Positions 1 to 41,103 of a stretch of DNA of 41,103 nucleotides are shown here, one piece after another. Both the position numbers and the translations under genes were made by a program. The stretch is from a virus, in IMG/VR virus record IMGVR_UViG_3300031885_000044, positions 1 to 41,103 of that record. One strand, written 5' to 3'. The notes under the pieces are model-generated. The model did not search any database and was not told the origin of the DNA. It was given only the letters and a program-made list of their open reading frames with translations. How positions within the stretch are numbered: the stretch's first letter is position 1; every line of letters starts with the position of its first letter.

Positions 1-127
1 AACAAAAAGAAAAGCATTTATTAATTAACACTGTAAAATTATGTTTACTTACAAAACAGACGCCCAACTAGAGGCGATGAGTGCGGCCGAAAGAGATACT
101 TACGCCACCGACAAAAGAGAGCACGAG
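1..127. repeat. Terminal overlap of the circular contig, copy 1
   Basis: Bases 1-127 are identical to 40977-41103. An exact overlap of 127 bases is what an assembler using k-mers of 127 leaves at the ends of a circular contig, so the true genome is about 40976 bp and the capsid gene is continuous across the join. A genuine short terminal repeat of the virion cannot be excluded, but it would not be expected to begin inside the protease gene and end inside the capsid gene. Confidence 0.9.
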
Positions 128-1363
128 GCTGGTTTGCTTACAAAAGCAATCGCAAAGGCTAATGAGACTCTTAAGACTGAACTCACTGAAGCTCAGAAAA
201 AAGAAATTAATTTGCAAGTCGAAGCCATGAAAACTGGTTTAGGTATTACCAAAGAGCAGTTTGAAGAGTTTAAGGAAGATTTGAGAATTATCAAAGAAAA
301 TCCAAACGCTATCGGTAAAAATGGCTTTGACATAATGGCAGCTATCGAGGAAGGTTTAAAAACTTTACTCCCTACTATCAAACAAAAATCAAACGAATCA
401 GGCAAAAATGGATTTGAGATTGAGCTTACTGTTAAATCGCCTATCAACATGGCCACTGGTGCCGTGACGGCTTCAAGCCCTGTCCCTGTTTCTTTTGTAG
501 CTCAAGATATCAACGCTTACGCCGAAGATATCAGAGCGCAAGAATACATATTGCAATTCCTTTCAAGTGGCAGCACTGGCAAGGCGACAATTCAATATGT
601 TGACAAATCTCCAACAGAGGGAACTATGGCAATTACTGCTGAGGGTGCTTTAAAGCCTTTAATTTCAATCTCTTATGTTATTCGTTATTCTCAGGCTCGC
701 AAAATGGCTGGTAGAACAAAGATTTCAGAGGAGGCTTTGGATGATTTACCATTCATTATGTCAGCTATTCGCAATGAATTAGCATATCAGCATGCAATTG
801 GTATTCAGGGCGATATCTTTACTATTGTTTCAGCTTTTGCCCCTGCTTTTGTGGCTGGTGATTTAGCTGCAACAACTACCAACCCGTCAAACTACGATGC
901 GATTAGAGCTGCTATTTATGCGGTAAAAATTGCCTCTAAAGGTAGATTTGTGCCTAACGCTGTCTTAGTTGCTTCAAGTGATGTCTATTCGATGGGGGCA
1001 ACAAAAGATACAACTAATCAATATGTTTTTCCTCCATTTGTAATGCCTGATGGTTCTACAATTTCAGGCGTTCGCATCGTTGAGGTTGCCGATGGTGTTT
1101 CTGTTCCTGCTGGCACGTTTATCGTTGGCGACTGGAAAAAACTCCACTTTGAAAATTACAAAACTTTCACCGTGAGAATCGGTCAGGGCATTCAGGGAAG
1201 CGCTACAGCTGCTAACATTATCTCGGATTTTGAAAGCAATATGTACACTCTCATCGGTGAATCTCGTTACCATCTTTGGATTTACGAAAACGAAAAAACA
1301 GCTTTCATTAAAACTACCTTTGCGGCTGTTAAGACTGCAATTGAAGTTGTGCCAGCACCTTAA
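41..1363 (+). CDS. Major capsid protein, HK97 family
   Basis: Builds the icosahedral head shell. The 440 residues match an HK97-type capsid precursor: residues 1-110 are charged, helical and coiled-coil-like (the delta or scaffold domain normally removed by the prohead protease), followed from about residue 140 by the shell domain. The gene directly follows the prohead protease gene (the last gene before the circular join) and precedes the head-tail adaptors, the standard order portal-protease-capsid. ATG 41 follows an A/T-rich spacer without Shine-Dalgarno sequence. A strong hairpin closes the gene (1371-1408), suggesting transcript processing or partial termination after this most-needed product. 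The assignment rests on context, length and domain layout; the cleavage site cannot be read off. Confidence 0.88.
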   Translation: MFTYKTDAQLEAMSAAERDTYATDKREHEAGLLTKAIAKANETLKTELTEAQKKEINLQVEAMKTGLGITKEQFEEFKEDLRIIKENPNAIGKNGFDIMAAIEEGLKTLLPTIKQKSNESGKNGFEIELTVKSPINMATGAVTASSPVPVSFVAQDINAYAEDIRAQEYILQFLSSGSTGKATIQYVDKSPTEGTMAITAEGALKPLISISYVIRYSQARKMAGRTKISEEALDDLPFIMSAIRNELAYQHAIGIQGDIFTIVSAFAPAFVAGDLAATTTNPSNYDAIRAAIYAVKIASKGRFVPNAVLVASSDVYSMGATKDTTNQYVFPPFVMPDGSTISGVRIVEVADGVSVPAGTFIVGDWKKLHFENYKTFTVRIGQGIQGSATAANIISDFESNMYTLIGESRYHLWIYENEKTAFIKTTFAAVKTAIEVVPAP

Positions 1364-1370
1364 TTTTTAA

Positions 1371-1408
1371 TAAACAACCTCCCATCCATTAAGATGGGAG
1401 GTTGTTTA
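1371..1408 (+). terminator. Perfect 16-bp hairpin after the capsid gene
   Basis: Arms 1371-1386 and 1393-1408 are exactly complementary over 16 bp around a 6-base loop (cattaa). No proper U-tract follows, so it may be a partial terminator or a 3'-end stabiliser that raises capsid mRNA relative to downstream genes. The next start codon (1429) lies 20 bases beyond the stem. Confidence 0.75.
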
Positions 1409-1428
1409 ATAATCTAAAAAATAATAAC

Positions 1429-1704
1429 ATGTTAGAAAAAGCAACAAAATCAGATATTGTAAAAAGTCAGTTTGACTACAAAGGCAATAGCCATTTCGAT
1501 TTAGTCGAAGTTGAAATTACCAAAGATGGTAGCCATTACAAAAAAGGTGATAAAGATAAGGTTCACCCATCTTTGGCCGCTATCTTAAAGGCAAAGGGTT
1601 TAATTGGCGACTATGAAAAGAATGTTGTAAAACGTGATTCAAGTGCTCCAATGCTTACCGATTTAGAAAGCCAAAAAGTTCAAGACGGAGAAAAAAAGCT
1701 GTAA
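1429..1704 (+). CDS. Small head-region protein of unknown function
   Basis: Encodes 91 charged residues, mostly lysine, aspartate and serine, with a central stretch DLVEVEITKDGSHYKKGDKD that looks like a short beta-rich domain followed by a helix (HPSLAAILKAKGLI). ATG 1429 was chosen over an upstream TTG (1402) because the TTG lies inside the terminator stem. Small proteins in this slot, between capsid and adaptor, are often head decoration or completion proteins, but no motif proves it. It runs co-directionally with the adaptor gene 12 bases downstream. Confidence 0.6.
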   Translation: MLEKATKSDIVKSQFDYKGNSHFDLVEVEITKDGSHYKKGDKDKVHPSLAAILKAKGLIGDYEKNVVKRDSSAPMLTDLESQKVQDGEKKL

Positions 1705-1716
1705 ATAAAGTAGGCC

Positions 1717-2268
1717 ATGAATATTATAGACGAAACATATTTTGAAGTTGATGGATTGATTGGCATAGAGTATGCCAATGGAGAAGAGACTCTTTTAAAA
1801 TTGGAAACTGCAATTGCAAAATATGTTCCTATTTTTATGAAACAACTTTTAGGATACGAATTAGCTAGAAATGTAATGGCTTACGATAATGAAATACTGC
1901 CAATTGCGCCTAATGCTTTATTTGATGCTATTCTGGATGGTATTGAGTTTACTAACCAATGCGGAGTATTATGTGAATACGAAGGTGTAAGAAAAGCAGT
2001 TGCAAATTATGTTTTCTATTACTATAAAGTTGAAACCGTTACATCGAGTGGAGATTTTGGCGAAAAGCAATTAAAGACAGACAATTCAGTAAATGCGAGT
2101 TCTGAGCCTAGAATGCGTGAGGCGTGGAATCAAATGCTAGATAGTAATAGGATTCTTTATTCTTATATGCAAACTAAGTTTTCAGATTATCCAACATTCG
2201 AGGCTCATTCAAGAACTGATCAGTTTATCAAATTATTGACACCTAAATTAAATAGATATGGCTTTTAA
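1717..2268 (+). CDS. Head-tail connector/adaptor protein (DUF6712-like)
   Basis: The 183-residue mainly helical protein sits two genes after the capsid gene, where HK97-like phages carry the adaptor ring that docks on the portal. The N-terminal segment (FEVDGLIGIEYANGEETLLK, then AIAKYVPIFMKQLLGYEL) resembles Bacteroidetes phage proteins annotated DUF6712. The 3' end overlaps the next gene by 11 bases, implying translational coupling. The role follows from position and family resemblance; no catalytic motif is expected. Confidence 0.65.
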   Translation: MNIIDETYFEVDGLIGIEYANGEETLLKLETAIAKYVPIFMKQLLGYELARNVMAYDNEILPIAPNALFDAILDGIEFTNQCGVLCEYEGVRKAVANYVFYYYKVETVTSSGDFGEKQLKTDNSVNASSEPRMREAWNQMLDSNRILYSYMQTKFSDYPTFEAHSRTDQFIKLLTPKLNRYGF

Positions 2269-2755
2269 GGCGGTTTCTGTGGTTAGTGTTATTGCCAGTG
2301 TGGTAGAAGATGTAAGGAAAAAGTTTCCAGAAGTTTACTATTCACATAGCCGTATTAATGAACTTGGAACAGTCGTTAAGTCTATGATGTCTGTAAATAA
2401 AAAGGTGTTTCCTTTGATTTATTTGGTTGAAGATATTGAAATGTCGACTGGTAGCGAAGATAGTACAACATCGGTATCATTGACTATTTATTTTGCAACA
2501 ACTACTAAGTTAAAGATTCGTTCTGAAGAACGCACTAAAGAGGTTATTGAGCCTATTTTGGTTCCTATATACGAAGAGTTTATTAATGCTTTGTGTAGAA
2601 ATAGGAGTATAAGGAATGAGTATAAAATGCTATGGCCTTCACATAAGGCGGTAAATATACCTTTTGCTGAAGGTGACGCCTTATTTATCGATAAGAGTCT
2701 GGACGCAATAAAGGTATCAGATTTAAAACTTAAATTTATTAATTCACAATGTTAA
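2258..2755 (+). CDS. Probable head closure or tail terminator protein
   Basis: Encodes 165 residues with mixed alpha/beta pattern and no recognisable catalytic motif. Start ATG 2258 lies inside the end of the adaptor gene. Between adaptor and tube protein, phages normally encode head-completion and tail-terminator proteins; this is the only gene in that slot, so it probably combines or performs one of these roles. The alternating hydrophobic strands (VSLTIYFATTTKLK) fit a tail-terminator-like sandwich, but this is inference from position. Confidence 0.5.
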   Translation: MAFKAVSVVSVIASVVEDVRKKFPEVYYSHSRINELGTVVKSMMSVNKKVFPLIYLVEDIEMSTGSEDSTTSVSLTIYFATTTKLKIRSEERTKEVIEPILVPIYEEFINALCRNRSIRNEYKMLWPSHKAVNIPFAEGDALFIDKSLDAIKVSDLKLKFINSQC

Positions 2756-2767
2756 AAACTGCCAATT

Positions 2768-3670
2768 ATGAGCTGTGATACTAATCAAAAAAACCCTACA
2801 ACATTGGCTAATTGCCAATTGGGGCTACTTAGCCAATTTGCGCTAATTAGAAAATCAAAATTCTTTACAACATTCACTTTAGCAATGGTTAAGGCTAATT
2901 GGGATGCGCTGGTGTATTCTGGTGATATGTTTATTTTGCCTACTCTTTTATCTGTTGAGTCAGCAGATGAAGAAACGGTTTACCAAAAAACAGATCTTAA
3001 AGAGGTATTTGTGCGAGGTGGACAAATGTCAATTAAAGGAGCTATTGATGGCTCATTGGATTTACACACTAAATTGCGTTCACTTAGTTCTTCGGGTGAA
3101 TGGGCTGTAATTCTTCTTTTTGAAGATGAAAATGTGGCTATTGGCTACAATCCTTTAGGCACAGAAGAGTTTAGAGGTCTTGATGTTGATACTATTCAAT
3201 TTGAAAAGTACAAGCGTGGAACTGGCTCTGAAATCGGGCAAACACCTTTTAGAATTGCGTTTAAAGATGCAACTCAATTCAACGACAATCCAGGCGTTGT
3301 GATGCCAGACAATGCAATCGCCCCTTGGTCGGTTAATTCTTTGGAATCTTTACGCACAATCGAACTTGGAATAGTTTCTGCTACTGCAACTAAAATCACA
3401 TTCCGAGCGTTCGATTCAAACTTAGGCGTTAAGTCTGGTGTTAAGATTCCTTTGTTGGGTTTAGTTGCTGGCGACTTTATCCTTGCAAAAACAGATTTGA
3501 GTTTGCAAACAATCACTACATTAACTGCAACCACTGCAATTGATGGAACGCCTCAATATGAAGCTGCTGGGACTGGATTAGTGACGGGAACATTGACATT
3601 CAAAACGCCTACACTAATGACTACTAAAGGTTATTCGATTAAAGCTCCTGTAGCCGTTACTATCGCATAA
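2768..3670 (+). CDS. Major tail (tube) protein, probable
   Basis: The 300-residue beta-rich protein precedes the tail assembly genes and is closed by a strong terminator, as usual for the abundant tube subunit. Residues 1-190 look like the tube domain. The C-terminal 100 residues, from about EL at the SLESLRTIELGIV segment, are rich in Thr, Ala and Gly and resemble an added Ig-like or decoration domain. No sheath gene follows, so a non-contractile tail is expected. Assignment is from position, size and composition. Confidence 0.65.
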   Translation: MSCDTNQKNPTTLANCQLGLLSQFALIRKSKFFTTFTLAMVKANWDALVYSGDMFILPTLLSVESADEETVYQKTDLKEVFVRGGQMSIKGAIDGSLDLHTKLRSLSSSGEWAVILLFEDENVAIGYNPLGTEEFRGLDVDTIQFEKYKRGTGSEIGQTPFRIAFKDATQFNDNPGVVMPDNAIAPWSVNSLESLRTIELGIVSATATKITFRAFDSNLGVKSGVKIPLLGLVAGDFILAKTDLSLQTITTLTATTAIDGTPQYEAAGTGLVTGTLTFKTPTLMTTKGYSIKAPVAVTIA

Positions 3671-3690
3671 TTTATATTTCGTATAAATAA

Positions 3691-3720
3691 GAAAAGGGGG
3701 CTTGATTGTCCCCTTTTTTG
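3691..3720 (+). terminator. Rho-independent terminator after the tube protein gene
   Basis: aaaagggg (3692-3699) pairs with cccctttt (3710-3717) around a 10-base loop and runs into six T residues (3714-3719). It separates the abundant tube message from the tail assembly genes. Confidence 0.85.
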
Positions 3721-3752
3721 TGTAAATTTACATACATTAAAAAACAAACACT

Positions 3753-4094
3753 ATGTGGCCATTTAAAGCAAAACAAAAAGAGTCAGCCGATTATCATACA
3801 AAACATTGGCATGACATGTTAAATAGACTCATTTATCTAAAAATGAGCAAAGAAACGTTTGGGCAACTAGATGTTTCGAACGAAGATTATCTCTACTGTT
3901 ACGCAATTGCCATAGTTCACAATAAAGAACTTGCAAACGATGTCGAGAAACTAACAGCGTTTTTGCAGTCGTGCCAAAAGTTTACCTATAAAAACGGTAA
4001 GATTTTGCAGTATAATGCGATTGATTTAATAAAGGCGTTGAAAGCTTTGAATAATGGAAGTGTTAAATTTAAAACTAGGGTTAAAAAATTGTAA
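3753..4094 (+). CDS. Small tail-region protein, possible assembly chaperone
   Basis: Encodes 113 residues, soluble and helical with a basic C-terminus (KFKTRVKKL). It lies between tube protein and tape measure, where siphoviruses encode tail assembly chaperones that coat the tape measure. A programmed frameshift, typical of the GpG/GpGT pair, is not evident here. The next gene follows after two bases. Function is inferred from position only. Confidence 0.5.
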   Translation: MWPFKAKQKESADYHTKHWHDMLNRLIYLKMSKETFGQLDVSNEDYLYCYAIAIVHNKELANDVEKLTAFLQSCQKFTYKNGKILQYNAIDLIKALKALNNGSVKFKTRVKKL

Positions 4095-4096
4095 CT

Positions 4097-4360
4097 ATGA
4101 ATAAAAGGCAAACATTGTCGAAGCGATGTCAAGAGTTGGAGAAAGAGAATTTTAAACTAAAGAGAGTTATTTTAGCAATAAAAACAGCTAGTGTAGCCAT
4201 TAGTGTTGCCGAACAATTTAGTAAGGCAATGGGTTATATTCAGAACGCAATGGTAGCATCTCAACCTAAGCCAACCATTGAGGATGCAAAAAATGCCGCA
4301 GAACATCAATTAAATCAAATAGGATATGAGGTTGTTATAGAAAACATACAGAGAGCTTAA
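4097..4360 (+). CDS. Small helical protein of unknown function
   Basis: Encodes 87 residues: a basic coiled-coil N-terminus (residues 1-25, LSKRCQELEKENFKLKRV), a moderately hydrophobic helix (AIKTASVAISVAEQFSKAM) and an acidic tail. It is packed two bases after the previous gene in the tail assembly slot. No family is recognised. Confidence 0.5.
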   Translation: MNKRQTLSKRCQELEKENFKLKRVILAIKTASVAISVAEQFSKAMGYIQNAMVASQPKPTIEDAKNAAEHQLNQIGYEVVIENIQRA

Positions 4361-4388
4361 TTTTAAAGAGGTTGCAATAGCTGTTTCG

Positions 4389-4454
4389 GTGCCATTTGTG
4401 TTTTGGTCAATAGTTTTATTGCTCATACTTGTTTTAGACAATTATAAGAAATGA
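4389..4454 (+). CDS. Possible tiny membrane peptide
   Basis: A reading frame open from about 4344 encodes a single hydrophobic segment ending VPFVFWSIVLLLILVLDNYKK. The only plausible in-frame start is GTG 4389, giving 21 residues. Its TGA overlaps ATG 4451 of a 14-residue ORF (4451-4495, MKKVSLFIGVAISA) in an ATGA arrangement, which hints that one or both are translated. The transmembrane composition is clear; reality as a gene is doubtful. Confidence 0.2.
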   Translation: MPFVFWSIVLLLILVLDNYKK

Positions 4455-4505
4455 AAAAAGTCTCCCTATTCATAGGTGTTGCAATCAGCGCATAATGGAC
4501 ATTTT

Positions 4506-4536
4506 AAACCACCGTATTTATTACGGTGGTTTTTTG
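4506..4536 (+). terminator. Rho-independent terminator upstream of 4550 gene
   Basis: Arms 4506-4516 (aaaccaccgta) and 4522-4532 are perfectly complementary over 11 bp with a 5-base loop and end in a T-run (4530-4535). It isolates the following promoter from upstream transcription. Confidence 0.88.
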
Positions 4537-4544
4537 TATATTTG
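4537..4544 (+). promoter_or_regulatory. Bacteroidetes-type promoter -7 box, nearly leaderless
   Basis: tatatttg matches TAnnTTTG exactly and lies directly behind the terminator. Only five bases separate it from ATG 4550, so transcription should start at or next to the start codon. No clear -33 TTTG is visible; the -33 region would fall inside the terminator stem. Confidence 0.6.
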
Positions 4545-4549
4545 CAATT

Positions 4550-4993
4550 ATGGACTTTCAAGAATACTCGATAAAATTTGATTTATTCGTCAAATCTTTG
4601 GAAAAGGATATTGATAATATCTTTGTCGATATGTTGCCAGACTTTGTGGAGGCAAACAAGAGGGCTTTAATGAAGGGGCAAAAATCGGATGGTTCGTACA
4701 TGTCCATTCTTCGTAATCCGTTTTATGTAGATTATAAGGAGCGCAAAGGTTCATTTGCTGCAACACTTTCACCGCCACGGTCTGATGTTAAAGATACTGG
4801 ATCATTTCAAAATAAAATGCTGGCAAAATCTTCGCCTAATTTAATTACAATTTTATCAACCGATTCAAAGATGAGTAAATTGGTAGAGAAAAATGGTATT
4901 AATATTTTCGGAGTCCAACAAATAGAATACCCACAATTAAGCGCTATATTTGCGTTACGATTTAAAAAAGTAATAGATGTTAAAATACTATAA
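4550..4993 (+). CDS. Tail-region protein of unknown function
   Basis: Encodes 147 residues with a helical N-terminal half and motif-like segment RKGSFAATLSPPRSDVKDTGSFQNKM reminiscent of minor tail or head-tail proteins of the HK97 gp10 type. ATG 4550 was preferred to GTG 4526 because the GTG lies in the terminator stem. The -7 box ends five bases before the ATG, predicting a leaderless message. It overlaps the next gene by 17 bases. Confidence 0.6.
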   Translation: MDFQEYSIKFDLFVKSLEKDIDNIFVDMLPDFVEANKRALMKGQKSDGSYMSILRNPFYVDYKERKGSFAATLSPPRSDVKDTGSFQNKMLAKSSPNLITILSTDSKMSKLVEKNGINIFGVQQIEYPQLSAIFALRFKKVIDVKIL

Positions 4994-5576
4994 TTCAATA
5001 GATAATTGCCTAATGTGGCGCTTTGCATTAGTAGCAGAAAGGAATGATTTAAACTGGTTACTCAGAGACGAAGAAGAATCAAATAAAATAGATTTAGAAC
5101 CTATTTACCAAAAAATAGTTGGCGAATACGCTAAGATTACCAGCAACGAAAACCAAAATAATATAATTTTAAGCACAAAAAAGCAGATCCTTAGCTTATT
5201 AATCAAACATGATATTGTTAAGCTGGCTTGTTTTGCTCTTAAAAATGACCCTTGTAATCCAGGGGCTATAGATATTTTACGCAAAGAAGGATATGCAATT
5301 GATGCAGATAGGTGCGAAATAGAGCAAGTGTACGAGATATTGCACAAGGCCACAAACTTAATCACTAAGTGGAAAATTAAAGAGGCTGAATTAGGCGCGT
5401 TGATAAAAACAGACGAAGATAAAGCGAATAAGGACATTGATTTTGTAGACTATGTTGCTGATTTATCGGTGCAATTAGGCAGAGAAATCAACTATAAAGA
5501 TATGACAATTAGTCAATGGATAGCGTTTGAGCGTGCGTTAATTAAGAATCAGAAAGAAAAATCTAAGGCCAAATGA
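4977..5576 (+). CDS. Protein preceding the tape measure, unknown function
   Basis: Encodes 199 residues, acidic and helical, soluble. The stop TGA overlaps the ATG of the tape measure gene (ATGA at 5573-5576), so the two are translationally coupled; the gene immediately before the tape measure commonly encodes an assembly chaperone. An alternative start at ATG 5013 would remove 12 residues and most of the overlap with the previous gene. No family recognised. Confidence 0.6.
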   Translation: MLKYYNSIDNCLMWRFALVAERNDLNWLLRDEEESNKIDLEPIYQKIVGEYAKITSNENQNNIILSTKKQILSLLIKHDIVKLACFALKNDPCNPGAIDILRKEGYAIDADRCEIEQVYEILHKATNLITKWKIKEAELGALIKTDEDKANKDIDFVDYVADLSVQLGREINYKDMTISQWIAFERALIKNQKEKSKAK

Positions 5577-8500
5577 GTACTATAAAAAAAAGTGATATAG
5601 TTGAGGATAAGGATATTATTAAGGCTTTTAATGATATCAATGAGGCTATAAAAGCGGTTTCAAAATCTGTCATTGATTCAGCTAACGATTTCGCAAAATT
5701 GCAAGCATCGGTTAGAAGCGTAAAAGGATTTGATGAATTATACAAGGCTCAGAAAAAATATAACGACCTACAAAATGATACCATTAAATCACAAAAACTA
5801 CTTGCTGATTTAGATGCTAAAAAACAAAAATTAAATGAAGCTACAGCAAAAGCCGTAATAGCTGACAATAATAGAATAATTAAATCAGAGGAGGCAAAAG
5901 CGGCCGCGATTGCCAAATCATTAAGTGATGAGTCTAAACTTAGAGAATCAAATGCAAAGGCTTTAAAGGCAGAAAGACAGGCGTCCGAACAGTTGTTAAT
6001 CGCAGATAGAAACCTATTAAAAGAAACTGAAAGACTGGCTAAACAGGCAGAAAAAGCCGCTAAGGATTTAGCAAAAGAAACCAGTTTATATGCTCAAAAA
6101 TCAAAGGCTCTTAATGAGCAAAGAGCAGCCGCAAAAGAATTAGGGTTGCAATATGGTGTCAATTCAAAGCAATTTCAGAACGCTGCAAAAGAAGTAAATA
6201 AACTTGATGCTGAATTAAAGAATCTCGATGCTTCACTTGGCCAACACCAAAGAAATGTAGGGCACTATGAGAAAGTGTGGAATCTGGCAATAGCAGGATG
6301 GGCTGCTGGTGGCGCTGCACTGGCAACGGCTGCAACATATTTAATAAATCTTAATAGCAACTTCGAAAAGGCATCATCATCCTTAAGGGCAATAACAGGG
6401 GCTAGCTTGCAAGACATGCAATTTTATGAGGCCGCCGCAAAATCAATGGGTTCATCGATGGGTGTGGCTGGTGACGAAATGCTAAAATCATTTGAGCGTG
6501 TCGGGTCTATTCGCCCTGAGTTGCTAAAGATGAAGGAGGCGCTGGTGGAGGTTACAGAAAGCGCTATTATACTTTCTCAAGCGTCGGGTGGTATGCTAGA
6601 TTTAGCTGGGGCTACTGAGTCGCTGGGGGCTGGTATGAATCAGTTTAATTTAACCGCCAAAGATAGTTCTCGAATTATAAACACTTTGGCGGCTGGTTCA
6701 CAGGCTGGTAGCGCTGAGGTATCAAGTCTTGCTGAATCGTTTAAGACTGTTGGTGCTGTTGCAGATAATGCAAATATGAGCCTTGAGGATACCGTGGCCG
6801 CATTGGAGGTATTAGGTGAAAAATCTTTATACGGTTCTGAGGCTGGCACCAAATTAAGAGGTACAATTTTGAAGTTGCAAGAGGCTGGAAAAGGATTTAC
6901 AAGTGGCAAATTCAACCTTAAGGATGCATTAACAGAAACTAAGGCGCAATTTGACGCAATAGCAAACCCCATCGACAGGGCAACATATTTACAAAAGATG
7001 TTTGGCATAGAAAATCAAACAGCTGGTATAATTATGTTGAATAATATAGAAAAATACACGCAATTTCAAACTGCTGTTACAGGTACCAACGTTGCTTTTG
7101 AACAGCAAAAAATACAAATGGATAATCTTTCAGGTTCGGCTACCAGATTTGGCGTAGCTTGGGATAATCTTTGGAATAGACCATTTGTCACAAAATCTAT
7201 AAAGTGGGCTGTAGATTTTGGAACTGCTATCATAGAAATGACAGATTTTGCAAAAGCAAGCAATGATGACCTTGTCGCAACAATGACACATTTAGAAAAA
7301 CAAGGATTAACAACATCGAAAACTATTGAAGTGTTACAAGCTAAACTCAAAACTCTAGAAAAAGAGAGAGGTATGAGTAAAGGCGATACTTTGTTTGATG
7401 TCTACGCAAATAAAATTGAACAGCTCAAAAAAGGCATGCAAGACCAGTCTGATGCCTTGGTTATTAATTCAGAGCGTCAAGAATTAGCAAAGAAAACTGT
7501 TTTAGAGTTGAGTGTGGCCTCTGCTGAATTATCAAATAAACTTAAAGAGCAAAACAAAGAATACGGTTTACAAATCGTTGGACTTGGTGGACTTGAAAAA
7601 GTAAGTCAGGGAGAAATTGCATTAACTAAACTTAAAATAAGAGCAATTGACGAAGAGGTTGCAGCACGCAAAAAAGCAGCTGAAGAACCTTCAGGAAAAT
7701 TAGGATTAAGCGAGGCGCAACTAAAAGCAAATGAAGAGGCTGCCAAAAAAACAGAAGCAAGAAGGAAAAAAGAACTTGACGACTTTAAAGATGCTGAAAC
7801 TAAAATTAATAAAGAGAAGGCACGTGCTTTTGGAATAAGCGAAGAGCAATCAATTAAATTTTTCGATAGGCAAATAGGACGAAAGAAAACAACTGTAGAA
7901 ATAGAGGCAGATATTGAAAAAAGAGCCTTGGCCGACATGCTTAAGCTAAAAACTGATAATCAAAAAAAGATAGACGAACAAGATGAAAAAGAAAAAAATC
8001 AGTATGTAGCACTACAAGAAACAAAAAAGAAAGTTGCTCAGGATGCATGGAATACTAGTAAGGATTTAGTTGATACTATGTTTGAAATAGAGCAAAATAA
8101 TTACGACAAAGAGGCAAAAAGAATAGAAGATAAATACGATTTGCAAGAAAATACACTCAAAAAACAACTCGATAACGATAAGCTGACTGTTGAATCTAGA
8201 AATCAAATCGAGGGGCAACTTAAAGCAATTGAGGCAAAAAAAGCAGAAGAACTAAAAGCAATTGAGGCAAAAAAAAGAGAATCTCAAAGAAAGCAATTTA
8301 TAATCAATAAGGCTATTGCGGTGGCAGAAATTGCAATGACTACAGCTCAGGCCGTAATGAAAACATATAGCGAAATGGCGTATCCGTGGGCGGTTCCTCT
8401 AGCTATTGCAGTGGGTGCAATTGGTGCGGTTCAGGCTGGTTTAGTGTTAGCACAACCGATACCAGAATTTGACAAAGGAACCGAAAGCGCACCAAATGGT

Positions 8501-8833
8501 CAATTTATGGTGGGCGAAAAAGGCCCAGAATTTATGGTACATAAAGGTGAGACTCAATTAATTACAGAGCCTACAGTTATGAATAACAAAGCTGGGGCAA
8601 GGGTAGTTAGCACAATTGATACAGCTAAAATACTACAATCGAATCAAAAAGATAAGGTTTGGACATCTTTCGGTAAAGGTCCATCAATCGAAAATTCTAG
8701 GTTAATAGATGCTACCGAGGAAACAAACAGATTGCTTAGGTCTCAAAAACAAGTTAAAATATTTGTTTCTGGCAATGTGTCGAGTTATGCTGAAATAGGA
8801 AACGCAAGAATCAAACAAACTTTCAGAGGCTAA
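5573..8833 (+). CDS. Tail tape measure protein
   Basis: Sets tail length by stretching inside the tube. The 1086 residues have the classic layout: coiled-coil, Lys/Ala/Glu-rich N-terminus (residues about 30-225), a hydrophobic segment (NLAIAGWAAGGAALATAATYLI), a TIGR01760-type core (about 240-520, with GSSMGVAGDEMLKSFERVGS and GSAEVSSLAESFKTVGAVAD), a second long coiled coil (about 720-910), hydrophobic helices (KAIAVAEIAMTTAQAVMKTY, then AVPLAIAVGAIGAVQAGLVL) and the C-terminal GQFMVGEKGPEFMVHKGETQ motif seen in many tape measures. A repeated segment ELKAIEAKK lies near residue 890. By the usual 1.5 angstrom per residue, a tail of about 150 nm is expected. Confidence 0.95.
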   Translation: MSTIKKSDIVEDKDIIKAFNDINEAIKAVSKSVIDSANDFAKLQASVRSVKGFDELYKAQKKYNDLQNDTIKSQKLLADLDAKKQKLNEATAKAVIADNNRIIKSEEAKAAAIAKSLSDESKLRESNAKALKAERQASEQLLIADRNLLKETERLAKQAEKAAKDLAKETSLYAQKSKALNEQRAAAKELGLQYGVNSKQFQNAAKEVNKLDAELKNLDASLGQHQRNVGHYEKVWNLAIAGWAAGGAALATAATYLINLNSNFEKASSSLRAITGASLQDMQFYEAAAKSMGSSMGVAGDEMLKSFERVGSIRPELLKMKEALVEVTESAIILSQASGGMLDLAGATESLGAGMNQFNLTAKDSSRIINTLAAGSQAGSAEVSSLAESFKTVGAVADNANMSLEDTVAALEVLGEKSLYGSEAGTKLRGTILKLQEAGKGFTSGKFNLKDALTETKAQFDAIANPIDRATYLQKMFGIENQTAGIIMLNNIEKYTQFQTAVTGTNVAFEQQKIQMDNLSGSATRFGVAWDNLWNRPFVTKSIKWAVDFGTAIIEMTDFAKASNDDLVATMTHLEKQGLTTSKTIEVLQAKLKTLEKERGMSKGDTLFDVYANKIEQLKKGMQDQSDALVINSERQELAKKTVLELSVASAELSNKLKEQNKEYGLQIVGLGGLEKVSQGEIALTKLKIRAIDEEVAARKKAAEEPSGKLGLSEAQLKANEEAAKKTEARRKKELDDFKDAETKINKEKARAFGISEEQSIKFFDRQIGRKKTTVEIEADIEKRALADMLKLKTDNQKKIDEQDEKEKNQYVALQETKKKVAQDAWNTSKDLVDTMFEIEQNNYDKEAKRIEDKYDLQENTLKKQLDNDKLTVESRNQIEGQLKAIEAKKAEELKAIEAKKRESQRKQFIINKAIAVAEIAMTTAQAVMKTYSEMAYPWAVPLAIAVGAIGAVQAGLVLAQPIPEFDKGTESAPNGQFMVGEKGPEFMVHKGETQLITEPTVMNNKAGARVVSTIDTAKILQSNQKDKVWTSFGKGPSIENSRLIDATEETNRLLRSQKQVKIFVSGNVSSYAEIGNARIKQTFRG

Positions 8834-8836
8834 AAT

Positions 8837-10894
8837 ATGAAAACGTGGAAATTTAAACTAACATACGGCTCATCAAGTTTCGATTGTACAGGCGATATGG
8901 TAATAAATTGGGACTCTATAAGTTTGAAGCTTGAACGAAATGATATGCTTCGAGGCGCTTTGTTTCAGTACTCAAACGTTTTTGAGTTTATTGGTAGGGC
9001 TAAAGATTTTGTTCAAAAAGTTGTTGATGGTGGAGGCATGGAAGCTGAACTTTACCTGCAAATGTTTGAGGGCAATGAGTCGGGGCACAAAGGTAGCTTT
9101 ATTAGGTTAGGCCAACCGATTAAGGCATCGCTAAAGACTTATGACAATAACGGGACTATTGCTAAGGTTACTTTTGCAATTAGTGGGTTTGAAGAGAAGA
9201 TTTTTAACCGATACGATGCTCAAATTGAGTATGGAATAAAAGAGGCTATAGACGGCGAAGCGTTAATTGATGCAATTTACGCAGACCAAAGATTGCATGA
9301 TAGAGTATTAAGTGGAGTTGCTGAGATAGTGATGGATGAGACACGGGTTAGTGTATTGGGAACTGCTGAATATGATCCCATAAATAGCAACACTGGTGCC
9401 ATTTTCACCATCAAAAACAGCTCAATTCAAGAGGTTGTGAGTTCTTTTAATATAGATTTTCCTCCATTGCAGGGCTTTTTCCAGAACGCTATAAATAAGG
9501 CATCAGTACGTGTAGTCATAAAAGATTTAGCTATTCATTTTGGAAAACAAGCTGGGGCATCATTTATATGCACCAGAGCCGTTTTTATTGTAAAACTTGA
9601 TGTAAATAACAATGAATACCCTGGGCGATTAAATGTAGCATCTTATTACGATCGTGATTTTGTTTTAACATCCGATTTTAATATAAACGAAGATTTCACA
9701 GTTGAATTAATAGAAGGTGACAGTATTGCTATAAAAGTTGTTGTAGAATTCATTGCAACTGGTGCTGGTGCTGGTTGGCATTATGAATTTAAGAATAATG
9801 GTTCTGTAGACATCGATTCACGGTCTTACTTTCCTGCAACAATTACTAAAGCAATAAGTCCTTTTGACGCAATAAATAGGATTGTTTCGCAGATAACAGG
9901 AAAAGAAGATGCCTTTAAAAGCAATTATCTTGGTTATACCGAAAAAGGATATGCTGTAGATGGTGAAGGCGCCTTCAATATGCTGCTTAGCGGTAAATTA
10001 ATACGTTCATTTCCTGTTATAGATGCTAAAATATCTTTTTCATTGAGCGATTTAATGAGCAATTTTATCAAAGCATTCAATCTGGTTGCTTGGATTGAAA
10101 ACGATGTATTAAGGCTTGAGAAGTACAATGATGCATTTGATTTGAATCGAATAATAAAAATTGAAAAGCACGGAAATGTAAGCGTCAATCTTATTGAAAA
10201 GATGCATTTTTCCAATATCAAATACGGCTACAACAATCAGTCTTATGAAGAATCTACGGGACTGGACAACACGCATGGTTTATTCGAGAGACAAACACAT
10301 ATTAAATCTACAAAAAACAGTCTTGATTTAATTGTTCAATATAGAACAGATTCAGAAGGTATCGAACTTGCAAGGCGGTTGGATTACGTTTACCACGCCA
10401 AACAAGATTATAGGGCGGATAATGACATATTTATAATTCAAAGCAAAATAGGATTTGGGACTGAAATAAATTCAATTGAAGGCAGCGAAATAGGTACAAT
10501 CGAAGGCGTGCTAAGTCCAAATACGGCTTATAATATGGGATTGACGCCTCGTGATATTTTTAAAAATTGGTCTAATGTAATTTCAAGCGGTTTATATTTA
10601 TATCCGCAAAAAAAGATTAAATTTGTCAGCGGTGCAAGTAACACAGCTTTGGTAGTAAATGGAGTTGCTGAAAAATCAGATATTGAAGTTGCAAGCTTGA
10701 CAACACCATTGTTTTTGCCTTACAATTTAATGGTTGAAGATGCTTTTTTTGCGGTTGAGCAACTTAATTATTTGAAACAATATCCAAATGCAGTGATCGA
10801 AATAGGCAACTATTATGGTATTGTTGACGAAATGGATATAGATTTGAACACAATGAAAACTAACAATTTGAAACTAATACGAGTAAATAGATAG
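8837..10894 (+). CDS. Tail tip/distal tail protein
   Basis: Encodes 685 residues following the tape measure, the position of distal tail and tail-associated proteins. The N-terminus (MKTWKFKLTYGSSSFDCTGD, then NWDSISLKLERNDMLRGALFQYSN) resembles tail proteins of other Bacteroidetes phages, with two-layer beta segments and no obvious lysozyme or peptidase motif. It starts three bases after the tape measure stop and forms one operon with the baseplate-like genes downstream. Function is inferred mainly from position. Confidence 0.65.
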   Translation: MKTWKFKLTYGSSSFDCTGDMVINWDSISLKLERNDMLRGALFQYSNVFEFIGRAKDFVQKVVDGGGMEAELYLQMFEGNESGHKGSFIRLGQPIKASLKTYDNNGTIAKVTFAISGFEEKIFNRYDAQIEYGIKEAIDGEALIDAIYADQRLHDRVLSGVAEIVMDETRVSVLGTAEYDPINSNTGAIFTIKNSSIQEVVSSFNIDFPPLQGFFQNAINKASVRVVIKDLAIHFGKQAGASFICTRAVFIVKLDVNNNEYPGRLNVASYYDRDFVLTSDFNINEDFTVELIEGDSIAIKVVVEFIATGAGAGWHYEFKNNGSVDIDSRSYFPATITKAISPFDAINRIVSQITGKEDAFKSNYLGYTEKGYAVDGEGAFNMLLSGKLIRSFPVIDAKISFSLSDLMSNFIKAFNLVAWIENDVLRLEKYNDAFDLNRIIKIEKHGNVSVNLIEKMHFSNIKYGYNNQSYEESTGLDNTHGLFERQTHIKSTKNSLDLIVQYRTDSEGIELARRLDYVYHAKQDYRADNDIFIIQSKIGFGTEINSIEGSEIGTIEGVLSPNTAYNMGLTPRDIFKNWSNVISSGLYLYPQKKIKFVSGASNTALVVNGVAEKSDIEVASLTTPLFLPYNLMVEDAFFAVEQLNYLKQYPNAVIEIGNYYGIVDEMDIDLNTMKTNNLKLIRVNR

Positions 10895-10899
10895 TTATT

Positions 10900-12927
10900 A
10901 TGGCCAATTTTGCAAGTATAAGATTCTATGTACCAAGTAGCGGAAATTCGCCACTTGATTACTCTCGTAATTTTGCATGTACTTTTGATGGTGTAGACAT
11001 AACTGGTGTTTCTGCGGCTGTAAATGATTTCTCAAACGTTCAACGAAAATTTGCTACTACGCCAAGTGTTGGTATATGGCAAAATTGGGCGAGTCCATTA
11101 AAATCATTACTCGAAGTCTTATATATTGGCGTGCAAGGCAAAAAATTTACCGTTTTTCTTGCTAGCAATTATATAGAACTTACTGCTACTGAGTTTGGCC
11201 ATGTTTTTGCAACAAAAGCCGTAGATTTTCAAATTGAACACTTTTCGCCGATAGTAGGAACCGTTACGGCCGAAGTTGCAACGGAAACTATAGCCGTCAC
11301 TTCAATAGTTCCAGCTCAAGGAACAACAATTCAAGGAAGCCGCAATACTAGATGTAATTATCAAATTGGAGTTTCGGGCGCCACTTATCCTACACACATC
11401 AAATCATTGCCTTCGGGCGCTAATGATTTAGGCTTTACCTTAGGCGTTTTTGCCACATTTGAATACGAAAGAACACATGCGAGGCCTCAGTTAATTGTAG
11501 TAGATAGTCAGCCTGTTGAAAGTCCTGCGTTTACGCTTCCTATCGTCCAGTCATGGTTTGTTGATAGCGTAATTACAACTGGAGATTCTGCCACCATAGT
11601 AGCCAAAACGGCTTATGCAGATTTCGACAAAGCAACAACGCTTTCTTACTCAATAAACGGTTCTTTATACCAAAATTCAAATAATTTTCCATCGCTTCCT
11701 GTTGGTAATTATACGGCTTACATACTCGACTCTTTAGGAGGAATTTGGACAAAGGATTTCGTAATAGCTAACCTAGAAAATAAATCCCCTGCATTTATTG
11801 ATTTTTCTGATGTAAATTCAATGCAATACAGGGATGATGCACAAAATAGAAATCGATTATCTTTATTTGCACGGCAAAAATTTATTAATCAAGAAAAACC
11901 ATGTTTTTACCAGCTCTTTGACGCTCGCCACAGTTCGCCAATTACTACACAATTTCGCTCATCTTACGATTCAGCTATTGCTATCGTTGAGGGTGAAGCT
12001 TTGCCACTTACAATAACAGAAGTGGTCACTAATTTAAATAAAGAGGATTGGAGGGATTGTCAGTTTGCTGACGGCGGATTAAATAAGACTCTTATATTCT
12101 TTGAAAGTGGCAATGTTTACGACCCTGCCACTGGTTTTGTTATTAGAACCTACAATAACATCACAGTTGCAGGATTAACGCTTGAGTCGTGGCAGGAAAA
12201 AGGCATAATAGTAGAGCTAACAATAGGTTCTTTTATAGTTTCAGATGTAGTTTTTAATTCAACAGTTGGAGGTATGTGTCTAGTGATAGATATTGCTTTC
12301 AATTCATTTGTCCCAGAAATTTGCAAATCGAGGTACAATAAAGAAGATTGGAATGTGTTCAAGTTTGATGTCGATATGGGTCTTTTGTCTCAGCATGAAT
12401 TGCATCGAGTTGGAGTGTTATTTCAAGATTCAGTTTACCCAACTGTTACGTGGTATAGTGAGCCATTTAAGGTGGTTGAGGATGATGATTTACTCAAATT
12501 AGAGTGCTCAGGAAATGCAACAATTTCAGATATGATACCTACAGGTATAGTTCATACTCTTTTTTTAGAGGCCGTTTTAATAGACTCAGAACCATTTCAG
12601 GATGTTGAGACATCGAATAGTGACATATATAATAGCATAAAAGTTAAGAGCAATTACGATGCTGGCTACACTTTAGCCACAACAGCAATAGCACCTTATT
12701 TAATCCAAAAAATAAATCTACTTTTACTTTTTGATACTATTTTAATTGACGGATTGCCATTTGAAATAGACAAAGAGGCTAAGATAGAATTTTGGAACGA
12801 CAAAAATAATCCGCTTGGTGTCTTGAGGCGCTCATTTAGGCCAAATAAAACATCATCAAGTAATAATATAACAGTGGCAACTAGCAGGGTGTTAGGGGCA
12901 AGTAATGTAACGGTTTTAGGCGCTTAG
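10900..12927 (+). CDS. Large tail tip protein of unknown function
   Basis: Encodes 675 residues, beta-rich, Thr/Ser-rich, cysteine-poor, with no signal peptide. The first 240 residues look like a tail structural domain (FTVFLASNYIELTATEFGHV) and the region around 220-290 like an Ig-like or fibronectin-like domain. It lies between the distal tail protein and the fibre gene, two bases before the fibre ATG, so it probably links the tail tip to the receptor-binding module. No family is recognised. Confidence 0.6.
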   Translation: MANFASIRFYVPSSGNSPLDYSRNFACTFDGVDITGVSAAVNDFSNVQRKFATTPSVGIWQNWASPLKSLLEVLYIGVQGKKFTVFLASNYIELTATEFGHVFATKAVDFQIEHFSPIVGTVTAEVATETIAVTSIVPAQGTTIQGSRNTRCNYQIGVSGATYPTHIKSLPSGANDLGFTLGVFATFEYERTHARPQLIVVDSQPVESPAFTLPIVQSWFVDSVITTGDSATIVAKTAYADFDKATTLSYSINGSLYQNSNNFPSLPVGNYTAYILDSLGGIWTKDFVIANLENKSPAFIDFSDVNSMQYRDDAQNRNRLSLFARQKFINQEKPCFYQLFDARHSSPITTQFRSSYDSAIAIVEGEALPLTITEVVTNLNKEDWRDCQFADGGLNKTLIFFESGNVYDPATGFVIRTYNNITVAGLTLESWQEKGIIVELTIGSFIVSDVVFNSTVGGMCLVIDIAFNSFVPEICKSRYNKEDWNVFKFDVDMGLLSQHELHRVGVLFQDSVYPTVTWYSEPFKVVEDDDLLKLECSGNATISDMIPTGIVHTLFLEAVLIDSEPFQDVETSNSDIYNSIKVKSNYDAGYTLATTAIAPYLIQKINLLLLFDTILIDGLPFEIDKEAKIEFWNDKNNPLGVLRRSFRPNKTSSSNNITVATSRVLGASNVTVLGA

Positions 12928-12929
12928 CT

Positions 12930-15900
12930 ATGGAAACATCACAGGAAATAGAGATAATTAAAATTCCAGATTTACTTGAAATTGCAGCAAGGAATCCAAA
13001 TGCATCAATACCACTATACAATCCTATAACTGGCAGGGTTGAGCGCATATTGGTTAGCACATTAATAGCTGGAATGTCGGTAAATATACCATGGCTTATA
13101 GATGAAACTTATGACATTAATGAGATTCGCGAGTGGAATAATAAATTTTGGAAATCTCTACAAAACAACAATATAGGGCATCAGCCTTATGAAGATCTAA
13201 CGTGGTGGACTGAGGTTTCTGCCTCGTTAGCAAATGGTGGTTCTATGTCAAATTGGGCGGCTGGTTTATTTACTGTCACGCCCGTTTGTGTTGTAGAAAA
13301 CAATACTATTTACGTTCTTGACGAATCGGTTGCCCCGCTTCCTTTTGAGTCTATTAATTTTGAGACTGAAAGATTGGCAGGATATTGGTTGAGCGGGTCC
13401 ACTGATTTATCAAATTACGTCAAACGCACTGGCGAATCTCTACCACAATTACCGCCAAAGCGCCTACCGTTATATAATGGGCATGCAGCTGTTTCAAACA
13501 TTTGCCCTACTGGATTTAGATTGCCCACTAATGCTGAAATGATTACGCTTTCTGCTTTCGGTGGTGGATTAAAGGAAAGCGGCCTTGATTTTTGGCAATC
13601 TCCAAACACAGGGGGAACAAACGCTACTGGTTTTAATGCAAAAGGAAATGGAGCAAGAAGTTCAACATATGATTACGGAGGCGAAAAACAAACAGTTAAA
13701 TTTGCAACTAGCTACGAACTCGGTGGACTAATGCAGATTTATACGCTTAGCTATAATACAGCAACTTTAGATTCCCAATTAATTCCTTTTAAAAGCGGCA
13801 TCTCTATTCGTTGCATCAAAAACGACAACGTAGACCCAACCGCACCAATTTTAGATGCAAGCGGAAATATTTATAATTGGGTTAGAATTGGTAGTCAAAT
13901 TTGGCTCACAACTGATTTGATTGCAACGCGAGATAACGACAATAATTTAATACCAAACATCCTAGATTTTGCCACATGGCAGGGATTAACTACACCAGCT
14001 CTTTGTTACTATAATAACGAGCAGCAACCACCCACAAAAAAAATGGTGTACGACGAAGCGGGTAAGGCGTGGTTAAAAGATGAGGATATTGCACAACAAG
14101 AAACAACGGTTGATAATGGTGCGGCCTATGACGACTCAATAATTTATGATGTTTCGGCTTTAGTTGTGTACTCAAACCCGTTAAGTTTAGATCCACAATT
14201 TCAGGTTCCACAACTTTACACATTGACGGTTTCGGCTGGAATAGCTGGTGTTAGCCCCGAAGATTCGCCTTATATCGAAAACCCCGTTTCTGGAAATTGG
14301 TTCTTTAATGGTCAAGCAGTATCAGTTACTAGGTCAACGGCAAACATTCACACAACTGGAGGTAGTGCGGCTGTAAAGTCTTTGACTGGATACAAACATG
14401 GTGATTCTTATCTTTTATCCAACTGGAATACATGTCAGAAATTCGACCAGTTTAGCACAGATGACATAATAGGAATAAAACCAAATGACATACCAATTGG
14501 TGGTGCTGGCAGATGGGTTGAAGATGCTACTTGGGAAAAAAATAACATAGCATTAGCCGACATTACAGCTATAAGAAATTTTAGAAATCCAGCTGCTGGT
14601 TCGACTGTAATTTGCGAAACAACTGGATTTATCTATAGATTTCAATTAGGTACTTTTGTAGACAACGGCACTACTATTCTGATTCCAACTTATAGATTTC
14701 AAAATCTCGATGGTGCATTTATAAAAGTTGGTTCAATACCTTTAAAAGCTGAAAATACAGACGTAGACACAGGAACAAACGACACTCTTTTCATGTCTGT
14801 TGCTAAATCTATTTATGCTATTACTACCCGTGTTTTTAGCGGATTAACAACCGATGTAAAAACAATTCAAGGCGCTATCAATTGGCTAAACAGCTCTAAG
14901 GCTATGCAAAACCCTGGCATTTCTCAAAGAACACCAGTTTTGCCAATCGATATCGTTATAGATCCAGTTGCTAACACCTTAACTATTGCCACAGTCAAGG
15001 GAGGTGAAACTATTTCAGCGTCAAATCCTGTAATTTTTAACACTGACGGTAGCGGAATAATTAATGAATGGATAAAAACAGGGCCCGTAGTTTTCCCAAA
15101 CTTCACCAATACTTACGGTGTTTGGTTTTTCCACGTTGATAATTCAGGCGCTCCAATATCCACCCAAGTTTCATGGTATGATTTTGCAATTATATCATCA
15201 GTGTATCGCTTCCTATTAAACGATACTCTTTCTGATGCTGATAAGATAGTTGTTCGAGCTTATGAGTGTCATTCAAATGCAGATAGTGCATCCGACCACG
15301 CATGGAAACATGCAAGAGGAACGCAAAACATAAATGGTTTTGATTATACGGCAAATATAATCGCCTCAAACACATCTGGTATTCCGAACAGCGCACCAAA
15401 CGCGGATGGTCGTAATACTTGTTTTTCACTAGCTGGTGGAACAAATAGCGATGATGGTCTTGAATACACAGTTGTTAATAGCGTTGTGAATGCTAAGTTC
15501 AATCAGGATTTAGGCATTTTAACGGCTGCTTCTTTGACTAGTTCGAACTCAGGATTGTTCAAGGTTAGAACCAATGATTCAGGGGGTAAATTATTTTTCT
15601 TACCTGCCACTCGTTTTCCTTTCCCGTTTTCGGCTTCAACAAATCGCCCTGAATTTATCACAGCTTTGGGGGTTCGTACTGAGGTTGCAAACAATCGTTG
15701 GATGGTTACATACGCTTATGCTTTGCAGGACGACAAACAGGGAGAAGCAATAAAAATATGTACATCCGAAACAGATTTTACTACTTACGCACTTGCAAGA
15801 GATCATAACTGGGCTACATTACAAGGCTTGTTTTCTACTCTTAGAGATAAAGAACTTAGACCGCTATGGCAGATTATTCATTATGTGAAACATTCTGGTG

Positions 15901-16397
15901 CCGGTAATTATGTTGCTGGATGCAAATATGCTGCCTTGGTTTCTATGCGAGACATAAGAAATGATAGTTATGCTAACTATAGTTCAGCTTTAAGCGCTCA
16001 GGTTTTGGCTGCAAATGTAGTAACAACTTCAACAACTTTATTCCCCCAAACCGATTTGAGCAGCCGTTTATTAGCCTTTGAATCACTGTTTCGCAAATAT
16101 TCAGCAGTCGCATGGGTCGCAACGGATACAACCTTAACGCTTGTACCCGACACAGATAAAGATTTTGCTACAGGAACACCAACCGCTATAATTACTACCG
16201 TTACAATAACCTTAACAGCGCAAGTTACTGGATTTTCGGCTCACTATTGGTTTAAGTTTAAAGCTGGTGCAGGATGGGGTTTTGTTTGGCCGGCTGGTTA
16301 TGCGGCTGCAATTTCGGGCAATGATGCAATTGTGGCTGGGTCAATTTACGAGGTTGATTTTTTTGCAGGGGTTTATATAATTAAACTTGCGGCGTAA
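12930..16397 (+). CDS. Tail fibre / receptor-binding protein with FISUMP domains
   Basis: The 1155 residues contain two FISUMP-type segments (Fibrobacter succinogenes major paralogous domain, common in Bacteroidetes surface proteins). One is around residues 185-295 (NICPTGFRLPTNAEM through SIRCIK). The other is around 305-355 (NIYNWVRIGSQIWLTTDL, then WQGLTTPALCYYNN). They appear in reverse of the usual order, so one is incomplete or permuted. The remaining 800 residues are Thr/Ser/Ala-rich fibre sequence. The stop TAA overlaps the next ATG (TAATG). A host-surface binding role is inferred from domain type and position. Confidence 0.75.
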   Translation: METSQEIEIIKIPDLLEIAARNPNASIPLYNPITGRVERILVSTLIAGMSVNIPWLIDETYDINEIREWNNKFWKSLQNNNIGHQPYEDLTWWTEVSASLANGGSMSNWAAGLFTVTPVCVVENNTIYVLDESVAPLPFESINFETERLAGYWLSGSTDLSNYVKRTGESLPQLPPKRLPLYNGHAAVSNICPTGFRLPTNAEMITLSAFGGGLKESGLDFWQSPNTGGTNATGFNAKGNGARSSTYDYGGEKQTVKFATSYELGGLMQIYTLSYNTATLDSQLIPFKSGISIRCIKNDNVDPTAPILDASGNIYNWVRIGSQIWLTTDLIATRDNDNNLIPNILDFATWQGLTTPALCYYNNEQQPPTKKMVYDEAGKAWLKDEDIAQQETTVDNGAAYDDSIIYDVSALVVYSNPLSLDPQFQVPQLYTLTVSAGIAGVSPEDSPYIENPVSGNWFFNGQAVSVTRSTANIHTTGGSAAVKSLTGYKHGDSYLLSNWNTCQKFDQFSTDDIIGIKPNDIPIGGAGRWVEDATWEKNNIALADITAIRNFRNPAAGSTVICETTGFIYRFQLGTFVDNGTTILIPTYRFQNLDGAFIKVGSIPLKAENTDVDTGTNDTLFMSVAKSIYAITTRVFSGLTTDVKTIQGAINWLNSSKAMQNPGISQRTPVLPIDIVIDPVANTLTIATVKGGETISASNPVIFNTDGSGIINEWIKTGPVVFPNFTNTYGVWFFHVDNSGAPISTQVSWYDFAIISSVYRFLLNDTLSDADKIVVRAYECHSNADSASDHAWKHARGTQNINGFDYTANIIASNTSGIPNSAPNADGRNTCFSLAGGTNSDDGLEYTVVNSVVNAKFNQDLGILTAASLTSSNSGLFKVRTNDSGGKLFFLPATRFPFPFSASTNRPEFITALGVRTEVANNRWMVTYAYALQDDKQGEAIKICTSETDFTTYALARDHNWATLQGLFSTLRDKELRPLWQIIHYVKHSGAGNYVAGCKYAALVSMRDIRNDSYANYSSALSAQVLAANVVTTSTTLFPQTDLSSRLLAFESLFRKYSAVAWVATDTTLTLVPDTDKDFATGTPTAIITTVTITLTAQVTGFSAHYWFKFKAGAGWGFVWPAGYAAAISGNDAIVAGSIYEVDFFAGVYIIKLAA

Positions 16398-17071
16398 TGA
16401 AGAGAGCAAGAAGAGCGCTATATGGAGGGCAAGACATCACAACAGGTTTAGTGTTGCATTATAAACTATTAGATACTACCAATAGCATTGGAGGCAATGA
16501 TTTAACCTTAAACGGTACGTGCCCCCACGTTACAGGAGTTGATAGCGTTGCTAATTCTGCATACAGCTCTACTGGTGCTGGAGGTAATTTTTTTACCTGT
16601 AATCCAGCTTCATTGCCAACCGTTGCCGCCAACACGGGATATCAAACTATATGTATGTGGATTAAAACAGCCACAGCAACGCTTGGAACAGCATTTGGAA
16701 CATATAGTTCAGGTGGATTTGTCAATGGAATAATGATAAAAAATTCACACTTAGCGCTTGGCAGGGGTGGCAATTGGTGGATAGAGTTTACGGGGTCGTC
16801 TAATATTTCAGATAACAATTGGCACCATTTAGCTATCATTTACAATAATGCTGCTAACACCCAAATAGGTTATGTGGATGGGGTAAATGTTGGTTCTTTA
16901 GCCGTGGCTTTAGGTGGCTCTGGTGTTGTAAGTGAAATAAATTTATTTCAGTTCAGAAACGGATTTAGCTACATTCCGTACTCGTATAATGGCAGTGCGG
17001 ATAATTGTAGATTGTACAATGTGGCTAAAACAGAAGCGCAAATTCAGTATCTTTTCGGTAATAAGTTATAA
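16397..17071 (+). CDS. LamG/concanavalin-like domain protein, tail
   Basis: Encodes 224 residues forming one LamG-like jelly-roll: GLVLHYKLLDTTNSIGGNDL at the start, then the diagnostic segment NWHHLAIIYNN followed by IGYVDGVNVGSL near residues 139-165, and DNCRLYNVAKTEAQIQYLFG at the end. Such domains bind glycans, so this is a likely second adhesin of the tail tip. There is no signal peptide, as expected for a virion protein. Translation is coupled to the fibre gene through TAATG. Confidence 0.75.
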   Translation: MKRARRALYGGQDITTGLVLHYKLLDTTNSIGGNDLTLNGTCPHVTGVDSVANSAYSSTGAGGNFFTCNPASLPTVAANTGYQTICMWIKTATATLGTAFGTYSSGGFVNGIMIKNSHLALGRGGNWWIEFTGSSNISDNNWHHLAIIYNNAANTQIGYVDGVNVGSLAVALGGSGVVSEINLFQFRNGFSYIPYSYNGSADNCRLYNVAKTEAQIQYLFGNKL

Positions 17072-17079
17072 AAAGTAAT

Positions 17080-17664
17080 ATGGAATACGTTAAACTGGTA
17101 AACGGACAACTCGAACGTCCACAAAACAACACACTTTCAATAGGTGGCTGCGATTGTATGCAAGAAACCTTTTCAGCTTCTCAATATTTGCAAGCTGGCT
17201 TTAAATTGCTGGTAAAAGCTACCATTGTACCTCCTTTAGAATGGTTTCAAAAAGCACAAATTACTTATCAAGAAACTGAGACAGAAATAAAAGAGTTATA
17301 TATAGTGGTTGCTGTTGATGGATTAGCTGATATCTATATTAATAAACTCGCTATAGAAAGAGATAGAGCGCTTGAAAATGATTTTTCATGGGCTGGTAAC
17401 GTGGTTAAATTAGACGAAAGCAATCAAAAAGATTACACCGCACTCTATACACTTCTTTCTAATAACAAAGAAATGACTCCTTTTGTAGATGCCAATTTTA
17501 AGAATCATACGTCTTACTTTTTTGCTGATTATGCGGAATTAAACAGTTTTGCAATAGCAATACTATCATTTGTAAATACAACGCTTGCAACATACAGGGA
17601 TGAGGCTTATTTAGTTCGCAGTTTGACAAATGACCAGATTTATGAACACATCGAATCGCTATAA
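17080..17664 (+). CDS. Tail fibre assembly-like protein (DUF4376-like)
   Basis: Encodes 194 residues. The segment LAIERDRALENDFSWAGNVV followed by KLDESNQKDYTALY resembles the DUF4376 region found in phage tail fibre assembly proteins, and the gene sits right after the adhesins. The 3' end overlaps the next gene. The first 60 residues are unrecognised. A chaperone role for the fibres is plausible but not shown. Confidence 0.5.
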   Translation: MEYVKLVNGQLERPQNNTLSIGGCDCMQETFSASQYLQAGFKLLVKATIVPPLEWFQKAQITYQETETEIKELYIVVAVDGLADIYINKLAIERDRALENDFSWAGNVVKLDESNQKDYTALYTLLSNNKEMTPFVDANFKNHTSYFFADYAELNSFAIAILSFVNTTLATYRDEAYLVRSLTNDQIYEHIESL

Positions 17665-17998
17665 ATTCACCTTAGAAAATGACCACTATTTTTATGTCCC
17701 TGAGTTAGAAGGTGTCGTTTTTTCGGCACCATTTTTCAGGTGCTTTAATGGCCATTGCGTTATTTCAAAGGGGTATAGTTGGAATGGTGCAACGCTTGCA
17801 AAAGATTACCCAGAAACCTATATAGCAACACTCGAACACGATGTTTTATACCAATACGGGGCTGCGATGAACTTAAAACGAAAGATTGCCGATTTAGTCT
17901 TTCGTCAAAAAATGACTGAGGCTAATTTTAAATACACCAATTATTACTATATTGCCGTTCGATTATGTGGATTTATTCCGTACTATTTATTAAACTAA
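17630..17998 (+). CDS. DUF1353 family protein
   Basis: Encodes 122 residues; the segment SKGYSWNGATLAKDYPETYI followed by ATLEHDVLYQYG is characteristic of DUF1353 phage proteins, with the conserved H-D pair near residue 70. DUF1353 proteins lie in tail or lysis regions and have no settled biochemical role. The ATG at 17630 overlaps the previous gene by 35 bases; ATG 17642 is an alternative. Confidence 0.65.
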   Translation: MTRFMNTSNRYKFTLENDHYFYVPELEGVVFSAPFFRCFNGHCVISKGYSWNGATLAKDYPETYIATLEHDVLYQYGAAMNLKRKIADLVFRQKMTEANFKYTNYYYIAVRLCGFIPYYLLN

Positions 17999-18038
17999 AA
18001 TTTTGTATCATGGGAAGACCGAAAGACCCGCCAAAGAA

Positions 18039-18449
18039 ATGATTAGGGCAGCTTTATTTTTAACAGTGGTTTTACTAGGTCAAATACTAGTAGAATCACT
18101 GTTTTCATTTATGCCAACCATCGAACAACAAAGAGCCGTTTATTTTATACTTAGCAAATTATTGATGGTTGGATTCATTCCATCCATATTTATTTGGCTT
18201 TTATGTTGTGATTACTACACAAAAACTCTATCTTTATCACTTGTTATATTTAATTTGTTTAGACTTTTTTTTGAAATTGTCGCAATAAATGAACAATACA
18301 GTTGGATAGTGTCAGGTTTCAATAAATTCGACTACTTTAATTCGACTATTTTAGTAGTTTCAATCGGATTTAGTTTGATAGCTAATGGGATACTTTACCG
18401 CAACGGCCATTTCTTTTATTATTTTTTGGCGTTATTACGGAAAGCTTAA
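18039..18449 (+). CDS. Multi-spanning membrane protein, lysis region
   Basis: Encodes 136 residues with about four hydrophobic segments (AALFLTVVLLGQILVESLF near the N-terminus, then LLMVGFIPSIFIWLLCC, LSLVIFNLFRLFFEIV and ILVVSIGFSLIANGILY). ATG 18039 overlaps the TGA of a 10-codon leader ORF at 18010-18042 (MGRPKDPPKK), which suggests coupled translation; a TTG at 18003 could extend this frame. It overlaps the next gene by 65 bases. A holin or other inner-membrane role is possible; no family is recognised. Confidence 0.55.
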   Translation: MIRAALFLTVVLLGQILVESLFSFMPTIEQQRAVYFILSKLLMVGFIPSIFIWLLCCDYYTKTLSLSLVIFNLFRLFFEIVAINEQYSWIVSGFNKFDYFNSTILVVSIGFSLIANGILYRNGHFFYYFLALLRKA

Positions 18450-18675
18450 AGAGTTGAAAAATAAATTAGATGAAATAAAACTTGAAATTATGGGTAGTCC
18501 GGACATTTGGGATGTATCAAAGCGTTTTAGTGATTTTGAGATTGAAATGGCTAAAAGATTAGGTAAAATAGATGGTGAAATAATAAAGCTTAAAACGATA
18601 ATTGCGCTATCTACAGGAACAACTATACTTGCTGCAATTGTAAATGTGGCAACAATTTATTTTAAAGCAAAATAG
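18385..18675 (+). CDS. Small membrane protein with central coiled coil, holin-like
   Basis: Encodes 96 residues with a hydrophobic N-terminal segment (TATAISFIIFWRYYG), a charged coiled coil (KLKELKNKLDEIKLEIM to KIDGEIIKLK) and a C-terminal membrane segment (TIIALSTGTTILAAIVNVAT). It lies one base before the presumed cell-wall enzyme gene, the usual position for a holin or holin accessory. Topology is visible; function is inferred. Confidence 0.55.
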   Translation: MGYFTATAISFIIFWRYYGKLKELKNKLDEIKLEIMGSPDIWDVSKRFSDFEIEMAKRLGKIDGEIIKLKTIIALSTGTTILAAIVNVATIYFKAK

Positions 18676-18676
18676 C

Positions 18677-19072
18677 ATGGAAGAGTTAAAATTGAGTATT
18701 GTTAGATGGCCATCGACAAAAAAAAGCACGTCTGGCATAATGTATATAGATGGTAAATTCTTTTGCTTTACGCTCGAAGATGTCGAAAGAGAGGTTAAAA
18801 TAATGCACGAAACATGCATACCAAAAGGCATCTATAAAGTAGTTTTAACGATGTCGAACCGCTTTAAAAAGATACTACCCTTAGTTTGTGATGTGCCAAA
18901 TTTTGAAGGCATAAGGATTCATGCAGGAAATACAGATAAAAGTACAAGTGGATGTATTTTAGTTGGTAAAGTAAAAGACACCGATTTTATAGGTAAATCT
19001 ATGGAGGCAAAAGAAGAGTTAATGAAGATTTTAACCGCCCACAAAGGAATAATTACACTAGAAATAAAATAG
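18677..19072 (+). CDS. DUF5675 family protein, probable cell-wall active lysis protein
   Basis: Encodes 131 residues. The core (SGIMYIDGKFFCFTLEDVER, CIPKGIYKVVL, then GIRIHAGNTDKSTSGCILVG near residues 77-96) matches DUF5675 of Bacteroidetes phages. The His and Cys of the HAGN...SGC pattern recall the L,D-transpeptidase (YkuD) active-site arrangement. ATG 18677 was chosen over an upstream GTG that would overlap the holin-like gene. With membrane proteins on both sides, a role in peptidoglycan attack at lysis is likely. Confidence 0.65.
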   Translation: MEELKLSIVRWPSTKKSTSGIMYIDGKFFCFTLEDVEREVKIMHETCIPKGIYKVVLTMSNRFKKILPLVCDVPNFEGIRIHAGNTDKSTSGCILVGKVKDTDFIGKSMEAKEELMKILTAHKGIITLEIK

Positions 19073-19074
19073 CT

Positions 19075-19266
19075 ATGAAAGAAAGAATTTTTGAAAATAA
19101 AGTAACTACCTATGCAGGTTGTTCTATCGCCTTCATTTTTGGGGGCGCCCTGATTGCCGGTCTCCTTATAGGCAAAATTGACGGTGCGACATTTGGGGCA
19201 AGCCTTACCGTTGTTGGGGTGTTTGCAACTGGATTAATATTATCTAAAGACAAAAAAGATGAATAA
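19075..19266 (+). CDS. Two-segment membrane protein, holin-like
   Basis: Encodes 63 residues with two hydrophobic helices (TYAGCSIAFIFGGALIAGLL and ATFGASLTVVGVFATGLIL) joined by a short turn and ended by a charged tail (SKDKKDE), the layout of a class II holin. It lies two bases after the DUF5675 gene and overlaps the next gene by eight bases. Confidence 0.6.
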   Translation: MKERIFENKVTTYAGCSIAFIFGGALIAGLLIGKIDGATFGASLTVVGVFATGLILSKDKKDE

Positions 19267-19831
19267 GTATCTATTGATTCTTTGCTGTGTATTTTTTGTG
19301 GCTTTATTGGGCGTTTCTTCGCTTTACGACATGGAGCGCAAAGAAACTAACCGATTAGGCAAAAACCAAACCGCATTACTCGAAGATGTTAAATTTTACC
19401 GCCTCAAAGATTCAGCCTCAGTTGCAGAAATAAAGGTTCTTAAGCTTACTAAATCAGAATTTAAAAACCAATTTCCCGAGGTTAAGAAAAAGGTCATTAA
19501 AGATGCAGGCATTCGTGAAAAGGATGTTATAGGATTAAATACCACGGTTATCGAAACAGACGTAAAAATAGACGTTCCTTTGATAACAAAAGACACTATG
19601 CAGTGTTTTGAGTATAATGATAAATACACCTTAATTTCTGGATGTATTACGCCTTCAAACCGTTTTGTAGGCATGTTCCATAGTGCAGATTCAATCTTTG
19701 GTATTCCGCACATTGAAAGACACAAATTTTGGTTTATAAGATGGGGGATTAAGTCGTATAAAATGACTGTTGTCTCTAAAAATCCAAATTCGACTATTAT
19801 TTTTACTGAAAGCGTGGCGGTTGTAGATTAA
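19259..19831 (+). CDS. Membrane-anchored periplasmic protein, spanin-like
   Basis: Encodes 190 residues: an N-terminal anchor (YLLILCCVFFVALLGVSSLY), a helical stretch and a beta-rich C-terminal part. The layout resembles DUF6549/DUF6808 proteins found at the end of Bacteroidetes phage lysis modules. A role in outer-membrane disruption (spanin) is likely by position. This is the last gene of the late rightward operon before the regulatory interval. Confidence 0.5.
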   Translation: MNKYLLILCCVFFVALLGVSSLYDMERKETNRLGKNQTALLEDVKFYRLKDSASVAEIKVLKLTKSEFKNQFPEVKKKVIKDAGIREKDVIGLNTTVIETDVKIDVPLITKDTMQCFEYNDKYTLISGCITPSNRFVGMFHSADSIFGIPHIERHKFWFIRWGIKSYKMTVVSKNPNSTIIFTESVAVVD

Positions 19832-19835
19832 TAGC

Positions 19836-19843
19836 TATATTTG
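19836..19843 (+). promoter_or_regulatory. Promoter -7 box for a short transcript
   Basis: tatatttg matches TAnnTTTG exactly, five bases after the spanin-like stop codon. Transcription from about 19850 would run only about 100 bases to the terminator at 19917-19948. No good -33 motif is evident. Confidence 0.5.
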
Positions 19844-19849
19844 CACTAT

Positions 19850-19948
19850 ACATATTGTATTTGCCCGATAAATAGTTCTCGCCCTCGAAGTTGGAAACTA
19901 CTTATTGTAAGATTTAAAGCCTCTGAATTAAACCTCAGAGGCTTTTTT
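19850..19948 (+). ncRNA. Candidate small RNA, about 100 nt
   Basis: The stretch lies between an exact TAnnTTTG box and a strong terminator and holds no convincing ORF. Internally, tagtt (19873-19877) can pair with aacta (19896-19900), giving a 5' hairpin before the terminator stem. Its 3' end is antisense to the last codons of the minus-strand gene 19928-20107. Start site and length are inferred. Confidence 0.4.
19917..19948. terminator. Bidirectional terminator between convergent units
   Basis: aagcctctga (19917-19926) pairs with tcagaggctt (19935-19944) over 10 bp, followed by a T-run to 19948. The minus strand also ends in an A/T-rich tail and the stop codon of the minus-strand gene lies inside the stem, so it should serve both directions. 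Confidence 0.85.
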
Positions 19949-20107
19949 ATATAACGAGCACCATGTTTTAGAAATCTCACAATCCACCTGCATAGGGTGT
20001 AATTTAGCGCAATTATACAACCCCCGACTTGCTAAAGTGCCATTTATACATTTGCCACAAGACGCTATTTTTCGCACCTCTTTATTTATTATTGCTTTTT
20101 TTGCCAT
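19928..20107 (-). CDS. Small cysteine-rich protein, minus strand, leaderless
   Basis: Encodes 59 residues (MAKKAIINKEVRK...) with five cysteines (C17, C20, C33, C43, C50) in a CGKC...C...C...C pattern that suggests metal binding. The start ATG (20107) lies six bases after an exact TATCTTTG box on the same strand (20121-20114), so the message is predicted to be leaderless. This is one of two minus-strand genes in the genome, convergent with the late operon and divergent from the early region, a position suited to an early regulatory or host-takeover protein. No family is recognised. Confidence 0.65.
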   Translation of the reverse strand: MAKKAIINKEVRKIASCGKCINGTLASRGLYNCAKLHPMQVDCEISKTWCSLYKKASEV

Positions 20108-20113
20108 AGTTTG

Positions 20114-20121
20114 CAAAGATA
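20114..20121 (-). promoter_or_regulatory. Minus-strand promoter -7 box
   Basis: On the minus strand this reads tatctttg, an exact TAnnTTTG match, six bases upstream of the ATG of the cysteine-rich protein. Confidence 0.6.
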
Positions 20122-20162
20122 TACAACATTTTGCTATCTTTACATCGCTTTCATAATGTTTT

Positions 20163-20201
20163 ACCACCCTTGCAACCGTTTTGGCTTGGGTGGTTTTTTT
20201 A
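20163..20201 (+). terminator. Rho-independent terminator
   Basis: accaccc (20163-20169) pairs with gggtggt (20188-20194), followed by seven T residues to 20200. It stops plus-strand read-through entering the early region. An imperfect box (tatcttta, 20134-20141) lies upstream, so another very short transcript is possible. Confidence 0.75.
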
Positions 20202-20216
20202 TTCCAAAAATTTAAC

Positions 20217-20224
20217 TATATTTG
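20217..20224 (+). promoter_or_regulatory. Promoter -7 box for a second short transcript
   Basis: tatatttg, an exact match to TAnnTTTG, followed about 110 bases later by a strong terminator and no ORF with an ATG. Confidence 0.55.
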
Positions 20225-20230
20225 CATCGA

Positions 20231-20341
20231 TAAAAGCGCTTAAAAGTTCTAATACAATTTTTTAAAGGAGGCGTTTTTTAAATCATTTTGCAAATTTTCG
20301 TAAAGTCGGAGCGCCAAACGTGGACGTGTACCGACTTTTTT
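20231..20341 (+). ncRNA. Candidate small RNA with anti-SD-complementary core
   Basis: Predicted transcript from the 20217 box to the terminator at 20302-20341. It has an aagcgctt palindrome near its 5' end and an aaaggagg stretch (20264-20271) with no ATG in reach. The latter is fully complementary to the 3' end of 16S rRNA, in a phage whose genes otherwise lack Shine-Dalgarno sequences. A TTG-started 24-codon ORF (20289-20363) exists but is unconvincing because it runs through the terminator. Confidence 0.4.
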
Positions 20342-20342
20342 A
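20302..20342 (+). terminator. Rho-independent terminator
   Basis: aaagtcgg (20302-20309) pairs with ccgacttt (20331-20338) with a structured 21-base interior and six T residues (20336-20341). It closes the candidate small RNA or attenuates entry into the early operon. Confidence 0.8.
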
Positions 20343-20431
20343 TGCAGCAATTTCTTATTTAGAACCAAACTAAATAACGTAAAAAGAGTGTTAAATTACA
20401 TCATTTTCTAACAAGGTATTACTATTATGCT

Positions 20432-20439
20432 TATCTTTG
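20432..20439 (+). promoter_or_regulatory. Promoter of the first early unit
   Basis: tatctttg matches TAnnTTTG, 41 bases upstream of ATG 20481. It is the last promoter seen before cassette array 1 and probably drives it. No clear -33 motif. Confidence 0.6.
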
Positions 20440-20480
20440 AATATGAGATAGCAATTAAGCTACTCTGAAAAACAAGCAAG

Positions 20481-20660
20481 ATGAAAACTTACATCGCATT
20501 CGCAAAAGAAAACAAAGGATTTAAAATTGTAGCAATCGAAGCCAATAGCATATTAGAAGCCTATTCCTTATTGAAATCAAGAGGCTTTAAAGTTAATAAG
20601 TCGTCAATTCAATCAAGTGCCGTAAGCATTGATTACGTTTCTTGCGAAAAGTCAATATAA
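20481..20660 (+). CDS. Small early protein of unknown function
   Basis: Encodes 59 residues (MKTYIAFAKENKGFKIVAIE...), with a beta-alpha-beta feel and the segment ANSILEAYSLLKSRGFKV, typical of small phage proteins that resemble a single ferredoxin-like or dsRBD-sized fold. First gene after the 20432 promoter, with an A-rich start region. No family recognised. Confidence 0.6.
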   Translation: MKTYIAFAKENKGFKIVAIEANSILEAYSLLKSRGFKVNKSSIQSSAVSIDYVSCEKSI

Positions 20661-20717
20661 TCCACCGCCCGAAACCTCACGAAAGTAGGGCTATTTTTAA
20701 CTATAAAACAGAAAGCA

Positions 20718-20969
20718 ATGAGAACAGTACAACAAGAAGAAATTTTAAGAAAATCAGTTTTATTCGCTGGCTTATTTGTCGAAGCGGTTTGTATTTTTAG
20801 GGACAAACCGCTTAAAAAATGGGCTGCCATTCCGATAGGTAGCGAATGTTTAGAGTTGCCTTTATTGGATAATTTCAATATTGCCCCATCTAGATTGAGT
20901 AATATATCTGCTCCCTATGGTAATTATTGTGTTACCGAGGAAAGTCTTGTGTTTTTTAATGAAGCCTAA
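20718..20969 (+). CDS. First-cassette protein of unknown function
   Basis: Encodes 83 residues with a hydrophobic N-terminal part (SVLFAGLFVEAVCIF) and WAAIPIGSECLELPLLDNFN. The stop TAA is the TAA of the attC-1 R'' core (gcctaac), so the coding sequence ends inside the recombination site, as for several other cassettes here. ATG 20718 follows aaacagaaagca, a start region also seen before 26370 and 35417. Function unknown. Confidence 0.6.
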   Translation: MRTVQQEEILRKSVLFAGLFVEAVCIFRDKPLKKWAAIPIGSECLELPLLDNFNIAPSRLSNISAPYGNYCVTEESLVFFNEA

Positions 20970-21037
20970 CGAACGGGGCTTGTTTCAGCCTTTGTGTTGC
21001 GCCTGCGGCAAAGGTGGTCAGCAAACACGTGTTAGCG
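20964..21037 (+). repeat. attC-like site 1 (74 bp, short type)
   Basis: R'' gcctaac (20964-20970) and R' gttagcg (21031-21037). The interior has the cggggcttg box, tgttt pairing with aaaca, cctttg pairing with caaagg, and a tgtgttgcgcctgcggca apex shared with sites 13 and 15. No start codon inside. Confidence 0.8.
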
Positions 21038-21068
21038 GTAGGTTTTATTTAATCTTAATTTAGTCAAA

Positions 21069-21317
21069 ATGAAAAAAGAAAAAACTATGAGGCTGCTTTT
21101 TGAGGAAAAGAAAAAGTTAGTCCTAAAAACTAAGATAGCAGGTGAAAGTCTCGATAGATTAATTAATAATAAATGGGGTTTTCATTATTCTGAAACTGAT
21201 GATGATAAAATTATTGATACTCTAGATTACGGCACAACATCGTTAACATTTAAAGATTTTGTAGAGCGAATGGACGAGTACAAACTATCGGTTGAAAAAT
21301 GTGGTTCTTTTCGGTAA
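21069..21317 (+). CDS. Cassette protein of unknown function
   Basis: Encodes 82 residues, strongly basic at the N-terminus (MKKEKTMRLLFEEKKKLVLKTK) and acidic in the middle (ETDDDKIIDTLDYG). It has its own start 32 bases after the R' core, behind an A/T-rich leader of the kind that begins the non-fused cassettes. The cassette ends GTTAGCGGTA and TACCGCTAAC are complementary for 10 bases. No family recognised. Confidence 0.6.
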   Translation: MKKEKTMRLLFEEKKKLVLKTKIAGESLDRLINNKWGFHYSETDDDKIIDTLDYGTTSLTFKDFVERMDEYKLSVEKCGSFR

Positions 21318-21330
21318 ATTCTAAACTTAC

Positions 21331-21408
21331 CGCTAACTGACGGCTGTATATTTAACCGCCTTGTAACTAACACACATCATCGGCGGTTGAATGTACAGCG
21401 TGTTATGC
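21331..21408 (+). repeat. attC-like site 2 (78 bp)
   Basis: R'' cgctaac (21331-21337), R' gttatgc (21402-21408). The arm gctgtatatttaaccgcc (21343-21360) pairs with ggcggttgaatgtacagc (21382-21399) with two G-U or mismatch positions, around a 21-base loop. Confidence 0.85.
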
Positions 21409-21449
21409 GCTTTTAAATTTTGTATAGTCATAACTTAATAATTAATAAA

Positions 21450-21806
21450 ATGGAAGCAATCGAATTAAGCAATCAATTGAGAAGTGGCAATCTGATTAAT
21501 TATATGGGAAAGCCAATAAAGTGTAGTATATCAACAATTTTCGCAGTGTCTAAATGTATTGGAGATTCTTTTTTATACCAACCGATTTTATTAACAGATG
21601 AATTTCTGATTGAACTTGGATTTGAGCAAAGAAAAAATTACGATTGTTATGGAGTTATTTTTGATAATATTAGATTCTCCTATTTTTTAAACAAAGAGTG
21701 GTTAAAAATTGATTCGATGGATGTCTTTAGGAAAATTAAATACGTCCACGAATTACAAAATATCATTCATTCATTAACTCTTAAAGAGTTGCAGTATCAG
21801 TCTTAA
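21450..21806 (+). CDS. Bacteroidetes accessory protein with YVHELQN motif
   Basis: Encodes 118 residues. The ordered motifs ELSNQLRSGNLI, LTDEFLIELGFE and IKYVHELQNIIHSLTLKEL occur in a widespread family of small Bacteroidetes phage and chromosomal proteins without known function. ATG 21450 follows a typical A-rich cassette leader; an ATG-less extension upstream begins at TTG 21420 in the same frame. The cassette ends GTTATGCGC/GCGCATAAC are complementary. Function unknown. Confidence 0.65.
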   Translation: MEAIELSNQLRSGNLINYMGKPIKCSISTIFAVSKCIGDSFLYQPILLTDEFLIELGFEQRKNYDCYGVIFDNIRFSYFLNKEWLKIDSMDVFRKIKYVHELQNIIHSLTLKELQYQS

Positions 21807-21810
21807 TTGC

Positions 21811-21945
21811 GCATAACGGTTCGGGTATTAGCTTTCGTTGCCGTTGCTTGATTAACTACAAATGATTATTAAACGCTTAAAACTTAAATATATGAACAAG
21901 CTTTCAAAAGAAATACAAGGCAATGAAGCTAATACCTTGTTACCA
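21811..21945 (+). repeat. attC-like site 3 (135 bp, leader-bearing)
   Basis: R'' gcataac (21811-21817), R' gttacca (21939-21945). The arm ggtattagctttcgttgcc (21824-21842) pairs with ggcaatgaagctaatacc (21919-21936). The enlarged loop carries ATG 21892, whose frame reads through the right arm and R' into the next cassette. Confidence 0.85.
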
Positions 21946-22113
21946 GCAGTTAGTTGGTATAAATCGCTTTCGCTTCAACAAAGAATGGGATTAAAAGAAG
22001 TATCAGCATTAATTTGTGGTATGAAATGGGAAGATTTTAAAATACTATTTACACCACGAGAAAGGCTTGAAATACTACACAACAAATTAATGTTGGAAGG
22101 TTTCGATGTCTAA
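21892..22113 (+). CDS. Split cassette ORF: attC-3 leader fused to cassette body
   Basis: Encodes 73 residues. Residues 1-16 (MNKLSKEIQGNEANTL) are coded by the attC-3 loop and right arm. The body from LPAVSWYK onward belongs to the next cassette, with the presumed crossover between TTG and TTA codons (21939/21940). The body has internal methionines at residues 32 and 41. An additional upstream ATG (21862) is in frame. The body motifs (SLSLQQRMGLKEVSALICGM, then RERLEILHNKLMLEGF) are helical. Function unknown. Confidence 0.6.
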   Translation: MNKLSKEIQGNEANTLLPAVSWYKSLSLQQRMGLKEVSALICGMKWEDFKILFTPRERLEILHNKLMLEGFDV

Positions 22114-22117
22114 TTGC

Positions 22118-22250
22118 TGGTAACGTTACGATTATTTGCGTTTGGTGGGGTGTTACACCACCAAAGATTATTAACACCACAAAATTTTAAAATATGCAGA
22201 TAGATTCTAAAAAACACATCACCCCCACTGACGCAAATAATGTGTTAGCG
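22118..22250 (+). repeat. attC-like site 4 (133 bp, leader-bearing)
   Basis: R'' tggtaac (22118-22124), R' gttagcg (22244-22250). attatttgcgtttggtgggg (22131-22150) pairs with cccccactgacgcaaataat (22222-22241). Start codon ATG 22194 lies in the loop. Confidence 0.85.
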
Positions 22251-22397
22251 GCTGGCTATTCTTTCAAATTGGGAGATTTTCAATTGGTATTAGATGAAGA
22301 TACAGGAGAGTTAAAGGTTATAGTTCATAAAAACAAATTAAGGTTAACGATTAAACCAAATAGTGATAATAGTTGCACCCTTGTAGCTTGCCGCTAA
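22194..22397 (+). CDS. Split cassette ORF: attC-4 leader fused to a Met-less body
   Basis: Encodes 67 residues. Residues 1-17 (MQIDSKKHITPTDANNV) are coded within attC-4. The body (LAAGYSFKLGDFQLVLDEDT...) contains no methionine, so without the attC leader it has no ATG start. Crossover falls between GTG and TTA codons (22244/22245). The stop TAA is part of the R'' core of attC-5, so both gene ends lie in recombination sites. The body looks like a small all-beta domain. Function unknown. Confidence 0.6.
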   Translation: MQIDSKKHITPTDANNVLAAGYSFKLGDFQLVLDEDTGELKVIVHKNKLRLTIKPNSDNSCTLVACR

Positions 22398-22516
22398 CGG
22401 TTTCGGGCTTGGCGAAGTTGCCGAACACAAAACTTCATTAGAATTACAAATGTTTAAATTAATATAAAATGTCAAAAGAAAACGAAAACGGCAATTTTGC
22501 CAAACCGATGTTAGGT
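22392..22516 (+). repeat. attC-like site 5 (125 bp, leader-bearing)
   Basis: R'' cgctaac (22392-22398), R' gttaggt (22510-22516). cggtttcgggcttggcgaag plus ttgccg on the left pairs with cggcaattttgccaaaccg (22489-22507). The left arm is followed by gccgaacacaaa and attagaattacaaat, a loop sequence shared with site 16. Confidence 0.82.
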
Positions 22517-22651
22517 GCAGTTAAATATAAGTTTTGGCTTCATAACGGAGAGCTTCTATACAGTTGCAAAACCGATGAAAAAAAGAATAAGTATGAACGT
22601 GGGTTGAAAGCAAAAAATGTAAAATATACATTGGAGGTTGTCGGTGCTTAA
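22469..22651 (+). CDS. Split cassette ORF: attC-5 leader fused to a Met-less body
   Basis: Encodes 60 residues. Residues 1-14 (MSKENENGNFAKPM) come from attC-5 and the body (LGAVKYKFWLHNGELLYSCK...) has no methionine. The crossover lies between ATG and TTA codons, so that ATG (22508) is itself an alternative start. The leader segment GNFAKPM resembles GNDAKPV of the attC-6 leader because both are coded by the same attC arm. Function unknown. Confidence 0.6.
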   Translation: MSKENENGNFAKPMLGAVKYKFWLHNGELLYSCKTDEKKNKYERGLKAKNVKYTLEVVGA

Positions 22652-22655
22652 TTGC

Positions 22656-22787
22656 ACCTAACGGATGGGGCTTGGCGTTCGTTGCCTATTTTAAAAACGA
22701 ACATTTTAAAAAACCAAAATGAAATTAAAAACAGAAAACTTCAAGACTACCACAGATTTAGGCAATGACGCCAAACCCGTGTTAGCG
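22656..22787 (+). repeat. attC-like site 6 (132 bp, leader-bearing)
   Basis: R'' acctaac (22656-22662, a perfect RYYYAAC), R' gttagcg (22781-22787). gggcttggcgttcgttgcc (22668-22686) pairs with ggcaatgacgccaaaccc (22761-22778). ATG 22719 lies in the loop. Confidence 0.85.
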
Positions 22788-22967
22788 GATAGTTCTTTAT
22801 CCGTTTTATTGGATTACGAAATTAGAAGTAGTTGGTGGGCTTCTTGGATTGGTTGGGATTGGGGGCAAGAACTTTCAGGTAAATACTTTGCTTGGAAAAC
22901 GAGCAGAAAGTATGTAAGGTATAAGCAGTCAAAGGTGTGGGAGCAACGGATAAAGAATTTCCGCTAA
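22719..22967 (+). CDS. Split cassette ORF: attC-6 leader fused to a Met-less body
   Basis: Encodes 82 residues. Residues 1-21 (MKLKTENFKTTT..., ending NDAKPV) come from attC-6. The 61-residue body (LADSSLSVLLDYEIRSSWWA...) is Trp-rich and basic and has no methionine. Crossover lies between GTG and TTA (22781/22782). The stop TAA forms part of the R'' of attC-7. Function unknown. Confidence 0.6.
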   Translation: MKLKTENFKTTTDLGNDAKPVLADSSLSVLLDYEIRSSWWASWIGWDWGQELSGKYFAWKTSRKYVRYKQSKVWEQRIKNFR

Positions 22968-23061
22968 CGAATGGTTGTATGTGTTCGGTTTTGCCACACA
23001 CACACTTCAATTCAAAGCACAAAAGCCAATTGGCAAAACTGACATATACAACGTGTTATGC
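22962..23061 (+). repeat. attC-like site 7 (100 bp)
   Basis: R'' cgctaac (22962-22968), R' gttatgc (23055-23061). gttgtatgtgttcggttttgcc pairs with ggcaaaactgacatatacaac (23032-23052) with few mismatches. The loop is C/A-rich and contains no start codon, so the next gene uses its own. Confidence 0.85.
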
Positions 23062-23093
23062 GTTGATTATTATTAATTTAAACTAAAATAAAA

Positions 23094-23357
23094 ATGGAAA
23101 CAATTGTAAAAATTACGTGGGATGAACCACAAATGAAAGAATGGTTATGTGCCGATAATATTCAAATCGCGTTATCTGCATATTGTAAAAACACAAAATT
23201 TGAGGTAAAAGAAGTTGAACCACAAATGCCGAGTGATGAAGAAATTCAACATTTAACTTTACAAGATGCAAAAGAGCGTGAAGTTTTGTGTTACGAAGGA
23301 CATGAATTAATTATGAAAGCTGGAATAAAGCACGGACTTTCTTTAATTAACGCATAA
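23094..23357 (+). CDS. Cassette protein of unknown function
   Basis: Encodes 87 residues, acidic (METIVKITWDEPQMKEWLCA...EVKEVEPQMPSDEEIQHLTL). ATG 23094 follows a 33-base A/T-rich leader after the R' core. The stop TAA is contributed by the R'' of attC-8. Cassette ends GTTATGCGTT/AACGCATAAC are complementary for 10 bases. No family recognised. Confidence 0.6.
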   Translation: METIVKITWDEPQMKEWLCADNIQIALSAYCKNTKFEVKEVEPQMPSDEEIQHLTLQDAKEREVLCYEGHELIMKAGIKHGLSLINA

Positions 23358-23414
23358 CGGACGGGGCTTGTTGCATACCGCTTTTTCTGCGGTTGAAACA
23401 AGGACGTGTTATGC
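23352..23414 (+). repeat. attC-like site 8 (63 bp, short type)
   Basis: R'' gcataac (23352-23358), R' gttatgc (23408-23414). cttgtt pairs with aacaag and accgc with gcggt around a 5-T apex. The sequence is a near copy of site 10, with a compensatory T-A to C-G change at 23371/23398. Confidence 0.87.
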
Positions 23415-23448
23415 GCTTTTAAATTTTTTAAATCTAAAAAATAAAATT

Positions 23449-23616
23449 ATGGAATTTATTATTAGTTGTGTTGGCTTCATCCTTTTATGGGTGGCTACAG
23501 ATGTAGGAAGAAAAGAAGTTGATAAAATAGTCTTTTTTCGTAGTAAATGGTTTGTTATTTTTGCCTTAATCACAATCGGAGTATTGCTTATTAAAAACGC
23601 TCATAACTTCAACTAG
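23449..23616 (+). CDS. Small two-segment membrane protein in a cassette
   Basis: Encodes 55 residues with two hydrophobic segments (MEFIISCVGFILLWVATDVG and KWFVIFALITIGVLLIK). ATG 23449 follows the standard A/T-rich cassette leader; the frame is open further upstream through attC-8 but has no ATG there. Function unknown; small membrane proteins of this shape can act in superinfection exclusion. Confidence 0.5.
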   Translation: MEFIISCVGFILLWVATDVGRKEVDKIVFFRSKWFVIFALITIGVLLIKNAHNFN

Positions 23617-23638
23617 GGTAGTGTCCTGTTTTAATTGC

Positions 23639-23672
23639 GCATAACAACCTTATATATGCCATAAATGTAATA
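23639..23672 (+). repeat. attC-like half site 9, right end of array 1
   Basis: R'' gcataac (23639-23645) matches the start of its cassette (GTTATGCGC at 23408). No R' or long right arm follows; only ttat (23650-23653) can pair with ataa (23661-23664). The array seems to end here in phage backbone sequence. Confidence 0.5.
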
Positions 23673-23680
23673 CAAAACAC

Positions 23681-23860
23681 ATGAAACTAACTGAAATTAA
23701 GCATATTAGATTTTCAAAACAACAAATTGAAAGTTTAGAAATTTTAAAGGCTTATAATGTTGATGTTTCGCAGTTTATAAGACAGGCAATTAAAGAGAAG
23801 ATTAAGCGAGATTGGCCGTCAATTAAGGAGGCTAAAAACAAAGAAAAATTACCTTTTTAA
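23681..23860 (+). CDS. Ribbon-helix-helix-like small protein
   Basis: Encodes 59 residues (MKLTEIKHIRFSKQQIESLE...). The strand-helix-helix order with IRFSKQQIESLEILKAYNV then SQFIRQAIKEKIKRD matches a CopG/Arc-type DNA-binding fold, and the C-terminus is basic. Backbone gene directly after array 1. Probably a small transcriptional regulator. Confidence 0.6.
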   Translation: MKLTEIKHIRFSKQQIESLEILKAYNVDVSQFIRQAIKEKIKRDWPSIKEAKNKEKLPF

Positions 23861-23871
23861 AACAAAACATT

Positions 23872-24300
23872 ATGACTTACGACCAACAACTAAAAGTATG
23901 GCTTAAATTACCTGAGCAAAAAGATATAAACATTAATGCGTCCGAAAAACTATTAGGATTGCGACGTGGCATTATATCAAATTGGCTTGCCAAAAACGAT
24001 GAAAGGCCTTTAAAATTTGAGTATATCCCTCGAATTGTTAAGCACTTCAATAAACGAGGCTTCATAACTGATCCCGAAACTTTAACCATTAAAGACCTTT
24101 TGCGAGACGAAAATTTCAAAGTGATTTACGAACCAAAAAAACGTGGCAATACGCTGTTTTTTGATAAGCCGTCGAAATGTTATTTGGTAATTTCGGATAT
24201 TCACGAGATATTTAGGAGCTCTACGGATTGGTATATTTATTTACAAAATAGCGATATGTGGCTTTTTAGCGATGAAAAAATAGATGTAATTAAGGTATAA
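23872..24300 (+). CDS. Possible helix-turn-helix regulator
   Basis: Encodes 142 residues. Residues 15-50 (KDININASEKLLGLRRGIIS, then NWLAKNDERPLKFEYIPRIV) look like a helix-turn-helix of the kind that tests recognition by a short first helix pair. The C-terminal half is beta-rich (SKCYLVISDIHEIF, WYIYLQNSDMWLF). It ends the first early unit. A regulatory role is inferred. Confidence 0.5.
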   Translation: MTYDQQLKVWLKLPEQKDININASEKLLGLRRGIISNWLAKNDERPLKFEYIPRIVKHFNKRGFITDPETLTIKDLLRDENFKVIYEPKKRGNTLFFDKPSKCYLVISDIHEIFRSSTDWYIYLQNSDMWLFSDEKIDVIKV

Positions 24301-24327
24301 AACTTAGCTTAATTAATTTAATTTTTG

Positions 24328-24335
24328 TATCTTTG
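24328..24335 (+). promoter_or_regulatory. Promoter of the recombination gene unit
   Basis: tatctttg matches TAnnTTTG, 56 bases upstream of ATG 24392. No clear -33 motif. The leader aggttaagccgattacct can form a short stem. Confidence 0.55.
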
Positions 24336-24391
24336 ATGAGGTTAAGCCGATTACCTGCAAAATTGGTATTATTGAAAGCAAAATTAAAAAT

Positions 24392-24937
24392 ATGGAAACG
24401 GATATTGATTGTATGAAGTATCGAAAATCTACCCATTTAGCGAGCGTAGATATCGAGGCTATTATAGCCGAAAAAGGAAGTTGTGAATTAACTATTAAGC
24501 TTGCATTTTACGATAAGGGTGTGGATGTAAGCGGAAACAAAACAGATGGGTATTTTTTAAGGTTCGAAGAAAGTGGAATTAAAGATATGGTTGTCAATTC
24601 TGGCAACCGAAAAAAAATATCTGCAATTGTTAAAGAACTTAAAAATTTAACTCCAGTAGAAAGCCGAAACCTTACTAATTGGGTAGGGGTTAAGCTTGGT
24701 TTTAAAGTTGACCCCAACGTTAAAATGATGGGGCAAATAGTGGGTGGGATTATTGTAGACTCACAATACAAGCAAGTGCCTAAAAAAACACTAGAAGAGG
24801 CTTTAAAATCACTAGCAGAGGTTAAGAGTAGAGAGTCATTCGCTGAGGCTATGCGTGTTTTTTATGAGTTTATGCCAAATACTGAGGTTATTGCAAAATG
24901 TACTGAGTTATCAAAATTATACCCAAAATCTAAATAG
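24392..24937 (+). CDS. Protein paired with YqaJ exonuclease, function unknown
   Basis: Encodes 181 residues. The N-terminal half is beta-rich and the C-terminal half helical (KTLEEALKSLAEVKSRESFA). It ends two bases before the exonuclease gene, the place where phages put an annealase, an SSB-like protein or another recombination partner, but no RecT, Erf or OB-fold motif is visible. ATG 24413 is an alternative start. Function inferred from the pairing only. Confidence 0.5.
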   Translation: METDIDCMKYRKSTHLASVDIEAIIAEKGSCELTIKLAFYDKGVDVSGNKTDGYFLRFEESGIKDMVVNSGNRKKISAIVKELKNLTPVESRNLTNWVGVKLGFKVDPNVKMMGQIVGGIIVDSQYKQVPKKTLEEALKSLAEVKSRESFAEAMRVFYEFMPNTEVIAKCTELSKLYPKSK

Positions 24938-24939
24938 TT

Positions 24940-25638
24940 ATGCTTTATAAAGAAATTATTCAAAACTCTTTTGAGTGGAAGGAATTGAGGTACAGAAAGA
25001 TAGGCGGCTCAAGTGCTGAAAAAGTAATGGCCAACTTAGGCAAACCAGTAATGAACAGCGCTATTTTTGCCGAAGTATTAGGCGAATTTTGCGAAGATTA
25101 CGAATTTGAAGAAGGCGGTTTTTTGTCTGTCGATGTGAATAGAGGCAATGAATTAGAGCCTATTGCGCGCTTTGAATTTCAAAGGATTTATGGTAAAAGT
25201 GTTTTCGAAATTGGATGGGCTGAAAGTTCTATTTTTACTGGCATTTCTCCTGATGGAATAATTGGCGATATTGCGTTAATTGATGATATTGTCGATGTTG
25301 AGGAAGCTATTGAAATAAAGTGCCCATCTCGAACAACATACGCAAAGTATTTAATCGATAACAGTATCGCCATTACCGATTATGCGTGGCAAATTGTCAC
25401 ATATTTTTTAGTATTTAAAAACCTCAAAAAATTGAACCTGTTTATTTACCGACCAGAAAATACCATTGCAAGTCATATTTTAATAGAGTTGACTCGTGAA
25501 TCTATTGTCATGGCAAATAAGACTAAGGGTGGAACTATTGACAATCTTTGTAAAGAGTTGCACGAAAGGCAAAAAGAATTACTTATTGCTATTAATTATA
25601 GAATAATTGAATTAAGTAAGCCATCAAATAACTTTTAA
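24940..25638 (+). CDS. YqaJ-type/lambda-type alkaline exonuclease
   Basis: Digests double-stranded DNA ends 5'-3' for single-strand annealing recombination. The 232 residues carry the family motifs in order: RKIGGSSAEKVM near residue 20, RGNELEPIAR (first acidic residue, about 68), GISPDGI (aspartate, about 105) and EIKCPS (E-x-K, about 126), i.e. the PD-(D/E)XK core. It is the clearest DNA-recombination enzyme in this phage, and with no integrase present it would serve replication and repair. Confidence 0.85.
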   Translation: MLYKEIIQNSFEWKELRYRKIGGSSAEKVMANLGKPVMNSAIFAEVLGEFCEDYEFEEGGFLSVDVNRGNELEPIARFEFQRIYGKSVFEIGWAESSIFTGISPDGIIGDIALIDDIVDVEEAIEIKCPSRTTYAKYLIDNSIAITDYAWQIVTYFLVFKNLKKLNLFIYRPENTIASHILIELTRESIVMANKTKGGTIDNLCKELHERQKELLIAINYRIIELSKPSNNF

Positions 25639-25647
25639 AAACCAATT

Positions 25648-25833
25648 ATGAGCATTCAAGAATTAATAAATGAATGGGAGGCAGACAACGCAAAACTGGA
25701 ACCGCAAACAAAAATAACAAGTGGCGCAATAATACCAACCAATACAATAATGGCCTATCAAATCAGGCTAAAATGTATCAACGATTTAAAACAACATCAA
25801 AAAGAAGCTATGCATTATGCTAACTCACGATGA
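25648..25833 (+). CDS. Small protein of unknown function
   Basis: Encodes 61 residues, amphipathic helical (MSIQELINEWEADNAKLEPQ...RLKCINDLKQHQKEAMHYAN). It overlaps the following nuclease-like gene by 17 bases, suggesting coupled translation. No family recognised. Confidence 0.5.
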   Translation: MSIQELINEWEADNAKLEPQTKITSGAIIPTNTIMAYQIRLKCINDLKQHQKEAMHYANSR

Positions 25834-26251
25834 ATTAGTCGCTGTAACCGCAAAATGGTTAAAAAGTCATCCGCAAAATGCTATTATTCCTAATTGTACC
25901 ACAATTTGCACCGAACTTGTAACCGCAAATTGTACTGGCGAAACTCCTGATGTGTTAGGCTGGTGCTATTGGACAAGTATTTTAATAGAAATAAAGGTTG
26001 GACGTGGCGACTTCCTAAAAGATAAGAAAAAACCATTTAGACAGGTTGAAAATCTTGGATTAGGAGAGTTTAGATATTATTGTTGCCCCTCAATGCTTAT
26101 ATCTGAAGATGAGTTGCCTGATAAATGGGGCTTGATTTACTGTAACGATAAAGGTAAATTGTTTATTGTTAAAAAAGCTGAAAGATTAGAGGCTAATTTA
26201 ATCGGAGAAAGAACAATGCTATTATCTTTAATTAGAAGAGAAAATAATTAA
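25817..26251 (+). CDS. PD-(D/E)XK nuclease-like protein (MmcB-like)
   Basis: Encodes 144 residues. The order ETPDVLGW (residues about 40-47), LIEIKVGRGDFLKDKKKPFRQ (E-x-K near 58-60) and GEFRYYCCPSMLI...LPDKWGLIYC matches the MmcB-type DNA repair nuclease fold in which the PD and ExK residues form the catalytic site. Placed in the recombination unit after the exonuclease. A terminator follows directly. Confidence 0.65.
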   Translation: MLTHDELVAVTAKWLKSHPQNAIIPNCTTICTELVTANCTGETPDVLGWCYWTSILIEIKVGRGDFLKDKKKPFRQVENLGLGEFRYYCCPSMLISEDELPDKWGLIYCNDKGKLFIVKKAERLEANLIGERTMLLSLIRRENN

Positions 26252-26259
26252 TCACAATT

Positions 26260-26292
26260 AAGCCACTTATCTAAAATTAAGTGGCTTTTTTA
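26260..26292 (+). terminator. Rho-independent terminator of the recombination unit
   Basis: aagccactta (26260-26269) pairs with taagtggctt (26278-26287) over 10 bp, followed by T residues to 26291. Confidence 0.87.
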
Positions 26293-26302
26293 TGTTATTA
26301 AA

Positions 26303-26333
26303 TTTGTAAGTTAAATTAATTATGCTAACTTTG
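26303..26333 (+). promoter_or_regulatory. Full consensus promoter driving array 2 unit
   Basis: tttg (26303-26306), 19-base spacer, taactttg (26326-26333): both Bacteroidetes elements at correct spacing. Bases 26307-26332 recur exactly at 31868-31893 upstream of the array 3 unit. The expected start, about 26340, excludes the ATG at 26322 as a gene start. Confidence 0.75.
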
Positions 26334-26369
26334 TTAAGTCATAAGACACAAAACGAAAACGAAAGCAAA

Positions 26370-26603
26370 ATGAATCTATTGATGGATAAAGAAATGTGGC
26401 TAACTATGCTATTATTGACAATATGTATAGCGTGGTTTTTATACGAGGTGTTTAAACCAATAAATAAGCATCATTTTCGCTTGTATAAATGGACTGATTA
26501 TGTTCGGGCTGGCAAAGAAAAGCGATCGCAAGTAGTCAAGGTGACAGATTCGCACTTATTGATGCGTAATGGTGACATCGTATTTTACCGTGATGTGCTT
26601 TAA
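26370..26603 (+). CDS. Single-pass membrane protein of unknown function
   Basis: Encodes 77 residues: a hydrophobic helix (MWLTMLLLTICIAWFLYEVF), then a basic region and a small beta-like tail (VTDSHLLMRNGDIVFYRDVL). ATG 26370 was chosen because the ATG at 26322 lies upstream of the predicted transcription start; the start context aacgaaagcaaa recurs upstream of 35417. It overlaps the next gene. Confidence 0.55.
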   Translation: MNLLMDKEMWLTMLLLTICIAWFLYEVFKPINKHHFRLYKWTDYVRAGKEKRSQVVKVTDSHLLMRNGDIVFYRDVL

Positions 26604-26802
26604 GGTTGGGCAACGAATTAGGCATACTTTTAACTGTGAGTCCGTTGAGGGCAAAATACACATAGTAATGAAGTCGGGGCGTTTAGTCACAATTGTAGAT
26701 GGAATTACCAAATGTATGCCAATAGGCTTTTATCAAGAATCAGATATTATTCAAGAAGGTGCCGAAATGGTGCCAAAATATAAACAACTAAAATTATTTT
26801 AA
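26593..26802 (+). CDS. Small beta-rich protein of unknown function
   Basis: Encodes 69 residues (MCFKVGQRIRHTFNCESVEG...) with an SH3-like strand pattern. ATG 26593 overlaps the previous gene by 11 bases; ATG 26569 is possible but overlaps more. No family recognised. Confidence 0.5.
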   Translation: MCFKVGQRIRHTFNCESVEGKIHIVMKSGRLVTIVDGITKCMPIGFYQESDIIQEGAEMVPKYKQLKLF

Positions 26803-26803
26803 A

Positions 26804-26989
26804 ATGGCAAAAGATGCGATTGAATTTAAAGAAAGAGAGAAAAAAGGCGAAGATGAAAAAAGAACAGTGCTTAGAATTTCGGTAAAACAAGGTGATATCA
26901 AGAGATTTGGGGAAGCGCTACTCAAAAAAGAGATGCAAGCTAAATTAGAAGCTTGGATTGAAGAAAAATCATTAGGCAGTAATAGGTAG
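26804..26989 (+). CDS. Small charged protein next to array 2
   Basis: Encodes 61 residues, very charged and helical (MAKDAIEFKEREKKGEDEKR then SVKQGDIKRFGEALLKKEMQ), with a hint of a ribbon-helix-helix. Its stop TAG lies one base before the R'' of attC-10, so it is either the first cassette or a backbone gene that acquired an attC. No matching left core (GTTATGCG) is found upstream. Confidence 0.5.
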   Translation: MAKDAIEFKEREKKGEDEKRTVLRISVKQGDIKRFGEALLKKEMQAKLEAWIEEKSLGSNR

Positions 26990-26990
26990 C

Positions 26991-27053
26991 GCATAACAAA
27001 CGGGGATTGCTGCATACCGCTTTTTCTGCGGTTGAAGCAAGGACGTGTTAGCG
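26991..27053 (+). repeat. attC-like site 10 (63 bp, short type)
   Basis: R'' gcataac (26991-26997), R' gttagcg (27047-27053). Stem ttgct/agcaa plus accgc/gcggt. Same family as site 8, with covariation C27010-G27037. Confidence 0.87.
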
Positions 27054-27087
27054 GTAGTTTTTATTTAAAATAATAAAAATAAATCTT

Positions 27088-27465
27088 ATGAAATACGAAG
27101 TAAAATACAAAGAACTTGAAGCCTATTTAACATCGCTTCCAGAAAAAGAATTTCAAAATAAAATGTATAATCCAAATGGGATTATAATAGAAGCTGAATT
27201 GATTAATGATATTGAGCATTTCAAAATAGATGTGTCAAAATTAGACCCTGCTCAAATAGTCAATTATGGTATGCCTTTCATGGTGGATGCTTTGGGCAAT
27301 GATTTGTCCGTATGTTTTTTATCAAGGCGAAAATACAAGTTGCCCACTGGCAGAGTCGTAAATATGAAACTAGGTGAAACAGTAGTAAATAATTGCAGGA
27401 AAGCGTTTGGAACTCCTTTGAATGGTTGCTGGGTTATTCCACCGCAGTTCATCATCTTAAAATAA
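27088..27465 (+). CDS. Cassette protein of unknown function
   Basis: Encodes 125 residues, mixed alpha/beta (NPNGIIIEAELINDIEHFKI, VNYGMPFMVDALGNDLSVCF). It has its own ATG 35 bases after R'. Its cassette start (GTTAGCGGTAG) matches not its own end (CTGCTAAC) but the end of the following cassette, so the two may form one composite cassette. No family recognised. Confidence 0.6.
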   Translation: MKYEVKYKELEAYLTSLPEKEFQNKMYNPNGIIIEAELINDIEHFKIDVSKLDPAQIVNYGMPFMVDALGNDLSVCFLSRRKYKLPTGRVVNMKLGETVVNNCRKAFGTPLNGCWVIPPQFIILK

Positions 27466-27466
27466 C

Positions 27467-27599
27467 TGCTAACGAATGAGGCTAACCGCATGTAGCGGAA
27501 ATTGAAACACTTAACTATCAAAATACAACAAACATGATACAAGGCACTTTATTTGAATTACCCACTAAACCCGCTATTGCGGTTAAGCCTGTGTTAGCA
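27467..27599 (+). repeat. attC-like site 11 (133 bp, leader-bearing)
   Basis: R'' tgctaac (27467-27473), R' gttagca (27593-27599). gaggctaaccgcatgtagcgg (27478-27498, one longer than the matching core) pairs with ccgctattgcggttaagcct (27571-27590). ATG 27534 is in the loop. R'' and R' here match each other, unlike most junctions. Confidence 0.83.
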
Positions 27600-27761
27600 A
27601 CTGGGCTTACTTGCCGAAAATGCAAACACAATCAAGCTTGGCAATGCAATAGTAAAGTTTTTCATTATTGCGGAATAAGAAAAAGTAAACAAACGAGCAA
27701 CGGACAATTAAAGATTAAATGCAAAAATGTAGCGTGCAGTCTTTTTGAGCCTTACCGCTAA
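27534..27761 (+). CDS. Split cassette ORF: IQGTLFE leader fused to a cysteine-rich body
   Basis: Encodes 75 residues. Residues 1-20 (MIQGTLFELPTKPAIAVKPV) come from attC-11. The body (LATGLTCRKCKHNQAWQCNS...KIKCKNVACSLFEPYR) has seven cysteines in a zinc-ribbon-like C-x2-C-x2-H...C...C...C...C order and no methionine. The same IQGTLFE leader is attached to the Mom-like body at 34083. The stop TAA lies in the R'' of attC-12. The body resembles small Bacteroidetes phage proteins of unknown function. Confidence 0.65.
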   Translation: MIQGTLFELPTKPAIAVKPVLATGLTCRKCKHNQAWQCNSKVFHYCGIRKSKQTSNGQLKIKCKNVACSLFEPYR

Positions 27762-27886
27762 CGTTTTGCAGCTAAACGAGGTGGCTGATTATACCTCGAA
27801 ACTTAATTAAAAACACAGAATTATGAGTACAGAAAAAACTTCATTAGAAAACGAAAGCCAGCCATCTTGTTTAGGTGCTGTTATGT
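27756..27886 (+). repeat. attC-like site 12 (131 bp, leader-bearing)
   Basis: R'' cgctaac (27756-27762), R' gttatgt (27880-27886). gcagctaaacgaggtggctg (27768-27787) pairs with cagccatcttgtttaggtgc (27859-27878). ATG 27823 lies in the loop. Confidence 0.83.
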
Positions 27887-28056
27887 GTGCGTTGCCTTGT
27901 CCTTTTTGTGGCTCGGATACTGAATTTGAAACAACGACTTTTGGAGATGGTATGACCGATTATTTTAGAGTGAACTGCAAACAAAAAGGACACTCACTTG
28001 ATTGGTGGGAAGAAGATAAAAATAAAGCTATTGCTGTTTGGAACGAGAGGCAATGA
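27823..28056 (+). CDS. Split cassette ORF: Lar-like restriction alleviation protein with attC-12 leader
   Basis: Encodes 77 residues. The body (ALPCPFCGSDTEFETTTFGD...FRVNCKQKGH...NKAIAVWNERQ) has the Lar family signature CPFCG, a second Cys region and a final AI..WN.R. Lar proteins relieve type I restriction (known for the Rac prophage Lar). Residues 1-19 (MSTEKTSLENESQPSCLGA) are coded by attC-12. The crossover (27880/27881) falls inside the V20 codon, and the ATG within GTTATG (27883) is an alternative start giving a normal-length Lar protein. Confidence 0.7.
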   Translation: MSTEKTSLENESQPSCLGAVMCALPCPFCGSDTEFETTTFGDGMTDYFRVNCKQKGHSLDWWEEDKNKAIAVWNERQ

Positions 28057-28057
28057 C

Positions 28058-28129
28058 ACATAACGGACGGGGCTTGGTGTGCCTTTGTGTTGCGCCTGCG
28101 GCAAAGGTAACACCAAGGACGTGTTAGCG
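28058..28129 (+). repeat. attC-like site 13 (72 bp, short type)
   Basis: R'' acataac (28058-28064), R' gttagcg (28123-28129). cttggtgt pairs with acaccaag and cctttg with caaagg; apex tgtgttgcgcctgcgg shared with sites 1 and 15. Confidence 0.87.
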
Positions 28130-28179
28130 GTAGGTTTTATTTTCAAATCTAATTTAATATTAATCTAAAAACAGTAAAA

Positions 28180-28584
28180 ATGGAAAACGAAGTTAAAAAA
28201 TTTGATGCAGCCGATGCTATGTTGTCGGTAAAAGAAAAAATTAAAGATGCATTCGTGTCTTTAATCCCAGACGAACAGTGGAACGAAATGGTTCAAAAGG
28301 AAATTAAGTCATACTTTGAAGTTAAAGAAGAAAGATATGATAATCGTATGTATGCATCTGACTTTACTCGAACGGTTCATTCAGAACTTACTTCCGAAGT
28401 TAAGGTAAGAGTTAAAACATATTTACAGGAAAATTTTAATAATGTTTGGTATGATAATGGAGTCCCTATTTGCAATGCTAAAGTTGAAGAAATGATTACT
28501 AAAAATGCAGGTAAAATTCTATCCGATATGATTGGTGGGAGTATATCTATGGCTCTAAATCAGGCTGGTTTTCGCATCCAGTAA
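28180..28584 (+). CDS. Cassette protein of unknown function
   Basis: Encodes 134 residues, helical and acidic (MENEVKKFDAADAMLSVKEK, WNEMVQKEIKSYFEVKEERY). Own ATG 50 bases after R'. Cassette ends GTTAGCGGTA/TACCGCTAAC are complementary for 10 bases. Last gene of array 2. No family recognised. Confidence 0.6.
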   Translation: MENEVKKFDAADAMLSVKEKIKDAFVSLIPDEQWNEMVQKEIKSYFEVKEERYDNRMYASDFTRTVHSELTSEVKVRVKTYLQENFNNVWYDNGVPICNAKVEEMITKNAGKILSDMIGGSISMALNQAGFRIQ

Positions 28585-28589
28585 CTTAC

Positions 28590-28653
28590 CGCTAACAACT
28601 GTGTAGAAGACACTATGTCTTCTACTGGACAAAAACAACAAATAGTATACACG
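28590..28653 (+). repeat. attC-like site 14, right end of array 2
   Basis: R'' cgctaac (28590-28596). The interior has a perfect 10-bp hairpin gtagaagaca/tgtcttctac and flanking gtgta/tacac and actat/atagt pairs. It ends at G28653 with no GTTA core. Close copy of site 20, which follows an unrelated gene. Confidence 0.65.
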
Positions 28654-28667
28654 CACAAAAAAACATT

Positions 28668-29006
28668 ATGAGCAAAAACGAAGACCTAAGGGTGTGCAAG
28701 AAATGCCTTTACCCGAAAAGAATTAGCGACAACGAATTTCATAAAAAGAAAGAAAGTTTTTCGCATGTTTGTAAATTATGCACCGCAGAAATATCGAAAG
28801 AAAAGACCAAGGCGCTAAAAGGAGACGCTTACAAACCATATAAAGAGCGAGAGAAGCGCTTTACTGATGCGGATGATTACATACCTACCACACAGCCAGA
28901 AACGATTCGAAAACTAAAAGAATCGTTGCCTTATTTATTCGACAAAAAGAATTACAGGCGAATTACCAATCTGGATAAAATGCTAAATTTTTACGAACCA
29001 AAATAA
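28668..29006 (+). CDS. Small zinc-finger-like protein
   Basis: Encodes 112 residues, basic. Two C-x2-C pairs (CKKC near residue 10 and CKLC near 35) can bind one zinc in an HNH-accessory or ribbon-like arrangement, followed by a charged helical tail. It precedes the DNA methyltransferase by 10 bases. DNA binding is inferred. Confidence 0.55.
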   Translation: MSKNEDLRVCKKCLYPKRISDNEFHKKKESFSHVCKLCTAEISKEKTKALKGDAYKPYKEREKRFTDADDYIPTTQPETIRKLKESLPYLFDKKNYRRITNLDKMLNFYEPK

Positions 29007-29016
29007 AGCACAACCC

Positions 29017-29847
29017 ATGACTCTATTTAGAGATCACTTTCAGAATTTTAAGACATACCAAATACCAAAGGCTCAGTTAATTATTGCTGACATACCCTAT
29101 AATTTAGGCAATAACGCTTATGCTTCAAATCCTAGTTGGTATAAAGATGGAGACAATAAACAAGGCGAAAGCGAATTAGCAGGCACAAACTTTTTTAATA
29201 CCGACGAAGATTTTCGCCCTGCTGAATTTATGCACTTTTGCAGTACAATGTTAAAATCAGAACCTAAAACTAAAAAAGAAGAAGGCGAAACAAAGCGGCT
29301 AAAAAGCAGTGCACCTTGTATGATTGTTTTTTGCGCATTTGACCAACAAATGTATTTAATCGAGTTGGCCAAAAAGTACGGTTTGCCAAATTACATTAAT
29401 CTTGTATTTCGCAAAAATTTTTCAGCTCAGGTGCTAAAAGCAAATATGAAAATAGTGGGTAATTGTGAGTATGGACTTGTTTTTTATAGGGATAAGTTGC
29501 CAAAATTTAACAACCACGGTAAAATGATTTTTAATTGCATGGATTGGCCACGAGATAATGAAAGCGAAAAAATCCACCCAACTCAAAAGCCAATTAAACT
29601 ACTAGAGCAACTTATAAGCCTTTGTACCGACATTGGAGATGTTGTAATAGATCCATGTGCTGGTAGTGGCTCTACTTTGGTAGCTGCTGATAATTTAGGC
29701 CGAAAAGGTTACGGTTTTGAAATTGATAGAAATTTTCACAAATCAGGATCTTTATGGGTTGAAAGCAATAAATTAAGACTAAAAGAGATTGAAAAATTTG
29801 GATTTGCTAAAACTTTAGTTAGTAAAATTCACCCAACTTTGTTTTGA
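29017..29847 (+). CDS. DNA adenine-N6 or cytosine-N4 methyltransferase, beta class
   Basis: Transfers methyl from S-adenosylmethionine to DNA. Motif IV is DIPY (residues 25-28, variant of DPPY) near the N-terminus, and motif I (DPCAGSGST, about 211-219) is near the C-terminus, preceded by KIHPTQKPIKLLEQL; this order defines the beta class. No cognate endonuclease is nearby, so it is an orphan enzyme that probably protects phage DNA from host restriction. Target base and site cannot be read off. Confidence 0.87.
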   Translation: MTLFRDHFQNFKTYQIPKAQLIIADIPYNLGNNAYASNPSWYKDGDNKQGESELAGTNFFNTDEDFRPAEFMHFCSTMLKSEPKTKKEEGETKRLKSSAPCMIVFCAFDQQMYLIELAKKYGLPNYINLVFRKNFSAQVLKANMKIVGNCEYGLVFYRDKLPKFNNHGKMIFNCMDWPRDNESEKIHPTQKPIKLLEQLISLCTDIGDVVIDPCAGSGSTLVAADNLGRKGYGFEIDRNFHKSGSLWVESNKLRLKEIEKFGFAKTLVSKIHPTLF

Positions 29848-29872
29848 TTTATTGATTATTTTTGTATCTTTG
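29843..29872 (+). promoter_or_regulatory. Full consensus promoter of the replication unit
   Basis: tttg (29843-29846), 18-base spacer, tatctttg (29865-29872). The best promoter match in the window. It overlaps the end of the methyltransferase gene. Confidence 0.78.
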
Positions 29873-29879
29873 ATGTGTA

Positions 29880-29967
29880 AAAACAGTGTAGGAGCTGTGA
29901 AGAAATTTAAACAAGGCATTTATCCCGAGAGGTCTCCTACCCTCAAAGGATGAGTGCCTATTTTTTT
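29880..29967 (+). promoter_or_regulatory. Structured leader with interleaved stems before the initiator gene
   Basis: gtaggag (29888-29894) pairs with ctcctac (29934-29940), while aggca (29914-29918) pairs with tgcct (29955-29959), directly followed by seven T residues (29961-29967). The two helices interlock, so they form a pseudoknot or exclude each other as in an attenuator. A third option is acag/ctgt at 29883/29895. Confidence 0.45.
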
Positions 29968-29975
29968 GTGATATT

Positions 29976-30806
29976 ATGGCAAATGTTAGTAGTTATAATT
30001 TAAGTAGGAAATGGTTTGATTGGTGTTTTGAGAATCCAGAAAAAATAAACCCAAACCACTCAGCACTTTATTTTTTCTGTATAGAACATTGCAATCGCCT
30101 TGGTTGGAAAGAGCGTTTTGGATTACCTACAACTATGGCAAAAGAGGCTATTGGGATAAGGTCTTATAATACTTACATAAACACATTAAATGATTTGGTT
30201 TCTTTTGGCTTTATTGTGCTTGTTGAAAAATCAAAGAATCAGTACTCCTCAAATATAATTGCCCTATCAAATATTGATAAAGCACTTGATAAAGCACTTG
30301 ATAAAGCATTGATAAAGCACACGACAAAGCAAAGTGAAAGCACAGGCGAAAGCATTAGTAGTATAGATAAACAAATAACTAATAACAATAAACCAATAAA
30401 CCAATTAGTAGAAGAAGAAAGCTTACCAAACTTAAATCTGCCTACTTCGCCTTTTATTTCTCAATCTCAAATCATAACAGTTGATAAGTTTGTTGAATAT
30501 TCATTAACTGATGAAAGCTGGTTAAATTCAATTTGTGAGCAAACTAGACATCCGGAGCCTAAAAAATTTTTACCAATCTTCGCAACGTGGCGTAAAAACT
30601 CCAAAAAAGAAACCGCTACACTAAATGATTTTGCGAAACACTTTTCGTTGTGGATAGGTGGAGCAATCGAGAGAGAAAAAGAAACTTTAAAAAATGCAAC
30701 AAATGGAAGAGATTTCAAAAATACAGCACATCAACTTAGAGAAATTAATAAAACAAACCCTAACAGACACCCAAGTGCAAGCGGTGACGAGTATGGAGGC
30801 TATTAA
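29976..30806 (+). CDS. Replication initiator-like protein (O/DnaD type)
   Basis: Encodes 276 residues. Residues 1-100 resemble the winged-helix N-terminal domain of phage initiators (KWFDWCFENPEKINPNHSAL, then GLPTTMAKEAIGIRSYNTYI). A polar linker (about 100-155) contains the repeat KALDKALDKAL, coded by four direct repeats that may be origin iterons. The C-terminal domain (WRKNSKKETATLNDFAKHFS) follows. The next gene is a helicase loader, giving the lambda O-P arrangement. The phage codes no helicase or polymerase, so it must recruit host ones. Confidence 0.65.
   Translation: MANVSSYNLSRKWFDWCFENPEKINPNHSALYFFCIEHCNRLGWKERFGLPTTMAKEAIGIRSYNTYINTLNDLVSFGFIVLVEKSKNQYSSNIIALSNIDKALDKALDKALIKHTTKQSESTGESISSIDKQITNNNKPINQLVEEESLPNLNLPTSPFISQSQIITVDKFVEYSLTDESWLNSICEQTRHPEPKKFLPIFATWRKNSKKETATLNDFAKHFSLWIGGAIEREKETLKNATNGRDFKNTAHQLREINKTNPNRHPSASGDEYGGY
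30274..30320 (+). repeat. Four iteron-like direct repeats in the initiator gene
   Basis: ttgataaagcac at 30274, 30286, 30298 (11 bases, final c missing) and 30309. They lie in the linker of the initiator, as lambda O binds iterons inside its own gene. The one-base loss in unit three shifts the repeat frame yet keeps the gene open. Confidence 0.6.
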
Positions 30807-31515
30807 ACCTAAATTTGTGGCACTTATAGATGAAAATGGTAGTATCTTATCATTTGAAGATTTTAAGTCGTTTAAAGGCACTTTCTCGCATTGTGATGAT
30901 TTAGTAAATTATGCAAAACGTGTATTTTGGTATTGCATTTTGAAAATAAATAAAGATTTCAATCCAACTGAAGCTCAAAAACCGTTATTAAACGACATTT
31001 TGCATTATCTTATAAAATCAGATAAAACAACACTTGATACCAATAAGGGTATTTACTTGTCTGGTAGTTTCGGGTTTGGAAAATCGGATTTAATGACCGC
31101 CTTAAATGATACGTGCCATTATCTTTTTGGTAAAAACTATTTTGTTTTTCAACCAGCATCGCTTTGTGTTTCTGAATATAGGCATGACCAAGATTTAAAC
31201 TACCTTACTGAGCGCAAAATATACGGAGTACAAAAGCCAATTTCATTTTGTTGGGATGATTTGGGTATGGAGCCGTCAAGCGTTAAAAGTTATGGCAACG
31301 AAATAAACCTTTTTTCTACGCTAATTAATGTCAGATACGAACTGTGGAAACAATCAGGGTTAAAGACTCATTTTACAACAAACTTAAATCAAAGCGAATT
31401 TGACGAAAGATACACGGCTTCTAATCGGTCTAGGATTGGTCAAATGTGTAACTTGATAATCGTTGAAAGTGGAGACCAAAGAGAGCAGTTTAAGACTAAA
31501 GTTAAGGTAAAATAA
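30694..31515 (+). CDS. DnaC-like helicase loader, AAA+ ATPase
   Basis: Loads the host replicative helicase at the origin. Walker A is GSFGFGKS (about residues 124-131) and Walker B is FCWDDLG (about 185-191), with a sensor-like segment THFTTNLNQSEFDERY and an arginine-finger-like RSRIGQM later, as in DnaC/IstB proteins. The 273-residue form from ATG 30694 overlaps the initiator by 113 bases; ATG 30793 would give 240 residues and a 14-base overlap and is an equally possible start. Confidence 0.8.
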   Translation: MQQMEEISKIQHINLEKLIKQTLTDTQVQAVTSMEAIKPKFVALIDENGSILSFEDFKSFKGTFSHCDDLVNYAKRVFWYCILKINKDFNPTEAQKPLLNDILHYLIKSDKTTLDTNKGIYLSGSFGFGKSDLMTALNDTCHYLFGKNYFVFQPASLCVSEYRHDQDLNYLTERKIYGVQKPISFCWDDLGMEPSSVKSYGNEINLFSTLINVRYELWKQSGLKTHFTTNLNQSEFDERYTASNRSRIGQMCNLIIVESGDQREQFKTKVKVK

Positions 31516-31521
31516 AAAACC

Positions 31522-31689
31522 ATGAATCTACAACAAGCAATAGAACTACTAGAATACTATCAAAATTGGCGAAGAGGTGCCGAGATTGATATGCCAGAAC
31601 CAAAATTGCTTGGTGAGGCGATAGATGTAATTTTAAACCACTTAAAAAATACACAAAATGGAAAAACAACAATTATTGAAACTAGTTGA
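31522..31689 (+). CDS. Small helical protein of unknown function
   Basis: Encodes 55 residues (MNLQQAIELLEYYQNWRRGA...). The segment EIDMPEPKLLGEAIDVILNH resembles the short helical proteins frequent after replication genes in phages. It overlaps the next gene by 32 bases. Too short for a firm family call. Confidence 0.5.
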   Translation: MNLQQAIELLEYYQNWRRGAEIDMPEPKLLGEAIDVILNHLKNTQNGKTTIIETS

Positions 31690-31846
31690 ACAATTTAACG
31701 ATATAGATGCTATAGGAATGATTTTATCTAATTATGTTGATTATGTTGGAGAAAAAGGCGGCATGATTAGCGTAAAGCGATTTGATGAAGTTTCTGAGTG
31801 TGTGATAGAATGGGCTAATAAAAGGAATAATTTTAAAAATAATTGA
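31658..31846 (+). CDS. Small protein of unknown function
   Basis: Encodes 62 residues (MEKQQLLKLVEQFNDIDAIG...), with helix-strand-helix character and basic C-terminus. It ends the replication unit. No terminator is visible before the next promoter. Confidence 0.5.
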   Translation: MEKQQLLKLVEQFNDIDAIGMILSNYVDYVGEKGGMISVKRFDEVSECVIEWANKRNNFKNN

Positions 31847-31867
31847 AACTTTCTTAGAATTATAGCA

Positions 31868-31894
31868 TAAGTTAAATTAATTATGCTAACTTTA
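31868..31894 (+). promoter_or_regulatory. Promoter-like repeat before the array 3 unit
   Basis: Bases 31868-31893 are an exact copy of 26307-26332. The -7 box here is taacttta (31887-31894), one mismatch from TAnnTTTG, and the upstream TTTG is missing, so it should be weaker than its twin. Confidence 0.5.
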
Positions 31895-31900
31895 CAATAT

Positions 31901-31990
31901 CAGGATGAGACGCAATTAAGGGATTGAATTAATTCACTTAAAACACAATTGCGATATTCGAAACGTCGGATTCTCATCCTGTTAATTTTT
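31901..31990 (+). promoter_or_regulatory. Highly structured leader RNA, possible attenuator or cis-RNA
   Basis: caggatgaga (31901-31910) pairs with tctcatcctg (31972-31981) over 10 bp. Stacked directly on it, cgcaatt (31911-31917) pairs with aattgcg (31947-31953), leaving an 18-base 3' bulge. The inner loop contains tgaattaattca. A T-rich tail follows (31982-31990). This architecture before gene 32003 suggests a regulatory RNA or terminator. No known riboswitch is recognised. Confidence 0.5.
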
Positions 31991-32002
31991 AAAAATAGAT
32001 TT

Positions 32003-32260
32003 ATGAAAGCAATAGATTTTTTAATAAAGAATCACAGTCAAGATAAGTATTTTGGAATAAGAATATTTAATCAGGATTGTTCAGAATGTCCATTTGGTGA
32101 GTTGTCAGACGGGGAAGAAGAAAACTACGACGACCCAATAGAAAACTATTTTAAATGTTCTCTAATTGGTAAAGATAGAGTTTTTGGCGAAGACCATCCT
32201 TGCACTACCGAGGATTGGGTAAATCAATTGAAAAAAGAAGTTGAACAGCTAGAAAAATAG
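32003..32260 (+). CDS. Small acidic protein with a CxxC pair
   Basis: Encodes 85 residues (MKAIDFLIKNHSQDKYFGIR), with CSECPFGELSDGEEENYDDP and later C residues (FKCSLIG, HPCTTEDW) that could bind a metal. ATG 32003 follows the structured leader; the upstream frame inside the leader has no credible start. Followed four bases later by another Cys-rich gene. Confidence 0.55.
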   Translation: MKAIDFLIKNHSQDKYFGIRIFNQDCSECPFGELSDGEEENYDDPIENYFKCSLIGKDRVFGEDHPCTTEDWVNQLKKEVEQLEK

Positions 32261-32264
32261 ATTT

Positions 32265-32609
32265 ATGAAAGCAGTTAATGAAGAATTTGAATATCAAGGT
32301 GTTTTTTACCGCACAATACAAGCGTCTTGCGATAATTGCTGTTTTTCTTTCCCTGGCAATTGTGTAGCACTTTGTACCGATGGGGATGTATTTGCATGCA
32401 ATGAAGTCGCTTTTGTTATAGCATCGAAAAAAGGCCAAAAAAACTGCGAATGCGCACAAAAAGACTGCAAAAATAAAGGTGCTAATTACTGGCATCGCAT
32501 GAATAAAGAATATTTTTGCGAGACGTGTGCTGAGATTATAGCTAAATTAATGGCCAAAGATATTGCACTGGTTTGTAGTGATGGTAAATTATTGGTAAGG
32601 GAGGCGTAA
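32265..32609 (+). CDS. Cysteine-rich protein ending in an attC core
   Basis: Encodes 114 residues with about 14 cysteines (CDNCCFSF, CVALC, CECAQKDCKNKG, FCETCAE), so probably two zinc-binding units. The stop TAA belongs to the R'' core of attC-15. No matching left core is found, so whether this is the first cassette of array 3 or a backbone gene is open. Confidence 0.6.
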   Translation: MKAVNEEFEYQGVFYRTIQASCDNCCFSFPGNCVALCTDGDVFACNEVAFVIASKKGQKNCECAQKDCKNKGANYWHRMNKEYFCETCAEIIAKLMAKDIALVCSDGKLLVREA

Positions 32610-32673
32610 CGAACGGGGCTTGTTGCCTCCTGTGTTGCGCCTGCGGCAGGTGGTCAACAAACACATGTTAGCG
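32604..32673 (+). repeat. attC-like site 15 (70 bp, short type)
   Basis: R'' gcgtaac (32604-32610), R' gttagcg (32667-32673). ttgttg pairs with caacaa and cctg with cagg; apex tgtgttgcgcctgcgg shared with sites 1 and 13. Confidence 0.85.
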
Positions 32674-32709
32674 GCTTTTAATATTTTTTCTAATCTAAAT
32701 AATAGTCTT

Positions 32710-33072
32710 ATGAAATACAAAATTATCGACAAAGCAACCAAAAAAGAACTTGATTATTCTAAATACGCACTAACAGCTTACGGAGACGTTCTGAGTATTC
32801 CAAATGGTCTTGTTTTATCAAATTCATCTGATTTTATAATCGAGCCTATTTTAGAGCACGATTTAGTTGATTTAAATTCAAAAAACTATCAATTAAAAAT
32901 GTTGCAAAATATTGAGCGAATTTTTTTGTCAAAAGCATTGCGTAAAAGAACTCAAAACGTATGGCTCGTACAAAGCTTCCTGACTTCATTTACAAGCAAA
33001 GGAGGGTCGACTTCGTCTTTCGCCCATTGTGATTTTCTTGGAATTGATCCAAATGGATACACCTTCTTTTAA
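32710..33072 (+). CDS. Cassette protein of unknown function
   Basis: Encodes 120 residues. The N-terminal segment MKYKIIDKATKKELDYSKYA then GDVLSIPNGLVLSNSSDFII resembles compact phage proteins that mirror a data field (YopX-like), but the match is weak. ATG 32710 follows the usual A/T-rich cassette leader. Cassette ends GTTAGCGGC/GCCGCTAAC are complementary. Confidence 0.6.
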   Translation: MKYKIIDKATKKELDYSKYALTAYGDVLSIPNGLVLSNSSDFIIEPILEHDLVDLNSKNYQLKMLQNIERIFLSKALRKRTQNVWLVQSFLTSFTSKGGSTSSFAHCDFLGIDPNGYTFF

Positions 33073-33076
33073 TTGC

Positions 33077-33200
33077 CGCTAACATACGTGTATATGGCAA
33101 GTAGCCGAACACAAATGTTGATTAGAATTACAAATATTAATAAACCGCAAATAGTTTCTAAAATGCCTGACACGGCTATTTGCTATATACATTGTTAGGC
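33077..33200 (+). repeat. attC-like site 16 (124 bp)
   Basis: R'' cgctaac (33077-33083), R' gttaggc (33194-33200). gtgtatatggcaagtagccg (33088-33107) pairs with cggctatttgctatataca (33174-33192). The loop shares gccgaacacaaa and attagaattacaaat with site 5. Its only ATG (33162) reads MPDTAICYIHC and stops at the TAG of GTTAG, i.e. out of fusion phase. Confidence 0.85.
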
Positions 33201-33210
33201 GCAGTTAATT

Positions 33211-33417
33211 ATGGGAAATTTTATAACTCAGGAACAATATGACACTCTTTTAAAAGCAAAGAAGTCAAATGAATATGCAAACCATATATGTAACGTAAAA
33301 TGTGGGTTGGGAAAAACAAAGCAATTTGAAGTTAAGGGAACTAAATTGAAGTTAGAAATGAGATGTACAAACCAAGGTGGAATGTGGACTGGTAGCCATT
33401 GCTTTGTTGTGTGCTAA
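33211..33417 (+). CDS. Cassette protein of unknown function
   Basis: Encodes 68 residues (MGNFITQEQYDTLLKAKKSN...), with four cysteines (CNVKC, MRC, HCFVVC) and a beta-rich C-terminal half. ATG 33211 lies only 10 bases after the R' core. Ends GTTAGGCGCA/TGTGCCTAAC match with one mismatch. No family recognised. Confidence 0.55.
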   Translation: MGNFITQEQYDTLLKAKKSNEYANHICNVKCGLGKTKQFEVKGTKLKLEMRCTNQGGMWTGSHCFVVC

Positions 33418-33421
33418 TTGT

Positions 33422-33552
33422 GCCTAACAGACGAGGCTATATTTCAGTAAGGGATTACGTGGGCAGTTCTTATCAACCTACACAAAATTACCCAGAGAGA
33501 ACCGAACTTGAATAACAGCTAAAACCCTTATTGAATATAGCCTTTGTTATGT
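33422..33552 (+). repeat. attC-like site 17 (131 bp)
   Basis: R'' gcctaac (33422-33428), R' gttatgt (33546-33552). aggctatatttcagtaaggg (33434-33453) pairs with cccttattgaatatagcctt (33525-33544). No ATG leader; the R' core itself contains ATG (33549) opening a hydrophobic frame. Confidence 0.85.
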
Positions 33553-33644
33553 ACTGCTTATTTTTATTCATTATAAATTACGTTTTTTGTTGCATATATC
33601 AGATATATGATATATCTTTACAAAGAATTAAAAAATTAGAAAAA

Positions 33645-33866
33645 ATGAAAAACACAATTTGGGCAAATGTAAAAACCTCAATATTCTTTACAACAATGGA
33701 TATGGGTTGGCAAAAAGAATGGGATATTCTTTTATATAATGAAGAACCAGTAACAAGTATGGAAGTAGCAATAAGAATAGTTAAAGTACATTTTAAAGGT
33801 ATAACTATTGGACTTGCAACATACGAACAAATGGTAATAGGTAACGCTGAATGGGATAACTTATGA
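33645..33866 (+). CDS. Cassette protein of unknown function, first of a two-gene cassette
   Basis: Encodes 73 residues (MKNTIWANVKTSIFFTTMDM...). ATG 33645 follows an A-rich stretch. The frame is open back to ATG 33549 in the R' core, which would add an N-terminal membrane segment (MYCLFLFIINYVFCCIY) for 105 residues; I prefer the shorter form because the region looks like a long cassette leader. Stop and next start overlap (ATGA, 33863-33866). Confidence 0.5.
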   Translation: MKNTIWANVKTSIFFTTMDMGWQKEWDILLYNEEPVTSMEVAIRIVKVHFKGITIGLATYEQMVIGNAEWDNL

Positions 33867-34018
33867 AAAAAATAATAAATATACCTGACAGTATAATCGA
33901 AGATTTGCAGCTCGATACGATTAAAAACAAAAAAGGTCGTAAGCGTTTCGAGCTTTCTAATCGAATAACTGAAATACTGATTAACCACGTAACGATACTA
34001 CGAAGCACGGATAAGTAG
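33863..34018 (+). CDS. Small ribbon-helix-helix-like protein, second of a two-gene cassette
   Basis: Encodes 51 residues (MKKIINIPDSIIEDLQLDTI...). A strand (IINIPDS) and two helices with a basic middle (KNKKGRKRFELSNRITEILI) fit a CopG-like DNA-binding fold, though it is short. Coupled to the preceding gene by ATGA. The pair has the look of a toxin-antitoxin or regulator pair, but nothing proves it. Cassette ends GTTATGTACT/AGTACATAAC are complementary for 10 bases. Confidence 0.5.
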   Translation: MKKIINIPDSIIEDLQLDTIKNKKGRKRFELSNRITEILINHVTILRSTDK

Positions 34019-34019
34019 T

Positions 34020-34149
34020 ACATAACAGCTGCGTGTATGAGCAGTTGCGGTCATAAACCACAAAACTTAATTAGAAGTAGAAATGATGAATATACAAGGA
34101 ACTTTATTTGAAACACTTAACCCGCAATTGCTTATACACGATGTTATGT
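34020..34149 (+). repeat. attC-like site 18 (130 bp, leader-bearing)
   Basis: R'' acataac (34020-34026), R' gttatgt (34143-34149). cgtgtatgagcagttgcgg (34032-34050) pairs with ccgcaattgcttatacacg (34122-34140). ATG 34083/34086 lies in the loop and opens the IQGTLFE leader. Confidence 0.86.
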
Positions 34150-34778
34150 GTAGTAATTTTTGTGCGGTGGGTGCTGTTCGTGATTATAAAGTGCTTTTAT
34201 GCAATAGGAAAGAAATTGTTGGCTTTGTAGAACATTGGCATTACTCTAAAAACGTGAACGGACTTACAACTGATTACTGTTTTAAATTATTGGATGCTGA
34301 TGGGAATATGATAGGTGCAATGATTTACGGAAAGATAGCGATGGCTAATGTGTGGAAAAAGTATGCCCAAAACGAAATTGAATTGATAGAACTAAAAAGG
34401 CTTTGTTGCATAGATAACACACCAAAGAACACCGAAAGTTTTTTTATTGGGCATACTTTGAGATGGCTAAAAAAGAATACCGAAATTAAAACAGTAATTA
34501 GTTATGCCGATACAACTTATTCACACGATGGAACTATCTACAAAGCCAGCAATTTTGTGCATTGTGGAATGACAGCAAAAGGCAAAGTAATAATGTATGA
34601 AGGTAAAAGATACCACGACAAAACAATAAGAACCAAATACAACGGAAACTTAAAACCTTTTGCTATTAAGATAAAAGAAGCACTTGAAAACGGAACTGCT
34701 GAATGTGTAGATACACTCGGAAAGCACATCTATCTTTATGGGTTACGGGGTGCGGTGGCAAAAAATTATTACACATAA
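34083..34778 (+). CDS. Mom-like DNA adenine modification protein, split across attC-18
   Basis: Encodes 231 residues. The body has the phage Mu Mom-family layout on a GNAT-like fold: EHWHYSKNV (about residues 50-58), LIELKRLCCIDNTPKNTESF (about 101-120), and YADTTYSHDGTIYKASNFVH (about 141-160) with the AD...H.G.IY.A.NF signature. Mom modifies adenine in phage DNA and blocks host restriction. Residues 1-20 (leader MMNIQGTLFETLNPQLLIHD) are coded in attC-18; crossover is inside the next Val codon and ATG 34146 is an alternative start. The stop TAA lies in R'' of attC-19. Other members need no leader, so its role is open. Confidence 0.72.
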   Translation: MMNIQGTLFETLNPQLLIHDVMCSNFCAVGAVRDYKVLLCNRKEIVGFVEHWHYSKNVNGLTTDYCFKLLDADGNMIGAMIYGKIAMANVWKKYAQNEIELIELKRLCCIDNTPKNTESFFIGHTLRWLKKNTEIKTVISYADTTYSHDGTIYKASNFVHCGMTAKGKVIMYEGKRYHDKTIRTKYNGNLKPFAIKIKEALENGTAECVDTLGKHIYLYGLRGAVAKNYYT

Positions 34779-34869
34779 CTGTGGCGATTGGCGAAGTAAA
34801 AGCCTTGCACTACCGTTCAAATTTAGCACGATGCCCAGTGGCTTTTATTTTGCCAATTGCGTGTTACCT
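34773..34869 (+). repeat. attC-like site 19 (97 bp, with abortive leader)
   Basis: R'' acataac (34773-34779), R' gttacct (34863-34869). gcgattggcgaagtaaaagcc (34784-34804) pairs with ggcttttattttgccaattgc (34840-34860). ATG 34831 starts a leader in the fusion phase (GTG|TTA) that runs 21 codons and stops at 34896, because the next cassette has no open body in that frame. Confidence 0.84.
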
Positions 34870-34916
34870 GCTGCCCTTTCTCGGATTATTAATTAACAAC
34901 TTAAACAATAAATAAA

Positions 34917-35327
34917 ATGCAAACATTAAACAGAAAAACAAAAGAATTAGTAGAAGCAACCCTAATAATTGGTGTTGCTCGTGGCGAAGGTGTAAACAAT
35001 TCAAGTCACGATGATAAGAAAGATAAAATCAAAGGAAGTATTGATAATCTTACTAATCGTCAAATTGAAATTACAAAACAAACTGCAATTGATTTTGCGA
35101 ATTGGTTGGACAAACTACAACCCAATGAAAAGGTTTCTGTATGGTCTAAAAATGGCGAATGGAAAGGATTATTTACAATGGATAATGAACAGCTATTTGA
35201 AAAGTTTGAAAAGCAATATACAGAGCCTTGTAATGGCAAGTGTGGAATGAATTATTGCGATGATAACGGATGCCTTGAAAACAAACCAAAGTCAGAAGGT
35301 GAAGATGTTGCTGTGGTGTCCGCTTAG
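34917..35327 (+). CDS. Cassette protein of unknown function
   Basis: Encodes 136 residues. A helical middle (NRQIEITKQTAIDFANWLDK, LQPNEKVSVWSKNGEWKGLF) and a Cys-rich tail (CNGKCGMNYC, NGCLENK) are visible. Own ATG 47 bases after R'. Cassette ends GTTACCTGC/GCAGGTAAC are complementary. Last cassette of array 3. No family recognised. Confidence 0.6.
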   Translation: MQTLNRKTKELVEATLIIGVARGEGVNNSSHDDKKDKIKGSIDNLTNRQIEITKQTAIDFANWLDKLQPNEKVSVWSKNGEWKGLFTMDNEQLFEKFEKQYTEPCNGKCGMNYCDDNGCLENKPKSEGEDVAVVSA

Positions 35328-35333
35328 GGTTGC

Positions 35334-35396
35334 AGGTAACAACTGCGTAGAAGACACTATGTCTTCTACATGACAAATAAGCAAATAGTAGACACG
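35334..35396 (+). repeat. attC-like site 20, right end of array 3
   Basis: R'' aggtaac (35334-35340). The interior is nearly identical to site 14, including the perfect gtagaagaca/tgtcttctac hairpin, and stops matching it after G35396. No GTTA core follows. Confidence 0.65.
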
Positions 35397-35416
35397 AAAA
35401 AATAAAAACGAAAGCA

Positions 35417-35632
35417 ATGATAAAAGTAAAAATTGAAATCGAGTGTGATAACTGGGAAGATGTAAATTATGCCTACAGAACAGCGCAAGCAAATGGAGTT
35501 TTTTCAATCGAAATTGATGGCGAATTTGAAGAGTTCACTATTGAAGATATCGAAGCTCGTGAAATAGCAGAAGCCGAAGAGCAAGCTTTAGAAGACAGCC
35601 AGGAGGATTCAACTGAAAAAGGAATGTATTAA
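35417..35632 (+). CDS. Small acidic protein of unknown function
   Basis: Encodes 71 residues: KVKIEIECDNWEDVNYAYRT then GVFSIEIDGEFEEFTIEDIE and a very acidic tail. The beta-alpha-beta start suggests a small ferredoxin-like fold. First gene after array 3, with start context aacgaaagcaATG as before 26370. Acidic DNA-mimic behaviour is possible but unproven. Confidence 0.55.
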   Translation: MIKVKIEIECDNWEDVNYAYRTAQANGVFSIEIDGEFEEFTIEDIEAREIAEAEEQALEDSQEDSTEKGMY

Positions 35633-35643
35633 AATAAAGACAA

Positions 35644-35850
35644 ATGGAAAAGATTAAAAAATGTATTGAGTCATTAACACCCGAGCAATCAATTCAGTTG
35701 GTGGATAACATCGGATGCCATAATTATACGATGAATAACATTTTGTTAATTATTGGCTCGATGTTGGTGTCCGAAACGCTTATCTTTGATGGGCAAAGTA
35801 AATTATTTTATAAACGTACTGGACTTATGGTCTGGGATAAACCGTGGTAA
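35644..35850 (+). CDS. Small protein of unknown function
   Basis: Encodes 68 residues (MEKIKKCIESLTPEQSIQLV...), helical, with a hydrophobic middle (NILLIIGSMLVSETLIF). It ends one base before the next ATG. No family recognised. Confidence 0.5.
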   Translation: MEKIKKCIESLTPEQSIQLVDNIGCHNYTMNNILLIIGSMLVSETLIFDGQSKLFYKRTGLMVWDKPW

Positions 35851-35851
35851 T

Positions 35852-36160
35852 ATGAGTAAAATTTATATTAGTGGCGCAATAAGCGGAATGAGTATTGGAG
35901 TTGCTAAGGCAACGTTTGAAGATGCAAAAGAATATCTTTATTGGAACTCAATTTATTCAATTCATAATATCATAAATCCTTTTGATGTTAATCCTTTTTT
36001 AGGCCTTAAAAATTGGTGGTGCTACATGATAAGCGATGTTCGAGAGTTATTGAAATGTGACTCAATTTATATGCTTAAAGGCTGGCAAAATAGTCGAGGT
36101 GCGTGCATTGAACATTTAATAGCCGTGTGGCGGAAAATGGAAATAATCTATCAGGTTTAA
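35852..36160 (+). CDS. DUF4406 family protein, nucleoside deoxyribosyltransferase-like
   Basis: Encodes 102 residues. MSKIYISGAISGMSIGVAKA, FEDAKEYL, NPF and the final CDSIYMLKGWQNSRGACIEH match DUF4406, a Rossmann-like family related to nucleoside 2-deoxyribosyltransferases. In that superfamily the glutamate of GA..E is catalytic and is present here. A role in nucleotide metabolism is inferred. ATG 35852 was chosen as the start of the conserved domain. Confidence 0.75.
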   Translation: MSKIYISGAISGMSIGVAKATFEDAKEYLYWNSIYSIHNIINPFDVNPFLGLKNWWCYMISDVRELLKCDSIYMLKGWQNSRGACIEHLIAVWRKMEIIYQV

Positions 36161-36209
36161 TGTTTTTGATTCCTTTTAAAAATAATTTTAATATTTAAAA
36201 AAGCAAGTT

Positions 36210-36611
36210 ATGATAAAACTTTTTATCATTTTATTAGCAATTTTATCGTTTTCCTGTAGTCAAGAATACGAAGATGTTCAGCCAATGCATAGCTACGAAA
36301 TTAACGTAATTGGTGGCTATATTGGCGATTTAACAGTTAACGTAGGAAATAAAAACAAGATAAGCACAACTAACTATACGGGAGGTGGAGCTAACGCCAG
36401 CAATAATATAGGCTACTTTAACCCCAATTATTCGCTTAAAATCGATACCTTAGCACCGTTATTAAAAGTGACAGTTTCGGCAACAGATGGAGGTGGAGCG
36501 AAAACTAAGCGGGTCAGGATTGAGCTAAAAAAAGATGGCGTGGTAAGATTTGATACTGTATTTGATTATATGGTTTTAAGGCAAAGGATAACGATTAATA
36601 AAGAGTTTTAA
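36210..36611 (+). CDS. Phage-encoded lipoprotein
   Basis: Encodes 133 residues. MIKLFIILLAILSFSC is a signal peptide with lipobox LSFSC (lipidation at C16), followed by SQEYEDVQP, an acidic stretch like the lipoprotein export signal of Bacteroidetes that directs proteins to the cell surface. The rest is beta-rich, Asn/Gly/Thr-rich. It lies three bases before TerS. A surface role such as blocking superinfection is inferred. Confidence 0.7.
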   Translation: MIKLFIILLAILSFSCSQEYEDVQPMHSYEINVIGGYIGDLTVNVGNKNKISTTNYTGGGANASNNIGYFNPNYSLKIDTLAPLLKVTVSATDGGGAKTKRVRIELKKDGVVRFDTVFDYMVLRQRITINKEF

Positions 36612-36614
36612 TGT

Positions 36615-37082
36615 ATGGCAGCACCTAAAGGACATGAGATGTGGGGAAATCCAATAAAACCAAAGACATACAAACCAGAGGAATTGTGGGATAAAGCTAT
36701 TGATTATTTTGAATGGTGCAAAGATAATCCATGGCTAAAACACGAAGCTATAAAAAACGGGCAAAATTGCGGCGAATTAGTTAAAATACCTTGCGAAAGA
36801 CCCTACTCAATAGGTGCTTTTTGTATTCATGCTAATATATCTGCTCAAACGTTTTTTAACTATGCTGATGCAAAAGGATATGAAACGTATTTTGATGTTT
36901 GTTCACGTATAAAGGAGATAATTGATAAACAGCATTTTGAAGGCGGCATGGTAGGAGCTTACAATGCGAATATAGTTACACGCAAACTAGGACTTAAAGA
37001 ACAAATCGACACCACCACCAAAGGAGAATCGCTGAATAAAACACCTATATTTGGTGATAACCCGCTCGATAAAAATGTTTAA
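36615..37082 (+). CDS. terS: Terminase small subunit
   Basis: Recognises phage DNA for packaging. The 155 residues show the typical helical small-subunit layout: KPEELWDKAIDYFEWCKDNP at the start, a DNA-binding part with a helix-turn-helix-like segment (YSIGAFCIHANISAQTFFNY) and a C-terminal region ending KLGLKEQIDTTTKGES. It overlaps the large subunit gene by eight bases. Confidence 0.82.
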   Translation: MAAPKGHEMWGNPIKPKTYKPEELWDKAIDYFEWCKDNPWLKHEAIKNGQNCGELVKIPCERPYSIGAFCIHANISAQTFFNYADAKGYETYFDVCSRIKEIIDKQHFEGGMVGAYNANIVTRKLGLKEQIDTTTKGESLNKTPIFGDNPLDKNV

Positions 37083-38307
37083 ATTTAAGCCAACAACAGC
37101 TCTTTATAAAATTAAAACCCTATTGCGAAATATAAATAGGGTTTTTGTTATTTCAGGAGGCCAAGGGGCAGGTAAAACCATATCCATTCTTATGTTAATC
37201 ATAGATTATGCCCATCGTAATGATAAAAAGAAAATATCAATTATTTCTGCCGAACTTTCAAAAATGAAAAAGACAGTTGTAAAGGATTTTCTAGAAATTA
37301 TGAACGATTGGAATATGATTGACATGGGGCGTTGGCATGCAACAGAAAACACATTCACATTCAAAAATGGCACCTTTATTGAGTTTTTAGGGCTTGACAC
37401 GCATGATGTCGGTAAAGGAATGAGGCGTGATTTGGTTTATTTTAACGAAGCTAATAAATTAAAACAAGAAGCTTATAGACAGGTTGGTTCTCGATGTAAA
37501 TTGAATATTATAGACTTTAACCCTGATAAACGTTTTTGGGGACACGACTTGATTAATGAAAACAATTTTATAAATCTGACTTTTAATGACAATGAATTTC
37601 TTAGCGAAGAGGAACGTGAAAGTATTTTGGAGTACTATAAAAAAGGATACGCAGAGGATGGAGCGATTATAAATGAGTATTGGGCAAATATTTGGCGTGT
37701 TTATGGATTGGGTGAGATTGGCAGTGTTGAGGGCAGGATTTTTACTCATTTTAAACCGATAAAGTTTAGTGAATACATGGCCATAAATTCACCTAAAACA
37801 TACGCAATAGATTGGGGTAAAAATCACGGGTTCGGAATAATAGAAGGCAAATTTGATAGGTATTATAATAACCTCTATGTTAATGAATTGAACTACAAAA
37901 GTGAGAACAAATTAATCTCTGAGCTTACTGATTATGACAAAGCTTCGATAAACAATAAAGAAAACGGAGGCATAATAGTTTATATGGTTAGAAAACTAAA
38001 TATACCAAAGGAATCTATAATAGTTTGCGATAGTGCGGTGCCTGATAATATAAAACTCTTACGTGCCCATGGTTGGGAATATGCATATGGAATAGATAAG
38101 CCCAAGGGGTCTGTAATGGCTGGAATTTCACTGCTACAATCTACAAACGTGTTTTATACTGATTTCTCCGCTGGTATCGAGCACGAGCATCAAACATACC
38201 AATATCGAGCTGATAGGATGGGAGTTGTTGATGATGAGGTGCTAAAAGAAAATGATGATTTGATAGACCCTATTAGGTATTTGCGTAGGCATTACGAAAA
38301 GGCATAA
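37075..38307 (+). CDS. terL: Terminase large subunit
   Basis: ATP-driven packaging motor and nuclease. The 410 residues show Walker A GGQGAGKT (28-35), Walker B LVYFNEAN (about 120-127, glutamate at 125) and a C-terminal RNase H-like nuclease with acidic residues in YAIDWGKN (about 246), IIVCDSAVPDN (about 319) and DLIDPIRY (about 398). ATG 37075 was chosen over an upstream TTG (37051). A bidirectional terminator follows. The family (Terminase_3-like) includes headful and cohesive-end packaging types; the mode cannot be read here. Confidence 0.93.
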   Translation: MFKFKPTTALYKIKTLLRNINRVFVISGGQGAGKTISILMLIIDYAHRNDKKKISIISAELSKMKKTVVKDFLEIMNDWNMIDMGRWHATENTFTFKNGTFIEFLGLDTHDVGKGMRRDLVYFNEANKLKQEAYRQVGSRCKLNIIDFNPDKRFWGHDLINENNFINLTFNDNEFLSEEERESILEYYKKGYAEDGAIINEYWANIWRVYGLGEIGSVEGRIFTHFKPIKFSEYMAINSPKTYAIDWGKNHGFGIIEGKFDRYYNNLYVNELNYKSENKLISELTDYDKASINNKENGGIIVYMVRKLNIPKESIIVCDSAVPDNIKLLRAHGWEYAYGIDKPKGSVMAGISLLQSTNVFYTDFSAGIEHEHQTYQYRADRMGVVDDEVLKENDDLIDPIRYLRRHYEKA

Positions 38308-38340
38308 AAAAAGCCACGAATTAACGTGGCTTTTTATTTG
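38308..38340. terminator. Bidirectional terminator
   Basis: aaaaagccacg (38308-38318) pairs with cgtggcttttt (38325-38335) over 11 bp with a 6-base loop, flanked by A-run and T-run, so it works for both TerL and the convergent minus-strand gene. Confidence 0.9.
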
Positions 38341-38352
38341 GCAACTAATAGT

Positions 38353-38802
38353 TTATTGTTGATTATACTTCCTAACTAAAGCCTTGCTTGCTATTTTAGT
38401 GCTTTGGGTGCCAGACGGCGTGACAGTAGCCCTATAAAATTGGTAGCTAGATGGAGAAATAACAAAACTACATGTTTGTTCTGCAACATTAGATAAAGTA
38501 AATGCAGTTATTCCTGCTATATCACTATATTTAATACCATCTACAGATCCCTGTGGCTTTACGGTTCCCGCAACAGTTCCCGAAATAGTATTCAATGTGC
38601 ACTGAATTGTAACATGAATATTCGCACCATGTACGATACAATACTGATATTTCACAGTCGTATCAGTGATTGTGTCGGTTGCTGCATGTCCTACCACAGA
38701 AAGCAAATTACCAACAGCCGCATAGGTTATTTTAGGCCCAGCAACTTGAGCCTTTAAGCCAATCGTCAGCATCAAGGCCAACATAAAAAAAATTGTTCTC
38801 AT
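38353..38802 (-). CDS. Secreted protein on the minus strand (moron-like)
   Basis: Encodes 149 residues with a cleavable signal peptide (MRTIFFMLALMLTIGLKAQ, cut probably after KA-Q). The mature part is beta-rich, Thr/Ser/Val-rich, with two cysteines in a Tyr-Gln-Tyr-Cys-Ile context. It is the only minus-strand gene in the packaging region and has its own terminator, the signature of a moron: a gene unrelated to virion assembly that is often expressed to alter the host surface. On its strand a box tatattta at about 38834-38841 differs from TAnnTTTG by one base. Confidence 0.65.
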   Translation of the reverse strand: MRTIFFMLALMLTIGLKAQVAGPKITYAAVGNLLSVVGHAATDTITDTTVKYQYCIVHGANIHVTIQCTLNTISGTVAGTVKPQGSVDGIKYSDIAGITAFTLSNVAEQTCSFVISPSSYQFYRATVTPSGTQSTKIASKALVRKYNQQ

Positions 38803-38828
38803 TGTTAAAATTTTTTAGTTAATAATTA

Positions 38829-38861
38829 TTGCGTAAATATAAATATAAATAGCTAAGTTTG
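38829..38861 (+). promoter_or_regulatory. Promoter of the portal operon
   Basis: ttg (38829-38831) and taagtttg (38854-38861), spacer 22 bases, upstream of portal ATG 38893. It restarts transcription after the minus-strand gene. Confidence 0.6.
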
Positions 38862-38892
38862 TACGATTTAATGTTGTAAAACATCTATATTA

Positions 38893-40143
38893 ATGAGTTG
38901 GTTTCGAAACATATTAGGCTTAGGATTCTTAGACGATATTATAACGTCAATTAATAGACAAATAGACGGCACGGCCGAATATGGCAACATATCGAGTGAC
39001 TTTCAAAAACTAAACGCTGTTTTCTCTAATCCTGCATTATTAAAAGTGATAGCTTTGCAATGTGATTTATTTTCATTGGGCGAGGTTTATGTGTATAAGG
39101 ATGGTAGGATAGTTGAAAACGACCCATTCCTTGAAATGATTAAAAAGCCAAACATATTTCAAAAAAAGTCACAATTCCTTTGGGATGTTATGTTTTGGAA
39201 TATGATTGGCAATACTTACAATTATTGCGAATCAAAATTAGTGTCACCTGACAATAATCTCTACATACTAGAAAATAACAAAATGGAGTTCCCTATAGAA
39301 ATGTTAAAATATAGGGATAAAATAGTTTTATCTAAGTCTGTAAAAAAACAAATAGATAACTTTTCTGTAAAATATATCTATGCTGATGGATCGGCCACTG
39401 ATTTAAAGTGGGGCAACATTATTCATACGCCAGACCTTACTAACGGAACTGGCAATTGGTTCCGCGGTGCTAGTAGAATTGATTCTCTTTATAAGATAAT
39501 TTCAAATTCAGAGGCTTCAATGGATGCCTTGAATATAAATATCCGTTATAGTGGTAAATTCTTGGTAGCTGGAAAATCAGATCCAGACAATACATCACAA
39601 TTGCCAATGGGTGAACCTGAGAAAACTGATATTGAAACAAAAGTAAATGGTAGTAAATCGGTTCATGCGGTTAAGTCAATGATTGACATTAAGCGTTTTG
39701 TCGAAAATATTGCGGCTTTAAAATTAGATGAAATAAATCTCAATCAGTACTTTTTGATAGGAACAGCTTATGGAATACCAAAAGATGTTTTAGAGGCTTT
39801 TAATTCTGGAACATACGAAAATCAGGAGAAAGCAAGGGGTGCGTTTGTGTCTTATTGCCTACAGCCAAAAGGAAAATTATTCTTTGAAGGCCATTCTGCT
39901 TTTTTCGGGTATGATGTTTTAGGCAAATCAATAGTTGTAGATTGGGAGCATTTGCCATTTATGCAAGTATTCGCCAAAGAACGTGCTGAAACGCTTAAAA
40001 TTCAAACTGAATCGTTATTGAACTTAATGAAAGCAGGGGTTAAATTGGAAGAGATAAACGAAATGTTGGATACTGAATTTACAGAACTAGACTATGAATC
40101 AGCTCAAAGAACAACTCAAAGCACAAATAGCAAAGGAGCTTAA
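38893..40143 (+). CDS. Portal protein, HK97 type
   Basis: Forms the dodecameric DNA gateway at the head vertex. The 416 residues match HK97-like portals in size and pattern: NPALLKVIALQCDLFSLGEV (about 48-67), NDPFLEMIKKPN (about 76-87), GNIIHTPDL (about 174-182), and YGIPKDVLEAFNSGTYENQE near 300. The gene follows TerL in the usual order and precedes the protease. Confidence 0.9.
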   Translation: MSWFRNILGLGFLDDIITSINRQIDGTAEYGNISSDFQKLNAVFSNPALLKVIALQCDLFSLGEVYVYKDGRIVENDPFLEMIKKPNIFQKKSQFLWDVMFWNMIGNTYNYCESKLVSPDNNLYILENNKMEFPIEMLKYRDKIVLSKSVKKQIDNFSVKYIYADGSATDLKWGNIIHTPDLTNGTGNWFRGASRIDSLYKIISNSEASMDALNINIRYSGKFLVAGKSDPDNTSQLPMGEPEKTDIETKVNGSKSVHAVKSMIDIKRFVENIAALKLDEINLNQYFLIGTAYGIPKDVLEAFNSGTYENQEKARGAFVSYCLQPKGKLFFEGHSAFFGYDVLGKSIVVDWEHLPFMQVFAKERAETLKIQTESLLNLMKAGVKLEEINEMLDTEFTELDYESAQRTTQSTNSKGA

Positions 40144-40207
40144 TCCTGAGATAAAAAAGGTTTTAGAAAAAAGATTATCTAAAATTGATAAAGACGTAAT
40201 AAAATGA
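40094..40207 (+). CDS. Tiny coupled ORF between portal and protease
   Basis: Encodes 37 residues (MNQLKEQLKAQIAKELNPEI...), an amphipathic helix. It starts inside the end of the portal gene in another frame and its TGA overlaps the protease ATG (ATGA at 40204-40207). The helix and the tight coupling support a real product, possibly a scaffold-like peptide or a translational coupler. Confidence 0.5.
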   Translation: MNQLKEQLKAQIAKELNPEIKKVLEKRLSKIDKDVIK

Positions 40208-41004
40208 ATGTATTTTGCAAAGAGTTAAATAAAGAGTTTGAAGATAAAGAGTCGATGTTTTTAGAGCTATCTAAAAATGAGTCTAAAATAGTTGAATTAA
40301 AAAAAGCAGCTATAAAAGAAAGCGATTCTATATCTACATTTTTTGTCTTAAAAGACAATGCAGAAAAAGCGCTATCATTCGTAAAAGAAGGGTTTGTTTA
40401 TCCAGTCATAAACACCACTAACCTTATGGATTCTCACGGGGATGTTCATTTTCCTAACATTTGGAACAAATCATTAAAAGATAAAGCCAAAAAGATTTTT
40501 TATGTTTTAGAACACAAATTATCGCTTGATAACGTTATTGCTTTTCCAAACGATGTTATTGCTTTTGTTAAAACAATTTCTTGGGTAGATTTAGGATTTG
40601 ATTTTGAGGGAGAAACACAGGCGTTGATTTATGAGATACCAAAAGATAAGATAAAGATACAACGCGTTAAAGAACTGCTCGAAGAAAAAACAGCCTTTGA
40701 AAATTCAGTGCGAATGCGTTATATTACAATGAATCTGGCTGTTAATTCAAAGAGTCCAGATTTGGCAAAAAACAAGGCGCTTTGGGATGAAAGAATTAGT
40801 AAAGTAGCCAATAAAAAAACAGCTGAAGAGCAAGGGTACTTTTGGGCTGTAGATGAAGCAAGTATCGAGAAAGAAGGTAGTTTGTGTTTGTTTGGTTCGA
40901 ATAGCGCAACGCCGATACTATACGAAGCCGCAAATAGCACTTCAAACAAAAATGAGCCGTTACAAAACACTCAGGAAACAAAAAGAAAAGCATTTATTAA
41001 TTAA
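40204..41004 (+). CDS. Prohead protease, HK97 type
   Basis: Cleaves the capsid scaffold domain during head maturation. In 266 residues: FVYPVINTTNLMDSHGDVHF (about 64-83) and IFYVLEHKLSLDNVIAFPND match the prohead protease segment with the catalytic His at about 104. The C-terminal part (EGSLCLFGSNSATPILYEAA) resembles the usual end of these proteases. It directly precedes the capsid gene across the circular join. The Ser nucleophile is not assigned with certainty. Confidence 0.8.
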   Translation: MNVFCKELNKEFEDKESMFLELSKNESKIVELKKAAIKESDSISTFFVLKDNAEKALSFVKEGFVYPVINTTNLMDSHGDVHFPNIWNKSLKDKAKKIFYVLEHKLSLDNVIAFPNDVIAFVKTISWVDLGFDFEGETQALIYEIPKDKIKIQRVKELLEEKTAFENSVRMRYITMNLAVNSKSPDLAKNKALWDERISKVANKKTAEEQGYFWAVDEASIEKEGSLCLFGSNSATPILYEAANSTSNKNEPLQNTQETKRKAFIN

Positions 41005-41103
41005 CACTGTAAAATTATGTTTACTTACAAAACAGACGCCCAACTAGAGGCGATGAGTGCGGCCGAAAGAGATACTTACGCCACCGACAAAAGAGAGCAC
41101 GAG
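40977..41103. repeat. Terminal overlap of the circular contig, copy 2
   Basis: Identical to bases 1-127. It includes the end of the protease gene and the first codons of the capsid gene. Confidence 0.9.
41017..41103 (+). CDS. Capsid gene 5' end, duplicate of 41-127
   Basis: The first 29 codons of the major capsid gene, cut by the window end and identical to 41-127. It should be merged with the 41-1363 entry when the genome is circularised; it is not a second gene. Confidence 0.9.
   Translation, partial: MFTYKTDAQLEAMSAAERDTYATDKREHE

Follow-up and report, generated by a model that had tools for sequence, protein, structure and literature searches.

The window, the whole 41,103 bases of an IMG/VR phage record, carries a gene of the Mom family whose first ATG lies inside an attC-like site. 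In the reading that we favor, and consider probable, the phage carries a GNAT-fold Mom enzyme in an integrase-free array (CALIN), as a cassette of the integron type. The body of the cassette would be an open frame between R' (G|TTATGT) and R'' (ACATAAC) whose stop is the TAA of R''; the start codon for this body would be the one in the loop of the attC before it, making the product a 20-residue attC-encoded leader fused to the Mom domain. Bodies may be exchanged by an integrase acting in trans or by homologous recombination at attC stems, and adenine in the phage DNA is the most likely target of the enzyme, which would thereby blunt host restriction, as judged from its family and fold. Translation from the leader start codon we infer, while the architecture itself is seen in the sequence. 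Many cassettes of this phage and of related phages appear to use the identical design, and the attC-borne start codon is a stronger result than the Mom cassette. Its general form, in which the recombination site provides a ribosome-binding region, start codon and frame for cassettes that are start-less protein modules of Bacteroidota phages, many of them ending on a stop within R'', we consider rather likely. The features are listed in Table 1.

Table 1. Coordinates of the Mom cassette, its flanking sites and the cassette arrays in the window
Feature	Coordinates	Strand	Basis or details
Cassette array 1	20964..23645	+	ORFs 21862, 22194, 22469 and 22719 begin within the preceding attC
Cassette array 2	26991..28596	+	ORFs 27534 and 27823 begin within the preceding attC
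SCLGAV-type attC-like site	27756..27886	+	Loop starts ORF 27823
Lar-like gene, second leader-started cassette	27823..28056	+	PF14354, 2.5e-6, 28.1 bits against a cut-off of 28.6
Cassette array 3, with the Mom cassette	32604..35340	+	attC 32604-32673, 33077-33200, 33422-33552, 34020-34149, 34773-34869
Upstream attC-like site	34020..34149	+	Finder score 28
Parts of the upstream attC	R'' 34020-34026; 5' arm 34032-34050; 3' arm 34122-34140; R' 34143-34149	+	R'' ACATAAC; R' GTTATGT
Mom leader, 20 codons	34083..34142	+	MMNIQGTLFETLNPQLLIHD; lies in attC loop and 3' arm; same frame as the Mom body
Mom cassette body	34143..34779	+	G|TTATGTGTA ... TACACATAAC; end pairing; homology limits in relatives
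Mom (GNAT-like) catalytic domain	34188..34757	+	PF25680 at these coordinates; fold match to 8bv8
Downstream attC-like site, Mom body/next cassette	34773..34869	+	Finder score 27

Among the open reading frames of the record, the one at 34083-34778 (ATG to TAA, 231 codons) was matched by the Pfam profile Mom, PF25680 (3.3e-33, residues 36-224, 115.5 bits against a curated cut-off of 27.1), and by PHROG 1384, Mom-like DNA modification (8.7e-59). A profile built from 27 relatives retrieved a single solved structure, Mom of phage Mu (8bv8, 8.4e-20). The AlphaFold2 model of the 231 residues had a mean pLDDT of 81, with residues 1-24, including the attC-encoded leader, disordered. The motifs from which the first-pass annotation had read the Mom-family signature, EHWHYS (residues 50-55), ELKRL (103-107), and SYADTTYSHDGTIYKASNF (140-158), are all present, and the residues invariant across the family alignment (H53, Y54, E103, R106, D111, N116, E118, S140, A142, Y153, A155, and N157) lie in or adjoin them. 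That annotation would have given up the assignment on an unrelated fold; in Foldseek the best PDB match was 8bv8 (5e-11), followed by GNAT acetyltransferases, and family membership stands, backed by profile, solved-structure match and predicted fold. The protein resembles Mu Mom, a methylcarbamoylase, in the profile match over the conserved core, the same fold and the shared residues HY, E-L-R, N-[ST]-E, SxAD, and YxASNF, but differs from it in sequence (18% identity in the structural alignment), in the attC-derived leader and in the cassette setting. Mom-like genes occur in 264 cultured-phage records, so the Mom gene itself is not new.

The proposal that the gene is carried as a recombination cassette was confirmed as sequence architecture, on the strength of end pairing and of homology ending at the R boxes in related contigs, with its limits redrawn. 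The cassette ends had been described as complementary, and GTTATGTGTA (34143-34152) and TACACATAAC (34770-34779) are exact complements over 10 nt; the pairing extends to 19 nt (GTTATGTGTAGTAATTTTT/AAAAATTATTACACATAAC) if a single mismatch is allowed, which on the coding (top) strand is a G.T wobble. In the related contig L002 the cassette ends covary (GTTATGGGCA/TGCCCATAAC). The cassette does not comprise the whole ORF, as had been claimed: it consists of the body, and positions 34083-34142 belong to the upstream attC. Since the entire ORF had been taken as the cassette, the start codon in the neighboring attC and the stop in R'' (TAA, 34776-34778) had been missed. The start codon sits in the large loop of the upstream attC, and a second in-frame ATG occurs within the body at 34146. 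Folded as RNA, the upstream site gives a long hairpin whose loop contains the start codon (-37.6 kcal/mol, z -5.6); the bottom-strand DNA of this site folds too (z -3.6). The bottom-strand fold of the downstream site is no better than that of many shuffles (z -1.25).

The attC finder required R'' and R' boxes and complementary arms at fixed offsets, with a threshold score of 18. It returned 14 sites scoring at least 18 on the window's plus strand, compared with 3 in all from six Markov genomes, each read on one strand (about 0.5 per strand), and with lower-scoring and hand-read sites the count is 17 attC-like sites in three arrays, the third of which ends in a terminal R'' (35334-35340). In all 17 cassettes the 5' end matched the complement of the cassette's own R'' over 6-10 nt, often further after one mismatch; the summed run was 152 against a shuffled-partner mean of 89.6, and none of 100,000 permutations was as good. 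Class 1 control cassettes pair at their ends likewise, over 12-13 nt in clear cases, and the feature therefore fits true integron cassettes. As in attC sites, R'' and R' bound an imperfect hairpin, which folds less convincingly at 34773. At about 5 and 2 nt, the unpaired spacers of the window sites are unlike those of class 1 attC (5 and 6 nt). Stem mismatches in the window and related loci comprised 57 G.T/T.G against 8 C.A/A.C on the coding strand; they are mostly a 5'-arm G opposite a 3'-arm T, giving A.C on the bottom strand, a pattern that class 1 sites lack. No tyrosine recombinase (PF00589) was found in the 41,103-base record, which may be incomplete, and no integron integrase over the cut-off among 33 related records; with 17 sites and no integrase in this possibly incomplete record, the arrays agree with a CALIN (at least two attC sites, no integrase). 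An identical element, AACTGYGTAGAAGACACTATGTCTTCTAC, which contains a perfect hairpin, directly follows the last R'' of arrays 2 and 3 (28597-28625 and 35341-35369).

Two further features depart from integron cassettes. A cassette gene should start within its own cassette after R'; here the first ATG is in the upstream attC, a start at the 34146 ATG being possible. Body and downstream attC should travel together; bodies 95-99% identical were found with unlike downstream sequence. In border comparisons, for which the shuffled identity baseline was 14-38%, the window and L002 were 90% identical in the upstream stem and 85% in the body but 29% downstream, and the window and L004 were 83% identical in the body with both flanks at 21-27%. 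The pair L143/L144 had 99% identical bodies and 29% downstream, and L231/L232, which carry a third Mom variant, 88% in the body with flanks at 22% and 26%. Identity falls at both borders, so the breaks lie at R' and R'' alike, and neighbors that change at the R boxes are as expected of exchanged modules. The change of the downstream stem at R'' counts against the favored reading, since simple insertion of a body with its downstream attC at R' explains the R' break only; the mechanism may be an integrase in trans or homologous recombination at shared stems. A unit made of the upstream attC and the body was considered and rejected: it suits four contigs that have the Mom leader stem, yet in L149 and L231/L232 the upstream stem changes too, so both borders move.

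Four SCLGAV leaders precede copies of the start-less body IRSFPDNVEIWKWW; in L149 an unrelated attC with a different leader stands before it, and the sequences switch at G|TT. Among phages that are more distant (L151-L159), longer ordinary proteins have this body as their C-terminal part, which looks as if gene fragments were captured. A chimeric Mom was observed in L046 (11847-12590), where a window-type leader and the first 24 body bases are followed by another Mom variant; this second part has its own ATG (compare L231 and L232). In L134, from a Flavobacteriales MAG, the ORF after the cassette reads like a serine recombinase (MKTAIAYIRISDEDQ...).

The same hairpins might be RNA-level translation start elements that homologous recombination spreads between phages with no integrase involved, an explanation that we regard as unlikely though deserving of weight. 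It would account for the predominance of G.T mismatches on the coding strand, the very strong RNA fold, the breaks of stems and bodies alike at the R boxes, and the lack of an integrase in the record and related records. It is opposed by the R'/R'' boxes and own-R'' pairing, which match true integron cassettes including the class 1 control, and by the behavior of other phage attC sites, of which IntI1 recombined 5 of the 6 tested (PMC9892861).

Starts inside attC sites are widespread in the window, where an ORF beginning in the loop reads through R' at 7 of the 9 sites of at least 125 nt (7 of 10 counting a 124-nt site), and the bodies at 22194, 22469, and 27534 have no start of their own. Loop-started ORFs through R' were also found at attC sites of L002, L003, L046, L048, L051, and L053. 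The arrangement of the Mom gene in the window, with the first ATG of its frame in the attC, recurs in L002, L003, L046 (the same contig as L045), and L048; the upstream hairpin of L003 is degenerate and scores under the finder threshold. The Mom bodies of L046 and L048 have 32-38% protein identity to that of the window, yet the leader MNIQGTLFE and the stem are in common (91% identity between the leader stems of the window and L048), and overall, Mom bodies 32-45% identical share one leader stem. This stem was absent from genome contigs, searched with the exact pattern, and from cultured phages. Matches to the pattern TAACGRACGGGGCTTG were chiefly due to chance; L051, L053, and L061 proved to have real arrays, and L052 a single attC-like site.

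The largest sample came from the 3' arm of the SCLGAV-type site, used as a 22-base search pattern in IMG/VR and about 85,000 bacterial genomes. It was present in 70 IMG/VR viral contigs and in only 2 contigs of the bacterial genomes, from a Sediminibacterium MAG and a Flavobacteriales MAG; plasmids gave no match to the stem and cultured phages at most a weak 39-base match. The leader search took the ATG of the longest frame and so leans to in-frame choices; in it, all 72 SCLGAV leaders were in frame 0, and their lengths (45, 51, 54, 57, or 63 nt) are all divisible by three. Scored independently of that pick, 47 of the 51 distinct bodies had 28 or more open codons in the leader frame; the two other frames gave 8 and 1. 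No ATG occurs within the first 20 codons of 24 of these bodies; in 37 the exact own R'' lies close to the stop, and the stop is the TAA of R'' in 20. With the same finder, none of nine class 1 control sites started an ORF, and their genes begin 10-61 nt past R' in clear cases. Four leaders in array 1 (21811-22787) read R' as xxG TTA, while sites elsewhere mostly have GTT as a codon, so that leaders and bodies form two frame groups.

These counts bear on a simpler account, in which the Mom gene and the phage CALIN are both ordinary, translation starts at the ATG of GTTATG (34146) and the open frame upstream is incidental. The in-frame ATG at 34146 makes such a start possible, the body also occurs in L004, where no attC precedes it and its frame lacks ATG, GTG and TTG codons ahead of the ATG of GTTATG, and attC arrays in virulent phages have already been published (PMC9892861). 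We nevertheless judge it improbable, given leaders that hold their frame in 72 of 72 cases while differing in length by multiples of three, the nearly half of the SCLGAV bodies that lack an early ATG, and the three startless bodies of the window. Finally, the leader might be a functional peptide, for example a sliding-clamp motif (QGTLF) that brings Mom to replicating DNA and is carried by the attC for that purpose; although Q.[SDT]LF occurs in the first 15 residues of 10 of 2,099 ORFs against 1.4 expected (8 of the 10 in the Mom family) and the Mom genes of L005 and L006, which have no attC, begin MQTSLF, we find this very doubtful, because the motif was picked post hoc, its copies are related, other leaders are without it, and substitutions in SCLGAV leaders (511, 948, and 875 at the three codon positions) are not concentrated at third positions. 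That lack of third-position bias suggests that the frame rather than the peptide is kept. As a general feature of leaders the clamp motif was rejected; it is suggestive in Mom leaders only.

Returning to the Mom cassette with its attC-borne start, the setting is that of a phage, with terminase and portal genes, whose host is probably a member of Bacteroidota, judging from two MAG contigs with the same attC type and from promoter-like sequences read by eye. No tRNA gene and no Rfam match were found in the 41,103-base record, and its DnaC-like protein had no relatives in IMG/VR. Mom of phage Mu modifies adenine in phage DNA and so blunts host restriction. An anti-restriction role through adenine hypermodification is likely for the window protein as well, by analogy of family and fold, and from the sequence we infer that the cassette could be an 'exchangeable anti-restriction module', as the first-pass annotation put it. 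The orphan N6/N4 methyltransferase reported outside the arrays is present at 29017-29847, and the product of the cassette at 27823-28056 is a borderline candidate for the restriction-alleviation protein Lar; together they suggest restriction pressure. PADLOC returned nothing for the Mom or the Lar-like protein. The genome is poor in CCGG, CGCG, and GATC (observed/expected 0.13, 0.20, and 0.20), an avoidance that supports restriction pressure and also suggests that any protection by enzymes would be partial at most, incomplete or inconstant.

Integron cassettes are viewed as complete genes with weak expression signals. In the phage arrays translation initiation and the first residues seem to come from the recombination site, in which case any in-frame open fragment would be expressible at once, as a chimeric protein. 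If this is true, gene fragments, Mom and other anti-restriction proteins could be expressed just by landing behind an attC, and for phages a fast trial of counter-defense genes would follow, with Mom and the Lar-like protein as examples. An attC-borne start would also be a recognizable signature in uncultivated phages and would predict protein N termini.

Clusters of attC without integrase have been described in virulent phages, with methyltransferase cargo (PMC9892861). The window is like them in having several attC sites, no integrase, a phage genome and DNA-modification cargo; it differs in its 17 sites, and that paper mentions neither Mom nor attC-borne starts. In class 1 integrons, ORF-11, ORF-17, and ORF-18 of attI1 and short attC ORFs act by reinitiation, according to a review of cassette expression (PMC8876359). 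The likeness lies in the own-R'' end pairing of class 1 cassettes and in a recombination site that aids cassettes with weak starts; unlike the termination and reinitiation at ORF-11, the window site would give the start codon itself, fused in frame. Start codons borne by attC and fused in frame to cassettes were undescribed in the literature searched, which covered few subscription journals and preprints. Other Mom-like genes beside attC sites, which the first-pass annotation had suggested looking for, were found in L002, L046, L048, and Polaribacter phage P12002L, while most Mom relatives found are not beside attC. In P12002L (L049) a Mom-family gene with 37% identity to that of the window lies between attC-like sites on the minus strand (37305-38015). 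It is annotated 'DNA modification protein', and its Mom identity is unremarked in PMC9892861.
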